Below are positions 1 through 64,000 of a stretch of DNA of 64,000 bases, one piece after another (position 1 is the first letter of the stretch; each line of letters starts with the position of its first letter). The stretch is from Serpentinicella alkaliphila (GTDB lineage Bacteria > Bacillota > Clostridia > Peptostreptococcales > Natronincolaceae). The stretch is taken from positions 3,115,001-3,179,000 of the forward strand of contig NZ_CP058648.1 in NCBI RefSeq assembly GCF_018141405.1, written 5' to 3'. The notes beneath the pieces are model-generated. The model made no database searches. It was not told the origin of the DNA and was given only the letters and a program-made list of their open reading frames with translations. The position numbers and the translations under genes were made by a program.

Positions 1-1079
1 CTCTTTTGTGTTTTTCTCTAGCATCATAATCGTGACCCAGAAAGATACAACTTTTTCTTTGAGTGTAATTTCCTCACCATTTTCGTTATTAGTTTTTCTT
101 TCCCTGAAGAAAGATTTAATCTTAAAAGTTTTAGTAGAGTTATAAACGTAGCCTTCATCTTTAAGAATTTCTTTTATAAATGTCTTAGAGGCACCTCTTA
201 CCTTTTGTGAAACTATGTAACCATCATTGTTTTCTACAAGAAAAGCTAGGTTTTTACCACTATTTAGAGCTTTGTCTGCTGTTAGAATTACTCTCTCAAG
301 AGCATATCTATTTTTCATATTCTTTAAGGCAGGAATAAGCATTGTACTATCATGGGTATTACCAGAAAAAAGATCATACCCAACAGGTAGGCCTGCTCTA
401 TCAATTGCTAGACTCATTTGTACGATTGGCGTTGTTCTTTTTTGTTTAGAGATACCAACTTTTTAAGATTATTTTCTAAGTCTGATTCAAAGTAATAGTT
501 AGTTACATCAAAGAAAACAAGTGAAGTATCTCTACCGTGGATCTGTGAAACTTGTTGATGAAGATGTTGTTGTAGGTCTTCTTTAATATCCTTCATTAGA
601 GAGAGAGACTCGTAAATAGAATTTATAGTTACTTTAAAAGATTCGAAATACTCATCTTTATTTTCAAATGTTGATTTTTTACTAGCAGGTTTCAGAATTC
701 TTCCATATAGAAGCAATTGAAAAACTTCATTCAAGTCAAAAACATGCTTTCTTTTACGCATTTGTGATTTAAAAAACTGAGGTAAACTAAGCTCATTATA
801 GAGTCTTTCAAGAAAAAAGTAGCCATAGTTCTTATCAATTTCCATATCATCGTTACTATCACTAAGGTTCAATGTTAGATTTACTTGGTTTTTAGTTATC
901 AATTTAGCAGAATCTTTTAGCTTTTGTAGAATATCCGGATCATTAGCCTCTAATTCTTCAAGATTGCCATAGCATTTAATAATTCTTTGTTTAGATTTAC
1001 CATTTTCGTCACGGTAGCCTTCAACAAGATATACTTTTTTATACTTAGCTGTAGGACTCTTAGTCACTCTAATAAACAT
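1..1079 (-). pseudogene. IS1634-like DDE transposase, frameshifted, runs off the window
   Basis: The N-terminal part (MFIRVTKSPTAKYKKVYLVE) and the core (VFFDVTNYYFES, then ILTADKALNSG in the other frame) match clostridial IS1634/IS4-clan transposases. The first aspartate lies in FFDVTNYY and the second in TADKALN. Reading frame is lost near 464-467: after NNLKKL the continuing product GISKQKRTTPIVQMSL lies in the -1 frame, consistent with loss of one G. The start at 1079 is chosen because GAGGGTG sits 5 bases upstream; the open frame extends further to 1124 without a ribosome site. The C-terminal part is outside the window. Probably inactive unless ribosomes shift frame. Confidence 0.8.
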
Positions 1080-1095
1080 AAAATCACCCTCTTTT

Positions 1096-1124
1096 ATTAT
1101 ATCACAGTACATCGAAGTACACAA
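1096..1124 (-). promoter_or_regulatory. Transposase promoter
   Basis: On the minus strand TTGTGT (1119-1124) and TATAAT (1096-1101) are separated by 17 bases, with TGTGA just before the -10. It lies about 20 bases upstream of the transposase start. Confidence 0.6.
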
Positions 1125-1143
1125 CGATTATTTCCAAAATTTC

Positions 1144-1175
1144 CAATAAAAAAACACCTGAAATTCAAGTGTTTT
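1144..1175 (-). terminator. Hairpin with U-tract at the IS end
   Basis: AAAACAC(C)TGAA pairs with TTCA(A)GTGTTTT, with one mismatch. On the minus strand it is followed by a run of seven T. It lies upstream of the transposase promoter, so it would block transcription entering the IS from the right. Such outward shields are common at IS ends. The exact IS boundary is not visible because the other end is outside the window. Confidence 0.55.
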
Positions 1176-1184
1176 ATTATCTTT

Positions 1185-1577
1185 TTAGTTTTTGAACCTA
1201 TAAACTCAGGGTATATTGTTTCAGTTTTAAATAAATATACAGAAGAAATAACTAGTAAACTCGATAGTGATACTTTAGCTAAATATACCTTAATAGCAGA
1301 AACAGCTATTGTTACCTCAATCTACACTGTATATCAAACATATATTGATGATATTCTTAGAAGGAATAATAAACTTTCACCAGAAGAAATAAATACTGCC
1401 TTTACAATGATAAAAGAAAAGTCAAAAAACCTTATTGGTGAGGCAATTGCTCATGAACTAGAGAATAAGTATAGAGATTTAGATACATGGCTAGAAAATA
1501 AAATTTCATTTTTCTTAAACTCTCAATTTATTAGTCCTCATACCTTCCATAGTAGTGAACTGGAGGGAATATTATGA
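1185..1577 (+). pseudogene. 5'-truncated small phage-type (holin-like) protein next to the IS end
   Basis: The open frame extends back into the IS, but only about the last 130 codons look native. They hold a helical stretch (AETAIVTSIYTVYQTYIDDI) and a C-terminus ending DLDTWLENKISFFLN. That end resembles the C-terminus of the gene at 2805-3197 (NVDEWINGRIEYYVR), so the two may be paralogues on either side of the amidase. I cannot name the family; position suggests a lysis accessory or a holin of the LL-H kind. The stop overlaps the amidase start (ATGA). The original start appears to have been lost at the IS junction. Confidence 0.45.
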
Positions 1578-2812
1578 AGGTAATAATAGATTCAGGTCAT
1601 GGTGGTAGCGATCCAGGTGCAGTTGCATTCGGAGTTAAAGAAAAGGATTTAAATATTATTTTTACAAACTTATTAGCTAGTCAACTTCAGCAACTAAACT
1701 TTGAAGTAGATAAATCATTGATTAATGATAAAAATTATACACCAAACGAATTAACTGATTTAATAAAAAAGTCAGGTGCAAAGTTATGTATTTCGTGTCA
1801 TAACAATGCTTTCAATGGTAGTGCCAGTGGATTCGAAGTTATTCATAGCATACACACAGACGGTAAACTAGCAAAATTAATATTAGAGGAAGTTAAAAAG
1901 ACTAATTTTCCAATTAGAAGGGCTTTTAGTAGAAAAAGTACTTTACCATCAAGTGTTGAACAAGACTACTACTATATAATTAGATTAACATATCCTCAAG
2001 TCGAAACACTTATTGTAGAGTTCGGCTTTATGGATAATAAAGATGATTTTAAAATGCTAACAGATCCTGAATGGCAAAAGCGTCTTACATCTGCTGTGGC
2101 TTTAGCAATTAGTAAATACGCTTCTCCATTAGCAAATAATAAAACGAGTATTTTAGGAGAATCGATACTTAGACCTTCTCAGTTAAAATCCGCCCTGAAA
2201 GCAGCCAATAACCAAGCTATTCTTGACATAGTTGATATTTATTACAATATAGCTCCAATTTACGGTATAAAAGCAGACTTGGCATTTATCCAATGTTTAC
2301 ACGAAACCGGTTGGTTAAAATTCACAGGAGTTGTTAAGCCACATCAAAATAATTTTGCAGGTTTAGGTGCAACAGGAGCAAGCAATCCAGGTTTATCCTT
2401 CACAACTATTTCAGTTGGAGTTGAAGCTCATCTGCAACACCTTTATGCATATGCTTCAACAAAACCCCTTCCTACTGGACGTACACTATACAACACTAGA
2501 TTTGCACTAGTTATTAGAGGAAGCGCTCCAAACTGGGAAGATTTAAATGGTAAATGGGCAGTACCGGGAGTCGGTTATGGTGAAAGAATTGTGGAGCTTC
2601 AAAAGACAATTTTAGAGAAGTATTTACCTAATATTCCCAAAAACCCTCCTGTAATACAACCTGTTCATTGGGCAAAGCATTATCACGATGAATTATTTGA
2701 TGCTGGTTTACTAAATACAGACCATACGTCCACATTAGATGAACCAGCCAGCAAAGCTATGGTTTTCGCCCTCATAAGCCGCCTAAGAAAGGAGTTAATG
2801 AATAATGATTAG
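1574..2812 (+). CDS. N-acetylmuramoyl-L-alanine amidase with glucosaminidase domain (endolysin-like)
   Basis: A two-domain peptidoglycan hydrolase of 412 residues. Residues 1-180 are an Amidase_3 zinc domain: DSGHGGSDPG holds the first zinc histidine, CISCHNNA the later histidine, and LIVEFGFMDN the catalytic glutamate. Residues about 200-360 resemble a glucosaminidase domain (CLHETGWLKFTG, NNFAGLGATG). The last 50 residues look like an SLH or wall-attachment tail (HWAKHYHDELFDAGLL). There is no signal peptide, as is usual for phage endolysins that leave through a holin. A strong GGAGG precedes the start, and the gene overlaps both neighbours by a few bases, so it belongs to a three-gene lysis cassette. 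Confidence 0.85.
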   Translation: MKVIIDSGHGGSDPGAVAFGVKEKDLNIIFTNLLASQLQQLNFEVDKSLINDKNYTPNELTDLIKKSGAKLCISCHNNAFNGSASGFEVIHSIHTDGKLAKLILEEVKKTNFPIRRAFSRKSTLPSSVEQDYYYIIRLTYPQVETLIVEFGFMDNKDDFKMLTDPEWQKRLTSAVALAISKYASPLANNKTSILGESILRPSQLKSALKAANNQAILDIVDIYYNIAPIYGIKADLAFIQCLHETGWLKFTGVVKPHQNNFAGLGATGASNPGLSFTTISVGVEAHLQHLYAYASTKPLPTGRTLYNTRFALVIRGSAPNWEDLNGKWAVPGVGYGERIVELQKTILEKYLPNIPKNPPVIQPVHWAKHYHDELFDAGLLNTDHTSTLDEPASKAMVFALISRLRKELMNND

Positions 2813-3197
2813 TTTTATATATAATGTTTCAACTATAGTAATTATAGGATCTATTTTAGTTTTGGTTACTTTCGGATTGAATCTATTATCCTCTTTATAC
2901 CGTGAAAGTAAATTTGTAAATAACTCAGAAAAAGCAAATGAAACGCTCAATCAACTTAACGATACAATAAAATTGAGTGTTATGATAACCAACAAATCCT
3001 TTGTAGAAAAACTAAAGCAGTCTAATTCATTTCTTCAACAGGATAAAGAGGAAGCATTTTTCGAGACTAAAAATAGAATACTAAGCATAGCAAACGATAA
3101 GGATTTAGAATTCCTTAAACCATATATAAATAATGTAGATGAATGGATAAATGGCAGAATAGAATACTACGTAAGAACTTCAAAAAATAATAAATAA
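2805..3197 (+). CDS. Small membrane protein of the lysis cassette (possible holin)
   Basis: 130 residues with one N-terminal membrane segment (about 8-30, VSTIVIIGSILVLVTFGLNL) followed by a charged, probably coiled-coil tail. It overlaps the end of the amidase gene by 8 bases, with GGAG just upstream. The C-terminus resembles that of the truncated gene before the amidase. One membrane segment plus a long soluble tail beside an endolysin fits an LL-H-like holin, but I recognise no diagnostic motif. The role comes from context only. Confidence 0.6.
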   Translation: MISFIYNVSTIVIIGSILVLVTFGLNLLSSLYRESKFVNNSEKANETLNQLNDTIKLSVMITNKSFVEKLKQSNSFLQQDKEEAFFETKNRILSIANDKDLEFLKPYINNVDEWINGRIEYYVRTSKNNK

Positions 3198-3223
3198 CAT
3201 GTTTATCTATTTATGAATAAGTT

Positions 3224-3256
3224 AAACCTCAATTTCTTTAATAAGAATTGAGGTTT
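3224..3256. terminator. Hairpin terminator after the lysis cassette
   Basis: AAACCTCAATT and AATTGAGGTTT form a stem of 11 or more pairs with a short AT loop, 27 bases after the last stop. There is no long T-run on either side, so it may work in both directions but weakly. Confidence 0.5.
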
Positions 3257-3310
3257 AGTTGTAAAAGCGTAAGATTGATATATAATATTTTTTTGTTTTG
3301 TAAAACCAGA

Positions 3311-3709
3311 TTAATTCAATGCATCCTCAATAGCCTTTAGTATCATAATACTACTTCCAGTCGCTCCGGTTATAGTGTCTACTTCTAGACTTTGGGCATT
3401 AATTACACTATTTAATATCTCCTCTGCTTTCTTTCCCTTTCCATTTTTATGGTCTAACATTTGTATATCTATAATTTTACTATTCTCTATAGTAACTTTA
3501 ACCGTTGCTCCTACAAATTCATTAAAATAATATTTTCCTGTATATTCCCCGTCACTTAGTTTCGAAGAGTCAATATTATTAACTTCTATTTTACTTACTT
3601 CTCTAGAAAATTCATCTAACTTATTTTTTAAACCTAAATAAAATACCGAACCAATAAGTATTATTACTACTAAAAACCCTATAATAACCTTTTTAAGTTT
3701 ACCTTTCAA
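3311..3709 (-). CDS. Membrane-anchored FMN-binding domain protein
   Basis: 132 residues: one N-terminal membrane anchor (about 6-28) followed by an FMN_bind domain like those of NqrC, RnfG and NosR. The end DTITGATGSSIMILKAI matches the flavinylation motif D-x-x-(S/T)-G-A-T-(G/S)-S/T, so the motif threonine would carry covalent FMN added by ApbE, on the outer face of the membrane. It starts at TTG 3709 with AGAGGTG upstream. It is the last gene of the operon marR-flavodoxin-membrane protein-FMN protein. No ApbE is in the window. Confidence 0.8.
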   Translation of the reverse strand: MKGKLKKVIIGFLVVIILIGSVFYLGLKNKLDEFSREVSKIEVNNIDSSKLSDGEYTGKYYFNEFVGATVKVTIENSKIIDIQMLDHKNGKGKKAEEILNSVINAQSLEVDTITGATGSSIMILKAIEDALN

Positions 3710-3731
3710 AATAACACCTCTTCCATTAAAT

Positions 3732-4616
3732 TTAAACTATTTTTTTTAAAAGTATCTCTTGATTATTAACCTTTCTTAAAAATAACACCGTACAAACCCA
3801 ACTTATAAGGTTTATTGAAGGTATAATATAGATTACTGGTCCAACGTCAACACCTATAAGTAGCTGCCCTAGTATTTTCCCCGTTAATGAAGTCATTAAT
3901 ATTGATAAGAACACTATATATATAGGCGCAAATAAATATCCTAATTTATCTTTCTTAATAATTAATAGCCCTGATAAAAATGCCGCAGGCAATAATATAG
4001 ACAAATCAAGACCTTGAACTATAAGTGTAGTATAGTGCTCTAGCTCTATAGGATAAGTTCCTTTTAGCAACGGGCCGACAATTCTACTTAACCATAAAAA
4101 TCCTATAGCTATAGAGTTTGTAATAAGGAAACCACCTATAAATTTTACTGGTAATTCTTTTTTAAACATGGTGTTTAAGTCGTTATATCTAAATGATAAT
4201 ATGCAAATTAAAAAGCTATAAAAACTTGCAAATGTAAGAGCCACATACACTAAAAATAATTGGTTATACATAGCCATAACTAAATAAAATAAATAAGTCA
4301 CAAGAAAATAACCCAATGTACCTGTCAAAAGAATTTTACCCCGTATAGACCCTTTAATAGCTAATATTAGACTTGCAATTAAAAGGGGTATACCTATTGT
4401 TAATGTTACATAATCTTGAGCTATTCCTTGTGGCGCAGCAGTAGATGACATATATTTATAAATTCCTTTTCCATACATTGTTACTATATTTCCATGTATA
4501 GACTCAAATTCAATGGGCCCTGGCCCTGAACTTGAAAATATGCCTACCGTCGTAGCCACAATACCAAGTAGAATTATACTAGTCACCAAAATAATTATAC
4601 TTTTACTACTTTTCAT
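3732..4616 (-). CDS. Polytopic membrane protein of unknown family
   Basis: 294 residues with about eight hydrophobic segments. A loop after the first (about residues 30-65, SSSGPGPIEFESIHG onward) is likely outside. I see no metal, heme or nucleotide motif and cannot name the family. It lies between the flavodoxin and the FMN-binding protein with gaps of only 33 and 22 bases, so it is probably co-transcribed and may be the membrane partner of the flavin protein. GAGGAGG lies upstream of the ATG at slightly long spacing. Confidence 0.65.
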   Translation of the reverse strand: MKSSKSIIILVTSIILLGIVATTVGIFSSSGPGPIEFESIHGNIVTMYGKGIYKYMSSTAAPQGIAQDYVTLTIGIPLLIASLILAIKGSIRGKILLTGTLGYFLVTYLFYLVMAMYNQLFLVYVALTFASFYSFLICILSFRYNDLNTMFKKELPVKFIGGFLITNSIAIGFLWLSRIVGPLLKGTYPIELEHYTTLIVQGLDLSILLPAAFLSGLLIIKKDKLGYLFAPIYIVFLSILMTSLTGKILGQLLIGVDVGPVIYIIPSINLISWVCTVLFLRKVNNQEILLKKIV

Positions 4617-4649
4617 TTTTACCGTGTCTACCTCCTCAAAATCATTTAA

Positions 4650-5126
4650 TTAACTATTCATTAATTGAGCAAAGTTATTAATATTATCTTCTAAAATATT
4701 TGATGTATCTTTATCTATTTTTACAACTTTTTTTGTTATCAACTTATCTAAAAATCCCATCTTATTAAATATAAATTCACCACCAAAATTTTCTATTGCT
4801 ACTGCATTTAATCTAAGTTCTTGAGGGAATGAGGCTCTAATCTGCTCTTCTATAGACTCTCCTTCTCTCATACTACATACAAATAACCCAATTTTTTTAG
4901 AAATTAGCTTTTGTAAATTATCTTTGCAAAAATTAACTACTTCATTTTGGATTTTACCAATATATATTGACCCACCGATTATTACTTTATCATACAAAGA
5001 TATATCTATTTTTTTACCTTCCTTCAAATTAACTAAATCAATAGAACCTTTTAGTTTTTCAGATAGTTTTTTAGCGCATTTTTCAGTGCATCCATACTTA
5101 GTCGAATAAACAATTAAAGTTTTCAT
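4650..5126 (-). CDS. Flavodoxin-domain protein (HemG/Flavodoxin_5 type)
   Basis: 158 residues, the size of short flavodoxins. The N-terminus KTLIVYSTKYGCTEKCAKKL is the FMN phosphate-binding loop of the protoporphyrinogen-oxidase-like flavodoxins, and DKVIIGGSIYIGK matches the second flavin loop. It probably binds FMN and carries electrons in the cytoplasm. No protoporphyrin pathway genes are nearby, so a HemG role is unlikely here. It overlaps the end of the marR gene by 4 bases, so it is translationally coupled to its likely regulator. Confidence 0.82.
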   Translation of the reverse strand: MKTLIVYSTKYGCTEKCAKKLSEKLKGSIDLVNLKEGKKIDISLYDKVIIGGSIYIGKIQNEVVNFCKDNLQKLISKKIGLFVCSMREGESIEEQIRASFPQELRLNAVAIENFGGEFIFNKMGFLDKLITKKVVKIDKDTSNILEDNINNFAQLMNS

Positions 5127-5596
5127 TCACTTACCTCCTCAACATCTTCTAAACATTTTATTTTTTCCGAGAGCTTAAAGATTCCGATCAACATTGCATT
5201 TAATTCCTCTTGATTTAAATCTATAAACAGCTCTTCTAAAAATTTATTACTCTCATCCTGTAAACCTTTCCAAAATTCATAACTTTTATTTGTTAGTCTA
5301 AGTCTTATGGCTCTTTTGTCCTTTTCATCCTTTTCAAGATTTAAAAAACCCTTTTCTTCAAGCTTTAAGGCTATTTGCTTTATATTCTGTCTTGAGCTAC
5401 CAATAATCTTTGCCACCTCACTCAATGTTGGTGGACTCTCGAAAAATTCTTCTATTACTGCAGTAAGAAACCATTGCTTAGCTGTCATGTCATGCATAGC
5501 CAATGATTTATCTAGTATAACTTGAAGTTTATTTGAGATTAAAAATAGTCCACCAAATATTTGCTTTTGTTTATACAATTCTTCAGTCTTATTCAT
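5123..5596 (-). CDS. MarR-family transcriptional regulator
   Basis: 157 residues with the winged-helix core typical of MarR: PPTLSEVAKIIGSSRQNIKQIALKLEEKGFLNLEKDEKD as recognition helix and wing, here describing residues about 56-95. It heads a four-gene operon with a flavodoxin, a membrane protein and an FMN-binding protein. Two palindromes cover its own promoter (5629-5681), which points to autorepression. The ligand or redox signal is unknown. A cysteine late in the chain (IKCLEDVEEVSE) could sense oxidation, but that is speculative. Confidence 0.88.
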   Translation of the reverse strand: MNKTEELYKQKQIFGGLFLISNKLQVILDKSLAMHDMTAKQWFLTAVIEEFFESPPTLSEVAKIIGSSRQNIKQIALKLEEKGFLNLEKDEKDKRAIRLRLTNKSYEFWKGLQDESNKFLEELFIDLNQEELNAMLIGIFKLSEKIKCLEDVEEVSE

Positions 5597-5628
5597 ATGT
5601 CTACACCTATCTTTTCCGAAAATTAAAT

Positions 5629-5681
5629 AGGTAATACGTTACCTACATAAGTAATATATTACCTATTTGCCTTTTTGTCAA
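5629..5681 (-). promoter_or_regulatory. marR operon promoter with two palindromic operators
   Basis: On the minus strand TTGACA (5676-5681) and TATATT (5653-5658) are exactly 17 bases apart, a near-consensus vegetative promoter. AGGTAA-TACG-TTACCT (5629-5644) and the related AGTAATATATTACCT dyad (5649-5664) have centres 20 bases apart, two helical turns, and the second covers the -10. This is the expected layout for cooperative MarR repression. Confidence 0.8.
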
Positions 5682-5709
5682 CCACTTTTTAGAAATTTTA
5701 TTAAAATTT

Positions 5710-6012
5710 TTACACTGTTTTATGTTTTTTAAGTTTTAGTAGTTCCTTAGCAACAAGTTCAAGAACTAGGGTTTCTCTTTCAATATATACTCCTTTAGAC
5801 TTTTCGTTTCTCTCAATTACCTTCTTATTATGATTTATTGCTTCTTTAATATCTACCCATATAGGAGTCATTCCATTAGCTATTTCATAATCCTCTAATT
5901 TTGCCTTATCGAAATTTTCATTGATATCACAAATATAAAAATATGCTAAATTGTGAATTATATCATACTTAGGGTTATAGTGAGGTAGGAACTCTTCTAT
6001 ATAACCGAATTC
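5710..6012 (-). pseudogene. 3' part of a NUDIX-family gene cut by the RIT element
   Basis: Translating the minus strand from the left edge of the mobile element gives EFGYIEEFLPHYNPKYDI and continues for about 100 codons to a stop at 5710-5712. There is no start codon or ribosome site of its own. The N-terminal half of the same gene lies at 9451-9714 on the other side of the element, same strand. Together they would form a NUDIX hydrolase of roughly 190 residues. Confidence 0.8.
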
Positions 6013-6050
6013 ATCTTATGGAAAGTAATTTATTATGTGAAGTTGGTAGC
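6011..6050 (+). repeat. Left terminal inverted repeat of the RIT element
   Basis: Begins TCATCTTATGGAAAGT and ends GGTAGC. Compared with the reverse complement of 9411-9450 it differs only at positions 3, 17, 34, 35 and 37 of 40. Confidence 0.88.
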
Positions 6051-6085
6051 TAAAATCGTTACATTTCAATAGAATATTTGTTTTT

Positions 6086-6103
6086 AACTTTGCATAATAA
6101 TTT
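6086..6103 (-). repeat. Left subterminal inverted copy of the RIT end repeat
   Basis: AACTTTGCATAATAATTT is the inverse of the inner part of the left terminal repeat (AATTTATTATGTGAAGTT), with a few mismatches. Each end thus carries a facing pair of half-sites, as expected of tyrosine-recombinase core sites. Confidence 0.55.
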
Positions 6104-6133
6104 CTGATATAGTAGATAGAAAAGGAGAATTCA

Positions 6134-7363
6134 GTGATGAATATGACTACTATATCATTAAAACAATTAATCAGTAGTGTAGAATCACACCTTAGTGCTT
6201 CTGGATATTCCAAAAATACAATTAACAGATATCGTTCTTGTTGGAGAAAAATATTAAAACGATGCAGTATTTATGGAATAGAAGAATTTTCTTATAAAAA
6301 ATGTTTGTCATTTATTCAAGAAGAATACAATATCCCATCATTAGAAAACCTCAAGCACCACCATGTATTTTATCTTAGGACTATTAAAGTTTTGAATGAG
6401 TATGCACTATATGGTAAGATTCTTAAATGTCATCAAAAATTAGGAGTTCAGGTAGTCTCAGAATTTGCAGATATATTATCCGAATTTCTAAATACTGGAT
6501 TAGAATCTGGATTGACTAAAAGGACTATAGAAGGTAAATCTATTCAACTAACAAGTTTTCTTAATTATATTGAGAAAATTGGTATAAGGAAAATTAGTCT
6601 ACTGGAACCAGAACCTATTCTCTCATATGTGAAATATATTTCCGAAAAGGGTTATTCTACGTCTACTAGAAGTGGTATTCTGTTCACATTAAGAAACTTT
6701 TTATCCTTCTTATATGAAAAAAAGTATATTACTACTCCCATGCAGCAATTATTTCCTGTTATTTTTTCTAATAAAATGGAGCGTATTCCATCTTACTATA
6801 ATGAAGATGAACTTAAGAAAATACTTTCACATGTAAATAGAGATAAGGACATAGGTAAAAGAGATTATCTAATTTTATTGCTTGCCATACAATTAGGAAT
6901 TCGTGCTGGTGATATCCGGTTAATGAAGTTAGAATTCATAAAATGGAGCAAAAATACAATTGAATTTATTCAGCAAAAGACAGGAAATCCAATTCAAATC
7001 CCCTTGCCCGATAATATTAAATATGCAATTATTGATTATATTAAAAATGGTCGCCCAAAGGGAGAGTCCCACTATATTTTTTTAAGACATCGAGCGCCAT
7101 TTGTACCTTATGGATCAACAAATGTATTTCATTATGTAATAACTCGATATATGGATGAAGCGATGGTATCTTATTCAGATCGTAAACATGGATTGCATTC
7201 TATGAGACATAGTTTGGCAAGTAATCTACTAAAAAACAATACACCCTACCCAGTAATTACAGGGATACTAGGGCATGAAAATACAAGTACAACTCGCCTG
7301 TATCTATCAATTGATATTGAGCAACTCCGCTCTGTAGCATTGGAGGTGGCATATGAAGAGTAG
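6134..7363 (+). CDS. RIT tyrosine recombinase A
   Basis: 409 residues, intact. The N-terminal two-thirds hold SAM-like DNA-binding helices. The catalytic domain shows all expected residues: R257 (LGIRAGD), K282 (QQKTGN), H355 and R358 (HSMRHS), H381 (GHENTS) and the nucleophile Y390 (TRLYLS). AAGGAG lies 6 bases before GTG 6134 and 9 before ATG 6137; either could start. The end overlaps recombinase B by 11 bases, which carries its own GGAGGTG, so the trio is translationally coupled. Confidence 0.85.
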   Translation: MMNMTTISLKQLISSVESHLSASGYSKNTINRYRSCWRKILKRCSIYGIEEFSYKKCLSFIQEEYNIPSLENLKHHHVFYLRTIKVLNEYALYGKILKCHQKLGVQVVSEFADILSEFLNTGLESGLTKRTIEGKSIQLTSFLNYIEKIGIRKISLLEPEPILSYVKYISEKGYSTSTRSGILFTLRNFLSFLYEKKYITTPMQQLFPVIFSNKMERIPSYYNEDELKKILSHVNRDKDIGKRDYLILLLAIQLGIRAGDIRLMKLEFIKWSKNTIEFIQQKTGNPIQIPLPDNIKYAIIDYIKNGRPKGESHYIFLRHRAPFVPYGSTNVFHYVITRYMDEAMVSYSDRKHGLHSMRHSLASNLLKNNTPYPVITGILGHENTSTTRLYLSIDIEQLRSVALEVAYEE

Positions 7364-8353
7364 AGAGATTACCTATATCTTTACGGGTCCCCTCGCAGAA
7401 TATTGTACAAAGTATATAGTCTATAAACGCAGTCTTGGATTTAAAATGGGATCATCTGTTTATTATCTTTTAAGGGGAATGGACACTTTCTTTTTTCAGC
7501 ATGGTCTACCATTAAATTCTCACATTCTCACCAAAGAAATGGTAGAAAAATATGTAGCACGTCGGGGAGTAGAATCAGTTAAAACACAACATATGAGAAT
7601 GAGCATTATTCGTCAATTTTCTTTGTTTATGAACCGAATAGGCTTTAGCTATTATGTATATCCTGAAACAGATCTTGTTCAAATTAAAAATGATTTTACT
7701 CCATATATTTTTACACACAATGAGATAAATAGACTAACTAAAATCCTTGATAAAATTCCAATTAGTCCAAGATATCCAACATACCATATTATATATCCGA
7801 TGTTATTTAGGATGCTTTATGGATGTGGACTAAGAATTAATGAAGCCCTTGGTTTGAGAATGAAAAATTTAGATATTGAACAAGGAATCATAAGGTTGGA
7901 TGCCACCAAGAATAACATACAACGTCTGATGCCTATGTCCAAATCACTACTTAAATATTGTAAAAAGTATGTAAAGAGAATGGGTTTTTCATCTACATAT
8001 GACGGTTACTATTACCCTAGTAAAAATGGTAGTCAATATAATAGCACCCCCGTATACTGTCAATTTAGAAAGTTTATGACCTTTCTTTGGAATATTTAGA
8101 GAAAATGGAACAACTCCTCGAGTACATGACATTCGCCATACGTTTCTTTGTCCATGCTTTGGAAAAGATGGTTGACGAAGGAAATGATATATACTGTTCA
8201 CTTCCAATTCTAAGCACATATCTTGGACACAGGGGTTTGGAAAGCACAGAAAAATACCTTCGATTAACAATTGAAGCCCATGCTTCCATCATTGACACAA
8301 TGACTGAGTACTACAACAATGCCTATCCGGAGGTGGTAGACTATGAAAATTAA
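7353..8353 (+). pseudogene. RIT tyrosine recombinase B, two frameshifts
   Basis: The first 240 codons are open and include the first catalytic arginine (GCGLRINEALGL). Frame is then lost twice, each time by one extra base in a T-rich run. The first is near 8088, where GIFRENGTTPRVHDIRHT continues in a new frame with the HxxR box. The second is near 8146, where VHALEKMVDEGNDIYCSLPI and GHRGLESTEKYLRL resume with the last histidine and the tyrosine. Corrected, it would be about 332 residues. It starts at ATG 7353 after GGAGGTGG and its end overlaps recombinase C by 11 bases. Confidence 0.82.
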
Positions 8354-9358
8354 TTATTTTCAACAGTTACTGTCCTCTTACTTTCTAAAACATATACCTG
8401 AACGTACAAATTACAGTGATAATACGATTAAATCTTACAGAGATACATTCATTCTTCTCTTTCAGTACCAGGAAGAGTTTCTAAACAAATCGATTTCTAA
8501 AATGAGACTTGAGACGTTGTCCAGAAAATATTTAGAAGACTTTCTAGTTTGGTTAGAGAAAGAAAAACAATATTCCGTGTCAAGCATTAATCATAGGCTC
8601 TCGGACTCCATGCTTTCTTCAAATATATCCAAATGGAAAAGCCCGAGTATATTGAACTTTGTTCATCAATATTTGATATTAAAACTCGCAAAGTACCTAT
8701 TATTCCAATGAACTATATCTCAGTAGAAGCCATTAAACATCTATTTCGTCTTCATGACAGTTCATCTACAGAAGGACGAAGAGAAATGGCAATATTAGTT
8801 CTCCTTTATGATAGTGGGGCTAGAGTTCAGGAAATTGCTGATTTAACTTTTGGAGATATTCGAAACATAAAACCTGCTACAGTAAAATTAACAGGAAAAG
8901 GCAATAAAACAAGAATTATACCCCTAATGCCACAAACACTTGATATCCTAAATATCTATATGAATGACTGCAAAAGAAAAAAAGAAATGCAACCTGTACA
9001 TCCCTTGTTTTTCAATAAAAAGTTTGAGAAACTTACAAGATTTGGAATTGCTTATATATTAGATAAATATGTAAAGAAAGCAAGGAGTCTACATCCAGAA
9101 CTATTTTCAGGAAAGATATCACCACATACCTTAAGACATAGTAAAGCTATGCACTTGTTAGAAGGCGGAGTAAATTTAATTTATATTAGGGACTTTTTAG
9201 GCCATACATCTGTTATTACTACAGAAATTTATGCAAAATCAAATCCTGAAATTAAACGTAAGGCAATAGAAGAAGCAAGCCATAATGTTTTACCGCTAGA
9301 AAAATATTCAGAAAAGGAGAAAGAAGAAATGATAGAATGGCTTAAAACAATTATCTAA
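8343..9358 (+). pseudogene. RIT tyrosine recombinase C, one frameshift
   Basis: Starts at ATG 8343 after GGAGGTGG. The N-terminal core-binding domain is open to about residue 86 (INHRLS). One missing base near 8602 moves the reading to the frame of HAFFKYIQMEKPEYIELCSS. The catalytic domain is then complete: DSGARVQEI arginine, GKGNKTR lysine, HTLRHSK, GHTSVITTEIYAKS with the tyrosine. Corrected length is about 338 residues. The second fragment has an internal ATG at 8633 but no ribosome site, so separate expression is unlikely. Confidence 0.82.
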
Positions 9359-9360
9359 AA

Positions 9361-9380
9361 AAATTATGTGAAGTTTGAAG
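9361..9380 (+). repeat. Right subterminal inverted copy of the RIT end repeat
   Basis: ATTATGTGAAGTTTGAAGC repeats, in the opposite direction, the inner part of the right terminal repeat (GCTTCTTACTTCACATAAT), with about 29 bases between. It mirrors the arrangement at the left end. Confidence 0.65.
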
Positions 9381-9410
9381 CTGATATTTGGTTGGTTTAA
9401 TCAGTATATT

Positions 9411-9450
9411 GCTTCTTACTTCACATAATAAATCACTTTCCATAAGACGA
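9411..9450 (-). repeat. Right terminal inverted repeat of the RIT element
   Basis: Read on the minus strand it begins TCGTCTTATGGAAAGT and ends AGAAGC, matching the left repeat at 35 of 40 positions. Confidence 0.88.
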
Positions 9451-9478
9451 ATTATGAAAAGCTTTGCATAATTCGTCT
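9445..9478. repeat. 34-bp near-perfect palindrome across the right element-host junction
   Basis: AGACGAATTATG (9445-9456) and CATAATTCGTCT (9467-9478) are exact inverse copies, and the 10-base centre AAAAGCTTTG is itself nearly palindromic. The outer left arm overlaps the terminal repeat, while the rest lies in the NUDIX coding region (DELCKAFHNS). It may be the preferred target or a recombinase binding site. Confidence 0.6.
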
Positions 9479-9714
9479 ATTATTTGTATATTAGTTGCAC
9501 CCGTCTCTTCCTCAAGCTCACGTTTTAGTCCTCTTATTAAATCCTCATCGGGATCAACTCCGCCCCCTGGGAAACTGTAATCATTATATCTTTTAGTATA
9601 TTGTAGTAATATCTTTGAGTCTTTTAATATAATCCCTCTAGCTGTAATTCTCTTAGAAACTCTTCCATCTAATTTTTCTAAACTTTTATGTACTATCTTT
9701 TCAATTAGTCTCAT
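9451..9714 (-). pseudogene. 5' part of a NUDIX hydrolase gene cut by the RIT element
   Basis: Starts at ATG 9714 after AGAGGTG. RITARGIILKDSKILLQYTK leads into a NUDIX box, GGGVDPDEDLIRGLKRELEEETG, here residues about 51-73, with the REL..EE metal-binding core. The frame then runs into the RIT element and stops at 9433. The missing C-terminal half is at 5710-6012. The box itself is intact, but the fold is incomplete, so an active NTP or NDP-sugar hydrolase is unlikely. Confidence 0.85.
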
Positions 9715-9866
9715 TATTCAGCACCTCTTTTCAGTATATGTAATTAAAAATACCTATCTATTTTAACATATAAAATAATATGCAATTATTTTAATTATTA
9801 TTGATTTATGTTAGCTTCACTAATATAATAGGTGGAGCAGTGCATAAAAGTAAGGGGGCTTTTTCT

Positions 9867-10886
9867 ATGAATGATCAACAAACTAACTTAAAAATTATTA
9901 ATTCAGTTTTACATATTCTTGATAATAGCGTTCAGATACCTGTACTATCAACAAAATCTATGGAATCTAAAGATGAAATTTATAGCTTCTTAGAGGCGCA
10001 TATACTAAAAGTAATGACAAGTGATGATATTAGAATCGGTGCTTTTAATGATTTAGAAAATAATATAGTCTATAACTGTACTAAAGAAATTACAAAAGAT
10101 AGCTTTATTGAAACTAGTGTTGATTTAGCCAATTTACTATTTGACATTATGAAGAAAAATCCTAATATTCCACCCGCTGATATCATTTTTACATACTATG
10201 AATTTGATAATAATACATATTTAGCTATAATGAAATTTAATTATAAACTAAGTTATATACACTTTGTATTAAATACAGATGAAGGAACAGTTAATAACTT
10301 AATAAGACAAACTACCACCCTTCCTAATGAAAATCAAAAGCTAGAGGAATGTGTTCTTATAAACTTGACCACAGCAGAAATAAAGCTCCTAGAAAAAGAA
10401 TATGAAATAAACGAGAATAAGGACTATTATCTTTCGAAACAGTTTTTAAATTGTAATTTCGATTTGTCTAACAATGAAAAGTTTAAAATAATCAATAAAG
10501 TCACTAAAAAAGTAAATAAGAAATACTTTGATGACGATTTTGATAAAACAATGAAATTCCAAAACGTTTTGTCTGATAGTATAAAAGAAACTGATAGCAT
10601 AGAAATAGAAAGTATAGCTAAAAAGGTTTTCAAGGATAATTATGAAATTCAACATGAATTTATTAATGAAATAAAAAAAGAAGGGTTAAATACTAATATT
10701 GATATTCAACAATCAAAAAGAATAACTAAAAAACTAGAAAGTCATAAATTTAAAACTGATAATGGAATAGAAATCAATTTACCCTTAGCCTATTATAATA
10801 ATAAAGATTTAGTTGAATTTATTAATAACCCAGATGGAACTATTTCAATAATAATTAAAAATATAAATAAAATTATAAATAAATAA
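9867..10886 (+). CDS. Nucleoid-associated protein, NdpA/YejK (37-kDa) family
   Basis: 339 residues. The opening IINSVLHILDNSVQIPVLS is the typical clostridial version of this family, followed by the conserved middle part (FLNCNFDLSNNEKFKIIN). Family members bind the nucleoid; their exact role is poorly known. The start at ATG 9867 is preferred because AAGGGGG lies about 9 bases upstream; the frame stays open back to 9801 without a ribosome site. Transcribed alone, with a strong hairpin terminator after it. Confidence 0.75.
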   Translation: MNDQQTNLKIINSVLHILDNSVQIPVLSTKSMESKDEIYSFLEAHILKVMTSDDIRIGAFNDLENNIVYNCTKEITKDSFIETSVDLANLLFDIMKKNPNIPPADIIFTYYEFDNNTYLAIMKFNYKLSYIHFVLNTDEGTVNNLIRQTTTLPNENQKLEECVLINLTTAEIKLLEKEYEINENKDYYLSKQFLNCNFDLSNNEKFKIINKVTKKVNKKYFDDDFDKTMKFQNVLSDSIKETDSIEIESIAKKVFKDNYEIQHEFINEIKKEGLNTNIDIQQSKRITKKLESHKFKTDNGIEINLPLAYYNNKDLVEFINNPDGTISIIIKNINKIINK

Positions 10887-10898
10887 ACCTCTTTAGAT

Positions 10899-10936
10899 AG
10901 AAATAAGCCCTAGTTGTAGGACTTATTTCTTTATAT
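10899..10936. terminator. Bidirectional terminator between the NdpA-like and esterase genes
   Basis: AGAAATAAG(C)CCTA pairs with TAGG(A)CTTATTTCT over a GTTG loop and is followed by TTTATATTT. It serves the rightward gene, and its right arm overlaps the last codons of the convergent esterase gene. Confidence 0.75.
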
Positions 10937-11492
10937 TTATAATACCTGCCATTATACTATGTCCTCTAGGGGTAAAGTGTACCCCATCTATATATATTTC
11001 CTCTTTTTTGTATTTATACATACTTTCATTTATGGCCTTGTAAAAATCAAAACATGTTAGATTAGTTTTTTTAATATAACTGGTAGCCCAGTCTCTATAA
11101 GCCCTAATATTCTCATTAACTTGCTTAAAATCTGTATATGCTGACCAATATTTATTCGCCATTTCAGCATCCATAGGTGGCTGTATACCAATAATTGGCA
11201 TAACCCCATCCTTAATACTTAGGTTAATCATTTCTTCAATATTATTGATGATGTCTGTCTTACTTCTCCCCATTATTAAATCATTGCTTCCACCCATAAT
11301 GATTACATGGGTAGGTGATTTACTGATCACATCTCTTTGAAATCTGTAGGTCATTCCATCTGTTGTGTCACCATTAATACCTTTATTTATTACTTCACCA
11401 TTTAAGCCTTTTCTTAATAAACTAACCCAACATTCTATTTCTCTTACACCATAGCCGAAGGTTAGACTATCCCCTATACATACTATCTTCAA
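10923..11492 (-). CDS. SGNH/GDSL-family esterase or lipase
   Basis: 189 residues, the size of TAP-like SGNH hydrolases. All four blocks are visible: GDSL at residues 8-11 with the nucleophile serine, a block II glycine in KGINGDTTDG, GGSND in block III, and DGVHFTPRGH with the catalytic Asp and His near the C-terminus. No signal peptide, so it acts in the cytoplasm. The substrate is unknown; relatives hydrolyse acyl or acetyl esters. Starts at ATG 11492 after GGAGG. Confidence 0.85.
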   Translation of the reverse strand: MKIVCIGDSLTFGYGVREIECWVSLLRKGLNGEVINKGINGDTTDGMTYRFQRDVISKSPTHVIIMGGSNDLIMGRSKTDIINNIEEMINLSIKDGVMPIIGIQPPMDAEMANKYWSAYTDFKQVNENIRAYRDWATSYIKKTNLTCFDFYKAINESMYKYKKEEIYIDGVHFTPRGHSIMAGIINIKK

Positions 11493-11639
11493 TTAAAATT
11501 CCTCCAATTATAATCTAAATTAATGTTATATTTTAATATTTTACATATTAGTTTATTTATCCTTTAAAAATCCAAGGGTTTATGAAAAAAAGTGGTAATA
11601 TTTCAGTTTTAGTGAAATAATATTAAAGATTTGTATAGA

Positions 11640-11668
11640 TTGACCACAAAATAAAATGTTTGTATTTT
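11640..11668 (+). promoter_or_regulatory. Putative promoter for the zinc-ribbon gene and iorAB
   Basis: TTGACC (11640-11645) and TATTTT (11663-11668) are 17 bases apart, about 60 bases before the next start. No other clear signal is seen in the 235-base gap 11493-11727. Confidence 0.4.
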
Positions 11669-11727
11669 ATGTGTTCTAATAGTTAATAAAAAATATTTTC
11701 ATGTTTTAATAAGAGAGGATTAAATAT

Positions 11728-12036
11728 ATGCAATTACTTAGAGAAATAGCTTGTCCTAAATGCTTAAGTAAAAAGTTTTCCGTTAAGTACGAATCAACTT
11801 ATGTTTACTCATATAAAATTGAACCTCCTAATTCGACAGAACCAAAGGATGAAAATGGGCTCTCATTTCTATTTGACAACCGTGAACAAAAAGGTTTTAA
11901 ACAATATATTGAATGTCTTGAATGCAAAACCCAATATCCTTGTCAGTTTACAATGGACTCAAAAAATATTGACTTCACAATTTTAAGCAAAGCAATTAGA
12001 AGTAATTACGTAGAAAAACCTGAATTTTTTGGATAA
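11728..12036 (+). CDS. Small zinc-ribbon-like hypothetical protein
   Basis: 102 residues of unknown family. CPKC near the N-terminus (residues 9-12) and CLEC at about 75-78 form two C-x2-C knuckles as in a zinc ribbon, followed by one more cysteine. AGAGAGG lies 10 bases before the ATG. The next gene, iorA, begins 36 bases after the stop, so they may share a transcript. No partner function is evident. Confidence 0.6.
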   Translation: MQLLREIACPKCLSKKFSVKYESTYVYSYKIEPPNSTEPKDENGLSFLFDNREQKGFKQYIECLECKTQYPCQFTMDSKNIDFTILSKAIRSNYVEKPEFFG

Positions 12037-12072
12037 ATTGGGTATATATTTTCTAAAGGAAGGAGTGGAAAC

Positions 12073-13890
12073 ATGGAAAATATGCTTAACAAAAGAGTTT
12101 TGACTGGAAATGAAGCCATTGCTAGAGGTTTTTATGAAGCCGGTGGAATAATTGCAGCCAGCTATCCTGGCTCACCGACAGTTGAAATACTCGAAAAGTT
12201 AAAAGAATATGAAGAAATATACTCAGAGTTTTCTACTAATGAAAAGGTTGCATTAGAAGTTGCTATAGGTGGATCCATTTATGGGGTCAGATCGATTGCC
12301 ACTATGAAGCATGTTGGGGTCAATATTGCATCTGATCCACTGATGACATTCACACAAACACCAACTAAAGGTGGATTTTTGCTAGTTACTGGTGATGATC
12401 CTGGTCTTTCAAGCTCTCAAAATGAACAAGACAATCGTATCTTTGGAAAATTTGCAAATATGGGTATAGTAGACCCCTCCGATAGTCAAGAAGCTAAAGA
12501 ATTTACTATAAAAGCTTTAGAACTTAGCGAAAAGTTTTCTATTCCTATGATGCTAAGAATAACTAGTCGTCTCTGTCATAGTAGAAGTGTTGTTACTATA
12601 AATGACCGAATTGTTCCTAACTATACAAGAGGCATAGATAAGGATTTTCAAAAATACTGCATGATTCCTCCTCAATCTAGAGATAAACAATTCTTTATGA
12701 AAGAAAGATTAGAGGAGCTAGAGGCCTATGCCTACGAAACAGAATTAAATCTATTAGAATTAAAAGAGAATTCAGATACTCTAATTATTACTTCTGGACT
12801 AATGTATAATAACCTAAAAGAATTAGACATAGACGCTAGCATATGGAAACTAGGTTTACTCTACCCTATTTCTAAAAAGAAGGCAAAAGAAATAACCGAT
12901 AAATTCTCAAAAATTATTATTTTAGAGGAAATGAAACCATTCATCGAAAATGAGCTTAAGCTCATGGGTATAAATTGTATTGGCAAGGAGCTATTTCGTT
13001 TTACTGGTGAGCTTCACCAACATTTAATAGAAGAGGGTTTATATAAGGCGGGTCTAGTTGAAAGCGTTAAAACAGCTGATTTTAAGTTAAAAGAAACGGT
13101 TATGAGACCCCCTGTATTTTGTACTGGTTGCCCTCATAGACCTACCTTTGATATTCTAAAAAAATCAAAGGCCAAAATAGTTATTGGCGATATAGGTTGT
13201 TATTCCCTAGCTGCTATGCCACCCTTCGAACAGTCTAATACGATAATAAGTATGGGCGCAAGTCTTGGCATGATAAAAGGTGTCCAAAAAGCTATGGACC
13301 TATATAATGAAACTCAACCATTAGTAGCAGTTATAGGAGATGGAACATTTTTTCACTCTGGTCTCCCTGGCTTTATAAATTTATTACACCAAAGAAAAGA
13401 AAAGCAAAACATAACAATAATAATTTTGGATAATAGAACTACTGCGATGACAGGCGGGCAATCTAATGCAAGCTCTGGCTTGTATAACGAAAGTGATGAT
13501 ATGAAAGTTGGCATAAAGACTCTAATTGAATCAATGGGCTTTGATAGAGTAAAAGAGATTAATCAATATGACTACAAAGCTGCAACTAAACTTATAAAAG
13601 AGGAAATTGATTATGATGGTATATCAATTGTTGTAGCTAATGGTCCCTGTGCATTGAGATATAATATTGAGCAGCCTTATTATTACGTAGAGCCTCATAC
13701 ATGTATAAGTTGTAGATCATGTATAAAAACAGCTTGTCCACCTTTAAGAATGGTCAAATATGAAGGCATAGATAAATTAAAATCCTCTATCGATAAAGAT
13801 ATGTGTATAGGATGTAGCGTTTGTGCTCAAGTATGCCCTGTTAATGCTATCAAATCCTCAGTTCCTGTAGATAGGAGGAATGAAATATGA
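12073..13890 (+). CDS. iorA: Indolepyruvate:ferredoxin oxidoreductase, alpha subunit
   Basis: 605 residues, full length. With IorB it decarboxylates aryl pyruvates from aromatic amino acid transamination to aryl-acetyl-CoA and reduces ferredoxin, in the cytoplasm. The order is a pyruvate-ferredoxin pyrimidine domain at the N-terminus (YPGSPTVEILEKL), a TPP-binding domain with VIGDGTFFHSG, and a C-terminal 2[4Fe-4S] ferredoxin domain. That domain has C544, C547, C550, C555 and C578, C581, C584, C588. Strong AGGAAGGAG before the ATG. The stop overlaps iorB by 4 bases. Confidence 0.94.
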   Translation: MENMLNKRVLTGNEAIARGFYEAGGIIAASYPGSPTVEILEKLKEYEEIYSEFSTNEKVALEVAIGGSIYGVRSIATMKHVGVNIASDPLMTFTQTPTKGGFLLVTGDDPGLSSSQNEQDNRIFGKFANMGIVDPSDSQEAKEFTIKALELSEKFSIPMMLRITSRLCHSRSVVTINDRIVPNYTRGIDKDFQKYCMIPPQSRDKQFFMKERLEELEAYAYETELNLLELKENSDTLIITSGLMYNNLKELDIDASIWKLGLLYPISKKKAKEITDKFSKIIILEEMKPFIENELKLMGINCIGKELFRFTGELHQHLIEEGLYKAGLVESVKTADFKLKETVMRPPVFCTGCPHRPTFDILKKSKAKIVIGDIGCYSLAAMPPFEQSNTIISMGASLGMIKGVQKAMDLYNETQPLVAVIGDGTFFHSGLPGFINLLHQRKEKQNITIIILDNRTTAMTGGQSNASSGLYNESDDMKVGIKTLIESMGFDRVKEINQYDYKAATKLIKEEIDYDGISIVVANGPCALRYNIEQPYYYVEPHTCISCRSCIKTACPPLRMVKYEGIDKLKSSIDKDMCIGCSVCAQVCPVNAIKSSVPVDRRNEI

Positions 13891-14465
13891 TAACTAATAT
13901 AATGCTCGGTGGTGTAGGCGGTCAAGGGTTGGTTCTTATGACCCGAATTATCTCTCAGGTAGCTTTAAAATCAGACTTAGATGTAAAAAGCAATGACGTT
14001 GTTGGTTTATCTCAAAGAGGTGGTATGGTTTGGGGTAGCGTTCGTTTTGGAGATAACATATACTCTCCTAATATTCCTCCAAAGGAAGTAGATATATTGC
14101 TAGCAATGGAACCTATGGAAGCCCTAAGATGGAGCTCTGAAATTAAGGAAAGTGGAGTGATTATTTTAAATAGTAAACGTTGGTATCCAGTACCGGTGCA
14201 GCAAGAAAAAGCAGATTATCCTGAAGAAGAAATTAATACTCTTAAAGATAAGTACAATACAATAGAGATTAATGCTTTTGAGGATGCTGTTAAACTAGGA
14301 AAAAAACAAGTATCTAACGTCATTTTACTAGGAATATTAGCAAATAAACTTAATTTACATAAAGAAATTTGGAAAGAAACTATTGCAGATAATGTTCCTG
14401 AAAAAACTATAGATCTAAATATGGAAGCCTTTGAATATGGTTATAACTATGTAGATGCTAAATAA
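13887..14465 (+). CDS. iorB: Indolepyruvate:ferredoxin oxidoreductase, beta subunit
   Basis: 192 residues, the usual length. This gamma-domain subunit of the 2-oxoacid:ferredoxin oxidoreductase family opens with NIMLGGVGGQGLVLMTRI and contains GLSQRGGMVWGSVRFG, both hallmarks. It pairs with IorA to form the heterodimer that ferments aromatic amino acids. Coupled to iorA through an ATGA overlap with GGAGG upstream. A strong terminator follows. Confidence 0.93.
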   Translation: MITNIMLGGVGGQGLVLMTRIISQVALKSDLDVKSNDVVGLSQRGGMVWGSVRFGDNIYSPNIPPKEVDILLAMEPMEALRWSSEIKESGVIILNSKRWYPVPVQQEKADYPEEEINTLKDKYNTIEINAFEDAVKLGKKQVSNVILLGILANKLNLHKEIWKETIADNVPEKTIDLNMEAFEYGYNYVDAK

Positions 14466-14489
14466 TTTATTAAATGTAAATCATATATT

Positions 14490-14522
14490 ATTAACTACCT
14501 ATCATAATGATAGGTAGTTAAT
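14490..14522. terminator. Bidirectional terminator between iorB and the convergent small gene
   Basis: ATTAACTACCTATCA and TGATAGGTAGTTAAT are perfect inverse arms of 15 bases around TAA. T-rich flanks lie on both sides. Confidence 0.85.
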
Positions 14523-14527
14523 TTAAT

Positions 14528-14860
14528 TTAGTCTTGAATTATTTGAGCAGCACCTGATTGCTCCATAATTTCCCTTACCCTATTACTATTGTGTTTCGAT
14601 GTTTCCACTGCAACAATAATTCCTTCGTTTTTACCTTCTAATCCAGGTATGCCATCAGCAAAGGTACCTAGTTCGCCTAATCCTTCCCTCTCGGTTTTGA
14701 TAAAAATAACCTCTTCAGCCGCTTCATCAAAGCTACTAAACTTTTGTTCCTTTGCTAGATCACTTACAATCATATCTTTTCTATCAAGTCCAACATTACG
14801 TAAGCTATCTATAAGGGCACTAGCCTGTCTTTGTTCTGGAAATCTTGCAATTAATCGCAT
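14528..14860 (-). CDS. Small conserved-looking protein of unknown function
   Basis: 110 residues from ATG 14860, chosen because GGGAGGTG sits 8 bases upstream; an in-frame start 18 bases earlier has no ribosome site. The opening RLIARFPEQRQASALIDSLR suggests an alpha/beta ferredoxin-like fold as in small stress proteins of the YflT type, but I see no diagnostic motif. Mid-chain it has acidic stretches and a Gly-rich loop (GTFADGIPGLEGKN). It is soluble and transcribed alone. Confidence 0.6.
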   Translation of the reverse strand: MRLIARFPEQRQASALIDSLRNVGLDRKDMIVSDLAKEQKFSSFDEAAEEVIFIKTEREGLGELGTFADGIPGLEGKNEGIIVAVETSKHNSNRVREIMEQSGAAQIIQD

Positions 14861-14994
14861 TGTTACACCTCCCAACAATAGTATCTCCGCAAAAATTTTA
14901 TTCTAGTACACTAAATAATTGTGATACATAATTACTTAATGCATATAATTTTCTTTTATTGTTGGGTAGATATTTGATTTTGTAATGCTATATT

Positions 14995-15882
14995 TTAAAA
15001 CCCTTTAACCTCAACTTCTGCTAATTTCTCAAAGAATTGTATTATACTAGTATGATCTAATTGTGATTTGCCTTCATCTTTAAGTTGTTGCATAATGTAC
15101 AATATATATTCTGTGAATGGTAAAGGAATAGACATTTTTTCACCTGCATTCAACCCATTGACTAGATCTTTTATATGAAGTTCTAGTCTAAAACCAGGTT
15201 CAAAATTTCGTTCCAATATTTTGGGTAGTTTATTATCTAAAACTGAGCTTCCTGCAGACCCTGATTTTATAGCATTATATACCTTCATTGGGTCTACACC
15301 AGCTTTTTTGACAAATACCATAGCTTCAGACATAGCAGTAATATTAAGTGCAACTATTATTTGATTAGCCAATTTTGTTATATTACCACTTCCTATTTCC
15401 CCAACTCTAACAACTGATGAACCCATTACAGATAAAATATTTCGGGCCCTCTGAAATACTTCTTCATCTCCTCCAACCATTATAGCTAAAGTTCCATCAA
15501 TGGCTTTGCCCTCACCGCCACTCACTGGTGCATCTAACATCTCTACACCCTTTAGTTTTGCTTTTTTTGCAATCCCTTTGGTAACAGTGGGATCAATAGA
15601 GCTCATATCAATTATAATAAGACCTTCATTAGCCCCTTCTAAAACACCATCTATTCCAAGTATAACTTCTTCTACTTGAGGGGAGTTTGGTAACATTGTA
15701 ATTACAACATTAGTTCTCATCGCAACATCCTTAGGTGAAATACCAATAGTTGCTCCGCAATTTAACATTTCCTGCTGTAACTCCATCTTTCTAGCAAAAA
15801 TTGTAACGTCATATCCTGCTTTTAATAAATTCTTGACCATAGGCCTACCCATAATACCTAGGCCAATAAACCCTATTTTCAA
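14995..15882 (-). CDS. Beta-hydroxyacid dehydrogenase (GarR/3-hydroxyisobutyrate dehydrogenase family)
   Basis: 295 residues. The N-terminal Rossmann site GFIGLGIMGRPM binds NAD(P); DAPVSGGEGKAIDGTL is the substrate loop; the catalytic lysine lies in NITKLANQI. Family members interconvert tartronate semialdehyde and glycerate, 3-hydroxyisobutyrate, or 2-(hydroxymethyl)glutarate. It closes a leftward run with the AEC carrier remnant, a LeuCD-type hydro-lyase, a 2HCT transporter and malic enzyme, so a branched hydroxy-dicarboxylate pathway is plausible. The start TTG 15882 is chosen for its 8-base distance to GGAGGG. Confidence 0.82.
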   Translation of the reverse strand: MKIGFIGLGIMGRPMVKNLLKAGYDVTIFARKMELQQEMLNCGATIGISPKDVAMRTNVVITMLPNSPQVEEVILGIDGVLEGANEGLIIIDMSSIDPTVTKGIAKKAKLKGVEMLDAPVSGGEGKAIDGTLAIMVGGDEEVFQRARNILSVMGSSVVRVGEIGSGNITKLANQIIVALNITAMSEAMVFVKKAGVDPMKVYNAIKSGSAGSSVLDNKLPKILERNFEPGFRLELHIKDLVNGLNAGEKMSIPLPFTEYILYIMQQLKDEGKSQLDHTSIIQFFEKLAEVEVKGF

Positions 15883-15896
15883 TATCAAAACCCTCC

Positions 15897-16793
15897 TTAT
15901 ACAATAAAAGTTAATAGTGTTGATATCGTAATTATGCTAATTATGGTAGTAATTAAAGTCATTGTGGAAACCAGTTGAGGCTGTGAATCAAATTGTATTG
16001 CAAATAAAGTAGTAGAAACAGCAGCTGGTGTTGCTGATAATACTAAAATAACCTTCGCAGTTATTGTATTAAGTTCGAAAAATAAAGGTAGCAATATAAA
16101 AGCTATAATAGGGTAAATAATAAGACGCAATATCGAAGAAATAGTAATAAATGACTTGTCAAATACCAATTTTGCCATGCTCAATTGAATTCCCAATACA
16201 ACTAATAACGTAGGTATAGCTGCCTGACCTAGTAGTTCTACAGGTCTCATTAAGAAGGCTAGGAGCATTAAGTTAAAATTTTCATTATTATTGCTATTAT
16301 TAAAACAATAACTGCTGGCATTTTAATTACATCTTTGAAAGAATTCATCATACTATTTTACTATTAGATGCAAAGTACACACCTATAGAATTCATAATAA
16401 AAGATTGAAAAACAGTGAAAACTACAGCTCTATCAAACCCTATTTGCCCAAATGCAAAAAGAATAATTGGGAGACCAAAGTTACCACTATTAGGAAATGT
16501 AGTACTTAGCAGTAATGCACTTCTCATATCTTGAGAGAACTTAAATAAAAAGTGATTACATAAATATACTAATATTGTAAATGTTACAAATAACAAAATA
16601 GCAAACATTAATACCTTAGTAAAAACTTCATTGTCTGTTTTAGTAGTAATCATGGAATTAAAATTTAGAGCGGGATTAAAAACATAGAGCGCTAGTCTAG
16701 ATTGAGTCTTAACTTCAATGTCCATTTTTTACCACATAATTACCCTATTGCTATTATAGTGAATACGGGAAATACTATACTGAAAAAAAACAT
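15897..16793 (-). pseudogene. Auxin-efflux-carrier (AEC/MdcF) family transporter, several frameshifts
   Basis: Fragments in different frames line up along about 299 codons, the usual AEC length. They are MFFFSIVFPVFTIIAIG, then EVKTQSRLALYVFNPALNFN with SGNFGLPIILFAFGQ, then FKDVIKMPAVIVLIIAIIMK, then MLLAFLMRPVELLGQAAIPT. Frame changes fall near 16745, 16725, 16350 and 16272. The true start at 16793 has GAGGTG upstream. Intact relatives export or import carboxylates such as malate or malonate, which fits the neighbouring carboxylate genes. At least four indels make a working protein unlikely. Confidence 0.82.
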
Positions 16794-16855
16794 CTACTTT
16801 CACCTCAGCAGTTATGTTGTCTGTTATAAGAAATGAATCTATATACTAATATAAT

Positions 16856-16870
16856 TAGGTACAGTACCTA
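16856..16870. repeat. 15-base palindrome between leuD and the carrier remnant
   Basis: TAGGTACAGTACCTA is a perfect dyad around one A, 10 bases after the leuD stop. Operator or chance; no partner copy was noticed. Confidence 0.3.
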
Positions 16871-16879
16871 CTTTTATAT

Positions 16880-17383
16880 CTATTTTTCAGAATTTTTTTG
16901 GATATAATACTGTTTTATACCACCATAAGAAATCATCTCAAGAACAAAGGGTGGAAGCTCATCTCCTTTGATTTCAGTACATAGAGTTAAATTATTAATA
17001 CAACCTGTACTTAATTGAAGCTCTAGCTCCTCTCCCTCTTTTATATTTTCAATAATATTTGCACATGTCACTAAAGGTAGTCCTAGATTAATTGCATTTC
17101 TATAGAAAATTCTAGCAAAGGATGGAGCAATTATTGCAGCAACCCCTGCTGTTTTCAATGTAATTACTGCATGCTCTCTACTAGACCCACATCCAAAATT
17201 TTTATCTGCAACAATTATATCCCCTTTACTAAACCTTTTTAAAAAGTTAGGGTCAACACCTTCCATTGCATGCCTTGCTATATCCTCTGGTTCCACAAGC
17301 TCTAGATATCTTCCAGGGTATATTTGATCCGTATCAATATTTTTACCCACTACAATTGCCTTACCTCTGATTACATCTTTCAT
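16880..17383 (-). CDS. leuD: 3-isopropylmalate dehydratase-type hydro-lyase, small subunit
   Basis: 167 residues, the short LeuD2 form that pairs with a separate large subunit. DTDQIYPGRYLEL is the substrate-recognition loop and NFGCGSSREHAVITLK the conserved swivel-domain signature. It starts inside the end of the large-subunit gene (ATGA overlap). The neighbours are malic enzyme, a 2HCT transporter and a beta-hydroxyacid dehydrogenase rather than leuA or leuB. The substrate may therefore be citramalate, 2,3-dimethylmalate or another hydroxy-diacid; leucine synthesis is the fallback. Confidence 0.82.
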   Translation of the reverse strand: MKDVIRGKAIVVGKNIDTDQIYPGRYLELVEPEDIARHAMEGVDPNFLKRFSKGDIIVADKNFGCGSSREHAVITLKTAGVAAIIAPSFARIFYRNAINLGLPLVTCANIIENIKEGEELELQLSTGCINNLTLCTEIKGDELPPFVLEMISYGGIKQYYIQKNSEK

Positions 17384-18654
17384 TTATTTTCCACCTTTGC
17401 ATTTTTTATATAATACCGAGGGTCTGTTATCTTACCATTAATTGCTATCGCCGCAGCTGTTGCGGGAGAAACTAAGTAAATATCTGCCTCTGTACTTCCC
17501 ATTCTCCCAGGAAAATTACGACTAGATGTAGTTGCACATACTTCCCCAGGGGCTAGCAATCCTTGATGTGTACCTAGACATGGTCCACAGCCTGGACTTG
17601 TTATTGTTGCCCCGGCTTTTACTAATGTCATAATATAACCCTTTTCTATAGACTTTTCCAAAACCTCTTTTGAGGCAGGTATTACAACTAGTCTAATATC
17701 CTTATGGATTTTGTTATCGCCTATTATTTCTGCTGCTATTTCTAGATCTTCAAGCCTACCACCAGTACAGGTGCCTATAAATACTTGATCTACCTTAATT
17801 TCAAGTGTCTTTTGTATGTCTACCCCATTATCAACACTATGAGGTAAGGCCACCTGTGGCTCAAGATTATCAACATTAAATATATACTCTGCTGAGTACT
17901 TGTAGTCCTCATCAGTCTCTAAAATATCAAATTCATAATCCGCTCTACTCTTAACATATTCAATAGTCTTTTCATCAGGTATTATATAACTCGTCTTTGC
18001 ACCCATTTCCACTGCCATATTACATAAAACCATTCTTTCAGAAATACTCATATCTCTAACAGTACTTCCTGTATACTCAATAGCTTTATATACGGCAACA
18101 TCTGTTCCTAACTCACTTAATATATGAAGAACAACATCCTTAGCCATAACTCCAGTCTGTAATTTACCATTAATCTCTATTTTAATAACGTCAGGTACTT
18201 TAAACCATAGCTCTCCTGTTAGCATAATTGTTGCTAAGTCCGTCGCCCCCACGCCTGTTCCTAATGCCCCAAAGGCCCCATGGGTAGTTGTATGGGAATC
18301 TGTTGCAATTAATATCATACCTGGCCATACGATGCCTTCTTCTACCATAACTTGATGGCATACTCCAGCGTTTATATCAAAGAGATACTTAATACCCTGC
18401 TCCTTTACAAATTCTCTCATAGATTTCTGATTTGCAGCTGACTGTATACTAGGTGCTGGGGCATAGTGGTCCAAAATAAATGCAATTTTATTCGGGTCCC
18501 ATACTTTAGTACCCTTCATCTCATAGAACGACTTTATTGATTGCAAATACAGATCATTCACTTCGGCAAAATCCACCTTAGCCTGAATTATTTCTCCAGC
18601 CCTTACTTCTTTTTTTCCAGAGGCCCTAGCTAATATTTTCTCTATCGCATGCAT
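17380..18654 (-). CDS. leuC: 3-isopropylmalate dehydratase-type hydro-lyase, large subunit
   Basis: 424 residues, the shorter LeuC2/HacA type. It binds a [4Fe-4S] cluster through the cysteine in FIGTCTGGRLEDL and the pair in SPGCGPCLGTHQG. DSHTTTHGAFGALGTGVGAT is the aconitase-family active-site signature. With the small subunit it dehydrates and rehydrates a 2-hydroxy acid. 2,3-dimethylmalate dehydratase of nicotinate fermenters belongs to the same subgroup. It lies 88 bases after the transporter gene, with a hairpin between, and has GGAGGG before ATG 18654. Confidence 0.85.
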   Translation of the reverse strand: MHAIEKILARASGKKEVRAGEIIQAKVDFAEVNDLYLQSIKSFYEMKGTKVWDPNKIAFILDHYAPAPSIQSAANQKSMREFVKEQGIKYLFDINAGVCHQVMVEEGIVWPGMILIATDSHTTTHGAFGALGTGVGATDLATIMLTGELWFKVPDVIKIEINGKLQTGVMAKDVVLHILSELGTDVAVYKAIEYTGSTVRDMSISERMVLCNMAVEMGAKTSYIIPDEKTIEYVKSRADYEFDILETDEDYKYSAEYIFNVDNLEPQVALPHSVDNGVDIQKTLEIKVDQVFIGTCTGGRLEDLEIAAEIIGDNKIHKDIRLVVIPASKEVLEKSIEKGYIMTLVKAGATITSPGCGPCLGTHQGLLAPGEVCATTSSRNFPGRMGSTEADIYLVSPATAAAIAINGKITDPRYYIKNAKVENK

Positions 18655-18693
18655 TTGTGTCCCTCCTTATATAAAATAGCTTTATATAATTTG

Positions 18694-18719
18694 AGAGAAC
18701 AGACCAAAGTCTGTTCTCT
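18694..18719 (-). repeat. Perfect intercistronic hairpin without U-tract
   Basis: AGAGAACAGAC and GTCTGTTCTCT are perfect 11-base arms around a 4-base loop, between the transporter and leuC. No T-run follows on the minus strand, so mRNA stabilisation or partial attenuation is more likely than full termination. Confidence 0.6.
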
Positions 18720-18742
18720 ATTGAACTAAATTACATTTACCT

Positions 18743-20056
18743 TTATAAGAATATTCCAAGTAGTGCGGATGCCAGAATTAACATAAATGCCCCACCAATA
18801 CGAGATGATATTTGAGCAAATGGCATAAGTTTCATACGATCAGAAGCTGATAATACGGCAACGTCCCCGGTTCCACCCATATTTGCCATACATAGGCCCG
18901 CAGTAATCGATGATTCGATTGGATAAAATCCTACTAGTTTTCCTACGATACCTGACCCTATTACTGCTCCAACAATTGTTACTGCAACTAAGATTAAATA
19001 TTGTATTGTAAATGCATCAATAATTTGTTGAAGATTCGTAAATGCTACTCCTATTCCAACTAATAATACACCTGTAAGATTTGTCATTACAAATTGGAAC
19101 CATTGGAATGCTGCTGCTTCATATTCTCTTGGAAGAATATTTAATGCCTTAACAACAGCTACAGCTATAATCATCCAAGCATATGAATGAACTGCTGGAA
19201 AGAATTTACCTATAGTTGTACCAAATGAGAAGAATGTAACTGCAAGTAGTAGTCCTTTTCCAAGCATAGTAAGATTTAACTCAACTTTTTCTTCCTGCTG
19301 TTCTTCTTTCTTTTCATCTTCTTTGTTTTTGATTTCCATTAACTCTCCATTTCCCGTTAATTGAGGCTTAATTTTACCTAAACGATCTAGTAACCCTGCA
19401 GCAACTATAGCAATAGCATTCCCTAGAGCAACGGCTGGAATCATTATAGAAAGAATATCCGCTGGATCAGCACCTAAACTAGTTCCAAAGATTTGTGATA
19501 GAGGTACAGCCCCTGCTCCCATACCGCCTCCCATTATCGGTACACCAATATATAAAATAGCCTCAGTGGCTCCATATCCAATAACTGCACCAACTAAACC
19601 TACTAATCCTAGCGAAACAACAACCCCACCTATAATTGCTGGTAAATATCTAATAGAAGCTTTAATTAAGAGTTTTCTATTCATTCCTAAAATACTACCT
19701 GTTATTAGGGCTGCTATATAAAAATCTAAAAAGCCTTCACCCCTCATAAAGTTACTCATAATAGCTGATGAATACTCGGGAAGAATTCCATAGGTTACAA
19801 GTGCTGCAGAGCCAAAGATAATTACAATTGGTCCGCCCCCTAAATAGTCTTTAACAATTGGTAGCCTACTACCAATTTCATTGAAAATTGCGCCTATAAC
19901 CATCATTAATGCAAAGGCCCCTATCATACCTTTAGGTAAAACTTCCATGTAGGTGGCAATTAAAACAACTGATGTAATGATTGCAAAAAGTTGAATACTC
20001 ATGCCCATAATTCTGTAACCTGACTTTTCGTTTAAAGATACAGTTGAAGTTGACAT
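18743..20056 (-). CDS. 2-hydroxycarboxylate transporter (2HCT; CitS/CimH/MaeN type)
   Basis: 437 residues with about 11 membrane segments and a charged central loop (ELMEIKNKEDEKKEEQQEEK). The two reentrant-loop motifs of the family are present: GGGMGAGAVPLSQIF and, in the second half, NMGGTGDVAVLSASDRMKL followed by FAQISSRIGGA. Relatives take up malate, citrate or lactate with Na+ or H+. It directly follows the malic enzyme gene (15 bases) under a CitAB-type regulator, so malate is the likeliest substrate. GGAGGG precedes the ATG. Confidence 0.9.
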   Translation of the reverse strand: MSTSTVSLNEKSGYRIMGMSIQLFAIITSVVLIATYMEVLPKGMIGAFALMMVIGAIFNEIGSRLPIVKDYLGGGPIVIIFGSAALVTYGILPEYSSAIMSNFMRGEGFLDFYIAALITGSILGMNRKLLIKASIRYLPAIIGGVVVSLGLVGLVGAVIGYGATEAILYIGVPIMGGGMGAGAVPLSQIFGTSLGADPADILSIMIPAVALGNAIAIVAAGLLDRLGKIKPQLTGNGELMEIKNKEDEKKEEQQEEKVELNLTMLGKGLLLAVTFFSFGTTIGKFFPAVHSYAWMIIAVAVVKALNILPREYEAAAFQWFQFVMTNLTGVLLVGIGVAFTNLQQIIDAFTIQYLILVAVTIVGAVIGSGIVGKLVGFYPIESSITAGLCMANMGGTGDVAVLSASDRMKLMPFAQISSRIGGAFMLILASALLGIFL

Positions 20057-20071
20057 AGTTTTCCCTCCTTT

Positions 20072-21244
20072 TTATTTTTTTGCTATTCCAGTTTCTATTG
20101 CGGCCTTTGCAACAGCCTCCGCAACCCTTGCAGCAACTCTTGAGTCAAAAGCATCTGGAATAACATAATCAGGCTTCAATTCATCCTCCTCAATAATACT
20201 GGCAATGGCATATGCTGCCGCAAGCTTCATCTCCTCATTGATATCCTTAGCTCTTACATCTAATGCCCCTCTAAATATTCCAGGGAATGCTAATACATTA
20301 TTTACTTGATTTGGAAAATCAGATCGTCCAGAACCAACCACTTTTGCTCCTGCTCTTATAGCTAAGTCTGGCAGAATTTCTGGTATTGGGTTTGCCATAG
20401 CGAAAATAATTGGATTCTCATTCATGCTTTTAACCATTTCTTCTGAAACTACATTGCCCGCAGAAACACCGATAAATATATCCGCTTTCTCCATAGCAGT
20501 AGCTAAACTGCCTCTTATTTTATTTATATTTGTTTTTCTAGTCATTTCTTGTTTGCTTGGGTCGTTATCTGTGGAGCTCTCACTAAGTATGCCTTTTCTA
20601 TCACATAAAATAATATCTTTTGGACCCATATTTAATAGCATATTTGCAATAGCAATTCCAGCAGAGCCGGCTCCATTTATTACTATAGTAACTTCATTAA
20701 AGTTCTTTTTAACAAGTTTTAAAGAATTTATAACCGCAGCTACTACAACAATGGCTGTACCATGTTGATCATCATGAAACACAGGAATGTCAAGCTCTTC
20801 CTTAAGTCTTTTCTCGATCTCAAAGCATCTCGGCGCACCTATATCCTCCAGATTGATTCCTCCAAAAGTTGGTGCAATTCGCTTAACAGTTTCTACAATT
20901 TCATCAACATCTTTAGTTGCTAGACAAATTGGGAAAGCATCGACACTTGCAAACTCTTTAAACAGTATTGCTTTTCCCTCCATCACTGGCATAGCGGCCT
21001 CTGGTCCAATATCTCCTAATCCTAGTACTGCAGTACCATCAGTAACAACTGCTACCAAATTTCCCTTTGAAGTGTAAGTATAGGCCTTTTCCTTATCCTC
21101 ATGAATTTTTTTACAGGGCTCGGCTACACCAGGCGTATAAGCTAAACTTAAATCTTGTCGGTCTTTAACTTGGACCTTTGATATAACCTCTATTTTGCCC
21201 TGTTTTTCCTCATGAAGCTTTAAACTCTCTTCTGATATGTTCAT
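20072..21244 (-). CDS. NAD(P)-dependent malic enzyme
   Basis: 390 residues, the short bacterial form without a phosphotransacetylase domain. It decarboxylates malate oxidatively to pyruvate. AYTPGVAEPCKKIHEDKEKA is the malic signature, FHDDQHGTAIVVVAA the metal and substrate site, and INGAGSAGIAIANML the nucleotide-binding Rossmann loop. The start is ATG 21244, 8 bases after GGAGG; an earlier in-frame GTG lies inside that ribosome site. First gene of the transport and hydro-lyase operon. Confidence 0.92.
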   Translation of the reverse strand: MNISEESLKLHEEKQGKIEVISKVQVKDRQDLSLAYTPGVAEPCKKIHEDKEKAYTYTSKGNLVAVVTDGTAVLGLGDIGPEAAMPVMEGKAILFKEFASVDAFPICLATKDVDEIVETVKRIAPTFGGINLEDIGAPRCFEIEKRLKEELDIPVFHDDQHGTAIVVVAAVINSLKLVKKNFNEVTIVINGAGSAGIAIANMLLNMGPKDIILCDRKGILSESSTDNDPSKQEMTRKTNINKIRGSLATAMEKADIFIGVSAGNVVSEEMVKSMNENPIIFAMANPIPEILPDLAIRAGAKVVGSGRSDFPNQVNNVLAFPGIFRGALDVRAKDINEEMKLAAAYAIASIIEEDELKPDYVIPDAFDSRVAARVAEAVAKAAIETGIAKK

Positions 21245-21274
21245 TGTCAGCACCTCCGCTAGTATTTTTTATTT

Positions 21275-21290
21275 TTTCTATTATAGAAAG
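21275..21290 (-). promoter_or_regulatory. Malic enzyme promoter -10 within a dyad
   Basis: TATAAT on the minus strand (21280-21285) sits in the dyad TTTCTATTATAGAAA. The -35 is poor, as expected for a promoter that needs an activator such as the adjacent CitB-like regulator. Confidence 0.45.
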
Positions 21291-21303
21291 TATATAATAT
21301 GGG

Positions 21304-21340
21304 CAAAAAAAAATAACATTTAGAAAGTATTCTAAATGTT
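21304..21340 (-). terminator. Terminator after the two-component genes
   Basis: AACATTTAGAA pairs perfectly with TTCTAAATGTT, followed on the minus strand by ATTTTTTTTTG. It separates the regulator transcript from the malic enzyme operon. Confidence 0.88.
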
Positions 21341-21386
21341 TAGTAATTTTAAATTTTATTGTTATAGTATTCACATAGTTTTTGGC

Positions 21387-22064
21387 CTACTTGATTTCGT
21401 GTTTATAGAGATGACTTGGTCTTCCTATAGAGCCATATTCAATCTCTAAAGTTAGCTCACTTATAGATACTAAGTATTCTAAATACCTTCGTACAGTAAC
21501 TCTAGACACATGCAGTTTCTCAGATACCTCTTCACTTGTAAAATATATGCCTTCGTTTTTTTTCATAAAGTTTCTTATTCTTTCAAGAGTCTTTTTATGA
21601 AGACCTTTCTGAACTGTATTTTCTATATTATAGTAGCCTCTTTTAGTAATTTGATCTATATCCTCTTGTTTTATTACATCATTTCTCTTTAATAGCTGAT
21701 ATCTTTTGTAGTAGCTCTCTAAAGAGCTTTTTAGTCTCTCATATTCAAAAGGTTTAATTAGGTAATCTACAGCCCCTAACATCAATACTTCGTCTATACT
21801 ATCTGTTTCCTTAGCAGCAGTTACAAAAATAACATCTGCCTTAATCATTCGTCTTCTCATTTCTTTTAAGAAGCTAATGCCATCTAAGTGTGGCATATAA
21901 ATATCAGCTATTACTAGATCTACTGAGTGGCTAGTTAAAAATCTTAATGCCTCTTTGCCATTTAGAGCAGTTTCAACAACCTTAAATCCGTCTACAGTTT
22001 CTATATATCTTTTATTTAGATTCAACACCATTGGATCATCTTCAACTATTAATACCTTAATCAA
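21387..22064 (-). CDS. CitB/DcuR-type response regulator
   Basis: 225 residues. N-terminal receiver with DLVIADIYMPHLDG, the central Asp being the phosphorylation site, and the conserved lysine in YLIKPFEYERL. C-terminal CitT-like winged helix with the HTH in VSEKLHVSRVTVRRYLEYL. Its start overlaps the sensor kinase stop by 4 bases. It probably activates the malic enzyme and 2HCT transporter genes immediately downstream in response to an external di- or tricarboxylate. Confidence 0.9.
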   Translation of the reverse strand: MIKVLIVEDDPMVLNLNKRYIETVDGFKVVETALNGKEALRFLTSHSVDLVIADIYMPHLDGISFLKEMRRRMIKADVIFVTAAKETDSIDEVLMLGAVDYLIKPFEYERLKSSLESYYKRYQLLKRNDVIKQEDIDQITKRGYYNIENTVQKGLHKKTLERIRNFMKKNEGIYFTSEEVSEKLHVSRVTVRRYLEYLVSISELTLEIEYGSIGRPSHLYKHEIK

Positions 22065-23662
22065 CGTACTACTCCCCCTTTTGGAAGCATTATTTTAAAA
22101 GTTGTTTCTAGGTTAATAATACTGGAAACTTCAATAATTCCCCCAAGATTTTCAACAGATTGTCTAACTAGTGAAAGTCCCACACCCCTATGTGTACCTT
22201 TTGTTGTAAACTCCCTTTTAAAAATTAAAGGTATAAACTCTTCTTTTATTCCAGGTCCTGTGTCTTTTACTGCGATAATTATACGACTATGTTCCTCTTT
22301 TATTTTAATATAAACTTTCTTTTCTCTACTGCTTGAAACACTAACTGATTCTATAGCATTTTCGATTAAGTTTCCTATTATTGTAACCAAAGAGTTATTA
22401 TTTATATTATCATATCTTTTTTCTAATGTACTATCCTCAGATATTATTAACGTAACCCCGTGCTCTTTTGCCTTACTAAACTTTCCTAATAACAAACCAA
22501 CAATTGCAGGTTCTTTAATTCTTTTCATTAATAAGGATACTATTTGTTGTTGATTTTCGCTCACACTAATTATATAATTTTTAGCCTCATGTAGCTCACC
22601 CATTTCAATTAAACCTAAAATAACATGTAGCTTATTCATAAATTCATGAGTATTAGCCCGTAGAGCATCAACAATTTGCTTTACCCCTGTAACCTCTTCA
22701 GCTAAACGGGTTACCATTGTTTTATCCCTAAATGTTGCTATGGCCCCTAAAATTTTATCCCCGTCTTTGATTGGTACTCTGTTTGTAATTATTACTGTTC
22801 CATTAAGAACCTGTTCCCTATCATACTCTCCTTCACCAGTCTTTAAAATATCCGGCAACCTAGTAGACAACAACACATCAGTTACTCTTTTACCAATAAT
22901 TTTATCTTCATCTAGTCCCAGTAACTTACTGGCAGAACTATTAATTAATGTTATATTTTCATTTTCATCTATAGCGATAATACCTTCATGAATTGTATCT
23001 AATATGCTTTGTTTTTCAACATATAATTTTGATATCTCTTCAGGCTCTAATCCTAACAAAATTTTCTTAATATTATTTGCTAATAAAATAGCACCAATAA
23101 TACCAATAAATAATCCGATAAATGACACAAGGATACTATTTAACACCCTTTGTCTTTTTATGACACCTATAGTATGAGATAAAGCACCAGTCATGACAAA
23201 ACCTAGTTGTTCTCCAGTTTCCTGGTCGTAAACTGGTACAAATGCCCTTATGGCTTTTCCCAGTGTACCGGTAGCTTCAGAAATATATGAATCCCCATAC
23301 TCAATAACCCTCTGTTCATCTCCACCTACAAATCTTTCCCCAAGCCTCTCTGGATTTGGATGAGCATATCTGTAGCCATTCATATCTGCAACTACAATAA
23401 TTTCAACATTTTCAGTTTCATTTAATATCTTCATAACATATGCTTGTATAGGATTTTTTCTATACGTACCTGTCTTCATCCCTTCAACTACATTAGGACT
23501 ACTTGCAATTACCTTTGCAATGTTCATTAGGTTAATATTCATTTCATTGCTAAAATTATCAACTAATCTCTTTGTTGTTAACAAAGTAGTTGAGTAAATT
23601 GAAATAGTAACTATTGCAATTACTAAAATTGTTATTTTAGTTCGAAGTCTAATTGTAAACAA
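22061..23662 (-). CDS. CitA/DcuS-type sensor histidine kinase
   Basis: 533 residues. Two membrane segments (about 10-30 and 170-195) enclose an extracellular PAS-like (PDC) domain with DMNGYRYAHPNPERLGERF, the family's carboxylate pocket. A cytoplasmic PAS domain follows (about 215-325, IDENENITLINSSASKLLG), then a SPOB-type dimerisation helix carrying the phospho-His in LRANTHEFMNKLHVILG. The ATPase domain has GNLIENAIESV and DTGPGIKEEF. The open frame starts at TTG 23662 with a purine-rich stretch directly against it, so the start is uncertain. Confidence 0.9.
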   Translation of the reverse strand: MFTIRLRTKITILVIAIVTISIYSTTLLTTKRLVDNFSNEMNINLMNIAKVIASSPNVVEGMKTGTYRKNPIQAYVMKILNETENVEIIVVADMNGYRYAHPNPERLGERFVGGDEQRVIEYGDSYISEATGTLGKAIRAFVPVYDQETGEQLGFVMTGALSHTIGVIKRQRVLNSILVSFIGLFIGIIGAILLANNIKKILLGLEPEEISKLYVEKQSILDTIHEGIIAIDENENITLINSSASKLLGLDEDKIIGKRVTDVLLSTRLPDILKTGEGEYDREQVLNGTVIITNRVPIKDGDKILGAIATFRDKTMVTRLAEEVTGVKQIVDALRANTHEFMNKLHVILGLIEMGELHEAKNYIISVSENQQQIVSLLMKRIKEPAIVGLLLGKFSKAKEHGVTLIISEDSTLEKRYDNINNNSLVTIIGNLIENAIESVSVSSSREKKVYIKIKEEHSRIIIAVKDTGPGIKEEFIPLIFKREFTTKGTHRGVGLSLVRQSVENLGGIIEVSSIINLETTFKIMLPKGGVVR

Positions 23663-23802
23663 CTCACTTTCTCAATGATATGGTCTTACATAATTAATTC
23701 TACATCTATTAATATCCTAATATAGATATCTCCTCTATTTTTTATTGTAATAATTGTTTCTTTAATTATATTCTTATATTAATATAAAAATCAAAGTAAA
23801 AG

Positions 23803-23837
23803 TAAAAAAACATGATACTATTAATAACATGCTTTTT
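23803..23837 (-). terminator. Terminator after the LysM gene
   Basis: On the minus strand AAAAAGCATG pairs with CATGTTTTTT (one G-T pair) over a 13-base loop and ends in a T-run, about 40 bases after the stop. Nothing else is recognised in the rest of the 210-base gap before the sensor kinase. Confidence 0.6.
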
Positions 23838-23872
23838 CCCATACAGGCATTACTATTTTGTTTTTTTATAGT

Positions 23873-24442
23873 TTAACATAATACACATGAAGTTAAGTCG
23901 TTAAATAATATTATTGGTCCTGAAACACCAGTTAGAGAGTTGCTAGGTTGAACAGCTATCTGTACCTCTGGACTAACCGAAACTATCGTCGGAAGCTCTA
24001 TTCTTGTAGCCCAAGTTGGTGGGTCTTCTGGTGTAGGAAACAGCTGGTTACCAAAACCTCCAAAGTCACCGAAAAAGGCAGTAGCAATATATATATCAAA
24101 GTTTCCAAAATATGATTGTTGTGGTAATGTAGCCATAACACTAATAACTTCTCCCCCTCTTGGACCAAAGTTAACAAATGCAACTCCACCTGACCCAAAG
24201 GGATGGCGGCCTATTTTATTTAGTGCAATGCAACAGGGTATAGTTATCAGTGCTGGTACACAAAGTACATCTCCAGGATAAATTATACTTGGGTTTGTAA
24301 TATGAGGATTAACCCTTACTAATGTATCCAAAGGTATTCTAAACATCTGAGCTATCATAAACATTGTATCACCAGGTGGAACAGTATACCGACCCTTAAA
24401 CCCTACGGGGCAAGAAACAGGGACTCTAGATCCATACGACAT
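23873..24442 (-). CDS. LysM-domain protein, possibly spore or surface associated
   Basis: 189 residues. A LysM domain covers about residues 18-64 (YTVPPGDTMFMIAQMFRIPL, then NPSIIYPGDVLCVP). The rest is a beta-rich domain I do not recognise (FGSGGVAFVNFGPRGGEVIS), ending in cysteines (SCVLC). There is no signal peptide, and the domain begins almost at once. That pattern is seen in LysM proteins of spore coats such as SafA-like ones, but nothing here proves it. AGGAGGAG precedes the ATG. Confidence 0.75.
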   Translation of the reverse strand: MSYGSRVPVSCPVGFKGRYTVPPGDTMFMIAQMFRIPLDTLVRVNPHITNPSIIYPGDVLCVPALITIPCCIALNKIGRHPFGSGGVAFVNFGPRGGEVISVMATLPQQSYFGNFDIYIATAFFGDFGGFGNQLFPTPEDPPTWATRIELPTIVSVSPEVQIAVQPSNSLTGVSGPIILFNDLTSCVLC

Positions 24443-24517
24443 ATAACACTCCTCCTATTATTAAGAAATTCTATGTCATATATCATATGTTGGATTCCAC
24501 CGTGACGTACCAATTAA

Positions 24518-25186
24518 CTAGTGTGTATCTATATACTGTTGAAGAGTAGCATGCCATTCATCTGGATCGAAAGTATCAATTTTTGTTTCTTCACCAAATA
24601 GAAGATCAACTAAATATCTCGGTTTCTTTCCCCCTATATGCATAGCTTTAATACACGATACACAATATACAACAACTTCTTCACAGGGCATTTCATCTGC
24701 ACGTTTTTTCATCATTTCCTTTACCTGCTGAACTGGTAAAACACCATAAAAACTATCCCCACAGCAAACTGCATTTTGACAAGTATTTCGTGGTTCAACT
24801 ATCTTTATATTCATTTTTTCTAAAAGGTTCCTGATTGCAATATGAACACTATTTCTACCTCTAGTTGGACAGGCATCGTGTATTGTCATTTCAATCCCCT
24901 TATAATTTGGAAACTCAAAGGTTTTACTCTTAGCTAAAATTTCCCATAATGATATTGTAGTGATATCCATATATTCTTCTCTGAATCTCCTATCACAACC
25001 TGAACATGTATTAATGATTTCTGAATCCATTTCAAGTCCATGGTCATGCCTACAACAAATATGATGGTCCCCCATTATATCAACTTCTTTTTTTAAAGCA
25101 TCTAAAACCTTTTTTCCTAATTCTGGCTTGTACAACATAAGAGCACAACCTGGAGCATATACACTACTCAATTTTAATTCCCCCAA
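24518..25186 (-). CDS. Fe-S protein with two CCG domains (HdrB-like)
   Basis: 222 residues. Two cysteine-rich CCG repeats are visible. The first is PGCALMLY, HICCRHDHG and CSGCDRRF. The second is HDACPTRGR, NAVCCGDSFYG and YCVSCIKAM. Such repeats bind noncubane or [4Fe-4S] clusters in heterodisulfide reductase subunit B, GlpC and related oxidoreductases. It is single and soluble, and its start faces an FAD-dependent oxidoreductase gene across 302 bases, so the two could form an electron-transfer pair. Confidence 0.8.
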   Translation of the reverse strand: MGELKLSSVYAPGCALMLYKPELGKKVLDALKKEVDIMGDHHICCRHDHGLEMDSEIINTCSGCDRRFREEYMDITTISLWEILAKSKTFEFPNYKGIEMTIHDACPTRGRNSVHIAIRNLLEKMNIKIVEPRNTCQNAVCCGDSFYGVLPVQQVKEMMKKRADEMPCEEVVVYCVSCIKAMHIGGKKPRYLVDLLFGEETKIDTFDPDEWHATLQQYIDTH

Positions 25187-25425
25187 AATCTTTTTAAATA
25201 AAATTAAAAAATTAATATAATATTAGTCACTTTAAATGAAACTATTAAACAACACTACAATACTACATATATCCCTTGTTTACAATAGTTAGCTTAATAT
25301 TATTACATCTAATAGTGCAGTAACTAGTATATCCAGTTCATGGGAATTTATGGATTAATTGCCTAAAACTGCAATAAAATATGTGGAGTCCTATCTTATT
25401 TGAGTAAAATATTATTTTTTTGTAA

Positions 25426-25453
25426 TTGATATAACGTGCAACTAGCATACTAT
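25426..25453 (+). promoter_or_regulatory. Putative promoter of the FAD oxidoreductase gene
   Basis: TTGATA (25426-25431) and TACTAT (25448-25453) are 16 bases apart, about 35 bases before the start. The rest of the divergent gap 25187-25488 is AT-rich and shows no further recognisable element. Confidence 0.5.
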
Positions 25454-25488
25454 ATTTATTGCTTTATTTTTTATGAGGAGGATTTCAG

Positions 25489-26775
25489 ATGCCAAAAGTT
25501 ACTATAATCGGTGGTGGTTGGGCAGGATGTGCAGCTGCTGTCGGAGCAGTAAAAGCCGGTGCAAAAGTTACAATATTAGAAAGAACTGATATGCTTTTAG
25601 GTACAGGACTAGTTGGTGGAATCATGCGTAATAATGGCCGATTTACTGCTACTGAAGAAATGATTGCAATGGGTGGTGGTGATCTATTTGAAATCTGTGA
25701 TAATACTAGCAGGCATAAAAATATAAATTTCCCAGGACATAACCATGTTAATCTATATGATATAGCTGAGATACATGGAGCAGTTTTTTCTCATTTGCAT
25801 AAACTTGGGGTTGAAATCATTTTTGAAGCTAGAATAGAAAAAGTTACAATGGACGATAAAACCATTCTTTCAGTTCAGGATCAAAAAGAAAGAATATTTA
25901 CCGGAGATGTTTATATAGATACTACCGGTACTGCTGGCCCTATAAATAATTGTAATAAATACGGTAATGGATGTGCTATGTGTGTCTTAAGATGTCCAAG
26001 CTTTGGTGGAAGATTAAGTTTAGGTGCTTTAGTTGGGGTATCCGAAATGGTCGGTATAAAACCTGATGGTAGCATAGGGGCAATGAGCGGGTCATGTAAA
26101 CTTCTTAAGGAATCCCTATCTATAGAAATACAACAGCTATTAACTCGTGAAGGAGTAGCTATTATTGCTATCCCAGAAGAGTTGGCAGAAAATCATTTAG
26201 ATATTAAAGCCTGTCAGCAGTATGCATTACCTGACTTTAAAGATAATATTATTCTACTTGATACTGGACATGCTAAATTGATGGCACCATATTTCAATCT
26301 GGAAAGATTGAGAAAAATTCCTGGATTAGAGAATGCTAGATATGAAGACCCATACACAGGGGGAATAGGAAATTCTATGCGCTTTTTTAATATGTCTCCC
26401 AGAGATAACTATTTGCAAGTTGAAGGCATTAATAACCTTTTCTGTGCTGGTGAAAAAGCAGGACTTCTAGTTGGACACACAGAAGCTATAGTTACAGGAG
26501 TTTTAGCTGGTAATAATAGTGTTAGATTTGCTCTAAATAAACCAATGATACAATTACCTACAGAGCTTGCTATTGGAGATGCCATTGCTTACGTTAAGGA
26601 AGCGATGAATACTCAGGACGGTATGAGTAAGAAATATACTTTCTCTGGGAGTGCGTATTTTGATCGCATGAGAGAACTAGGATTATATATGACTAATGTT
26701 TTAGATATTCACTCTAAGGTAGAATCCTTAGGATTCAAAAATATATTTAATCAAAATATTACCGACAATGCTTAG
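25489..26775 (+). CDS. FAD-dependent oxidoreductase related to the TrmFO/GidA fold
   Basis: 428 residues. The N-terminal GGGWAGCAAAVGAVKAGAKV dinucleotide loop binds FAD, and INNLFCAGEKAGLLVGHTEA is the second FAD motif near the C-terminus. The region resembles the folate-dependent tRNA methyltransferase TrmFO, but an insert with C-x2-C-x3-C (GNGCAMCVLRCPSFGGR) suggests an extra metal or disulfide centre. The substrate is unknown. Strong GAGGAGG before the ATG. Divergent from the HdrB-like gene and followed by its own terminator. Confidence 0.8.
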   Translation: MPKVTIIGGGWAGCAAAVGAVKAGAKVTILERTDMLLGTGLVGGIMRNNGRFTATEEMIAMGGGDLFEICDNTSRHKNINFPGHNHVNLYDIAEIHGAVFSHLHKLGVEIIFEARIEKVTMDDKTILSVQDQKERIFTGDVYIDTTGTAGPINNCNKYGNGCAMCVLRCPSFGGRLSLGALVGVSEMVGIKPDGSIGAMSGSCKLLKESLSIEIQQLLTREGVAIIAIPEELAENHLDIKACQQYALPDFKDNIILLDTGHAKLMAPYFNLERLRKIPGLENARYEDPYTGGIGNSMRFFNMSPRDNYLQVEGINNLFCAGEKAGLLVGHTEAIVTGVLAGNNSVRFALNKPMIQLPTELAIGDAIAYVKEAMNTQDGMSKKYTFSGSAYFDRMRELGLYMTNVLDIHSKVESLGFKNIFNQNITDNA

Positions 26776-26845
26776 GTTAATTAATATAGCGTATCATAGT
26801 ATCTATATATATTAATGAGATTTTTATAAGTATAAGACCAAATAC

Positions 26846-26884
26846 AAAAAGGCTCTTTTAAATACTAAGTAAGGGCCTTTTTTT
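26846..26884. terminator. Bidirectional terminator
   Basis: AAAAAGGCTCTT pairs with AAGGGCCTTTTT (one G-T pair), then a T-run on the plus strand and an A-run before it, serving both convergent genes. Confidence 0.8.
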
Positions 26885-26890
26885 ATTCTA

Positions 26891-28132
26891 TTAAAATATT
26901 TTAATTGCATAGATTATAACCATTGAAATAAATGTAAGTGGTATTAAAAAGATATAGTTTCGATACAAGCTTTTTAAACGTACTTGAAAATATTCTAATG
27001 TTAATATTTGACAAAGATGTAGTGGTGAAATGTAATAAAATAAAAAAGAAGTCGTAAAAATAAACATTGCATACATAAGTCTAATCTCATAGGTAGGAGC
27101 TAAAGGCAGAATTAAAGGGAATAAAATAGCAATACCAGGCTGCGGTGAGGCTAATGATATACAAATTACACCACTGGCTATAAATATCATCAGTTCTAAA
27201 GGCATCCCACGATCTAATAATCCGCTTAAAAACATATGAATTTCACTTAAATCAGTAACAATGTTTCTATAGAATAGTATACCAATTACGGTTAATACTA
27301 AAGGGATTTTTAAGCCTTTGTATATAGTTTTTATTGCATGTTCATCTATTTTAAATCTAGAATCTTTTCTTTTATCATACATGTTAACAGCAATACAATA
27401 ACATATACCGATTATTAATGAAATATAAAAAGGAACTTTAAAAACAATGGTACCTAGTAAACTTATAATAATTGGTAAGGCATATAGAATAAACCGAAAT
27501 ATAGATTTTATATATTCTATATTGCTTAATTTTTTGATTTCTGGGTCTTTATAATTTCTTATAAATAATATATATCCAAATATATACATAAATAAGCCTA
27601 TAGGTAGTTGTATCCTAATCAGGTCCCATGCATCTATGCCTCCAATTTTTGAAGCTAAAATCATAGCAGGTGAAATTGGGAATATAAGATACAAAGTATG
27701 GCGAAAAATTAAGTTTATAGTTGCTTTTTCATCATTTGTCATTGACAACCTATCTCCTAATCTACCTACAATAGGACAAGACATTAAAGCCCCACCATAT
27801 ACGGAAAGGGTTCCCATAATAGATGGTGCCAACAATATAGTAAGTTTAGCACTTCTAAGAACTATTTCTAAAGCCGATACCATTCTGCCTAAAATTAAAT
27901 ATTGATCCATTAAATATGCTAGAATTGTTATTAAACTAATAGTGAAGGCTAATGTAATCGTAGTGCTATCATTTAATGTACTAATAAATTTAGCTACAAT
28001 ATACCCCATACTTCTTCCATTTAATAATGCAAGTACAGTTGCGGCTACAACCATCGAATAACCCATATTTACTTTCTTATTAACTAAAATCAAAATAATC
28101 GCCAATGAAATACCTAATGATAGTACAATCAT
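26891..28132 (-). CDS. DUF401-family integral membrane protein
   Basis: 413 residues with about 10-11 membrane segments. PSIMGTLSVYGGALMSCPIV and NLIFRHTLYLIFPISPAMIL match the DUF401 (TIGR00529) family. The family looks like anion or organic acid permeases and has no proven substrate. Transcribed alone toward the convergent terminator. Confidence 0.75.
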   Translation of the reverse strand: MIVLSLGISLAIILILVNKKVNMGYSMVVAATVLALLNGRSMGYIVAKFISTLNDSTTITLAFTISLITILAYLMDQYLILGRMVSALEIVLRSAKLTILLAPSIMGTLSVYGGALMSCPIVGRLGDRLSMTNDEKATINLIFRHTLYLIFPISPAMILASKIGGIDAWDLIRIQLPIGLFMYIFGYILFIRNYKDPEIKKLSNIEYIKSIFRFILYALPIIISLLGTIVFKVPFYISLIIGICYCIAVNMYDKRKDSRFKIDEHAIKTIYKGLKIPLVLTVIGILFYRNIVTDLSEIHMFLSGLLDRGMPLELMIFIASGVICISLASPQPGIAILFPLILPLAPTYEIRLMYAMFIFTTSFLFYYISPLHLCQILTLEYFQVRLKSLYRNYIFLIPLTFISMVIIYAIKIF

Positions 28133-28242
28133 AATCTCAGTCCTTATTTAAATTTAACATACTATAACTTATATCATAGTTTTCTAATGATATGAATAAT
28201 TATTTTCATTACTATCATCTTATATATTATTTAAACCAATAA

Positions 28243-28283
28243 AAATAATGCCAGATTCTAAGTAAATAAAACCCGGCACTATT
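28243..28283 (-). terminator. Terminator after the SurA-like lipoprotein gene
   Basis: On the minus strand AATAGTGCC pairs with GGCATTATT (one G-T pair) across a loop of about 23 bases, followed by TTTTATT. Confidence 0.55.
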
Positions 28284-28284
28284 T

Positions 28285-28962
28285 CTAAATAAATATTTCA
28301 ATTTCACTTTTTGACTTTAGATAATTGATTAGTTCTTCAAATCTTTCTAAAAATTTCTGTTGATTAATTTCATCCTCTAATCTAGCTCTGATTTCTTCTA
28401 ATGGTGGAAGTTCCTCAAGTCTGTTTTTATACTCCTCATATAGTGACAGAAGTTCTTCTTCAGTTACATCTACATCACGCATTTCATTTTTAGTGTAATC
28501 AGATAACACTTTATCCCTTGTAATCTTTACTCTAAAAGTATCTAGTGTTAATCCATTTGAGCCTAATACTTCTAAAAACTCTTCTTCACTATCAAATTGA
28601 GATTTAAATAGTTCAATCTCTTTATCGATTTCTTCATCTGATACTTCGTAGTTATTTTCTAAGGCATATCTATATACTAGTTCCTCTTGAATTAGAATAT
28701 TTAAAGCTTCGCCCTCTAACATAGACAATAATTCCTTATTATCATCACTATCAAAATCTAGATTGAATTGCTGGTAGTATAGTTTCATATCATCAACCAT
28801 AGTTTTAAATTGGTCCCATTTAATTTCAACACCATTTACAGTAGCTACAACATCGATAGATGGTTCATCTATCGGATTTATGACTTCCTCATTCTTAGTA
28901 CATGCTGAAAGTGATACTAATAGAATTAATGCAGTAATTATTGCCACCATTTTTTTTTGCAA
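28285..28962 (-). CDS. SurA N-terminal-domain lipoprotein (PrsA-like foldase)
   Basis: 225 residues from TTG 28962, chosen because GGAAGGGG lies 8 bases upstream. A lipoprotein signal peptide ends in VSLSAC, so the protein sits on the outer face of the membrane. VATVNGVEIKWDQFKTMVDD is the start of the SurA_N chaperone domain, rich in glutamate helices. The parvulin isomerase domain found in full PrsA is absent. Probably a chaperone for exported proteins. It shares an upstream repeat motif with ftsH (29036-29056). Confidence 0.8.
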   Translation of the reverse strand: MQKKMVAIITALILLVSLSACTKNEEVINPIDEPSIDVVATVNGVEIKWDQFKTMVDDMKLYYQQFNLDFDSDDNKELLSMLEGEALNILIQEELVYRYALENNYEVSDEEIDKEIELFKSQFDSEEEFLEVLGSNGLTLDTFRVKITRDKVLSDYTKNEMRDVDVTEEELLSLYEEYKNRLEELPPLEEIRARLEDEINQQKFLERFEELINYLKSKSEIEIFI

Positions 28963-29035
28963 GTTAAAAACCCCTTCCAAGTCCTAAATTTTATGCCCAC
29001 CTCTAGATGCATATTAACAGATACTACACAAACAA

Positions 29036-29056
29036 TGTGAACTTAATATGAACATT
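29036..29056 (-). promoter_or_regulatory. Direct-repeat operator motif, copy 1 (SurA-like gene)
   Basis: TGTGAACTTAATATGAACAT, about 75 bases upstream of the start, is a tandem TGAAC repeat with an 11-base period, as bound by OmpR/PhoB-type regulators. It matches the copy before ftsH at 18 of 21 positions. Confidence 0.55.
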
Positions 29057-29201
29057 ATAAGCTAATTAATATAAAAAAACAATATTTCTACACTAATAGC
29101 TTAGATTCCTTATTTTAACTAAAAGTTTACTTAGATCTCATTAAGTTCTCTACGTTCTAAATTTTTCTCTTTATATTATAACTTTAGTCCTGAAAGACTA
29201 T

Positions 29202-29233
29202 AGAGCTAGACTATAGTCCATAAGCCTAGCTCT
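29202..29233 (-). terminator. Weak hairpin after ftsH
   Basis: AGAGCTAG and CTAGCTCT form an 8-pair stem around a loop of about 16 bases just after the stop. No T-run follows, so termination here is doubtful. Confidence 0.3.
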
Positions 29234-29241
29234 GCATATTT

Positions 29242-31062
29242 TTAATTTAATAATATCCTCATAAACTCTTCTCCTGTAATTGTCTCTCTTTCTATTAAAT
29301 ATCTTGATAATTGATGGAGTTTATCCATGTTTTCCTTAAGAATATTTATTGCTTTTTCATGGGCTTTCTTTATAATTCCAAGTACTTCCTCATCAATTTT
29401 TGATGCAGTCTCAGGAGAACAGATTAAAGAAGAATCTCCGCCAAGATACTGATTTGAAACGGTTTCAAGAACCATCATATCAAAGTTTCTACTCATACCT
29501 AGCCTTGTTACCATCATCCGAGCAATTTTTGTAGCCTGTTCAATATCATTCGAAGCCCCAGAAGTATATGTTCCAAATACTAATTCCTCTGCAGCCCGAC
29601 CACCTGTGAAAGTTGTAATTTTATTAAAAGCTTCTTCCTTAGTCATCAGAACATTTTCTTCCTGAGCAACTTGCATAGTATATCCAAGGGCTCCGGATGT
29701 TCGAGGTACTATTGTAATTTTGTGTACCGGTGCTGATTCCATCTGTTTAGCTGCAACAATTGCATGACCAATTTCATGATATGCTATTATTTGTTTCTCC
29801 TTAGGTGAAATAACGGCTCCCTTTCGTTGGTATCCAGCTATAACAACCTCTACGGCTTCCTCTAAATCACTTTGAATAACATAGTTGCGACCACACCTTA
29901 CTGCTCTTAAGGCACCTTCATTAATAATATTTGCTAACTCAGCTCCAGATGCTCCAGAGGTTGCCCTAGCTATCCCATTAAAATCAACATCACTATCGAA
30001 TTTTATTTTTTTTGCATGTACTTTTAAAATAGACTCTCTACCTACTAGGTCAGGTAATTCTACAGGAACACGTCTATCAAATCGTCCCGGCCTTAGCAAA
30101 GCCTTATCCAAAGATTCCGGTCTATTTGTAGCTGCAAGTATTACTACTCCCTTTTCACCACTAAACCCATCCATTTCTGTTAATAACTGATTTAAGGTCT
30201 GCTCCCTTTCATCGTTTCCACCTAACCCACCATTATCACGTTTTTTACCAATTGTATCAATTTCATCTATAAAGATTATACATGGGGCTTTTTCCTGAGC
30301 CTGCTTGAATAGATCCCTAACTCTTGCAGCACCCATACCAACAAACATCTCTACAAATTCAGAACCTGATATAGAAAAGAATGGTACCTTCGCTTCACCT
30401 GCTACAGCCTTCGCTAGTAGAGTTTTTCCTGTGCCAGGAGGCCCTACTAATAAGGCACCCTTTGGCATAATAGCCCCAATCTCTTTAAATTTAGTTGGAT
30501 TATTTAGAAAATCTACAATTTCACTCAAGGCTTCCTTTGCTTCGTTCTGTCCTGCCACATCTGAAAATGTTTTCCCTGTCTGTGCTTCTACGTAAACTTT
30601 TGCATTACTTTTACCAAAGCCCATCACATTGTTAGTGCCCATCATCTTTTGTAGTGGCTTTGTAATCATTTGTACAATGGCAACAAATAATAATATTGGG
30701 AAAATCCAAGTTAAAATAAAATTTACCAAAGGTGAGTTTTGTTTCGGAATTACCTTAGAGAACTGTATATCTGCGTTATAAAGGCGGTTTACTAGATCCG
30801 GATCATCTACTCGCCCTGTCATAAATATCTGTTCCTCTCCTAGTTCATTTTCAATAATGTATGCAATTTGATTATCTTGAATTTCAGCCGTACTTATATT
30901 TCCTTTTTCTATTTCCATTAGGAAAGTACTATAATCCACTTGAGTCACATTCTTTTTAAATATAAATGGGAAAACAAATGCATTTAAAAGCAATACCATT
31001 ATTATTGTTGTAATATAGAAATACACTATAGGTTTTTTTTGATTATTTTTTTCTTTGCTCAT
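29242..31062 (-). CDS. ftsH: ATP-dependent zinc metalloprotease FtsH
   Basis: 606 residues, full length. Two membrane segments (about 13-35 and 112-132) flank an outer domain. The AAA module has Walker A GPPGTGKT (207-214), Walker B IFIDEID (about 263-269) and [20 protein letters not shown] as the second region of homology. The protease domain has HEIGH (429-433). It degrades damaged membrane proteins. Divergent from the NQR operon. A direct-repeat motif shared with the SurA-like gene lies about 85-105 bases upstream, suggesting joint envelope-stress control. Confidence 0.95.
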
Positions 31063-31145
31063 GTTCTAACCCCCTTACTGAGAATTCATATTAGCCTTTT
31101 CTAAACCAAGTACGAATCACCTTATATTTTTTTATATACCATAAA

Positions 31146-31166
31146 TATGAACTCAATATGAACATG
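31146..31166 (-). promoter_or_regulatory. Direct-repeat operator motif, copy 2 (ftsH)
   Basis: TATGAACTCAATATGAACAT, 84-104 bases upstream of ftsH, again has tandem TGAAC at an 11-base period. A TATAAG-like -10 lies nearer the gene. The 256-base gap 31063-31318 also holds a C-rich stretch followed by a T-run (31182-31207), whose role I cannot assign, and a TATAAT (31281-31286) that may serve the NQR operon. Confidence 0.55.
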
Positions 31167-31318
31167 CTTTTATAATTAGTGCCCCCGTCCGTAACTCTTT
31201 TTTTTTTACTCTATCTTTAGTTTGGTGAATATAATATATTATTCCTACTGTTTTGTTGGTTCATATTTCGGGTAGATATTTATAATATCTTATTAATATT
31301 GTGGGGGAGTGAGTGTTT

Positions 31319-32278
31319 ATGTCTTTTCTTAACAGAGTATTTATTAAGCAAATTTTAATGAGAAAGGTAATATATAGCTTAATACCAATTATCATAATTT
31401 CAACCTACTATTTTGGCCTAAGGGCAATTGTTTTAATGTCGGTTACCACAGTATTTGCAATTATTACTGAATTTTTATTTGAAAAAAGATTAAACAAAAA
31501 GGTAAGTGAGGCTGTTATAGTAACTAGCATCTTATTTACGCTAACTTTACCTGTATCTACTCCTTTTTGGGTAGCTATTGTAGGTATTATTTTTGGTGTT
31601 GTTTTTGCTAAAGAGGTTTTTGGTGGTTTTGGAAGAAATATATTTAATCCAGCACTAGTAGGAAGAACTTTTTTATACGTTTGTTTCCCAGAGTATTTAA
31701 CTATTCAATGGAATTCCCCCTCAATTAATTTTCCAGGAGGTTTTTCTACATACCTAACCCCTTCAATTGATACTGTAACAAGGTCTACCCCCTTAATAAC
31801 CTTTGCACAGACAGGCGAATTGGTTCCACTAAAAAACCTTTTTTGGGGTAATATTTCAGGTTCATTAGGTGAAACTAGCGCAATTTTAATAATATTAGCT
31901 GGTATTTATTTAATATATACTAAAGCAGCGGATTGGCGATTAATGGTATCTCCAATTTTAGGTTTTATGAGCCTAAATACAATTATATATTTCTCAAATG
32001 TAACTTCAATTCCTAACCCGATATGGAGCCTTTTATCCGGCAGTATCATATTTATTTCTGTCTTCTTTGCTACCGAACCAATTACTGCTCCTAAAACTAC
32101 TGAAGGTAAATGGATATACGGGACTTTAATTGGTTGTATAACCTTACTAATTAGAATATATGGTATTTTCGTAGCTGGTGGCATGTTCGCAGTTTTAATA
32201 ATGAATACCTTTGCACCTATACTAGATGAGGGTATTAAGTTTTATAAAGGCTCTAGAAGTAGGAAGGTGATAGCATGA
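31319..32278 (+). CDS. nqrB: NQR-type pump subunit B (RnfD/NqrB family)
   Basis: 319 residues from ATG 31319 (GGGGGAG 9 bases upstream). About nine membrane segments. TSILFTLTLPVSTPFW and KEVFGGFGRNIFNPALVGRT follow NqrB closely. The N-terminal extension of classical NqrB (about 412 residues) is missing, giving an RnfD-like length. DTVTRSTPL is the flavinylation motif; the threonine before PL would hold covalent FMN, replacing SGAT of NqrB and SAT of RnfD. First gene of an operon with nqrC, D, E and F. No nqrA is present before it. Confidence 0.88.
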   Translation: MSFLNRVFIKQILMRKVIYSLIPIIIISTYYFGLRAIVLMSVTTVFAIITEFLFEKRLNKKVSEAVIVTSILFTLTLPVSTPFWVAIVGIIFGVVFAKEVFGGFGRNIFNPALVGRTFLYVCFPEYLTIQWNSPSINFPGGFSTYLTPSIDTVTRSTPLITFAQTGELVPLKNLFWGNISGSLGETSAILIILAGIYLIYTKAADWRLMVSPILGFMSLNTIIYFSNVTSIPNPIWSLLSGSIIFISVFFATEPITAPKTTEGKWIYGTLIGCITLLIRIYGIFVAGGMFAVLIMNTFAPILDEGIKFYKGSRSRKVIA

Positions 32279-32889
32279 AAAAATTTAGTCTTAAACCAGT
32301 TGTTTTTATGTTTATCCTGACTTTAGTATTTACTCTTGTTCTTTCAACCCTTAATCATGTTACTAAAGATAAAATCATGTTAAACGAACTAGTAAAGCAG
32401 CAAGCCTCGTTCCTATATGTCTTAAATTTTGATGCTTCAACATTAGACGCAGAAACTATAAATCTGTTATACAATGATCATATAAATGAAATTAAGGTCA
32501 ATGACTTTACACTATATGAAGCATATGAAGATAATAGATTAATCGCATATATACTACCTATTGAAGGAAAAGCAGTATGGGGTGATCTAAGGGCGTTAAT
32601 GGCATTAACCCCTGACTTTTCAGAGGTTATAGGTATAGATATCTTGTCTCATAGTGAAACTCCTGGTCTTGGCGCCAGAATAGATGACATTTCTTTTAAG
32701 GAGCAATTTAGGGGAATTAATCTTAATAGAGAAAATGATTTGAATTTCATTATTTACAACCCAAATCCTAATGGCCAAGTTGATGCAATTTCTGGTGCTA
32801 CAGGAACATCTAATGCCTTAAGAAGAATTCTAAACGAAAACCTTTATAATTTTTTCGAACATATAAAGGAGGGACTAAAAAATGACTAA
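32275..32889 (+). CDS. nqrC: NQR-type pump subunit C (RnfG/NqrC family)
   Basis: 204 residues. One N-terminal membrane anchor (about 9-27), then an FMN_bind domain outside the cell. GQVDAISGATGTSNALRRIL carries the covalent FMN site with T176, and HSETPGLGARI is the flavin-contacting loop. ATGA overlap with nqrB. The length is nearer RnfG than classical NqrC. Flavin attachment requires an ApbE enzyme, which is not encoded in this window. Confidence 0.92.
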   Translation: MKKFSLKPVVFMFILTLVFTLVLSTLNHVTKDKIMLNELVKQQASFLYVLNFDASTLDAETINLLYNDHINEIKVNDFTLYEAYEDNRLIAYILPIEGKAVWGDLRALMALTPDFSEVIGIDILSHSETPGLGARIDDISFKEQFRGINLNRENDLNFIIYNPNPNGQVDAISGATGTSNALRRILNENLYNFFEHIKEGLKND

Positions 32890-33559
32890 GGAAATAGGTA
32901 AAATCTTTTATATTGGTATGTTAAAGGATAATCCAGTATATAGACAGATTTTAGGTATCTGCTCTGCTTTAGCTGTCACTAACCTTATGATAAACTCATT
33001 ATTTATGAGTTTAGGTCTTATATTTGTTGCTTCCTTTTCAAGTCTAACGGTATCAATGATTAGACAGCATATACCTAGGCATATTAGAATGATGGTGCAA
33101 ACTCTAATTATTTCAGCATATGTAATTATAGTTGATATTATCCTTCGAGCATATTTTCCATCCATGAGTATAGCTTTAGGTCCATATGTTGGGTTAATAA
33201 TTACAAACTGTATTATAATGGGCAGATGTGAATCCTTTGCACAGAACAACAAACCTTTGGCATCTTTTTTCGATGGTATGGCCGCAGGTTTAGGTTATAT
33301 GACAGTTCTATTAACTGTAGCCTTCTTTAGGGAGTTTCTTGGATTTGGAACAATTTTTGGAATAGCTGTGGTTGGGGACTGGTGGACTAATTGGATATTT
33401 ATGATAATGCCTCCAGGAGCATTCTTTATGCTTGGTATTTTAATATGGGTTGCTAATTCCTTTATTCCAACTAAGGAGCAAGATAAAGAAATAGAAATTA
33501 AGCCTATAGATATAAATAAAGCTTCACAAGAGACTGTCGTACCAGGAGGTGCCAATTAA
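32882..33559 (+). CDS. nqrD: NQR-type pump subunit D (RnfE/NqrD family)
   Basis: 225 residues with six membrane segments. DNPVYRQILGICSALAVTN and VGLIITNCIIMGRCESFA hold C27 and C110, the ligands of the intramembrane iron centre shared with subunit E. SMIRQHIPRHIRMM and FFMLGILIWVANSF align better with NqrD than with RnfE. A charged tail of about 25 residues extends beyond the usual end. Overlaps nqrC by 8 bases and nqrE by one. Confidence 0.9.
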   Translation: MTKEIGKIFYIGMLKDNPVYRQILGICSALAVTNLMINSLFMSLGLIFVASFSSLTVSMIRQHIPRHIRMMVQTLIISAYVIIVDIILRAYFPSMSIALGPYVGLIITNCIIMGRCESFAQNNKPLASFFDGMAAGLGYMTVLLTVAFFREFLGFGTIFGIAVVGDWWTNWIFMIMPPGAFFMLGILIWVANSFIPTKEQDKEIEIKPIDINKASQETVVPGGAN

Positions 33560-34146
33560 TGAGCGATATTAATCCTTTAGTAATACTTATGGCTTCAATT
33601 TTTACTAACAACATGATATTATCAAATTTTCTAGGTATGTGTTCCTTTATTGCAGTTTCAAATGAAATTAAAACTTCTATTGGACTTGGGCAGGCAGTAA
33701 CTTTTGTACTTGGAGCTACTTCAATTATTAATTACATTATATATAAATATCTACTTGTTCCATACAATCTAGAGTATTTAAGATATATTGTCTTTATAAT
33801 AACAATAGCTGCGTTTGTTCAACTAGTCGAGATGGTCGTTGAGCGATATGCTCCGACATTATATTATTCCCTTGGAATATTTTTACCTCTGATTACAGTT
33901 AATTGTGCAATCCTCGGAGTATCACTATTTATGATAATTAGAAGCTACTCACTTATTCAATCATTTTTCTTTGGTATTGGTTCAGGTTTAGGGTGGACCT
34001 TAGCTATCGTTGCAATGGCAGGTATTAAACAGAAAATTAAAAATTCACCTATTCCTAAGGGATTACAAGGCCCCGGCATTACATTAATCATTACTGGTTT
34101 AATGGCTCTAGCCTTTATTGGTTTTTCTGGAATTGTAAAGATATAG
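33559..34146 (+). CDS. nqrE: NQR-type pump subunit E (RnfA/NqrE family)
   Basis: 195 residues with six membrane segments. FLGMCSFIAVSNEIKTSIGL and LGIFLPLITVNCAILG carry the paired iron-ligand cysteines C28 and C116. The ending LMALAFIGFSGI is typical of NqrE. It has inverted topology relative to subunit D; together they pass electrons across the membrane. Starts at TAATG overlapping the nqrD stop. Confidence 0.92.
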   Translation: MSDINPLVILMASIFTNNMILSNFLGMCSFIAVSNEIKTSIGLGQAVTFVLGATSIINYIIYKYLLVPYNLEYLRYIVFIITIAAFVQLVEMVVERYAPTLYYSLGIFLPLITVNCAILGVSLFMIIRSYSLIQSFFFGIGSGLGWTLAIVAMAGIKQKIKNSPIPKGLQGPGITLIITGLMALAFIGFSGIVKI

Positions 34147-34163
34147 TAGAGGAGTGATATATA

Positions 34164-35261
34164 ATGTCCAGTATATTTGTAACCGTATTTATAATTACTA
34201 CTATTGCTACAGTTCTAGCTTTATTACTTACCCTAGCAAACTACTATATCGCTGACTATGGAGAGCGAAAAATAGTTATTAACAACGATAAAGAACTTTA
34301 TGTAGAGGGCGGTACTACTTTGCTTTCATCCTTAATAAGTAATGAAATATTTATACCTTCTGCCTGTGGTGGCAAAGGAAATTGTGGCTATTGTAAATGT
34401 AAGGTTGAAGAAGGCGGGGGGCCTATTTTAGCGACAGAATTATCCTATTTATCTGAAGATGATAAAAACTGTAATATTCGTCTATCATGCCAAGTTAAGG
34501 TAAAAGAAAATATGAAAATAGAAATACCTGAGGAGTTATTCAACGTTAAGCAATATAATGTAGTTGTTGAGTTTGCACGGGATGTTACACCTACTATTAA
34601 ATATTTAAGATTAGCAATATGTGAAGATAAGGAAATACAATTTAGAGCAGGACAATATATACAGCTACTAGCCCCTCCCTATGCGGACAGTAATGAAGAT
34701 GTTTTTAGAGCCTACTCCATAGCCTCTCAATCAACTACAAATAAATATATTGAATTACTAATAGGTTATGTACCAGACGGAATCGTAACCACTTATGTCC
34801 ACAAACACCTAACCAAAGGTGATAAAGTTACTTTTAATGGTCCCTATGGTGATTTTTATTTATCCGATTCGGACTGCGATATTGTCCTTGTAGCTGTAGG
34901 AACAGGAATGGCACCAATTCGAAGTATTTTGCTTGATATAAAAGATAAGAAAATAAGCCGTAATGTTATCTTTTTCTTTGGTGCTAGGACAGAAGATGAT
35001 TTATTTATGATTGATGAAATGAAAAGACTTGAAGAAGAGCTTCCACAATTCACATTTGTCCCTACATTATCTAGACCTGATAAAAATAGTTGGAATGGCG
35101 AGGTTGGAAGAGTTACTGACATGATTGATAAATACTTAGAATATAAAGAGGGAAGGGAAGCCTATCTTTGTGGAAATGGGCCTATGATTAAATCAACGGT
35201 CAACCACTTAATAGATAAGGGTTTCTCTGAAGACAACATTTATTATGATAGTTTTGATTAA
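34164..35261 (+). CDS. nqrF: NADH-oxidising subunit F of the NQR-type pump
   Basis: 365 residues. An N-terminal membrane anchor (about 7-28) is followed by a plant-type [2Fe-2S] ferredoxin domain with C68, C74, C77 and C109. Then comes a ferredoxin-NADP reductase-like FAD domain (RAYSIAS 182-188, NGPYGDF) and an NAD domain (AVGTGMAPIRSIL, CGNGPMI). This is the electron entry subunit of Na+-NQR, never of Rnf, which uses RnfC and RnfB. Its presence after nqrBCDE identifies the complex as NQR. A hairpin terminator follows. Confidence 0.92.
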   Translation: MSSIFVTVFIITTIATVLALLLTLANYYIADYGERKIVINNDKELYVEGGTTLLSSLISNEIFIPSACGGKGNCGYCKCKVEEGGGPILATELSYLSEDDKNCNIRLSCQVKVKENMKIEIPEELFNVKQYNVVVEFARDVTPTIKYLRLAICEDKEIQFRAGQYIQLLAPPYADSNEDVFRAYSIASQSTTNKYIELLIGYVPDGIVTTYVHKHLTKGDKVTFNGPYGDFYLSDSDCDIVLVAVGTGMAPIRSILLDIKDKKISRNVIFFFGARTEDDLFMIDEMKRLEEELPQFTFVPTLSRPDKNSWNGEVGRVTDMIDKYLEYKEGREAYLCGNGPMIKSTVNHLIDKGFSEDNIYYDSFD

Positions 35262-35270
35262 CAACTATAA

Positions 35271-35308
35271 AAAGGTAATCCCTCATAAATACATGGGGGA
35301 TTATCTTT
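35271..35308. terminator. Bidirectional terminator between nqrF and the helicase
   Basis: AAAGGTAATCCC pairs with GGGATTATCTTT (one G-T pair) over about 14 bases. On the minus strand it is followed by TTTTTAT. Confidence 0.7.
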
Positions 35309-35321
35309 ACTCAAATATATT

Positions 35322-36539
35322 TTACAATTTTTTACTATCTGTACTATACTTCTTATTTGATAATGTCTTCTTATATATGGACTCTTTCTTCCTATTAATA
35401 ATGTCTTCCACTACTTTAATTTTTCCATTTATTATACTAATTTCAACTACATCAATATTTAATTTCTTCATCATCTTAAACATAATAAACTTTTCTCTAT
35501 CTCTAACTATATTGTAGACCTGGCCCTTTTTGTTCATTCTACCCGTTCTTCCAGCTCTATGTAAGTAATCTACAGGATTTAATGGTAAGTCCATATTAAA
35601 TATATGCGATACATCACTAAAATCCATTCCCCTTGTAAATAGATCTGTTGTCACTAAAATTTTAAGCTTTCCATTATTAAATGTAGTAAGAATATGCTGT
35701 CTATCTTGGTTATTTGTTCTAGTTTGTATGCCACCCACAGACAGTCCATAGGATTTTAGCTCTTTTACAAATCTATCAACGTTTTCATTCTTATTAATGA
35801 AGACTAAAGATTTAGTTGGTTTCAATACTTCGATAAGCTCAGATAGTGTTTCAGTTTTTTTCGGAGCAGTGCTAACAATATGAAAATGCTTTATGCCAGT
35901 TGGAACAGGCTTTGCATTGTCTAAAGAAATATACTTAGGGTCTTTCATTATTGAATTTAGTATATCCAAAGCATCTTTTGAAAGTGTTGCTGAAAAACTT
36001 ACAACTTGTCTATCTTTTAAAGTCGAATCAATAATTGAATGAACCTTTTCCCTAAACCCTTGTTCAAGAATTTGATCCACCTCGTCTAAGGCAATAATTT
36101 TAACACCATGCACCTTTAATTTTTTAAGTCCTATAATATGTAATAATCTACCTGGGGTAGCTACTATAATCTGTGGCTTATCCTTTAATTTATCAAGTTG
36201 TCTATTAATTTCCATTCCTTCTAATATAGTCACTGAACTTATATTTGTACCTTTAATAACACTTTCAATTTCTCTATTTATTTGAAGGCTTAGCTCTCTA
36301 CTTGGAGCTAATACTAACATCTGTAGCTCTTTTTTTTCAGGATCTATTTTCTCAATCATTGGTATTAAATAAGCTAGGGTTTTACCAGTTCCTGTTTTAG
36401 CTTTCCCTATTACATCTTCTCCATCTAAAATTTTAGGTATAGCGGCCTCTTGAATCTCAGTTGGATCAATTTTTTCTTCCCTCTCTAAATTATCTACTAT
36501 AAAATTTTTGATATTAAAATCTTTAAATTTTTTACTCAC
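35322..36539 (-). CDS. DEAD-box RNA helicase
   Basis: 405 residues. Motif I AKTGTGKT, Ia APSRELS, II LDEVDQ (DEVD instead of DEAD), III SATLS, V TTDLFTRGMDF, VI HRAGRTGR. The Q motif is degenerate (DPTEIQEAAIP). The C-terminal tail is short and lysine-rich. Related small helicases act in RNA folding or ribosome assembly, often in cold. Starts at GTG 36539 with AAAGGAG upstream. Confidence 0.88.
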   Translation of the reverse strand: MSKKFKDFNIKNFIVDNLEREEKIDPTEIQEAAIPKILDGEDVIGKAKTGTGKTLAYLIPMIEKIDPEKKELQMLVLAPSRELSLQINREIESVIKGTNISSVTILEGMEINRQLDKLKDKPQIIVATPGRLLHIIGLKKLKVHGVKIIALDEVDQILEQGFREKVHSIIDSTLKDRQVVSFSATLSKDALDILNSIMKDPKYISLDNAKPVPTGIKHFHIVSTAPKKTETLSELIEVLKPTKSLVFINKNENVDRFVKELKSYGLSVGGIQTRTNNQDRQHILTTFNNGKLKILVTTDLFTRGMDFSDVSHIFNMDLPLNPVDYLHRAGRTGRMNKKGQVYNIVRDREKFIMFKMMKKLNIDVVEISIINGKIKVVEDIINRKKESIYKKTLSNKKYSTDSKKL

Positions 36540-36793
36540 TATAAGAATTCTCCTTTTATATAACCTTTACTTTAATAAATCTCATTAATATATTAACACA
36601 AATTTCCTCTAATAATAAAAAATAATTCATAAAATAATTAATTTTCCAAGTTTATATTATATTAAACCATATAATTATTATTTCATTTTTAATACAAATT
36701 ATCATACAGTCACTTTATTTAGATTTTTTTAGTGAATGTCAAAATTTAAGCTTCAATTTTATTACTGCTATACTATTTAGTTTTTTTGTGAAA
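36540..36793. other. AT-rich intergenic stretch upstream of the helicase gene
   Basis: Part of a 306-base gap. It holds only a TTGACA on the minus strand (36737-36742) with a weak AATAAA 17 bases on, about 200 bases before the helicase start. I see no RNA gene or repeat. Confidence 0.4.
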
Positions 36794-36826
36794 TAAAAAA
36801 AAAGACAAACTACTAAAGCTTGTCTT
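36794..36826 (-). terminator. Terminator of the pst operon
   Basis: On the minus strand AAGACAA pairs with TTGTCTT over an 11-base loop, followed directly by a run of nine T, about 20 bases after pstB. Confidence 0.85.
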
Positions 36827-36845
36827 AAGAAAAGAATAGCATAAA

Positions 36846-37652
36846 TTAAATTATTCCTTTTAAATAGTTAGATAAAATTTGTGAATTTGGTGTTGTAAAA
36901 ATTTTTTCGCTTGCTCCTTGCTCTACTACCTCTCCCTTATAGAAAAAAGCAACATCATCTGCGATTCTTCTTGCTTGCTCCATATTATGTGTAACAATTA
37001 CTACAGTGTATTTTTCCTTTAGTTGTACAAGTAGTTCCTCTATTTTAAGAGTTGCTATAGGGTCAAGTGATGAACATGGTTCGTCAAATAAAATAACCTT
37101 TGGCTCTATTGTAAGAGCCCTAGCAATACACAATCTTTGCTGCTGACCACCTGAAATTTTTAATGCCGATTTATGTAATCTATCTTTTACTTCATCGTAA
37201 AGCGCAGCGTCTTTTAATTTTTCAATTATTATCTCATTAATCCTCTTCTTTTCAATATTTGAAAAGTTCTCAACTATAGGTAGCTTTAAATTGTCATATA
37301 TAGACATCGGAAAGGCATTCGGGTCTTGAAAAACCATGCCTATTTTCCGTCTAATTTCTAAGGTATCCAAATCACTATCAGTTACCTCTATATTATCCAT
37401 TTTTATTATACCAGAACATCTATACCCATTAATTACATCATTCATTCTATTAATTGAACGTAGCAATGTAGTTTTTCCACATCCAGAAGGTCCAATAAAA
37501 GCTGTAATGGCATTTCTTTTAATATTCATATTTACATCTGATAATGCATTATTATTACCATACCATGCATTAAAATCTTTAATAGATATTACTATATCTT
37601 CTATGTTTGAATCTATATCCTTTTCTTGAAGACTAATTGCTTCTTCTGCCAT
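36846..37652 (-). CDS. pstB: Phosphate ABC transporter ATP-binding protein PstB
   Basis: 268 residues, full length. Walker A GPSGCGKTTLLRSINRMND, Q-loop MVFQDPNAFPMSIYDN, signature ISGGQQQRLCIARAL, Walker B VILFDEPCSSLDP, H-loop IVTHNM. It couples ATP hydrolysis to phosphate uptake through PstA and PstC. Two bases after pstA, last in the operon; no phoU follows. Intact although its partners pstC and pstS are broken. Confidence 0.95.
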   Translation of the reverse strand: MAEEAISLQEKDIDSNIEDIVISIKDFNAWYGNNNALSDVNMNIKRNAITAFIGPSGCGKTTLLRSINRMNDVINGYRCSGIIKMDNIEVTDSDLDTLEIRRKIGMVFQDPNAFPMSIYDNLKLPIVENFSNIEKKRINEIIIEKLKDAALYDEVKDRLHKSALKISGGQQQRLCIARALTIEPKVILFDEPCSSLDPIATLKIEELLVQLKEKYTVVIVTHNMEQARRIADDVAFFYKGEVVEQGASEKIFTTPNSQILSNYLKGII

Positions 37653-37654
37653 AT

Positions 37655-38596
37655 CTATTCCTCCATCACAGACTTATTTCTAGATCCAACAAAAATAGTT
37701 ATTGCATTTAAGATTATTATTATGGTTATTAAAACAACTGAAGCTCCAAAGGCTAGCTCTGGCATATCTCCTTCACCTGCAGGAGAATTATAGTAAATAT
37801 AAGTAGTTAATGTAGATCCAGTATTTTTTAATGTACTCATCCAGTTTTGTGGTTGATACCATGGTTGGTTTCCTGTCATCCTCAGAGTTCCCCCTAGAAG
37901 TAACCAAACTATAGCGGTATCACCAATCATCCTACCCATACCCAAAATAACAGAAGTTACTATTCCATTACTAGCACTCGGTAATACAACGTTCACAATT
38001 GTATCCCATTTTGAAACCCCTAAAGCCAAGGAAGCTTCTCTATATGATTTCGGAACTGATTTGATAGCTTCCTCGCATGTTTTTATTACAAAAGGTAATA
38101 TCATAATTGCCATAGCAAAGCTACATACTAAAAATGATTTACCAAAGGCTCTCGTTACACCTTCGACACCTTCTACCATTGAACTTAAAAATCCTAACTG
38201 AGGCCTAGTAAATATTGCTACTCCAAAAATTGCAATTACAATAGTAGGTATTCCGGCTAAAATATCAATTGACGTTCTAAAAAAATTGTTCACTAAATTA
38301 TCCATCGCATATTCTGAAAGATAAATTGCTGTAGATAAAGCCCAGGGTAAAGCTATAATTATTCTGAGTATTGTAATTATAAATGTTCCTACAATTGGAG
38401 TTAGAATACCTCCTGCTTTGCTAATGTCTACTGCTGTTGCCCCTGGATCTGTTGTTAAAAACTGTAGATTAATTACACTGTATCCATTGATAAATAGAAA
38501 AACAATAATTCCTATGCATCCAGCAACAGTTATTAATGAAGATCCCAAAGCAAAATATTGTTGGATGTAGTCAAAAACCCTTCTCCTATTAGACAA
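37655..38596 (-). CDS. pstA: Phosphate ABC transporter permease PstA
   Basis: 313 residues with six membrane segments. IPTIVIAIFGVAIFTRPQLG and the EAA loop SYREASLALGVSKWDTIVNV identify the permease. It forms the channel with PstC and contacts PstB through the EAA loop. Start overlaps the pstC end by 8 bases. Confidence 0.93.
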   Translation of the reverse strand: MSNRRRVFDYIQQYFALGSSLITVAGCIGIIVFLFINGYSVINLQFLTTDPGATAVDISKAGGILTPIVGTFIITILRIIIALPWALSTAIYLSEYAMDNLVNNFFRTSIDILAGIPTIVIAIFGVAIFTRPQLGFLSSMVEGVEGVTRAFGKSFLVCSFAMAIMILPFVIKTCEEAIKSVPKSYREASLALGVSKWDTIVNVVLPSASNGIVTSVILGMGRMIGDTAIVWLLLGGTLRMTGNQPWYQPQNWMSTLKNTGSTLTTYIYYNSPAGEGDMPELAFGASVVLITIIIILNAITIFVGSRNKSVMEE

Positions 38597-39562
38597 GTCC
38601 CTGCCTCCTTTTTACAATTCTCTCGATAACTTTTGCTGAAATACTTAGTATAGATGTTGTAATTAATAATAAAACCCCACAGCCAAATAAAGCTGATTCT
38701 ATGCTCTGTACCGCAATAGCTTCTGATTTATTTACTATAGCAGATGCTAAAGGTAAAACGTGTGTTAAGAAAAATACGCTTCCATGTAAAGGATTAGGTA
38801 ATACACCTAAACTACCAGCAACCATGAACATAGCAATTGCTTCTCCAATGGCCCTTCTTGTTCCTAGAATTACACCAGCAATAATACCTGATTTTGCAGA
38901 AGGTGATACTACTTAACTATTGTACGCCATTTCGATAGCCCTAGGGCTAAGGAAGCCTCTCTATATTTATGAGGAACTGCTTTAATTGCATCAGCCGAAA
39001 GTGCGGTTATTATCGGTATAATCATAAATGTTAGTACTATTATTCCAGCTAACATACTTCGTCCAGTTAGTTGAAAATATTCTAAATATTCAATTTGCAT
39101 TTGAACATTCATAAATTTCTCTCTTGCAAAAGGTACTACAACTATTAATCCAACTAATCCAAATATAATAGATGGTATACCTGCTAATAGTCTAACAATA
39201 GATAGAATCATCTTTTTAATAGAACCATTAGACATCTCACTAATAACAATTGCTGTTCCAACTCCCATAGGTACTGATATAAGTAAGGCACCTAAAGTTG
39301 TGGTTATTGAACCTACTAAAAGACTAAGTGCCCCAAATTCCCACACAGGCTCACTAGATAATGCATTAAATGCATTTACTATTTGTGTATCAAAGCCAGT
39401 TTTAGTTACAAATCCTAAACCATTTACTAAAAAAACCTTTGATGCCTTCTGTAAAATAAATATAAATATAAAAATTACCATTGCTGCGCTAAATAAAGTA
39501 AAGAGAAAAATAAGCTTTTCAAAGACAAGTTCTCTTATTTTATCTAACTTTAATGTATTCAA
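38589..39562 (-). pseudogene. pstC: Phosphate ABC transporter permease PstC, frameshifted
   Basis: The first part (39562 to 38909) covers five membrane segments and the EAA loop HKYREASLALGLSKWRTIVK, then meets a stop. In the next frame VVSPSAKSGIIAGVILGTRR and GEAIAMFMVAGSLG continue to the normal end at 38589. A single missing base near 38915 explains it. The 5' end is also unclear: TTG 39562 has no ribosome site, whereas GGGGTGAAG near 39620 precedes another TTG in a different frame, so a second indel is possible. Confidence 0.88.
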
Positions 39563-39640
39563 ATTTTCTTTATACTTGAATGGTTGTTGAATATCATAAC
39601 TATGTATTTTTCCAAATCTTCACCCCACAATTATATGAAA

Positions 39641-39688
39641 CCACCATGGACATCAATCTTTTATATAAATTACATATATCCATGGTGG
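39641..39688 (-). promoter_or_regulatory. Hairpin in the pstS-pstC spacer
   Basis: CCACCATGGA and TCCATGGTGG are perfect 10-base arms with a 28-base loop, about 40 bases after the pstS stop. Such hairpins often lower expression of permease genes relative to the binding protein. It has a T-run only on the plus-strand side. Confidence 0.5.
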
Positions 39689-39728
39689 GTAGTTTTTTGT
39701 ATTTTAGTACTATTTATTTATCAATGAA

Positions 39729-40440
39729 TTATGGTAAGCTTATAAAATCTTCACTATCAATTATTTTTTTACCTGTAGGAGAAGTGAAGAAATCTATTAA
39801 TTTAGCTGTTACACCACTCGGTCTTCCTTTTGTACAGATTACTAGAGGTTGTACAATTGGATATTTTTTGTTTAATGCATTTTCCACTGTTGCCTCAATA
39901 CCATTTACAGTAAGAGTATTAATGCTGTTATCAACATGACCGAATGATAAGAAACCAATAGCGTTTACTTCCTTAGCTACTGCTTGCTTCACAGCTGGGT
40001 TAGAAGTGTGTGGTGTTGCTGTGGCAATAACTTGTTGACCTTTTTGAATTTTATCAAGAGCAAGCTCAACAAATGCTCCTAATGTTCCTGAACCTGATTC
40101 TCTTGTTTGAACAAAGATCGGCGCATTGTTTCCACCTACTTCACTCCAATTATTTACTTTACCTGTGAATATATCAAATATCTGTTGTTGAGTTAGGTTT
40201 TTAACTGGGTTGTTTTTATGTACAACGATTGCAATACCATCTTTGCCTATTACCAGAATTTAATTTCATTAAATGATCTGCCGAAGCTTGTGATATAGGT
40301 TGTAGTGTTGTTGAACCACCAATTTTAACTGTACCATTCATATCTGTAAAGTAATTAACTTCTACGGAACGAGTACTTTCCTTCCAATCTACCTTTGCCC
40401 CAACCGCCTCAGCAATTAAAAATTTACCACCAATGTACAT
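39729..40440 (-). pseudogene. pstS: Phosphate-binding protein PstS, truncated and internally deleted
   Basis: The first fragment (to 40216) begins with a copper-amine-oxidase-N-like stalk segment (YIGGKFLIAEAVGAKVDW) followed by the PstS start GTVKIGGSTTLQPISQASAD. At about 40250 the frame jumps to LVIGKDGIAIVVHKNNPVKN and continues through VQTRESGSGTLGAFVEL to the stop at 39729. Against normal PstS, some 40-60 residues with the second phosphate loop are missing. No signal peptide or ribosome site precedes 40440. A non-functional remnant. Confidence 0.85.
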
Positions 40441-40599
40441 ATTAAACTAATAATTTTTCTATGAAAGAATGAATAATATGAATTAACACCTAATCCTTTA
40501 ATTAGAAATTAATAAGAATTATTTATATCAATATTTGTTTAATAGAAATAGTTTCGGTTAAATATATATTTATACATTAATCTACTGGGGAGTGATAAT

Positions 40600-41121
40600 T
40601 TGATTATAATAAGAAATTTTGAAATTGCAGGTATTTTTATAATTTTCATAATGAGTTTTTTATTACATGAATTGTACGACATGACAGGCCAAAATATTAT
40701 AGTTGGTGTTTTTGCACCCATCAATGAAAGTATTTGGGAGCATATGAAGATGGGATTTTTTGCAGTTATTTTCTATAGTATGATTGAGTATTACTTTATA
40801 CGAGGAATTTCCAATAACTTTTTTTTAGCAAAAGGGATACTAGTTATACTGCTTCCAGCTATGATAGCTATAGGTCATATAGTATATACGACTATTTTGG
40901 GAAGACATATAGTATTGATAGATATTATTAATTTATTTATATGGATAGGGATTGGTCAATTAATAAGCTATAAAATACTAACACTTGAAAAGAATTATTT
41001 AACATTAAATAAAACATGTCTAGTATTTATTATATTTATGATGCTTGCATATATTGTTTTTACTTTTGTACAACCAAATCTAAGTATTTTTCAAGAACCT
41101 AAAACTAGTATTGAAAAATAA
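40600..41121 (+). CDS. DUF6512-like small membrane protein
   Basis: 173 residues with five predicted membrane segments. LHELYDMTGQNIIVGVFAPI with NESIWEHMKMGFF is the conserved N-terminal block of a clostridial membrane family (DUF6512, from memory). Function unknown. Starts at TTG 40600, 7 bases after GGGGAG. Transcribed alone. Confidence 0.65.
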   Translation: MIIIRNFEIAGIFIIFIMSFLLHELYDMTGQNIIVGVFAPINESIWEHMKMGFFAVIFYSMIEYYFIRGISNNFFLAKGILVILLPAMIAIGHIVYTTILGRHIVLIDIINLFIWIGIGQLISYKILTLEKNYLTLNKTCLVFIIFMMLAYIVFTFVQPNLSIFQEPKTSIEK

Positions 41122-41240
41122 TAGCTAATAATTACCGATAGTTAATATGCCCTTCTCGATGTTATTATTATTTAAGTTAAATTTATATTACAAATATTAA
41201 TTTAAATTGTAACAACTAATATTTCCTAAGGAAGGTGCAA

Positions 41241-42713
41241 ATGAGCTCAAATTTTAAATTAAATTTAGTTAACAAATCAGAAAGGATTTATTTTTTTCTT
41301 TCCCTATTAATAAGTATTATTTTATACATCTTTGTTTTCACTTCAATAAATGCTTTTATTATACTTTTTTTAATTACTCTATTGTCAGCATTATATATGG
41401 CTAATATACGCATTAATGGGGTACGCATTAGTAGTCATCAATTTCCTGCGGTATATGAAAAAACAAAAGAACTATGTGAATTAATGGAAATAAAAAAGAT
41501 ACCTGATATATTTGTAATCCAGTCAGGTGGAGTATTAAATGCATTCGCAACTCGTTTTTTTGGTAAAAATATGGTTGTGCTGTACTCTGAAATTTTTGAT
41601 CTAATTGACTCTTCAGATGAAAATGTTTTATCATTTATTCTTACCCATGAGCTAGCACATATTAAAAGAAATCACATTACTAAACAAGCATTAATACTAC
41701 CTGCAATGTGGGTTCCTTTTCTAGGAAAAGCATATTCTAGAGCCTGTGAATATACTTGTGACCGTATGGCTGCCCACTACATCAATGACCCTGAGGCAGC
41801 TATGGAAGGGCTAACAATGCTAGCCATTGGGAAGACCTTGTTTAAACAAGTTAATAGAGAAGAGTATTTACATCAAAGTAGCAACGAAAAGGGGCTATTT
41901 ACATTTTTTGCAGAAAAGCTTTCTACACACCCAACATTGCCAAAGAGGATTAATAAAATCGAGCTATTCTTTAATGGTTCATCAAAAACAGTATTCAAGA
42001 CTACTCCTAAAGTAGTTATTTCTATTGTTTTACTGTCTATATTAATGTCTACACTAGGTGGAGTAGGTTTCTACTATGCTGATGAAATAAAAGAAAGCAT
42101 AAATACGTTTTTTCCAAACTTCTATTCTAACGACGATTTTATAATTTTAATTGAAGCTGTTGTTGCAGGGGATACAGATGAAGTTAAATCTATTTTAGAA
42201 TCAAGAATTAATCCTGACATCGTAGATTCAGAAGGCTGGACACCACTTATGTGGGCAACTCAGCTTAATGATTTAGATATGATAAATCTATTTATTGAAT
42301 ATGGGGCTGATCCAAATAAAATAGACTACTATTATGAGGAAACTGCTTTAATAATTGCTCTTACTAATGATTATGTTGAAGCTATAGCAGCTTTACTTGA
42401 AGCTGGTGCAGATCCAAATCTTTCTGATTCATATGGTTGGACTCCTTTAATGAGTGCAGTTTCAAACGATAATTCTAAAAATATAAGAATTTTATTAGAA
42501 GCTGGAGCTGACCCTAATGTATCAAATATCTATGGCTATACCCCTTTAATGAGTGCATCTTCAAAAGGTAATTTAGAAGCTGCTAGAGAGTTATTGGAAT
42601 TTGGTGCTATAACAGATATTAGAGATGATGATAAATTCACAGCATTTTTATATGCAAAAAAATCAAAACACAATGACATAGCGGATCTAATAAAGATGTA
42701 TGAAAAAAACTAA
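41241..42713 (+). CDS. M48-family metalloprotease fused to ankyrin repeats
   Basis: 490 residues from ATG 41241 (GGAAGG 5 bases upstream). Two N-terminal membrane segments (about 17-55) precede an HtpX-like zinc protease domain with HELAH in THELAHIKRNH (about residues 136-140) and the third-ligand helix CEYTCDRMAAHY. Another membrane segment lies at about 258-280. From about residue 300 to the end there are four or five ankyrin repeats (GWTPLMWATQLND, LLEAGADPNLSD, YGYTPLMSAS). The fusion suggests a protease guided by protein binding. Terminator follows. Confidence 0.85.
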   Translation: MSSNFKLNLVNKSERIYFFLSLLISIILYIFVFTSINAFIILFLITLLSALYMANIRINGVRISSHQFPAVYEKTKELCELMEIKKIPDIFVIQSGGVLNAFATRFFGKNMVVLYSEIFDLIDSSDENVLSFILTHELAHIKRNHITKQALILPAMWVPFLGKAYSRACEYTCDRMAAHYINDPEAAMEGLTMLAIGKTLFKQVNREEYLHQSSNEKGLFTFFAEKLSTHPTLPKRINKIELFFNGSSKTVFKTTPKVVISIVLLSILMSTLGGVGFYYADEIKESINTFFPNFYSNDDFIILIEAVVAGDTDEVKSILESRINPDIVDSEGWTPLMWATQLNDLDMINLFIEYGADPNKIDYYYEETALIIALTNDYVEAIAALLEAGADPNLSDSYGWTPLMSAVSNDNSKNIRILLEAGADPNVSNIYGYTPLMSASSKGNLEAARELLEFGAITDIRDDDKFTAFLYAKKSKHNDIADLIKMYEKN

Positions 42714-42737
42714 ATTCAAATAATTTAATTCTTGAAT

Positions 42738-42768
42738 AAAAACCCGTACTCAAAAATGTACGGGTTTT
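42738..42768. terminator. Bidirectional terminator
   Basis: AAAACCCGTAC and GTACGGGTTTT are perfect 11-base arms around 9 bases, between two convergent genes. Confidence 0.88.
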
Positions 42769-42787
42769 AATACCAATATTTTTATAT

Positions 42788-43774
42788 TTAGGTAAACAAA
42801 TTACTCTTCGGAAACACACCAAATAAACCACCTGTATGTATAAATAATATATTTTTATATTCATTCATATTTCCCTTTTTTATTTCATTTACTAACCCAT
42901 ACATTGCTTTGCCAGTATAAACAGGGTCTAAAACAATGCCCTCAAGTTTTGCCAGATAGCTAATAAATTCAAGCTCTTCATTTCTACTTTCTGCATAGCC
43001 TAGTCCTACATAACCATCAATTATTTTTATGTCATCATTTGAGTATTCAACTCGACTATTAATATATGGAAAACTCTCTTCTAATATATTTGAAATCTGT
43101 TTCTTAAAATATTCAGCATTACTAGATACATTAATTCCTAAGATTGCAGACTCTCTGCCCAGTAGTCTATTAGCTAAGAATAGACCACTATAAGTTCCCC
43201 CCGAACCGACAGAAATAGCAATTGCATCAAACTTAATACCTAAATGTTCCTCCTGCTTTTGTATTTCCTCCAAGGCAGTATAGTATCCAAAGGAGCCTAT
43301 ACCCATTGAACCACCTTCGGGTATAATATAGGGGTTATATCCCTTCGCCTCTAACTCTGTTTTTATGTCTTTCATAATTTCCATTCTTTTATTTTGGTAG
43401 TCATCCCCGGTAATAAGTTTGAACTTTGCTCCTAATAATTTGCTAAGAAAATAATTACCTTCTAACGCCTCTTCCTCATGACCTTTTAGCACTAAAAATG
43501 ATCCTAATCCTAATTTAGCTGCTATAGCAGCGGTTGCCCTAGCATGATTAGATTGAATACCGCCACATGTTATCAAATAGTCACAACTTTGATCTATTGC
43601 TTCTTGGACTATATACTCTAATTTTCTAACTTTATTCCCTGATACCTCTGAGCCTGTCTGGTCATCTCTTTTAATAAATATTTTTGGTCCATCTAATTCT
43701 TTAGTAAGTCTGCTTAGATAGTCTATTCTTGTAGGTAAATTAGCTAAGTTAATTCTTGGTGGTTTTTTAATCAA
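42788..43774 (-). CDS. D-cysteine desulfhydrase / ACC deaminase-family PLP enzyme
   Basis: 328 residues from TTG 43774, chosen since AGGGGG lies 7 bases upstream; the longer frame to 43825 adds residues not usual in the family. SGNKVRKLEY has the PLP lysine, CGGIQSNHARATAA the substrate-carboxylate loop, and VGSGGTYSGLFL the phosphate loop. Family members split D-cysteine to pyruvate, sulfide and ammonia or act on related amino acids. Transcribed alone. Confidence 0.85.
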   Translation of the reverse strand: MIKKPPRINLANLPTRIDYLSRLTKELDGPKIFIKRDDQTGSEVSGNKVRKLEYIVQEAIDQSCDYLITCGGIQSNHARATAAIAAKLGLGSFLVLKGHEEEALEGNYFLSKLLGAKFKLITGDDYQNKRMEIMKDIKTELEAKGYNPYIIPEGGSMGIGSFGYYTALEEIQKQEEHLGIKFDAIAISVGSGGTYSGLFLANRLLGRESAILGINVSSNAEYFKKQISNILEESFPYINSRVEYSNDDIKIIDGYVGLGYAESRNEELEFISYLAKLEGIVLDPVYTGKAMYGLVNEIKKGNMNEYKNILFIHTGGLFGVFPKSNLFT

Positions 43775-43900
43775 TCCAATTCCCCCTAATAGTTTATTAG
43801 CTTTCCTAAATAGGCGTTTATACAAATTTTCATTTAATACTTATTAATTAAATTTCTGTATCTAGTATTATAATTCCTTTTTTATTTATTCATTAAAAAG

Positions 43901-43939
43901 AAAAGCTCTACCACTTTTAAAATAAGAGTGTGAGCTTTT
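43901..43939 (-). terminator. Terminator of the WG-repeat gene
   Basis: AAAAGCTC pairs with GAGCTTTT across an AT-rich loop, with CTTTTT after it on the minus strand. Confidence 0.65.
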
Positions 43940-43962
43940 ATTCCTAACGTATATATATTATA

Positions 43963-45795
43963 TTAATCTATAAGTCTCCACAGTTCTCCTTCAATATTAA
44001 TAATGTCTTCTATTTCCTTATATGGAATTGTAAAGGAAGGCATTCCTATAGCATAAGGTCCAATTTCATATGCTTGAAAACGAATCTCTAAGCCTTTTTT
44101 AGTTAGGAGAAAAAATTGTTCATCCGAAATTTTAGGTTCTGAATCATCAAAGTATATATGGTCTTTTTTGTTTTGTTCTTGCATCTGACGCTTTATCATT
44201 TTCTCTAATCTTGCCTTATAGTTAATATTACTCTTAAACAATGAATCTAAGGTATAAATAGTCCCTGTTTCTAAATTCATTGGAAAACTCCTTATCCATC
44301 GTATTCCATGAGCTCCACCAATTCCATAATAGTATCCATTTTCTATAATTGTAATAAGCTTTTTAAACTCATTTACTTCAAATCGCTTCTCAATTAATTC
44401 ATAGTAGTCAATCTCATTATTATCATGCCCTTCCTTGCTAATTACAAAAATATTTTTCAATTTTTTACTTATCTGGCTTTCACGTACATTATCTAAAAGA
44501 CCTGTTACTTTTGGATAGTATGTTAATTCATATCTATTAGGGCGATATTTTTCTTTTGTTATATAGGCTCCATTTGTTAAAGTATATTTATATTCGGAAT
44601 TCCAGATCGTTTCACCTTCATTAGACAAATATATTAATTCATCATCTAATGATATCTTAAACACATCATTATAGGCTATAATATCTCCTATCCCTGAAAG
44701 CTTTGCAAATTTTTTAACTTCCTTATATTTATTGTCAACAATATACGTAAACACTCCATCTGAAATGTATTTTAAATTTTCTGTAATATTTCCAAATTTA
44801 AAATACTTATAATCGCTCAGTAACTTTCCATTTTTATTCATAATGGCCTTTGGTATAAACTCATCCCAAATATAAAATATATAATTTTTAGATTCACTTA
44901 CAGCATATAAATCATCACTAATTTTTTGTATATTACCATACATAGGTTTGATAATATACTTTCCATTTTTATTTATTAGGCCACTTAAATAACTTTCTGA
45001 ACCACTGAAAATAGTTACCTGTGCAACTCCATTTTCAAAAGGCCTAGCATCAACAAACTCTGCATCGGTTATCTTTTTCCCTTCTAAAGTCATATAGCCT
45101 TCATTATGAGTATTACTATCCCTATAAATCAATATCTCTTCGCTAATTTCACCAATTATATCTTCATCTATTTTACTTAGAAGATTACCTTTATTATCGA
45201 TTATAGCAAAAGAATTAGCATCTACTTTTACTAATGCTTTTCCATTATTAAAACTCGTTACACTTAAATATTGTGGAGCTATAGCTACTTTTCCAAGTAT
45301 ATCAACATATCCATACCTCATGTTTTCCCAATTTTCTGAGTCTGAGAATAGGGCAAGACCCTCACTAAAAGCTCCTATAACACCTTTGTTTTCTAATATT
45401 ATTTTCCCTTCTTTATTAATAAAGACATAGGAATTTTCTTTATTTTGAGCTACTATAGTTCCCTCATAAATATCTACAATGTAGTTATACAACGGCTTTA
45501 CTATATAATCTCCGTATATATCTATAACCCCATATTTATCATTATTCCAAATAATTGCCATTTCATCTCTGTTAAAATCTCCTACACCATCAAAATGGGG
45601 CTTTATAACAAACTCACCACTTTTGTTAATAAACCCCCACTTTTTTATATCTTTTTCATATACAAATGCAGGATATAAATTTGTTTTTTCATTATTTATT
45701 TCCTCTACATTATTAGATGTATTTTGTCTAAAGCTACAGCCACCTAATTGAAGCATTAAACTAATAATTACTAAAATAATATAAAACCTTCTCAT
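43963..45795 (-). CDS. WG-repeat lipoprotein with C-terminal DUF3298-like domain
   Basis: 610 residues. Lipoprotein signal ending LQLGGC (residues 15-20). Residues about 45-330 hold WG repeats (KWGFINKSGEFVIKPHFDGV, RYGYVDILGKVAIAPQY), a beta-propeller-like surface. Residues about 410-605 match DUF4163/DUF3298, the extracellular domain seen in RsiV and PdaC (NGYYYGIGGAHGIRWIRSF). It sits outside the membrane, perhaps in wall or lysozyme sensing by analogy with RsiV; the role is unproven. Transcribed alone. Confidence 0.8.
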   Translation of the reverse strand: MRRFYIILVIISLMLQLGGCSFRQNTSNNVEEINNEKTNLYPAFVYEKDIKKWGFINKSGEFVIKPHFDGVGDFNRDEMAIIWNNDKYGVIDIYGDYIVKPLYNYIVDIYEGTIVAQNKENSYVFINKEGKIILENKGVIGAFSEGLALFSDSENWENMRYGYVDILGKVAIAPQYLSVTSFNNGKALVKVDANSFAIIDNKGNLLSKIDEDIIGEISEEILIYRDSNTHNEGYMTLEGKKITDAEFVDARPFENGVAQVTIFSGSESYLSGLINKNGKYIIKPMYGNIQKISDDLYAVSESKNYIFYIWDEFIPKAIMNKNGKLLSDYKYFKFGNITENLKYISDGVFTYIVDNKYKEVKKFAKLSGIGDIIAYNDVFKISLDDELIYLSNEGETIWNSEYKYTLTNGAYITKEKYRPNRYELTYYPKVTGLLDNVRESQISKKLKNIFVISKEGHDNNEIDYYELIEKRFEVNEFKKLITIIENGYYYGIGGAHGIRWIRSFPMNLETGTIYTLDSLFKSNINYKARLEKMIKRQMQEQNKKDHIYFDDSEPKISDEQFFLLTKKGLEIRFQAYEIGPYAIGMPSFTIPYKEIEDIINIEGELWRLID

Positions 45796-45892
45796 AATAT
45801 ACCTTCTTTACTAATAAATTTTCTATACCAAATACCTAACAAATTCTATGTTCTGTTTTTTACATATATGCTTTATATTATATTTCTAATTG

Positions 45893-45930
45893 ACGAAAAA
45901 AAGAATAGCCGCATATTAAATATGCGACTA
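45893..45930 (-). terminator. Terminator of the amidohydrolase gene
   Basis: On the minus strand TAGTCGCATATT pairs with AATATGCGGCTA (one G-T pair), then TTCTTTTTTT. Confidence 0.88.
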
Positions 45931-45940
45931 TAATGGGTTA

Positions 45941-47095
45941 CTATCGTTTATATACAATTTTACCATTTATTAATGTTATCACTACTTTTGAATTAATATC
46001 AAAGGGTTTACCACTATAAACAACTATATCCGCATCATAACCCTCCTGAAGTTTACCTATTCGTTCATTACATCTCAGTATTTCTGCTGGACTCGTTGTA
46101 AGACATTTAATAGCGTCTAATTGACTTAAGCCCTCGGAAATTGCAAATATTGCAGTTATTCGAAGTTGGTCAATCAAATTATATGGGTGATCAGTAATTA
46201 GAGCTACTTTAATTCCAGATTCAATTAACTCTAGTGCACAATTATAGTCTCTATTTTTTAATTCAATTTTTGACCTAGGTGAAATCATTGGTCCATAGGC
46301 TACTGGAATATTTTTTTCAGCTAAATAATCCTTTACTAAATTAGCCTCAGTACCATGTTCTATAACCATTTTTGTAATTCCAAACTCATCAGCAATTCTA
46401 CATGCCGTAACAATATCATCTGCTCTATGGGCATGTACTCTTAGTGATATTTCTCCTTTTAGAAGTGCAACTACTGCTTCTAGTTTAATATCTCTCTCTT
46501 TAATTTTTTTTTGTTCCTTAAGTTTTATATAATCCTGAGCCTTCATAAATAGTTCTCTAATAAGTGCAACAGTACCCATTCTTGTAATTGGAGCTTTATT
46601 CATTTTTCCATATGTGCTCATTGGGTTCTCCCCAAGTGAAATTTTTAAACCTACTGGATCTTTAATTACCATTTTATCAATAATTTTTCCATAAGTTTTG
46701 ACTGCTGTGCTTAAACCACCAACTGCATTGTTACTTCCAGGTCCAGTCATGACAGTTGTAACTCCAGATTTTATCGCATCATAAAATGCTAAATCAAAAG
46801 GATTGATCGCATCTATACCTCTCATATGTGGAGTTACTGGATCTGATGTTTCATTATTATTAACTCCTATCTTTCCTACTGCCTCCTCTATAATACCAAC
46901 ATGTGTGTGACAATCAATTAAACCTTGCATAACATACTGCTCCTGGACATCAATTACATCCGTATTACAAGCATCATAATCTAATATTTCTGAAATTTTA
47001 TCAATCTTTCCATCTTTAACTAATATGTCTTTTTTTTCTATATTTTGATTGGTTATATTGATCATTAAACAATTTTTTAATAAGAGCAGTTTCAC
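45941..47095 (-). CDS. Amidohydrolase-superfamily protein (imidazolonepropionase-like)
   Basis: 384 residues. LIDCHTHVGIIEE is the HxH metal motif; LRVHAHRADDIVTACRIADE and KMVIEHGTEANLVKDYL give further metal histidines; ALITDHPYN holds the catalytic Asp. The C-terminal KLQEGYDADIVVYSG is the usual small beta domain. It hydrolyses a cyclic amide or similar bond; the substrate is not inferable. GTG 47095 is preferred, 6 bases after GAGGTG; the frame stays open to 47104. Confidence 0.82.
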   Translation of the reverse strand: MKLLLLKNCLMINITNQNIEKKDILVKDGKIDKISEILDYDACNTDVIDVQEQYVMQGLIDCHTHVGIIEEAVGKIGVNNNETSDPVTPHMRGIDAINPFDLAFYDAIKSGVTTVMTGPGSNNAVGGLSTAVKTYGKIIDKMVIKDPVGLKISLGENPMSTYGKMNKAPITRMGTVALIRELFMKAQDYIKLKEQKKIKERDIKLEAVVALLKGEISLRVHAHRADDIVTACRIADEFGITKMVIEHGTEANLVKDYLAEKNIPVAYGPMISPRSKIELKNRDYNCALELIESGIKVALITDHPYNLIDQLRITAIFAISEGLSQLDAIKCLTTSPAEILRCNERIGKLQEGYDADIVVYSGKPFDINSKVVITLINGKIVYKR

Positions 47096-47194
47096 ATTCT
47101 TCACCTCAAAAGTTAGTTAATCCTTTAATATTATGTACATAGAAAAATGGTACATACATATTAATTGATATATTCTAACATAACAATTAACAAA

Positions 47195-47235
47195 TAAAAA
47201 AGATTGCAATAAGTGATTTACTCATTACAATCTTC
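47195..47235 (-). terminator. Terminator of the RyR-ATPase gene
   Basis: On the minus strand AAGATTG.AAT.AGT pairs with ACT.ATT.CAATCTT around a short loop, followed by TTTTTTATTTG, some 15 bases after the stop. Confidence 0.8.
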
Positions 47236-47249
47236 CATTTGAATCTGTA

Positions 47250-49853
47250 TTAGATTATACCCTGTTCTATACTTTTATGCTCACATTGACAGGTAAATTT
47301 TAATTGCTCTATATTAAAATTTGAGTTTGCAAGAATTTCTGGCCAAATCTTAATAACCTCATATACTTTATTTTTTTTCTCTTCAGGAAGCATATCCCAT
47401 GTTACAAATGCTGGGTCAGTTTTATCCTTATAGCTTTTTACTTCACCATAACTCCAACCGGCATCTTTTCTATGTAAATACCATCTAGTATGCTCGTATT
47501 CAGCTAAGCTCTCTAATTCCACTTGGGTAAATTCTTTAACTTGGGGTTTGTCTTTAACGGAGGTTATATCGTAATTAATTCTTAATAGTGCCTCTGGAAT
47601 ATGTTTAACCTCATCACGATTACAATCCTTAAGATCCTCGCTTAACTCATGCCAAGGTTTAATAAAGTTTTCATCGTAATCTATGTTGTCTTTGTTAAGA
47701 GACCTATATTTATCATGAATAGCTATCGCAATACTTTCTATCTTTTCGCTATAGAATGCATCATGCATCATATGTCTTAAAAATTGCTCTTCATCCACAT
47801 GTAACTTAAGTTGTTCCCTTGCAGGTAGTAAGGATTGCTCCCACTTCCTAGCTTGAGTTAGCATACTCATTTCTAAAATGGCTTCCATAGATCTAGACTC
47901 ATGTTTATATCTTGGGACCTTAAGTAAAGCCCGTAATACTCCATTATCAATTTGCGCTTCTCCATGTTCATTTATTAAATGAGGTACTTTTCTTTCTAAT
48001 AAAGACCTTAATAACATGGCTCTTCTTATAATATATAGTTGATCACCCATCGTATCATCCGTTGGATTAACACCTAATATATTTACATAACCTCTAAGAC
48101 GACTTACGAAATCTGGACCCTTAGCAGTTTTGAAATAAGAATTAAATTGTTTTTGATCATTTTCATCTAAAATACCTTTTCCACAAAATTCTTTAAAGGT
48201 GCTACTGGTACCGCCAGCAAAAACTAGAATTACTTTTCCGATTGAGTGTGTAGCCTCACCTTCTCTAAATACACCATCTTGCATAGGAGCTAAAAAGTAT
48301 TTTAACCAACCTAATTTACCATCAAAGGAGGAATCAAATTCATCTAAAATTACTAGAGGTATTCTACCCTTTAAAGAATAGTCCCTAACCCTATGGAAGG
48401 CATTTATTAAATCCGAAGGAGAGCGGAATTGTGATAAATTATAGTCTAATTTTTTAATTAATTTTGGGGCAATACTTGAGGCTATTTCCGTTACTCCAAA
48501 TGACTTTCCTGAACCTGGAGTACCAAATACTGCAATCGATAAAGGTCTAACTGTATTTTTTGTAGATATGTATTCCCATATTAAGTTTTTGATAGATCTG
48601 TAGCTCTCTATTTCAATTCTGTCTACGGTTTTTAAGTTTCCAAACTGAGCAATTGGTATGAAATTCAGAACCTTTTCTTCACCATTTTTAACTATATCAT
48701 AGGCTATTCCAGCTAAATTCGTAGAGCTTTTATCTTTCAGTATATACCAACAGGAAGGACAGTTTATATTAGTAGAACATGGTATTCTTACATCCTGCAC
48801 ATGTTTCTTCTTAATTATGTTAGATTTATCCTCTATAAAAACAGCGGGATTTGGGAAAGGAGTCTCCTCCACATTTTTTCCAAAGCCTTCAATAAAATAT
48901 TTATGTGCATTTACCATACCCTGACGTATACCATCATTAATGGATATAGCTAAAAGCTCTTTTTTTGCATTATCTACTACAATACTTTGAGCAAGTCCTG
49001 CAACAAAGGATGAAGTAAGTCCATACATTCTACCTTGATTTTCATTTACTAGGCCACCCTCAAACTCGTAAGGAAGAAAATATAAGCGGGACTCAGTAAT
49101 TCTATCATTTCTATAATAGATAGCCCCTTCAAGTCCAAATGGAACTACAAGATGGTGACATTTTGCTAGAAAGGCTAAATTAGGATTATTCTCAATTTGC
49201 CATAAAAAATTTTGAGCTGTTTTTTCCCATGAAAGACTTTTACTTATATTTACACCTTTTGATCGTAGATCATCAGCATTTATAATAACTATAGTATTTT
49301 CTAAATGATTACTTTCTAGATGCTTCCATAGATTACTAGATCCGTTAGGGTTATTAAGCTTGTATAAAACTATTGGGGCTTTTCCTAATGTTTTAATTGC
49401 CAAAGGCCAATACTCCACATTTAGATTAAAGCCGTTGTTTTCATCGTCTATAATAACAAGATCAGCATTTTCATCATCCTTAATAATTGGAAGGAGCTTT
49501 GAGTTTGAAGCAGTAGGCCCAGTAAATCCTAGAAAACGACTTACTCTATATACCTTTTCTTTGCTTCTACCATCAGTATACTTACTAAAAAGGCTAAGTT
49601 CAGCAGTGGATCTAAGAAATTCCCTAGATAAAGTCTGTTCAATGTCATCAATTTTTGGAGAAAGGACACAGGCTCCAGTTGATAAGGACACTAGTTCAGA
49701 AAGTAGTAAAGACTCCCCTGGTTTTAAGATGCTATGCATATTTAAATGTGTTTGCCAATTAAAACCTTCACTGTTCTGTGGATATGTTATCCATTGAAGT
49801 GAATTAATACAAATATCCCCTGTTACTACAATTTTGATATCTTTGCTATCCAT
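47250..49853 (-). CDS. Large protein with sugar-kinase-like region, P-loop ATPase and RyR domain
   Basis: 867 residues, soluble. The first 330 resemble a PfkB-type kinase fold (VVTGDICINSLQW at the start, HHLVVPFGLEGAIYY in the late part), but catalytic residues are not obvious. NCPSCWY at 364-370 could bind zinc. An ATPase domain follows with Walker A GTPGSGKS (444-451) and Walker B PLVILDEFDSSF (from 499). The last 100 residues are a RyR repeat (EYEHTRWYLHRKDAGWSYGE, then TWDMLPEEKKNKVYEVI). RyR domains in bacteria turn up in proteins proposed to sense nucleotides or act in defence. It stands alone with its own promoter and terminator. Function unknown. Confidence 0.8.
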   Translation of the reverse strand: MDSKDIKIVVTGDICINSLQWITYPQNSEGFNWQTHLNMHSILKPGESLLLSELVSLSTGACVLSPKIDDIEQTLSREFLRSTAELSLFSKYTDGRSKEKVYRVSRFLGFTGPTASNSKLLPIIKDDENADLVIIDDENNGFNLNVEYWPLAIKTLGKAPIVLYKLNNPNGSSNLWKHLESNHLENTIVIINADDLRSKGVNISKSLSWEKTAQNFLWQIENNPNLAFLAKCHHLVVPFGLEGAIYYRNDRITESRLYFLPYEFEGGLVNENQGRMYGLTSSFVAGLAQSIVVDNAKKELLAISINDGIRQGMVNAHKYFIEGFGKNVEETPFPNPAVFIEDKSNIIKKKHVQDVRIPCSTNINCPSCWYILKDKSSTNLAGIAYDIVKNGEEKVLNFIPIAQFGNLKTVDRIEIESYRSIKNLIWEYISTKNTVRPLSIAVFGTPGSGKSFGVTEIASSIAPKLIKKLDYNLSQFRSPSDLINAFHRVRDYSLKGRIPLVILDEFDSSFDGKLGWLKYFLAPMQDGVFREGEATHSIGKVILVFAGGTSSTFKEFCGKGILDENDQKQFNSYFKTAKGPDFVSRLRGYVNILGVNPTDDTMGDQLYIIRRAMLLRSLLERKVPHLINEHGEAQIDNGVLRALLKVPRYKHESRSMEAILEMSMLTQARKWEQSLLPAREQLKLHVDEEQFLRHMMHDAFYSEKIESIAIAIHDKYRSLNKDNIDYDENFIKPWHELSEDLKDCNRDEVKHIPEALLRINYDITSVKDKPQVKEFTQVELESLAEYEHTRWYLHRKDAGWSYGEVKSYKDKTDPAFVTWDMLPEEKKNKVYEVIKIWPEILANSNFNIEQLKFTCQCEHKSIEQGII

Positions 49854-49885
49854 ATCAGCACCTCCTATTTATGTATATTTAACTG

Positions 49886-49914
49886 ATTTTAATGTAAAGT
49901 TTATGGAATGTCAA
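49886..49914 (-). promoter_or_regulatory. Promoter of the RyR-ATPase gene
   Basis: TTGACA (49909-49914) and TAAAAT (49886-49891) on the minus strand are exactly 17 bases apart, about 33 bases upstream of the start with AGGAGGTG between. Confidence 0.75.
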
Positions 49915-50060
49915 TATATTTTATGAGTATGTTTCTGAAAGAAAAAACTAACAAACTTATACAGTTTATCAGAGTAATTACTTATAGAATAAAGAATATT
50001 AGTATACCCATAATTTATATCCATAACTATACATTACTAAACCTTTAAATCAACTTCTAA

Positions 50061-50100
50061 AAAATAAACCCAGTAGAGTTATAACTTTTTTCTCTTCTGG
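50061..50100 (-). terminator. Terminator at the end of the tetrapyrrole operon
   Basis: On the minus strand CCAGAAGAG pairs with CTCTACTGG (one mismatch), then GTTTATTTTTT, about 18 bases after hemB. Confidence 0.75.
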
Positions 50101-50117
50101 ATTCATATATTTTTTTG

Positions 50118-51092
50118 CTATTCCTTTAGCCATTTTACAATATCTTTAGCAAAATAGGTAATTATAATGTCGGCCCCTGCCCTTTTAATAGATGTTAAAA
50201 CTTCTGTAATAATCTGCTTTTCATTTATCCAACCCATTTTTGATGCAGCTTTTATCATTGCATATTCTCCACTAACATTATAAGCGGCCATTGGTACATT
50301 AAATTGATCCTTTCCCTGCCTTAATATATCTAAGTATGATAGGGCAGGTTTAACCATAATTATATCTGCACCTTCCTCAATATCTAGTTCCATTTCCCTT
50401 ATGGCCTCGTTCGCATTACAATAATCCATCTGATAGCTTTTTCGGTCACCGAACTGAGGTGCTGAATGAGCGGCTTCTCTAAAAGGCCCATAGAAGCTAG
50501 ATGCAAATTTTGCACTATAGGACATAATAGGTATATTACTATACCCTTCTTTATCCAAAAGTATTCTAATAGCCTGTACTCTTCCATCCATCATATCCGA
50601 TGGAGCTACCATATCTGCACCTGCTCTAGCATGGGATAGAGCAGTTCGTGCTATTAACTCAACGGAAGGATCATTTAGTACTGATTCCACTTCTATTATA
50701 CCGCAGTGGCCGTGGGAGGTATATTGACATAAACAAACATCTGTTATTATATATAACTCTTTATTCAGTTTTTTTATATGTCTAACTGCCTGCTGAACTA
50801 TACCGTCCTCATCATACGCTGAGGTTCCAAGCTCATCCTTTTTTTCAGGTATTCCAAATATTAAAATTGCTTTTATATTAAGTTTAGCAATCTCTTCAAT
50901 TTCCTCATGTAGCATATCTATAGAATAGTGAAATATTCCTGGCATCGATGGTATCTCTTCTTTAATATGCTCCCCATGAGTTACAAAAATGGGGTACACA
51001 AAATCATCCACATGAAGCTGTGTTTCTCTAACCAAAGCCCTTATATTGGATTTTTCTCTAAGTCTTCTGCTTCTTTTAACTATATCAAACAT
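50118..51092 (-). CDS. hemB: Delta-aminolevulinic acid dehydratase (porphobilinogen synthase)
   Basis: 324 residues, full length. It condenses two ALA to porphobilinogen. DVCLCQYTSHGHCG is the zinc-binding cysteine triplet, SYSAKFASSFYGPFREAA carries one active-site lysine and IMVKPALSYLDI the Schiff-base lysine. Last gene of the long leftward operon, overlapping cobA/hemD by 8 bases. Confidence 0.95.
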   Translation of the reverse strand: MFDIVKRSRRLREKSNIRALVRETQLHVDDFVYPIFVTHGEHIKEEIPSMPGIFHYSIDMLHEEIEEIAKLNIKAILIFGIPEKKDELGTSAYDEDGIVQQAVRHIKKLNKELYIITDVCLCQYTSHGHCGIIEVESVLNDPSVELIARTALSHARAGADMVAPSDMMDGRVQAIRILLDKEGYSNIPIMSYSAKFASSFYGPFREAAHSAPQFGDRKSYQMDYCNANEAIREMELDIEEGADIIMVKPALSYLDILRQGKDQFNVPMAAYNVSGEYAMIKAASKMGWINEKQIITEVLTSIKRAGADIIITYFAKDIVKWLKE

Positions 51093-52545
51093 TTGATTTC
51101 CTCCAGTCTAAAAGGAGTTCTAACATAGCCTCTTCTGATGCCCTCTTAGGTACTATCACATTAGTAAAACCTACCTCTAGGGCTTCCCTCTCAGTAGATT
51201 TACCTATGCAAAGTATTTGCTTATTCCTAAAGTAATCTATGCTGTTTATATGTAGAAAACCACGGACACATGAGGGACTAGTAAACACTAGAACTTCTGC
51301 CGCCTTAAATGCTTCTTCATTACAACCTTCTACAGTTTTGTATACTTTTAATTGTGTAATATTGTAGTTCGAAAGACTTTCATATAACTTCTCATCACCC
51401 AAATTCCCTCTAACTATCAATACTCTGCTACCTGACGGTACAGTGCAACGTACTAGCTTTATTGCCTCCTCGGCATTTTGAACATCAGGAACTATGCAGT
51501 GGAATATACCGTGAGTTTCAAATTCCTCTAATATAGATGTCCCAACTCCAAATATTTTACCAGTAATCGTTCTTACATCAATTCTATTCATTTTCATAGC
51601 CTCTATAAAATATCTTACTCCATACTTACTTGAAAATAAGAAAGCATTGGAGGCCTTTACTAATTCTTCGTCTAAGTCCACTTCTTCTGGCTCAATATGA
51701 ATACAGGGCAAAATCTGGACTGATGCACCTAAGTATTTAAGTTTATGCGCAAACTCCCTAGATTGATCATAGGGTCTGGTGACGATAATACTTAAACCAC
51801 TTAGTGGACGATTATTATTTTTTCCTATTTTTGAATGAAGCTTAACTACTTCTCCTATAATTATAATTGAAGGGGACTCTATTCCTGCTTCTTTTGATCT
51901 TAGTGCAATATCTTCCAATGTCCCATAAACCTCTACTTGATTGTATCTTGTGCCATTCATTATAACAGCCGCTGGACATGACTTTTCTTTTCCCATCTCA
52001 ATTAAGTTTTGAGTAATAGTATTAATACTCTCAACACCCATTAAAAAAACTAGAGTTCCATTTAGCTTAGCTAATGCACTCCACTCAATATTTGAAATAC
52101 TTCCGTGCTCATGTCCTGTAATAACATGAAAAGAAGTAGCTACATTTCTTTGAGTAACTGGTATACCTGCATATGCTGGAACTGCAATAGAAGAAGTTAT
52201 ACCTGGTATTATTTCATATTCAATTCCATGCTCAACAAGATATAGGGCTTCCTCCCCACCCCTTCCAAACACAAAGGGGTCGCCGCCCTTCAAACGCCCT
52301 ACGACCATACCTTCAAGACTAAGCTTTACTAAAAGCTCATTTATTTCATCCTGGGTTTTTGTATGCTCTCCATGGGATTTCCCCACATATATTTTTTTTG
52401 CATTTTTATTTAACTCCAAAAAAACCGGGTTTACAAGTCTATCATAAACTAATACATCACACTTCTGTATTGTACTAATCGCCTTAAGTGTTATTAATTC
52501 GGGATCACCAGGCCCCATACCTATTAAATATACTTTACCTTTCAT
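51085..52545 (-). CDS. cobA-hemD: Fused uroporphyrinogen-III C-methyltransferase / uroporphyrinogen-III synthase
   Basis: 486 residues from ATG 52545 (GAGG 5 bases upstream). Residues 1-245 are the SAM-dependent methyltransferase CobA/SUMT (VYLIGMGPGDPELITLKA, GRLKGGDPFVFGRGGEEA), making precorrin-2. Residues 255-486 are HemD (LSIIVTRPYDQSREFAHKL), closing the tetrapyrrole ring. The fusion is common in clostridia. It channels carbon from hydroxymethylbilane straight toward siroheme and cobalamin. Confidence 0.93.
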   Translation of the reverse strand: MKGKVYLIGMGPGDPELITLKAISTIQKCDVLVYDRLVNPVFLELNKNAKKIYVGKSHGEHTKTQDEINELLVKLSLEGMVVGRLKGGDPFVFGRGGEEALYLVEHGIEYEIIPGITSSIAVPAYAGIPVTQRNVATSFHVITGHEHGSISNIEWSALAKLNGTLVFLMGVESINTITQNLIEMGKEKSCPAAVIMNGTRYNQVEVYGTLEDIALRSKEAGIESPSIIIIGEVVKLHSKIGKNNNRPLSGLSIIVTRPYDQSREFAHKLKYLGASVQILPCIHIEPEEVDLDEELVKASNAFLFSSKYGVRYFIEAMKMNRIDVRTITGKIFGVGTSILEEFETHGIFHCIVPDVQNAEEAIKLVRCTVPSGSRVLIVRGNLGDEKLYESLSNYNITQLKVYKTVEGCNEEAFKAAEVLVFTSPSCVRGFLHINSIDYFRNKQILCIGKSTEREALEVGFTNVIVPKRASEEAMLELLLDWRKSNV

Positions 52546-52563
52546 AAGCACCTCATAAAATAT

Positions 52564-53460
52564 TTATTCTAAAGATTTAGCCTTAACTGACATTGCAAGA
52601 CTTTGCCCCAGTTCTGACGCTTTTTCTATAGTACCTCTCATAGAATCCCTATATAAAGAACCACTTTCACTATCACCTAATATACCATTTATAAATAACT
52701 CATTTCCATTTATTTGACAGTACGCTCCTAATGGTATTTGACAACTACCATTTAGATGTTTTAAGAAGGACCTTTCACATTCGGCAATAATTCTAGAAAC
52801 CTTGTTATCTATTGCCTTAATAATGTTTAGTACTTCATCATCATCATTTCGCACTTCAACGCAAATAATTCCTTGGCATACTGCTGGGATAAACTCATTT
52901 ATTTCAAATTTTTGAGCTATTCTATTTTGTAATCCAAGTCTAATTAACCCTGCACTGGCTAGAACAATAGCATCAAACTCACCCTCATCTAGCTTTTTTA
53001 TTCTTGTAAGAATGTTCCCTCTAAGGGGTTTGTACTCGAGATCTGGTCTTAGAGCCTTTAACTGACATATTCTTCGAAGGCTACTAGTTCCTATTACTGA
53101 ACCTCTAGGCAGCTGATCTAACTTCATATTATCTTTTGAAATAAGGCAATCTGTAGGATCCTCTCTCTCAGTATATGCTGCAATAACAAGACCTTCAGGT
53201 ACCTCTGCTGGCATGTCCTTAAGGCTATGAACAGCAATATCAATATCTCTATTTAAGAGGGCATCCTCAATTTCCTTAATAAAAATCCCCTTACCACCTA
53301 TTTTACTTAAGCTTCTATCTAGAATTTTATCTCCAGTAGTTTTAATCTGAATAATTTCAAATTCTATATCTACATATAATTTTTTTAGATTTTCTATAAT
53401 TATTTCTGTTTGTCTTAGGGCAAGTTTACTACCTCTTGTTCCTATTTTTAATTTATTCAT
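52564..53460 (-). CDS. hemC: Hydroxymethylbilane synthase (porphobilinogen deaminase)
   Basis: 298 residues. It polymerises four porphobilinogens. The opening KIGTRGSKLALRQTEI, IAVHSLKDMPAEVPEG, GTSSLRRICQLKALRPDL and the cofactor cysteine in FLKHLNGSCQIPLGAY are all present. Its start overlaps the end of the precorrin-2 dehydrogenase gene by 8 bases. Confidence 0.95.
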   Translation of the reverse strand: MNKLKIGTRGSKLALRQTEIIIENLKKLYVDIEFEIIQIKTTGDKILDRSLSKIGGKGIFIKEIEDALLNRDIDIAVHSLKDMPAEVPEGLVIAAYTEREDPTDCLISKDNMKLDQLPRGSVIGTSSLRRICQLKALRPDLEYKPLRGNILTRIKKLDEGEFDAIVLASAGLIRLGLQNRIAQKFEINEFIPAVCQGIICVEVRNDDDEVLNIIKAIDNKVSRIIAECERSFLKHLNGSCQIPLGAYCQINGNELFINGILGDSESGSLYRDSMRGTIEKASELGQSLAMSVKAKSLE

Positions 53461-54103
53461 TATCTACGCACGCCTTTTGAATTATTTTTTCCAGTAATTT
53501 ATTTGCCTTTTTTTCTGCATCGTATATACTTACTTTTGCAGTATTTATATATTCTTCGGTAAAAAGTTCTTTCATTATCCTTTGCCTTATCTCAGATAGG
53601 GGAAGTTTTTCTTTTATACTTTTTCTTATATCACTGGTCATGCTAATATACTCAAGTAACCAGTCCTCCAGTTGTTCAGCCATTAAGTCTGCAACATATC
53701 TTGACGCCGCAGGATTTTCATTTCCTGTAACTGCAAGAGTTAAGTCCCCTTTTCTTCGAATAGCTGGAACTATAAATGAACTCTCGACTCCATTGTCACT
53801 AACATTTACGGCTATATTTAGTTCCTTAGCATCCTGTGCTATTTTTATATTTAACTCATAGTCGTTAGTACAGGCGAAGCAAAGAACAGCCCCATTTAAG
53901 AATTTTTTATCATAGTTGGACTTTATATATTGTATATTGTGCTCCCTACATTTTTCTAAGAGCTCTAAAGAAATCTCTGGGCTAATAATAGTAATATTTG
54001 CTTCACACTTTATAAGCTCAGAAGTCTTTCTTAGGGCTACCTTTCCGCCTCCTATAACTACACAACTTCTATCTTTTATTTTAAGCATTATTGGATAATA
54101 CAT
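53453..54103 (-). CDS. Precorrin-2 dehydrogenase / sirohydrochlorin ferrochelatase-like (SirC/CysG-N)
   Basis: 216 residues. VVIGGGKVALRKTSELIKCE is the NAD site and VPAIRRKGDLTLAVTGNENP the family signature. It oxidises precorrin-2 to sirohydrochlorin, the branch point to siroheme or, with CbiX, cobalt-sirohydrochlorin. It sits between hemL and hemC. Confidence 0.9.
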   Translation of the reverse strand: MYYPIMLKIKDRSCVVIGGGKVALRKTSELIKCEANITIISPEISLELLEKCREHNIQYIKSNYDKKFLNGAVLCFACTNDYELNIKIAQDAKELNIAVNVSDNGVESSFIVPAIRRKGDLTLAVTGNENPAASRYVADLMAEQLEDWLLEYISMTSDIRKSIKEKLPLSEIRQRIMKELFTEEYINTAKVSIYDAEKKANKLLEKIIQKACVDNE

Positions 54104-54117
54104 ATTCCCTCCAAATA

Positions 54118-55397
54118 TTATATAATGTTACTCATTACTTTGTCCGCGGCTTCTATTGTCCTAGCTATATCTTCCTCTGTATGAGCATAGGATATGAACA
54201 TAGCTTCAAACTGAGATGGTGACATATATATACCCTGTTCTAGCATACCTGTAAAAAATTCCACATATAAATTCGTATTACTGCTCATTGCACTTTCGAA
54301 ATCTACTACCTCTTTATCCGTAAAGAAAGTTGTAAGCATTGAACCAACCCTATTAACCACTGCTTGAATATTATACTTTTTAGCAATGTCCCTGAAGCCA
54401 GTCTCTAACATTAGCCCAAGTCTATCAATATGCTCGTATATTTCGGGTTTACTCTTTAAAATACTCAATGTAGTTATTCCCGCTGACATTGCCAATGGGT
54501 TCCCAGAAAGAGTTCCAGCCTGATATATAGGTCCTGCAGGTGAAATTTGCTCCATTATTTCTCATAGGCTCCCACTGGTAAGCCACCCCCTATAATTTTA
54601 CCGAAGCAAGTTATATCAGGTTCAATACCATACACGCTCTGAGCGCCACCATATGCCACTCTAAAACCAGTCATAACCTCATCTATTATTAGCAGTGCCC
54701 CATACTCTTTAGTTATACTTCTAAGGTATTCCATAAAATCTTTACGGGCAGCTACCACTCCCATATTGCCAGCTATTGGTTCTATTATTACTGCAGCAAT
54801 GTCTTTACCATATTCACTAAATATGTCTTTAATACTTTGCGTATCGTTATACCTTGCGGTTAGTGTGTTTTTACTTACGTCAGCTGTAACTCCAGGACTG
54901 TCAGGTACTCCATGAGTTAATGCTCCGGATCCTGCCTTTACAAGTAAACTGTCCGTATGTCCATGATAGTTACCACTAAATTTAACAATTTTATTTCTTC
55001 CTGTAAACCCTCTAGCAAGTCTTAGGGCACTCATAACTGCCTCTGTTCCTGAGTTTACCATTCTTACCATATCAACTGAAGAAACTGCCTCACATATAAG
55101 TTTTGCCATTTCCAGTTCTTTCAAAGTTGGTGCTCCATAGGTTGTTCCTTTTCTTGCAGCCTCCGTTATTGAATTAATAACCTGTTCATTTCCATGGCCA
55201 AGTATAAGTGGACCCCAGGAGCCTATATAATCAATATATTCCTTTTCATCTTCGTCGATAATGTGACTTCCTTTTCCTTCTTTTATAAAGGGTGGGGTTA
55301 CAGTTGTTCCCCTAAAAGCTCTTACAGGGCTATTTACTCCACCAGGTATGAACTTTTTACTCTCCTCAAATAATTTAACAGAATTACTACCTACCAT
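54118..55397 (-). pseudogene. hemL: Glutamate-1-semialdehyde aminotransferase, split by a short deletion
   Basis: The N-terminal part (55397-54555, 280 residues) contains [30 protein letters not shown] and the PLP lysine in [14 protein letters not shown], then reads EK and stops. The C-terminal part (145 residues) resumes at MEQISPAGPIYQAGTLSGNP. Compared with known HemL, which reads GAYGGKxEIMEQ here, about 10 bases are missing at 54560-54570. The stop and the second start overlap as TAATG, so two polypeptides could be made by coupled translation. Without HemL the pathway lacks its ALA source. Confidence 0.85.
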
Positions 55398-55426
55398 TAG
55401 AATTTCCTCCGTTCTTACATTTCTAA

Positions 55427-56671
55427 TTAGCCTAACAACTCTTCGAGCATTGATGCATACTGCTTAGATTTTTCTATAGGCATTGTTTTCAGCTTCAACA
55501 CAATTTTTTTCAAAGTCTTATTAGTCACGTTTAAAGCGTATTCCGTAACTTCAGTTCTATTAAGACTATCTCCCAGCTCTAATTTATACATGACTGACGT
55601 AGCATTTTCAGTTACGTGCTTATCCGTATAGTTATCAACCATACTTAAGAGATTATGTATACTACCTTCCTCAATCCAGGTAATCAATTTGTTAACGTAC
55701 TCCCTAATTATTTCTATGGCATCCTCTACAAGCTTTAATCTTAGGCTGGCATTTTGCTGTGAAACTAACTTAAAATAGTCTACATTATATAACTTTACAT
55801 TTTCCAGACTTCCAATTACATCGTCTATATCCCTAGGTACAGCCATATCTACAGCTATTATTTTTCGATTTTTACTGTTTAATAAAAATTTATCATAATC
55901 AAATATAACATGAGGTGCTGCTGTTGAACTTATGATCGCATCTACTTCGGATAACACATCATATCTTTGACTAAACTCAATAAGTTCTACTTCCTTACAC
56001 TCCTGCTGAATTTGTTGACATTTTTGTAAATTTCGGTTAGCCAAATAAATTAAAGAAATCCCTTTAGAACATAGATTTTTAACTGCAAGTTTTGACATCT
56101 CCCCAATACCTACTACTAAAGCCTTCTTACCTACTAGTCCGCCTACCTCATTTTCAATAAGTTCAACAGCTATAGAGCTTATTGATAGCTTGTTCTGAGA
56201 AATTTGTGTTCTACTTTTTACTTCTTTAGCACATGCTATAGCCTCTGAAAATATCTTGTTTAATACTCGATCTGTACAGTTTAATTCCATTGCTCTACTC
56301 TGTGCTAACTTTACCTGGCTTAATATTTGATCTTCACCTAAAACCATAGACTCTAGTCCAGATGCGACCTTAAAAATATGTAACAATGCTAGTTCTGACT
56401 TATGAAAATAAAATCTATCAATATCTTCATGTTCCAACCCAAAGCTATCTTTAATTATTTCATATGCTTCAGATTCAATCTCTTTATCCTCTTTATAATG
56501 TATGTAAAATTCCGTTCTATTACAGGTTGCTAAAATTACTACACTTAAAATATTTTCATGCTCTTTAAACCTGCTATATACAATACTGTACTTGCTTTCT
56601 GTGAAAGCAACCCTGCTACGGAAATCAATATCTTCTTTATTATAATCAATACCTATACATGTAATATTCAT
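55427..56671 (-). CDS. hemA: Glutamyl-tRNA reductase
   Basis: 414 residues. First committed step of C5 tetrapyrrole synthesis. The catalytic cysteine lies in [12 protein letters not shown], the tRNA and glutamate region in [19 protein letters not shown], the NADPH site in [20 protein letters not shown]. Located 30 bases before hemL and 16 after cbiJ in the operon. Confidence 0.95.
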
Positions 56672-56686
56672 AGTGCCTCCAAAAGA

Positions 56687-57451
56687 CTATTCCTTTATTC
56701 TATTTATAACATACTTCTGTATTTCTTCAATGCTATCAAATTTATTTGGATATATAATATCTGGCCGTTTTAAGACCAATATCTTCATATTTAGACGCTT
56801 TGCAGCTTGAATCTTCTCTTCGTAACCACTGCTTATGCCACTATCCTTACAAATTAATATTTTTGCATCTGATTCTTTAAACATAATATAATTCATTTCC
56901 TCAGAAAATGGCCCTTTCATAGCTATAATATTTTCGGCCTTCAATCCTAGACTTTCTAGTTTTAAAATAGACTGTGATACGGATAGTACTCTGGCTACAA
57001 CTCTATTTTTTTCACTTATTTGACATAAAATCTTTTCAATATCATTAGTACCGGTAGTTATAAAAATTTTACCTTCTAAGTCTTCTACATATCTCCCTGC
57101 TTCTTCGTAGTTTTGAAAAAATAATATACTATCAGCTGTGAATATTTTTGAGGGTCTCTCGTATCTTATGTATTCAATTCCTAGGGATTCACAAACATTT
57201 ATTGCATTCTCTGATACATTAACTGCAAATGGATGTGTTGCATCTATTAACATTTTTACATTTTTTTTTATTAATAGCTCCGCTAGTTCTTCTTTATTTT
57301 TTCTACCATATACTCTTTTACACTGTAGTCTTTTGCTTGCAGTAAAATCTCCATATTCTGTTGCTGTACTATATACTAATCTTGGGCATATTCTGTATAG
57401 CTCATCTGCTAGATTTAAAGCGTCAGAAGTACCACCTAAAATTAGCATCAT
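56687..57451 (-). CDS. cbiJ: Cobalt-precorrin-6A reductase CbiJ
   Basis: 254 residues. MLILGGTSDALNLADELYR and LLIDATHPFAVNVSENAINV are CbiJ/CobK signatures. It reduces a double bond of cobalt-precorrin-6A with NAD(P)H. GGGGG precedes two adjacent ATGs; the first overlaps the cbiH stop. Confidence 0.92.
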   Translation of the reverse strand: MMLILGGTSDALNLADELYRICPRLVYSTATEYGDFTASKRLQCKRVYGRKNKEELAELLIKKNVKMLIDATHPFAVNVSENAINVCESLGIEYIRYERPSKIFTADSILFFQNYEEAGRYVEDLEGKIFITTGTNDIEKILCQISEKNRVVARVLSVSQSILKLESLGLKAENIIAMKGPFSEEMNYIMFKESDAKILICKDSGISSGYEEKIQAAKRLNMKILVLKRPDIIYPNKFDSIEEIQKYVINRIKE

Positions 57452-58188
57452 AATTTATACCCCCTAGGGGTTATCATTTTTTCATTATATATATATGTAT
57501 TGCTATTTCCTACTATCAATGTAGTAAACATATCGATAGCATCATAGTCTAGTTCCTTAATTGTTGTTATTGTAATATGCTCATTATCTCTATAGGCATT
57601 TCTAACTACACCTACGGGAGTAGAATTACTTCTATATTTTTCTATATATTCCATAGCCACTTTTAAGTGGTCCGGTCTTGCCTTGCTTTTTGGATTATAT
57701 ATAGCTATAACAAAATCTGCTTCTGCTGCTTTTTCTAGTCTTTTTAATATTTTATCCCAGGATACCATGTAATCACTAAGACTAATAGTGCAAAAATCCT
57801 CAACTATTGGGGCCCCTAGCAAAGATGAGCATGATATTGCTGATGTAATTCCAGGAATGACATCAATCTCTATTTTATCAGTAAGCTCTAAGCTATTTAT
57901 TAACTCAAATGCCAAACCAGCCATGCCGTATAGTAATGAATCCCCACTGCATAAAATTGCTGTCTTTCTACCATGCAATACCTCATCTATCGCAAGGCGG
58001 CACCGCTCTATCTCTTGTCCCATTCCCCGTTCAATAACTTTTTTATTATTACAGAGCTCCCTAACCTGATCTATGTAAACAGAATAGCCTACTAATACTT
58101 CACAGGCTTCAATACATTTGTATGCCCTTATAGTCATATTTTCTATACTTCCCGGTCCAATGCCTATTAAAAATAGCTTATTATTCAT
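57448..58188 (-). CDS. cbiH: Cobalt-precorrin-3B C17-methyltransferase CbiH
   Basis: 246 residues. LFLIGIGPGSIENMTIRAYK, VVGYSVYIDQVRE-type loop, ILCSGDSLLYGMAGLAFEL and VIPGITSAISCSSLLGAPIV identify the ring-contracting methyltransferase. SAM-dependent. Overlaps cbiG by 8 bases. Confidence 0.92.
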   Translation of the reverse strand: MNNKLFLIGIGPGSIENMTIRAYKCIEACEVLVGYSVYIDQVRELCNNKKVIERGMGQEIERCRLAIDEVLHGRKTAILCSGDSLLYGMAGLAFELINSLELTDKIEIDVIPGITSAISCSSLLGAPIVEDFCTISLSDYMVSWDKILKRLEKAAEADFVIAIYNPKSKARPDHLKVAMEYIEKYRSNSTPVGVVRNAYRDNEHITITTIKELDYDAIDMFTTLIVGNSNTYIYNEKMITPRGYKL

Positions 58189-59215
58189 CTATTACCTCCA
58201 CATTTTTCACCTCATAAACACTAACAGTAATACCACCTGCTTTTACCTTAGGTACTATTCTTTTACCATAGTTCGATGATATATATGCCGCTGGTTCACA
58301 AACGCTACCCACTCCAATAGTTTCTTTTACAAAAGTAGAATTTTCGAATCTATCTTCAACTTTCTTAATGTCCTCTCTGGATATAATATTCAAATTCACA
58401 TTATAGTAATTTGAAAGCTGTATTATGGCTGGTTCCTTACCCTTTAAGTCAATCGTAGCTATCCCCTTAATTGCTACAGGAGATAAATTATTTTCATTAA
58501 ATATACTTTCAACTGCTGCTATAAGTTTTTCAGGTTCTGTACCTTTTCTACAACCAACACCAATTACTAAGCACTTTTTAGTTAGCTTAACTATAGTTTT
58601 ATTTTTTACTTCTATCGTAGGCTTTGCTTTGTTACCAATGTATATTATAGCGGAATTGGAACAGTCGCTTTTTTTACCATTATTTAAAATACCATATTCA
58701 TCAATATATCCTACGGATTTACCATTAACCATACAAGCAGTTACTAGCTTTGCATTCTCATAATTATCTATGTGTAAGCTAAGCCTTTTAGCTAACATAT
58801 CTACAGACTCAATGTTTCTGTTATCAGAGGCCGTTGTTATTATTGCTTGTCCACCGATGATTTCACCTATTTCTTCAGCGACTTTATTTGCACCTCCAAT
58901 ATGCCCAGAAACAAGACTAATGGCATATTTTCCAGAGTCATCGCATACAACTACTGCAGGATCTGTTAATTTAGAGTTAAGCCATGGTGCAATACTTCTT
59001 ACGGCTATTCCACTGGACATTATCATTACTATCTCTTTATACTCCACAAAAACATATGCCATAAAATCCTTTAAATTCCCTTTTATCGGGTAGATATTTG
59101 GAGTACCAGAGTTAATATATTTTTCCAGAGTATATAAATGACCTGAGGAAGCTTCCTGTATTTTAAGTCCCAGTCTTAACCCATCCTCTGTAATTGATAA
59201 TATGGCCCTCTTCAT
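58181..59215 (-). CDS. cbiG: Cobalt-precorrin-5A hydrolase CbiG
   Basis: 344 residues with the usual three parts: N-terminal domain with VMIMSSGIAVRSIAPWLNSK, middle with SLVSGHIGGANKVAEEIGEI, and C-terminal domain with LVIGVGCRKGTEPEKLIAAV. It opens the delta-lactone and releases acetaldehyde. Coupled to cbiF by a 4-base overlap. Confidence 0.93.
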   Translation of the reverse strand: MKRAILSITEDGLRLGLKIQEASSGHLYTLEKYINSGTPNIYPIKGNLKDFMAYVFVEYKEIVMIMSSGIAVRSIAPWLNSKLTDPAVVVCDDSGKYAISLVSGHIGGANKVAEEIGEIIGGQAIITTASDNRNIESVDMLAKRLSLHIDNYENAKLVTACMVNGKSVGYIDEYGILNNGKKSDCSNSAIIYIGNKAKPTIEVKNKTIVKLTKKCLVIGVGCRKGTEPEKLIAAVESIFNENNLSPVAIKGIATIDLKGKEPAIIQLSNYYNVNLNIISREDIKKVEDRFENSTFVKETIGVGSVCEPAAYISSNYGKRIVPKVKAGGITVSVYEVKNVEVIDE

Positions 59216-59964
59216 TTTGTTCCACTCCTATACATATGTGTAAAACAAGCATCATATAGCTTCGACATTTCATACTCAGAGTTTAGAAAATCACCTACTA
59301 ATATTTGAGCAAATCTATCTATATTTTCAGCCTTAACCTTATCGGCTATATCCTTAAGTGTTCCTCTTAAAATTTTTTCATCAGGCCAAGTTGCCTTATA
59401 GACAACTGCCACTGGTGTCTCTTCACTGTAGCCTACTTTAAGTTGCTCTACTACCCCTTCTATATCCTGAATAGAAAGAAAAATAGACATAGATGCCCTA
59501 TGCTTTGATAATTCATCTAACCTTCCACCTTCAGACTTTCCTGTTCGTCCCTCAAGCCTAGTTATTATTACTGTTTGGCTTACCCCTGGTAAAGTAAACT
59601 CTGCTTTTACTCGAGACGCAGCTGCTAAAAATGAACTAACCCCGGGTATTATTTCATAAGGTATGTTTCTTCTATCAAGCTCATCCATTTGCTCCTTTAT
59701 AGTTCCGTAAATAGATGGATCACCAGTATGTAGCCTAGCTAAAGTCTTCCCTTTATTATGACTTTCTTGCATTACCTCTATCACTTGATTGAAGTCCATT
59801 GAGGCACTATCATAAATTTCTACATCGGATTTGCAGTAATCTAATAGTTTCTTACTTACTAATGAACCTGCATAAATTACTACATCAACCACCTGAAGTC
59901 TTTTCATGCCCTTCACCGTAATAAGCTCCTCATCACCGGGGCCAGCCCCTATAAAATATACCAT
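59212..59964 (-). CDS. cbiF: Cobalt-precorrin-4 C11-methyltransferase CbiF
   Basis: 250 residues. VYFIGAGPGDEELITVKGMK, ARLHTGDPSIYGTIKEQMDE and YEIIPGVSSFLAAASRVKAE are diagnostic. SAM-dependent methylation at C11. Two bases after cbiL. Confidence 0.94.
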   Translation of the reverse strand: MVYFIGAGPGDEELITVKGMKRLQVVDVVIYAGSLVSKKLLDYCKSDVEIYDSASMDFNQVIEVMQESHNKGKTLARLHTGDPSIYGTIKEQMDELDRRNIPYEIIPGVSSFLAAASRVKAEFTLPGVSQTVIITRLEGRTGKSEGGRLDELSKHRASMSIFLSIQDIEGVVEQLKVGYSEETPVAVVYKATWPDEKILRGTLKDIADKVKAENIDRFAQILVGDFLNSEYEMSKLYDACFTHMYRSGTK

Positions 59965-59965
59965 T

Positions 59966-60661
59966 TTAATACTCCTTCCGACTAATTACTATGGATAAAT
60001 ACTGTTTACCTTTCTTTAAATGCTCTTCTATACTATGCACTACTTCACAACCTTCTAATCCGCACCTTTTTACCATAACACTGTTATCTATGAGCCCTTT
60101 TTCATTTAATATATTTATTAGCTTTTCACTATGGTTAAAAACCTTCAGAAAGGCTTGTCCTCCACTAACATCAATAGCTCTATTAATAAGCTCTTCATCT
60201 GCAGTGGCTGGTATAATTGATAGTATCTCTTCTCCAGTTACCAAGGGTTTATTTAACAGAGCTGCTGATGCACAAAAGGATGTAATTCCCGGTATAGTTT
60301 CCACTTCTACCTCTGAGTCCAAATTCTTTAAAATATAGCTATATGTACTGTATACAGATGGATCTCCGAGGGTGATAAAGCCAATATCCTTTCCATCCGC
60401 AGCATAGGACTCCACTACTCTAGCAGCCTTTTTGCCCACTTCATACATTATTTCCGTATTATTTACCATTGGAAACTCCATATATATAATCTCTGCCCTA
60501 GGATTTATAAAATCTTTAGCTATTTCATATGCAATACTTCCGTTACTTTTCTTAGCCTCAGGGATAATTAATAAATCTATATTTTCTAATACCCTCACTG
60601 CTTTTAAAGTTAATAGTTCCTTATCTCCAGGACCCACTCCTATACCATAAAACTTACTCAA
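59966..60661 (-). CDS. cbiL: Cobalt-precorrin-2 C20-methyltransferase CbiL
   Basis: 231 residues. FYGIGVGPGDKELLTLKAVR, FITLGDPSVYSTYSYILKNL and ETIPGITSFCASAALLNKPL mark CbiL. Start is TTG 60661, 6 bases after an uninterrupted run of nine G that acts as the ribosome site (60668-60676 on the plus strand as C). Slippage in that run could change its translation. Confidence 0.93.
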   Translation of the reverse strand: MSKFYGIGVGPGDKELLTLKAVRVLENIDLLIIPEAKKSNGSIAYEIAKDFINPRAEIIYMEFPMVNNTEIMYEVGKKAARVVESYAADGKDIGFITLGDPSVYSTYSYILKNLDSEVEVETIPGITSFCASAALLNKPLVTGEEILSIIPATADEELINRAIDVSGGQAFLKVFNHSEKLINILNEKGLIDNSVMVKRCGLEGCEVVHSIEEHLKKGKQYLSIVISRKEY

Positions 60662-60667
60662 TCAATT

Positions 60668-60676
60668 CCCCCCCCC
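60668..60676 (-). promoter_or_regulatory. G9 homopolymer serving as cbiL ribosome-binding site
   Basis: Nine consecutive G on the minus strand, unusual in this AT-rich sequence, placed 6 bases before a TTG start. It decides the cbiL start. Confidence 0.55.
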
Positions 60677-60678
60677 GT

Positions 60679-61257
60679 TCATTTTAGAGCACTTATTATA
60701 TAAATTGGATTTTGTGCCTTCATCATCCAACCAGGGACAGTAGCAGCTTTAGATATATTGACATTTATGCACTCAATATCTTTAAATCCCTTTTCTGATA
60801 AAATCTTTAAAAGATTGTATGTACTTTCTAATAAAATAGTATTTGCTACAACTATTCCACCTGTTTTAAGATGTTTATGTACATAGTCCACTATTTCAAC
60901 TATATTTTTACTACCCCCACCTATAAAAATCCTATCAAAGGCAGTAGTTGGTAAAGCCTCTGGGGCTTCTCCCTTTATAATATTCACATTATTTAGCTGA
61001 AATCGTTCAACATTCTTATTTACTAACTCAATAGCCTCTTCATTACTATCTATACTGTATACTAATCCATTCGGACAAAGTAGGCCCATCTCCACAGTAA
61101 CACTACCTGTACCACACCCTATATCTAGCACTACTAAATCTTCAGTTAATTTTAGTTTACTTAAAGATATTACCCTAACTTCCGTTTTTGTTATTGGTAC
61201 ATTACCTGTAATAAAGTATTCCTCAGGTATACCTGGTGTTCTATAATTCCAACTCAT
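60679..61257 (-). CDS. cbiT: Cobalt-precorrin-6B C15-methyltransferase (decarboxylating) CbiT
   Basis: 192 residues from ATG 61257, which overlaps the cbiE stop as ATGA and follows GGTGGTGA. NYRTPGIPEEYFITGNVPIT and VLDIGCGTGSVTVEMGLLCP are the CbiT opening and SAM motif. It is encoded separately from cbiE, not fused as in CobL. Confidence 0.92.
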   Translation of the reverse strand: MSWNYRTPGIPEEYFITGNVPITKTEVRVISLSKLKLTEDLVVLDIGCGTGSVTVEMGLLCPNGLVYSIDSNEEAIELVNKNVERFQLNNVNIIKGEAPEALPTTAFDRIFIGGGSKNIVEIVDYVHKHLKTGGIVVANTILLESTYNLLKILSEKGFKDIECINVNISKAATVPGWMMKAQNPIYIISALK

Positions 61258-61868
61258 CTTTCTATCACCACCACACATAAGTCACTAAATTCCATACTTT
61301 TTATTGTTTCAGGACTTGAAATAGTAATTCTTTCATCATCATATGAAAGATTTTCTCCAATTATCATCCTCATATTGCAATACCCGTTTTCCAACAGGTT
61401 TGTGGCAATTACAGAAGGGGTATTCTTTTTATCGGTGAGAAATAAAACACCTTCCCTTTTATTGAAATCTATGTCATCAAATATTCTTCCATGAAGACTA
61501 AGTAACTCGAAATTTTTCCAGCTCTTTTTTAGTTTCGAAAATAGATATTGAAAAGAGCTTATTCCAGGTATGACAGTTAACTCTGATTCATCAAATTTAC
61601 TAATAAAGGCATCTAAAAAACTGTAGAAACCTGGATCACCTGAAACTGCAATACATACTTTTTTAAATGTTCTCAAATATTCTACTTTTTCGATCATATC
61701 CTTTATTCCGGAATCAAACTCTAATACTTCCTTACCTAAATGCTCAAAAGTTTTGAGGTTTCTTTTACCTGCTACTATTAGATCGCAGTCCTCTATTGCT
61801 TTCAAAGCTATTGGTGTAACTAATTCTAACGCTCCAGGTCCAATGCCCACTATAGTAATACTATTCAT
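61254..61868 (-). CDS. cbiE: Cobalt-precorrin-7 C5-methyltransferase CbiE
   Basis: 204 residues. ITIVGIGPGALELVTPIALK, VAGKRNLKTFEHLGKEVLEF and VSGDPGFYSFLDAF are typical. Works with CbiT late in ring methylation. Overlaps cbiD by 8 bases. Confidence 0.92.
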   Translation of the reverse strand: MNSITIVGIGPGALELVTPIALKAIEDCDLIVAGKRNLKTFEHLGKEVLEFDSGIKDMIEKVEYLRTFKKVCIAVSGDPGFYSFLDAFISKFDESELTVIPGISSFQYLFSKLKKSWKNFELLSLHGRIFDDIDFNKREGVLFLTDKKNTPSVIATNLLENGYCNMRMIIGENLSYDDERITISSPETIKSMEFSDLCVVVIER

Positions 61869-62982
61869 GAGCTAACACCTCCATAATACTATCGACTTTA
61901 TTACTTTTTGCAAGTAACTTTTTCATTGAAAACATGGCAACTCCAATACTTAAAGAGCCAAAAACATACTCTTCACACCTTAATGCGCATTTGTCTACCA
62001 AAGTGATGTAAATATCTTCAAAATCTTCGCTTTCAATAATTTGTATTGCCTCCTCAGTTGTCCTACACTCCATTATTTGTACAAGTTTATGCTGTGGACA
62101 TCCCATAATTCCAAGATATGCTACCAAGATTTCCATTCTAGTATCACTTACTCTACTGTGAGTATAAAATATACCCCCTGCAGGTTTGACTAATTTTCCG
62201 ATATGTCCTGCTAATATAACTCGCTTAAAGCCCAGCTCACTACATTTCTCTAGAGCAAATCCAAGATAATTACTTATCTTTACGATCTTATCTTCTTTTA
62301 TATTTAGCCATGTCTTAGAAAAAACTTCACCGTAATTTCCTGGCACTAGCACTATACTACTTAATCCCACTTCTTTTTTGTAATTTAATTCTAAAGCAAG
62401 AGTATCTTTAATGGCATCTTCTGACATAGGCTCCACAATACCCGTTGTTCCTAGTATAGAAAGGCCTCCCACTATTCCTAGCCTTGGATTAAATGTCTTC
62501 TTTGCCAGCTCTTCTCCAGCTGGTATTGAAAGCTCTATTTCAATACCAGTGCCCTTGGGTAAAACCTCTGAAACTTCCTTTTTTATCATAACCATAGGAA
62601 TAGGATTTATAGCTGGACTACCTGGCTTTACTTGTAAGCCCGGCATAGTTACAATTCCTATTCCTTTTCCTGAGATTATTTTTATTTCCTTAGTTATTAC
62701 TTTTCTTACTTTTGCATAAACATGTATTCCGTCTGTAATGTCTGGATCGTCTCCTGCGTCCTTAATAATATAGCAGGTTGCATATTCTTCTGTAATAACC
62801 GGGTCATTTACATCTAGTTTAAGCTTCCAGCCCTTTGGAGTATCAATTTCTACTTGTTCTAAAATTCTATCATTAAATAACATATATACCGCTGCCTTAG
62901 CCGCAGCTGCAGCACATGAGCCTGTAGTGAAGCCAGTCCTAAGTTTTTTACCATTTTTCATAACAAATTTACTATTATCCAA
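61861..62982 (-). CDS. cbiD: Cobalt-precorrin-5B C1-methyltransferase CbiD
   Basis: 373 residues. LRTGFTTGSCAAAAAKAAVY is the family opening, followed by GPGIG-like IKIISGKGIGIVTMPGLQV and GGLSILGTTGIVEPMSEDA. SAM-dependent methylation at C1, specific to the anaerobic cobalamin route. Overlaps cbiC by 8 bases. Confidence 0.95.
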   Translation of the reverse strand: MDNSKFVMKNGKKLRTGFTTGSCAAAAAKAAVYMLFNDRILEQVEIDTPKGWKLKLDVNDPVITEEYATCYIIKDAGDDPDITDGIHVYAKVRKVITKEIKIISGKGIGIVTMPGLQVKPGSPAINPIPMVMIKKEVSEVLPKGTGIEIELSIPAGEELAKKTFNPRLGIVGGLSILGTTGIVEPMSEDAIKDTLALELNYKKEVGLSSIVLVPGNYGEVFSKTWLNIKEDKIVKISNYLGFALEKCSELGFKRVILAGHIGKLVKPAGGIFYTHSRVSDTRMEILVAYLGIMGCPQHKLVQIMECRTTEEAIQIIESEDFEDIYITLVDKCALRCEEYVFGSLSIGVAMFSMKKLLAKSNKVDSIMEVLAHE

Positions 62983-63610
62983 GGCTTTTATTTGCCTCCC
63001 TCAAAATAGCATTTACAATAGCTACTCCTATTGTACTTCCACCTTTTCTACCCCTAGTAATTATACAAGGTATTTCTGTATTCCATAGCTCATCCTTAGA
63101 TTCAGCTGCTCCTACAAAGCCCACTGGAACTCCAACTACAGCTATAGGTTTAATTCTATTATTTTTATACAGCTCCATAATTCTATATAGGGCTGTTGGT
63201 GCATTGCCAATGATAAAAACGATATTTTCATTTAATTTTCCTGCGATGTCAACAGCTGCCATAGAACGGGTAATACCTTCAGTCTTCGATACGTCATAGG
63301 CCTCCTTACTGTCTACATAACATTCAATCTTTATTCCTAATTCATTAGATAGCTTTTTACTTATTCCTGCTTTAATCATATTAGTATCGCTAACTATTGT
63401 ACAGCCTTCCTTAAAGGCTTTTAATAGCAATTGTTCAACCCCTAATTTAAACTCCAATAAGTGCACATATTCGAAATCAGCAGTCGTGTGAATTACCCTT
63501 TTAATTATATCTCCGCTCAATCCGATTACATTTTTGTCTCCTAAAAGCTCACTGATTATGTCAAAGCTCTTTTCCTCAATTAAATTAGGATTTTTAATAT
63601 ACTCAAACAT
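62975..63610 (-). CDS. cbiC: Cobalt-precorrin-8 methylmutase CbiC
   Basis: 211 residues. FEYVHLLEFKLGVEQLL, IVSDTNMIKAGISKKLSNEL and VGVPVGFVGAAESKDELWN identify the enzyme that moves a methyl group from C11 to C12 to give cobyrinate. Five bases after cbiX. Confidence 0.95.
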   Translation of the reverse strand: MFEYIKNPNLIEEKSFDIISELLGDKNVIGLSGDIIKRVIHTTADFEYVHLLEFKLGVEQLLLKAFKEGCTIVSDTNMIKAGISKKLSNELGIKIECYVDSKEAYDVSKTEGITRSMAAVDIAGKLNENIVFIIGNAPTALYRIMELYKNNRIKPIAVVGVPVGFVGAAESKDELWNTEIPCIITRGRKGGSTIGVAIVNAILREANKSLG

Positions 63611-63615
63611 ATCCC

Positions 63616-63969
63616 TTACTCCTTAATAGAATTTACAACTATATTAATCAGCTCTTCTCTTACTCCTATTGGTTCTAACATTCTAAACATTATTCCAGGA
63701 TGTTTTTGTTCTGCTTCCCCTATCATTTGAGGTATGTCTTCATTTATATGTACACCTGAAAATAGAAAGAGTGGATAAACCGTAATTTCAATAATCCCCA
63801 TATCTTCCAGTTTTTTTATTACATCAAAGAAACCTGGTTCTGCAAGTTCCATAAATGCTCCTTCTACTACTAACTGTGTCTTCTCTCTAACCTTATCTAC
63901 TACTTGTATAAACTGACTTTGAGCTTCCTTATTTCTGCTTCCGTGTCCTATAATAATTATTCCTTTCAT
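63616..63969 (-). CDS. cbiX: Sirohydrochlorin cobaltochelatase CbiX, short form
   Basis: 117 residues from ATG 63969 (GGAG 7 bases upstream; the ATG two codons earlier is too close). Single-domain CbiXS: GIIIIGHGSRNKEAQSQF has the metal-binding His and YPLFLFSGVHINEDIPQM the second. It acts as a homodimer to insert cobalt, the first dedicated step of anaerobic B12 synthesis. First visible gene of the operon; its promoter or any riboswitch lies outside the window. Confidence 0.92.
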   Translation of the reverse strand: MKGIIIIGHGSRNKEAQSQFIQVVDKVREKTQLVVEGAFMELAEPGFFDVIKKLEDMGIIEITVYPLFLFSGVHINEDIPQMIGEAEQKHPGIMFRMLEPIGVREELINIVVNSIKE

Positions 63970-64000
63970 GGCCATACTCCTTTATGAATTTATTAAATTA

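Follow-up and report, generated by a model that had tools for sequence, protein, structure and literature searches.

An nqrBCDEF operon without nqrA in Serpentinicella alkaliphila and where its electrons may go

RNF and NQR hold a central place among the ion pumps of anaerobes and pathogens, and the conversion of one into the other is debated. An operon of Serpentinicella alkaliphila raises the question of what such a pump does with its electrons when the NqrA subunit is missing. The window, meaning the whole 64,000-nucleotide stretch that was analysed, covers positions 3,115,001 to 3,179,000 of the forward strand of NZ_CP058648.1, and the operon lies at window positions 31319-35261. The ORF list gives five intact genes, nqrBCDEF, all on the plus strand and overlapping or adjoining, and HMMs name all five as NQR/RNF subunits. 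This bears out an earlier note on this DNA, which had read genes for subunits B, C, D, E and F here with a divergent ftsH upstream and with nqrA, rnfB and rnfC missing beside them; ORFs and HMMs found none of those three near the operon. The features are collected in Table 1.

Table 1. Features in and around the nqrBCDEF operon, in window positions.
Feature	Position	Strand	Evidence and remarks
ftsH, divergent, upstream of operon	29242-31062	minus	
nqrB-like (RnfD-like) membrane subunit	31319..32278	+	ORF, HMMs, alignment; FMN and riboflavin sites
TRSTPL flavinylation motif in NqrB	31778..31795	+	alignment; codons 156-161 from GTG start
nqrC-like extracytosolic FMN subunit	32275..32889	+	ORF, HMMs, alignment
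nqrD-like membrane subunit	32882..33559	+	ORF, HMM, alignment
nqrE-like membrane subunit	33559..34146	+	ORF, HMM, alignment
nqrF-like NADH-oxidising subunit	34164..35261	+	ORF, HMMs, domains, alignment
hairpin 3' of nqrF, 16-bp stem, 6-nt loop	35271..35308	+	-21.3 kcal/mol, z -6.9

The nqrB gene could start at a GTG (31313) or an ATG (31319), and the ribosome site GGGGAG fits the ATG better. The hairpin after nqrF is strong, as expected from the terminator that had been proposed to close the operon, but its U-tract is weak and a simple terminator scan missed it, so its identity as the operon terminator is likely rather than certain. A simple promoter scan around the operon gave no more matches than in shuffles, and Rfam gave zero family matches there. 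An additional conserved operon gene was looked for in the neighbourhoods of related genomes and rejected: the flanking genes look syntenic rather than part of the operon, being variably spaced and interrupted. Judged by reading their sequences, these flanks are presumably an [FeFe]-hydrogenase-like protein upstream and lysine-biosynthesis genes downstream.

The five subunits keep the residues that an electron-carrying pump would need. NqrB has the TRSTPL motif, with FMN expected on the Thr at residue 159, and an ATP[LM] motif is kept across A-less (lacking nqrA), NQR and RNF rows of the NqrB alignment. NqrC has SGATGTS at residue 173. Cys27 and Cys110 of NqrD, for an intramembrane [2Fe-2S] cluster, are matched by Cys28 and Cys116 of NqrE. 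Domain matches in NqrF show a [2Fe-2S] ferredoxin domain (Fer2), FAD and NAD domains, with a membrane helix at the N-terminus. The note's calls of RSTPL and SGATGTS, of the paired iron cysteines and of the NqrF domains thus hold, and the B and C motifs, the four D and E cysteines and the NqrF cysteines are all conserved among relatives at the level of motifs. The proposed Na+ residues (NqrB-E144 and D397, NqrD-D133, NqrE-E95; PMC7414866) are kept in A-less rows, D397 mostly, and the Asp and Glu equivalent to V. cholerae D133 and E95 are conserved in the window operon. One correction to the note concerns subunits B and C, neither of which scores better as NQR than as RNF: NqrB reaches 231 bits with the rnfD model, above its cut-off, and 207 with the nqrB model, under its cut-off of 350. 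By HMM score, A-less NqrD and NqrE are near the NQR models.

A search of the whole genome (one contig, 99.8% complete), which the earlier note had proposed, found no nqrA; the same holds over the cut-off of TIGR01936 for 117 relatives, and the best match was rnfC at 43 bits. One candidate for a hidden nqrA, a 130-residue frame at C1:1186387 matching PF05896 (E 4e-5), was rejected, since the full TIGR01936 model has no match there. The arrangement is not peculiar to one genome. Orthologous nqrB occurs in about 46 of 118 relatives, nearly always within a BCDEF operon, and nqrA in 0 of the 118. Named relatives with the operon belong to at least seven phyla and include cultured Ilyobacter, Acidaminobacter and Tissierella; nqrA over the cut-off is absent from 45 of the 46 named A-less genomes.

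In trees of NqrB and NqrF the A-less operons form one clade outside six-subunit NQR, and the NqrE tree agrees (support 100/99, 99/98 and 96/88 for B, F and E); the NqrD tree does not resolve the clade. Canonical NQR forms a clade of its own in every tree, and the A-less B, E and F subunits fall outside it. Neither of the two outcomes that the note would have taken as refutation, an nqrA elsewhere in the genome or subunits placed inside ordinary six-subunit NQR, was seen. The note had left open whether such operons group together, and three of the four trees that it called for say that they do. The window subunits in the B, D and E trees fall with the NqrF-bearing lineage, though NqrB passes the rnfD cut-off.

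The note assumed that quinone is reduced in NqrA, which is outdated: the binding site for quinone lies in NqrB, and NqrA is devoid of redox cofactors (PMC12174285, PMC10643135). A missing NqrA alone therefore does not rule out quinone, and the question turns to the quinone site of NqrB, defined by N-terminal helices, G141 and F159 (PMC10643135). Going by the alignment, A-less NqrB is without these three known parts of the pocket, Phe159 in most cases. About 99 residues stand before KEVFGG in A-less NqrB versus 164 in canonical NqrB, in line with the note's remark on the missing long N-terminal extension, and the quinone-site helices AH-I/II are absent. At the position of Gly141, Gly stands in 0 of 136 A-less rows and in 10 of 14 canonical rows; any replacement of G141 is said to block quinone (PMC10643135), but position 141 alone is not diagnostic because the other 4 canonical rows have Leu, Ser or Phe. 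The F159 equivalent is mostly Val. The genome also has no quinone prenyltransferase, its sole UbiA-superfamily protein being decaprenyl-phosphate phosphoribosyltransferase-like.

With slightly better than even confidence, we place the operon's product in the RNF/NQR superfamily as a quinone-independent complex of five subunits that pumps Na+ or H+ and passes electrons to a soluble non-quinone acceptor. NADH would reduce the FAD of NqrF, and electrons would run through the [2Fe-2S] cluster of NqrF and the one between NqrD and NqrE to the FMN on NqrC, then to the FMN and riboflavin in NqrB, and this flow would drive Na+ (or H+) outward, as NQR does. The ancestor of a single clade would have given up both the NqrA/RnfC subunit and the pocket for quinone. 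With both gone, electrons would most likely leave from NqrB riboflavin, at the cytoplasmic face thus vacated, for a soluble acceptor other than quinone that docks there and comes off again, and the recurrence of this version in at least seven phyla also makes a non-quinone recipient most likely. The direction, pumping and acceptor are put forward by homology, and the exit site is likewise an inference. The outline of the note's third type of pump, driven by NADH and with another acceptor, is thus well supported by the pocket, the trees, the missing nqrA and the missing prenyltransferase, while its pumping is argued from homology.

Outside the order of S. alkaliphila, in most non-clostridial members, an undescribed protein of about 150 residues is encoded after nqrF in the same operon. 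It is absent from the window genome and from its order, and therefore cannot be the universal acceptor; elsewhere it would be the foremost candidate for filling or serving the vacated face. It has zero Pfam or NCBIfam matches and no significant PDB sequence match. Its structure model is confident (pLDDT 93.7), and the fold has no PDB match worth naming (Foldseek best E 0.28, VIA-align best Z 2.4), which does not prove a new fold. Tentatively, A-less NQR may be a third functional class in at least seven phyla, coupling NADH oxidation and ion pumping to a novel cytosolic acceptor, with this protein as an ancestral sixth subunit that served as the acceptor, as its dock or in assembly and was lost in clostridia such as S. 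alkaliphila. A widespread quinone-free NQR, if true, would provide many fermenting bacteria of gut, sediment and biogas settings with a further site of energy conservation, would mean that the core of the pump can do without NqrA and without a quinone site, and would point to a new electron acceptor that can be searched for in cultured species.

Rather unlikely, in our judgement, is an exit on the outer face, with the FMN of NqrC (or NqrB) feeding extracytosolic flavin lipoproteins or metals in an ion-coupled electron exporter. The extracytosolic flavin acceptor suggested in the note is only possible: both apbE flavin transferase loci of the genome adjoin a lipoprotein with FMN-binding domains, and lipoproteins bearing flavin are established carriers outside the cytosol (PMC8238504), but none is encoded near nqrBCDEF, and 40-odd neighbourhoods hold no conserved secreted gene beside the operon. 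The metal reducer A. metalliredigens has the operon, but the relevant passages of PMC5924567 report that C. ultunense does not oxidise acetate with Fe(III). The FMN and riboflavin sites of NqrB, which the return path alone would require, are moreover conserved in A-less rows.

The note found no RNF beside the operon; the genome nevertheless has a complete, separate rnfCDGEAB operon (C1:2001105), to which its RnfC belongs. An improbable reading is that RnfC, or an RnfC-like protein, is borrowed from there as the missing subunit of a hybrid NADH-linked enzyme. NqrB resembles RnfD both in its length and by HMM score, rnfC occurs in 41 of the 46 named A-less genomes as well as here, and rare operons join an iron-sulfur RnfC-like gene to nqrBCDEF. 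However, NADH at both ends would bring no gain unless the hybrid's partner differed, and rnfC was not found in five A-less genomes (mostly drafts, so that absence is uncertain), which makes the complex seemingly independent of RNF.

Less probable still is an ordinary Na+-NQR that reduces quinone without NqrA. NqrA has no direct function assigned (PMC12174285), D and E resemble NQR, and imported or unusual quinones may occur, but the missing pocket and prenyltransferase speak against it. Reverse running, in which the ion gradient pushes NADH electrons onto ferredoxin or another carrier of low potential, is very improbable: RNF works either way (PMC12174285) and the exit face might dock ferredoxin, but RNF already does this, and rnfC marks RNF in most A-less genomes.

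The preferred quinone-independent pump shares with Na+-NQR (NqrABCDEF, e.g. Vibrio cholerae) the BCDEF order, the NADH-oxidising NqrF, the flavinylation sites, the D/E cysteines and the proposed Na+ residues, and differs in the missing NqrA, the altered NqrB and the separate clade. With RNF (RnfCDGEAB, e.g. Clostridium tetanomorphum, Acetobacterium woodii) it appears to share a membrane core of four subunits, and NqrB has RnfD-like length and scores above the rnfD cut-off; unlike RNF, it has no RnfB or RnfC, electrons would enter via NqrF, and D and E group with NQR. Firmicutes have been stated to have no nqr operon (PMC4014512). A-less nqrBCDEF was already known from single genomes, reported in 2014 from Pseudothermotoga thermarum/lettingae (PMC4148951) and in 2018 from Clostridium ultunense/Alkaliphilus metalliredigens (PMC5924567). 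In the relevant passages of these papers the gene content and order are the same as here and the acceptor is likewise called unknown; they are single-genome remarks that describe no clade, quinone-pocket analysis or 150-residue partner. The window genome shares with C. ultunense the BCDEF order, the lack of nqrA and the coexisting rnf. The flavinylation systems of NQR/RNF-like type described by Meheust et al. 2021 (PMC8238504) also have an NADH-fed NqrB/RnfD-like membrane part and a proposed one-way electron transfer, but they rely on a single fusion of NqrB-like and NqrF-like parts, paired with an FMN-binding protein, whereas the window operon encodes five separate subunits, D and E included, with the NqrB-like and NqrF-like domains in separate ORFs.

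The operon consists of five intact, codirectional reading frames, overlapping or adjacent, whose products all fall into NQR/RNF families of Pfam and NCBIfam, and V. cholerae NqrF in the PDB matches the window's NqrF across both halves. A 16-bp hairpin lies 3' of nqrF; the flanking genes are a divergent ftsH upstream and a convergent DEAD-box helicase gene downstream. The earlier note had read the operon and its neighbours correctly. It had also suggested searching the genome for nqrA, rnf, apbE and quinone synthesis genes, with an nqrA elsewhere that groups with this operon in related strains counting against a third type of pump. No protein of this genome (3.26 Mb, one contig, 99.8% complete) passed the nqrA cut-off, the top match being rnfC at 43 bits. 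The only further NqrB/RnfD homologue sits in a complete rnfCDGEAB operon, apart from the nqr operon, and two ApbE flavin transferases are encoded. The sole UbiA-superfamily protein resembles decaprenyl-phosphate phosphoribosyltransferase and lies outside any quinone operon, so a quinone prenyltransferase of the MenA, MqnP or UbiA type was not found in this genome, the only one examined for it.

Features of the window, its genome (contig C1) and the retrieved loci (L)
Feature	Location	Strand	Remark
nqrBCDEF operon	window 31319-35261	+	
NqrB-like	window 31313 or 31319-32278	+	
NqrC-like	window 32275-32889	+	
NqrD-like	window 32882-33559	+	
NqrE-like	window 33559-34146	+	
NqrF-like	window 34164-35261	+	
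rnfCDGEAB operon	C1:2001105		complete
FMN-binding lipoprotein beside apbE	L221:887-1627	minus	C1 ~308 kb and 2.36 Mb for L221/L222
FMN-binding lipoprotein beside apbE	L222:3277-3672		as for L221
~150-residue protein	L113:11874-12326		Ilyobacter WP_013388434.1; plus 47 further loci
RnfC-like-headed nqrBCDEF operons	L219, L220 (spirochaete G139); L235 (G394); L252, L253 (G206, G242)		both [4Fe-4S] motifs
CCG-type protein with GidA-like FAD protein	window 24518-25186; 25489-26775	minus (24518-25186)	

Operons of this kind, called A-less here, are widespread. About 46 of 118 genomes from the window's order, Peptostreptococcales, contain an NqrB orthologue (41-64% identity, >259 bits), well apart in score from the RnfD paralogues (at most 168 bits). 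Nearly all fetched neighbourhoods had the order B-C-D-E-F with no nqrA-like gene, and the nqrA cut-off was passed in none of the 118. A scan of named genomes with an NqrB profile placed the A-less operon, among the best 80 loci of the matches listed, in at least seven phyla: Bacillota, Spirochaetota, Cloacimonadota, Thermodesulfobacteriota, Fusobacteriota, Verrucomicrobiota and Planctomycetota. The matches listed also include a partial operon in Aminicenantes, and Ilyobacter polytropus carries its operon on a plasmid. Among the same matches, 45 of 46 named A-less genomes lack nqrA; the exception is a verrucomicrobium with nqrA in a separate canonical operon. Draft or metagenome assemblies account for many of the loci, several rows are one genome under two loci, and one locus (L138, G014:C8) is a same-family contig labelled 'uncultured Alkaliphilus'; where contig ends hide upstream genes, whole-genome nqrA searches stand in. 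In Desulfobacterota and Verrucomicrobiota, nqrD model scores mirror operon content: ~250-326 bits for canonical NQR, ~199-236 for A-less and RnfC-like-headed operons, and up to ~183 for RNF, except at L235, which scores in the canonical band with a divergent A gene.

Two papers had noted nqrBCDEF without NqrA, in T. thermarum and T. lettingae (2014, PMC4148951) and in C. ultunense and P. lettingae (2018, PMC5924567); the 2018 paper also names a putative NQR in A. metalliredigens and proposes that the acceptor has a more negative potential than quinone. Reyes-Prieto et al. state that Firmicutes do not harbour an nqr operon (PMC4014512). The openly searchable literature, to which the search was confined, yielded neither a survey nor a clade analysis of A-less operons, nor any partner protein for them.

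The earlier note took NqrA to be the site of quinone reduction. This premise is outdated: in cryo-EM work (PMC10643135), quinone sits in NqrB, bordered by two N-terminal amphipathic helices together with G141, L138 and F159, and any replacement of G141 is said to block it; NqrA carries no cofactor, and no direct function has been assigned to it (PMC12174285). The NqrB N-terminus and NqrA are intertwined, according to Kishikawa et al. (PMC9325719). The note was right that the N-terminal extension is missing: the stretch preceding KEVFGG has a median length of 99-101 residues in A-less NqrB, compared with 164 for canonical NQR and 112 for RNF. Glycine at the G141 position occurs in 0 of 136 A-less rows (some genomes counted twice), which have Ile, Val, Phe, Thr and others instead, versus 10 of 14 canonical rows, and the F159 position is mostly Val. 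Loss of NqrA thus coincides with loss of the quinone pocket. The electron-path residues are retained (NqrB/NqrC flavinylation motifs, D/E cysteines, NqrF cysteines, FAD and NAD motifs), as are the riboflavin Asp/Glu at D346 and the proposed Na+ residues (PMC7414866).

The NqrB tree has three groups: RNF, A-bearing operons, with canonical NQR at 100/100, and 43 A-less rows (100/99). A separate A-less clade, for which the earlier note had proposed looking, was also recovered for NqrF (99/98) and NqrE (96/88), and NqrD gave no resolved clade. In the tree of the paralogues NqrD and NqrE, where each half roots the other, all NqrF-bearing operons form one clade per half (100/100, 100/99) above a basal RNF grade, and A-less rows fall outside the canonical clade in both halves. 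Five nqrBCDEF operons are headed by an A-position protein with both RnfC-type CxxCxxCxxxC motifs, and two or three of these are the first NqrF-bearing operons to branch off in the D/E tree. The five resemble the intermediate between RnfC and NqrA postulated by Reyes-Prieto et al. (PMC4014512), and are possible living RNF-NQR intermediates. They also suggest that A-less operons lost the A-position subunit rather than primitively lacking it.

At least 48 A-less operons, nearly all outside the window's order, carry a gene of ~150 codons 3' of nqrF, usually after 6-21 bp. Its product matches no Pfam or NCBIfam family and strongly conserves Asp39, Gly87, Pro92, Lys100, His122, Phe129, Gly132 and Arg138 (Ilyobacter numbering). 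The AlphaFold model is confident (mean pLDDT 93.7), and comparison with PDB structures gave no convincing match. Only one of the 118 relatives has the protein, linked to its nqr operon. Its presence on most deep A-less branches of the NqrB tree and absence from the main clostridial group fit an ancestral protein that was later lost.

Most likely, the A-less complex would pass electrons from NADH to FAD and [2Fe-2S] of NqrF, then to the D/E [2Fe-2S], to NqrC FMN and to NqrB FMN and riboflavin, with outward ion transport coupled as in NQR and exit on the NqrB cytoplasmic face to a soluble non-quinone acceptor. Homology and conserved residues argue for the first steps; we infer direction, coupling and acceptor. 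In the main rival reading, extracytosolic flavoproteins would take up the electrons. This genome encodes candidates, unlinked to the nqr operon: each apbE gene adjoins a lipoprotein with FMN-binding domains, one lipoprotein having two flavin motifs. Borrowing of RnfC is possible in this genome and unlikely in general, because rnfC, present in 41 of the 46 named A-less genomes among the matches listed, was not found in the other five.

Other RNF-type arrangements were seen. Anoxynatronum buryatiense (G124, locus L130) has an unusual stock of four rnfC over the cut-off plus an A-less operon. Relatives G012 and G011 (L091, L092) encode an RnfC-like fusion protein, 1012-1027 residues long, that is followed only by an RnfD-like gene, with no other RNF subunits near the pair; this is another reduced RNF-like system. 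In the window, a CCG-type cysteine-rich protein adjoins a GidA-like FAD protein that bears a CxxC cluster. The CCG-type protein matches the NCBIfam model 'diclust_near_Sec' in its C-terminal part alone, and translating TGA as selenocysteine gave no frame extension.
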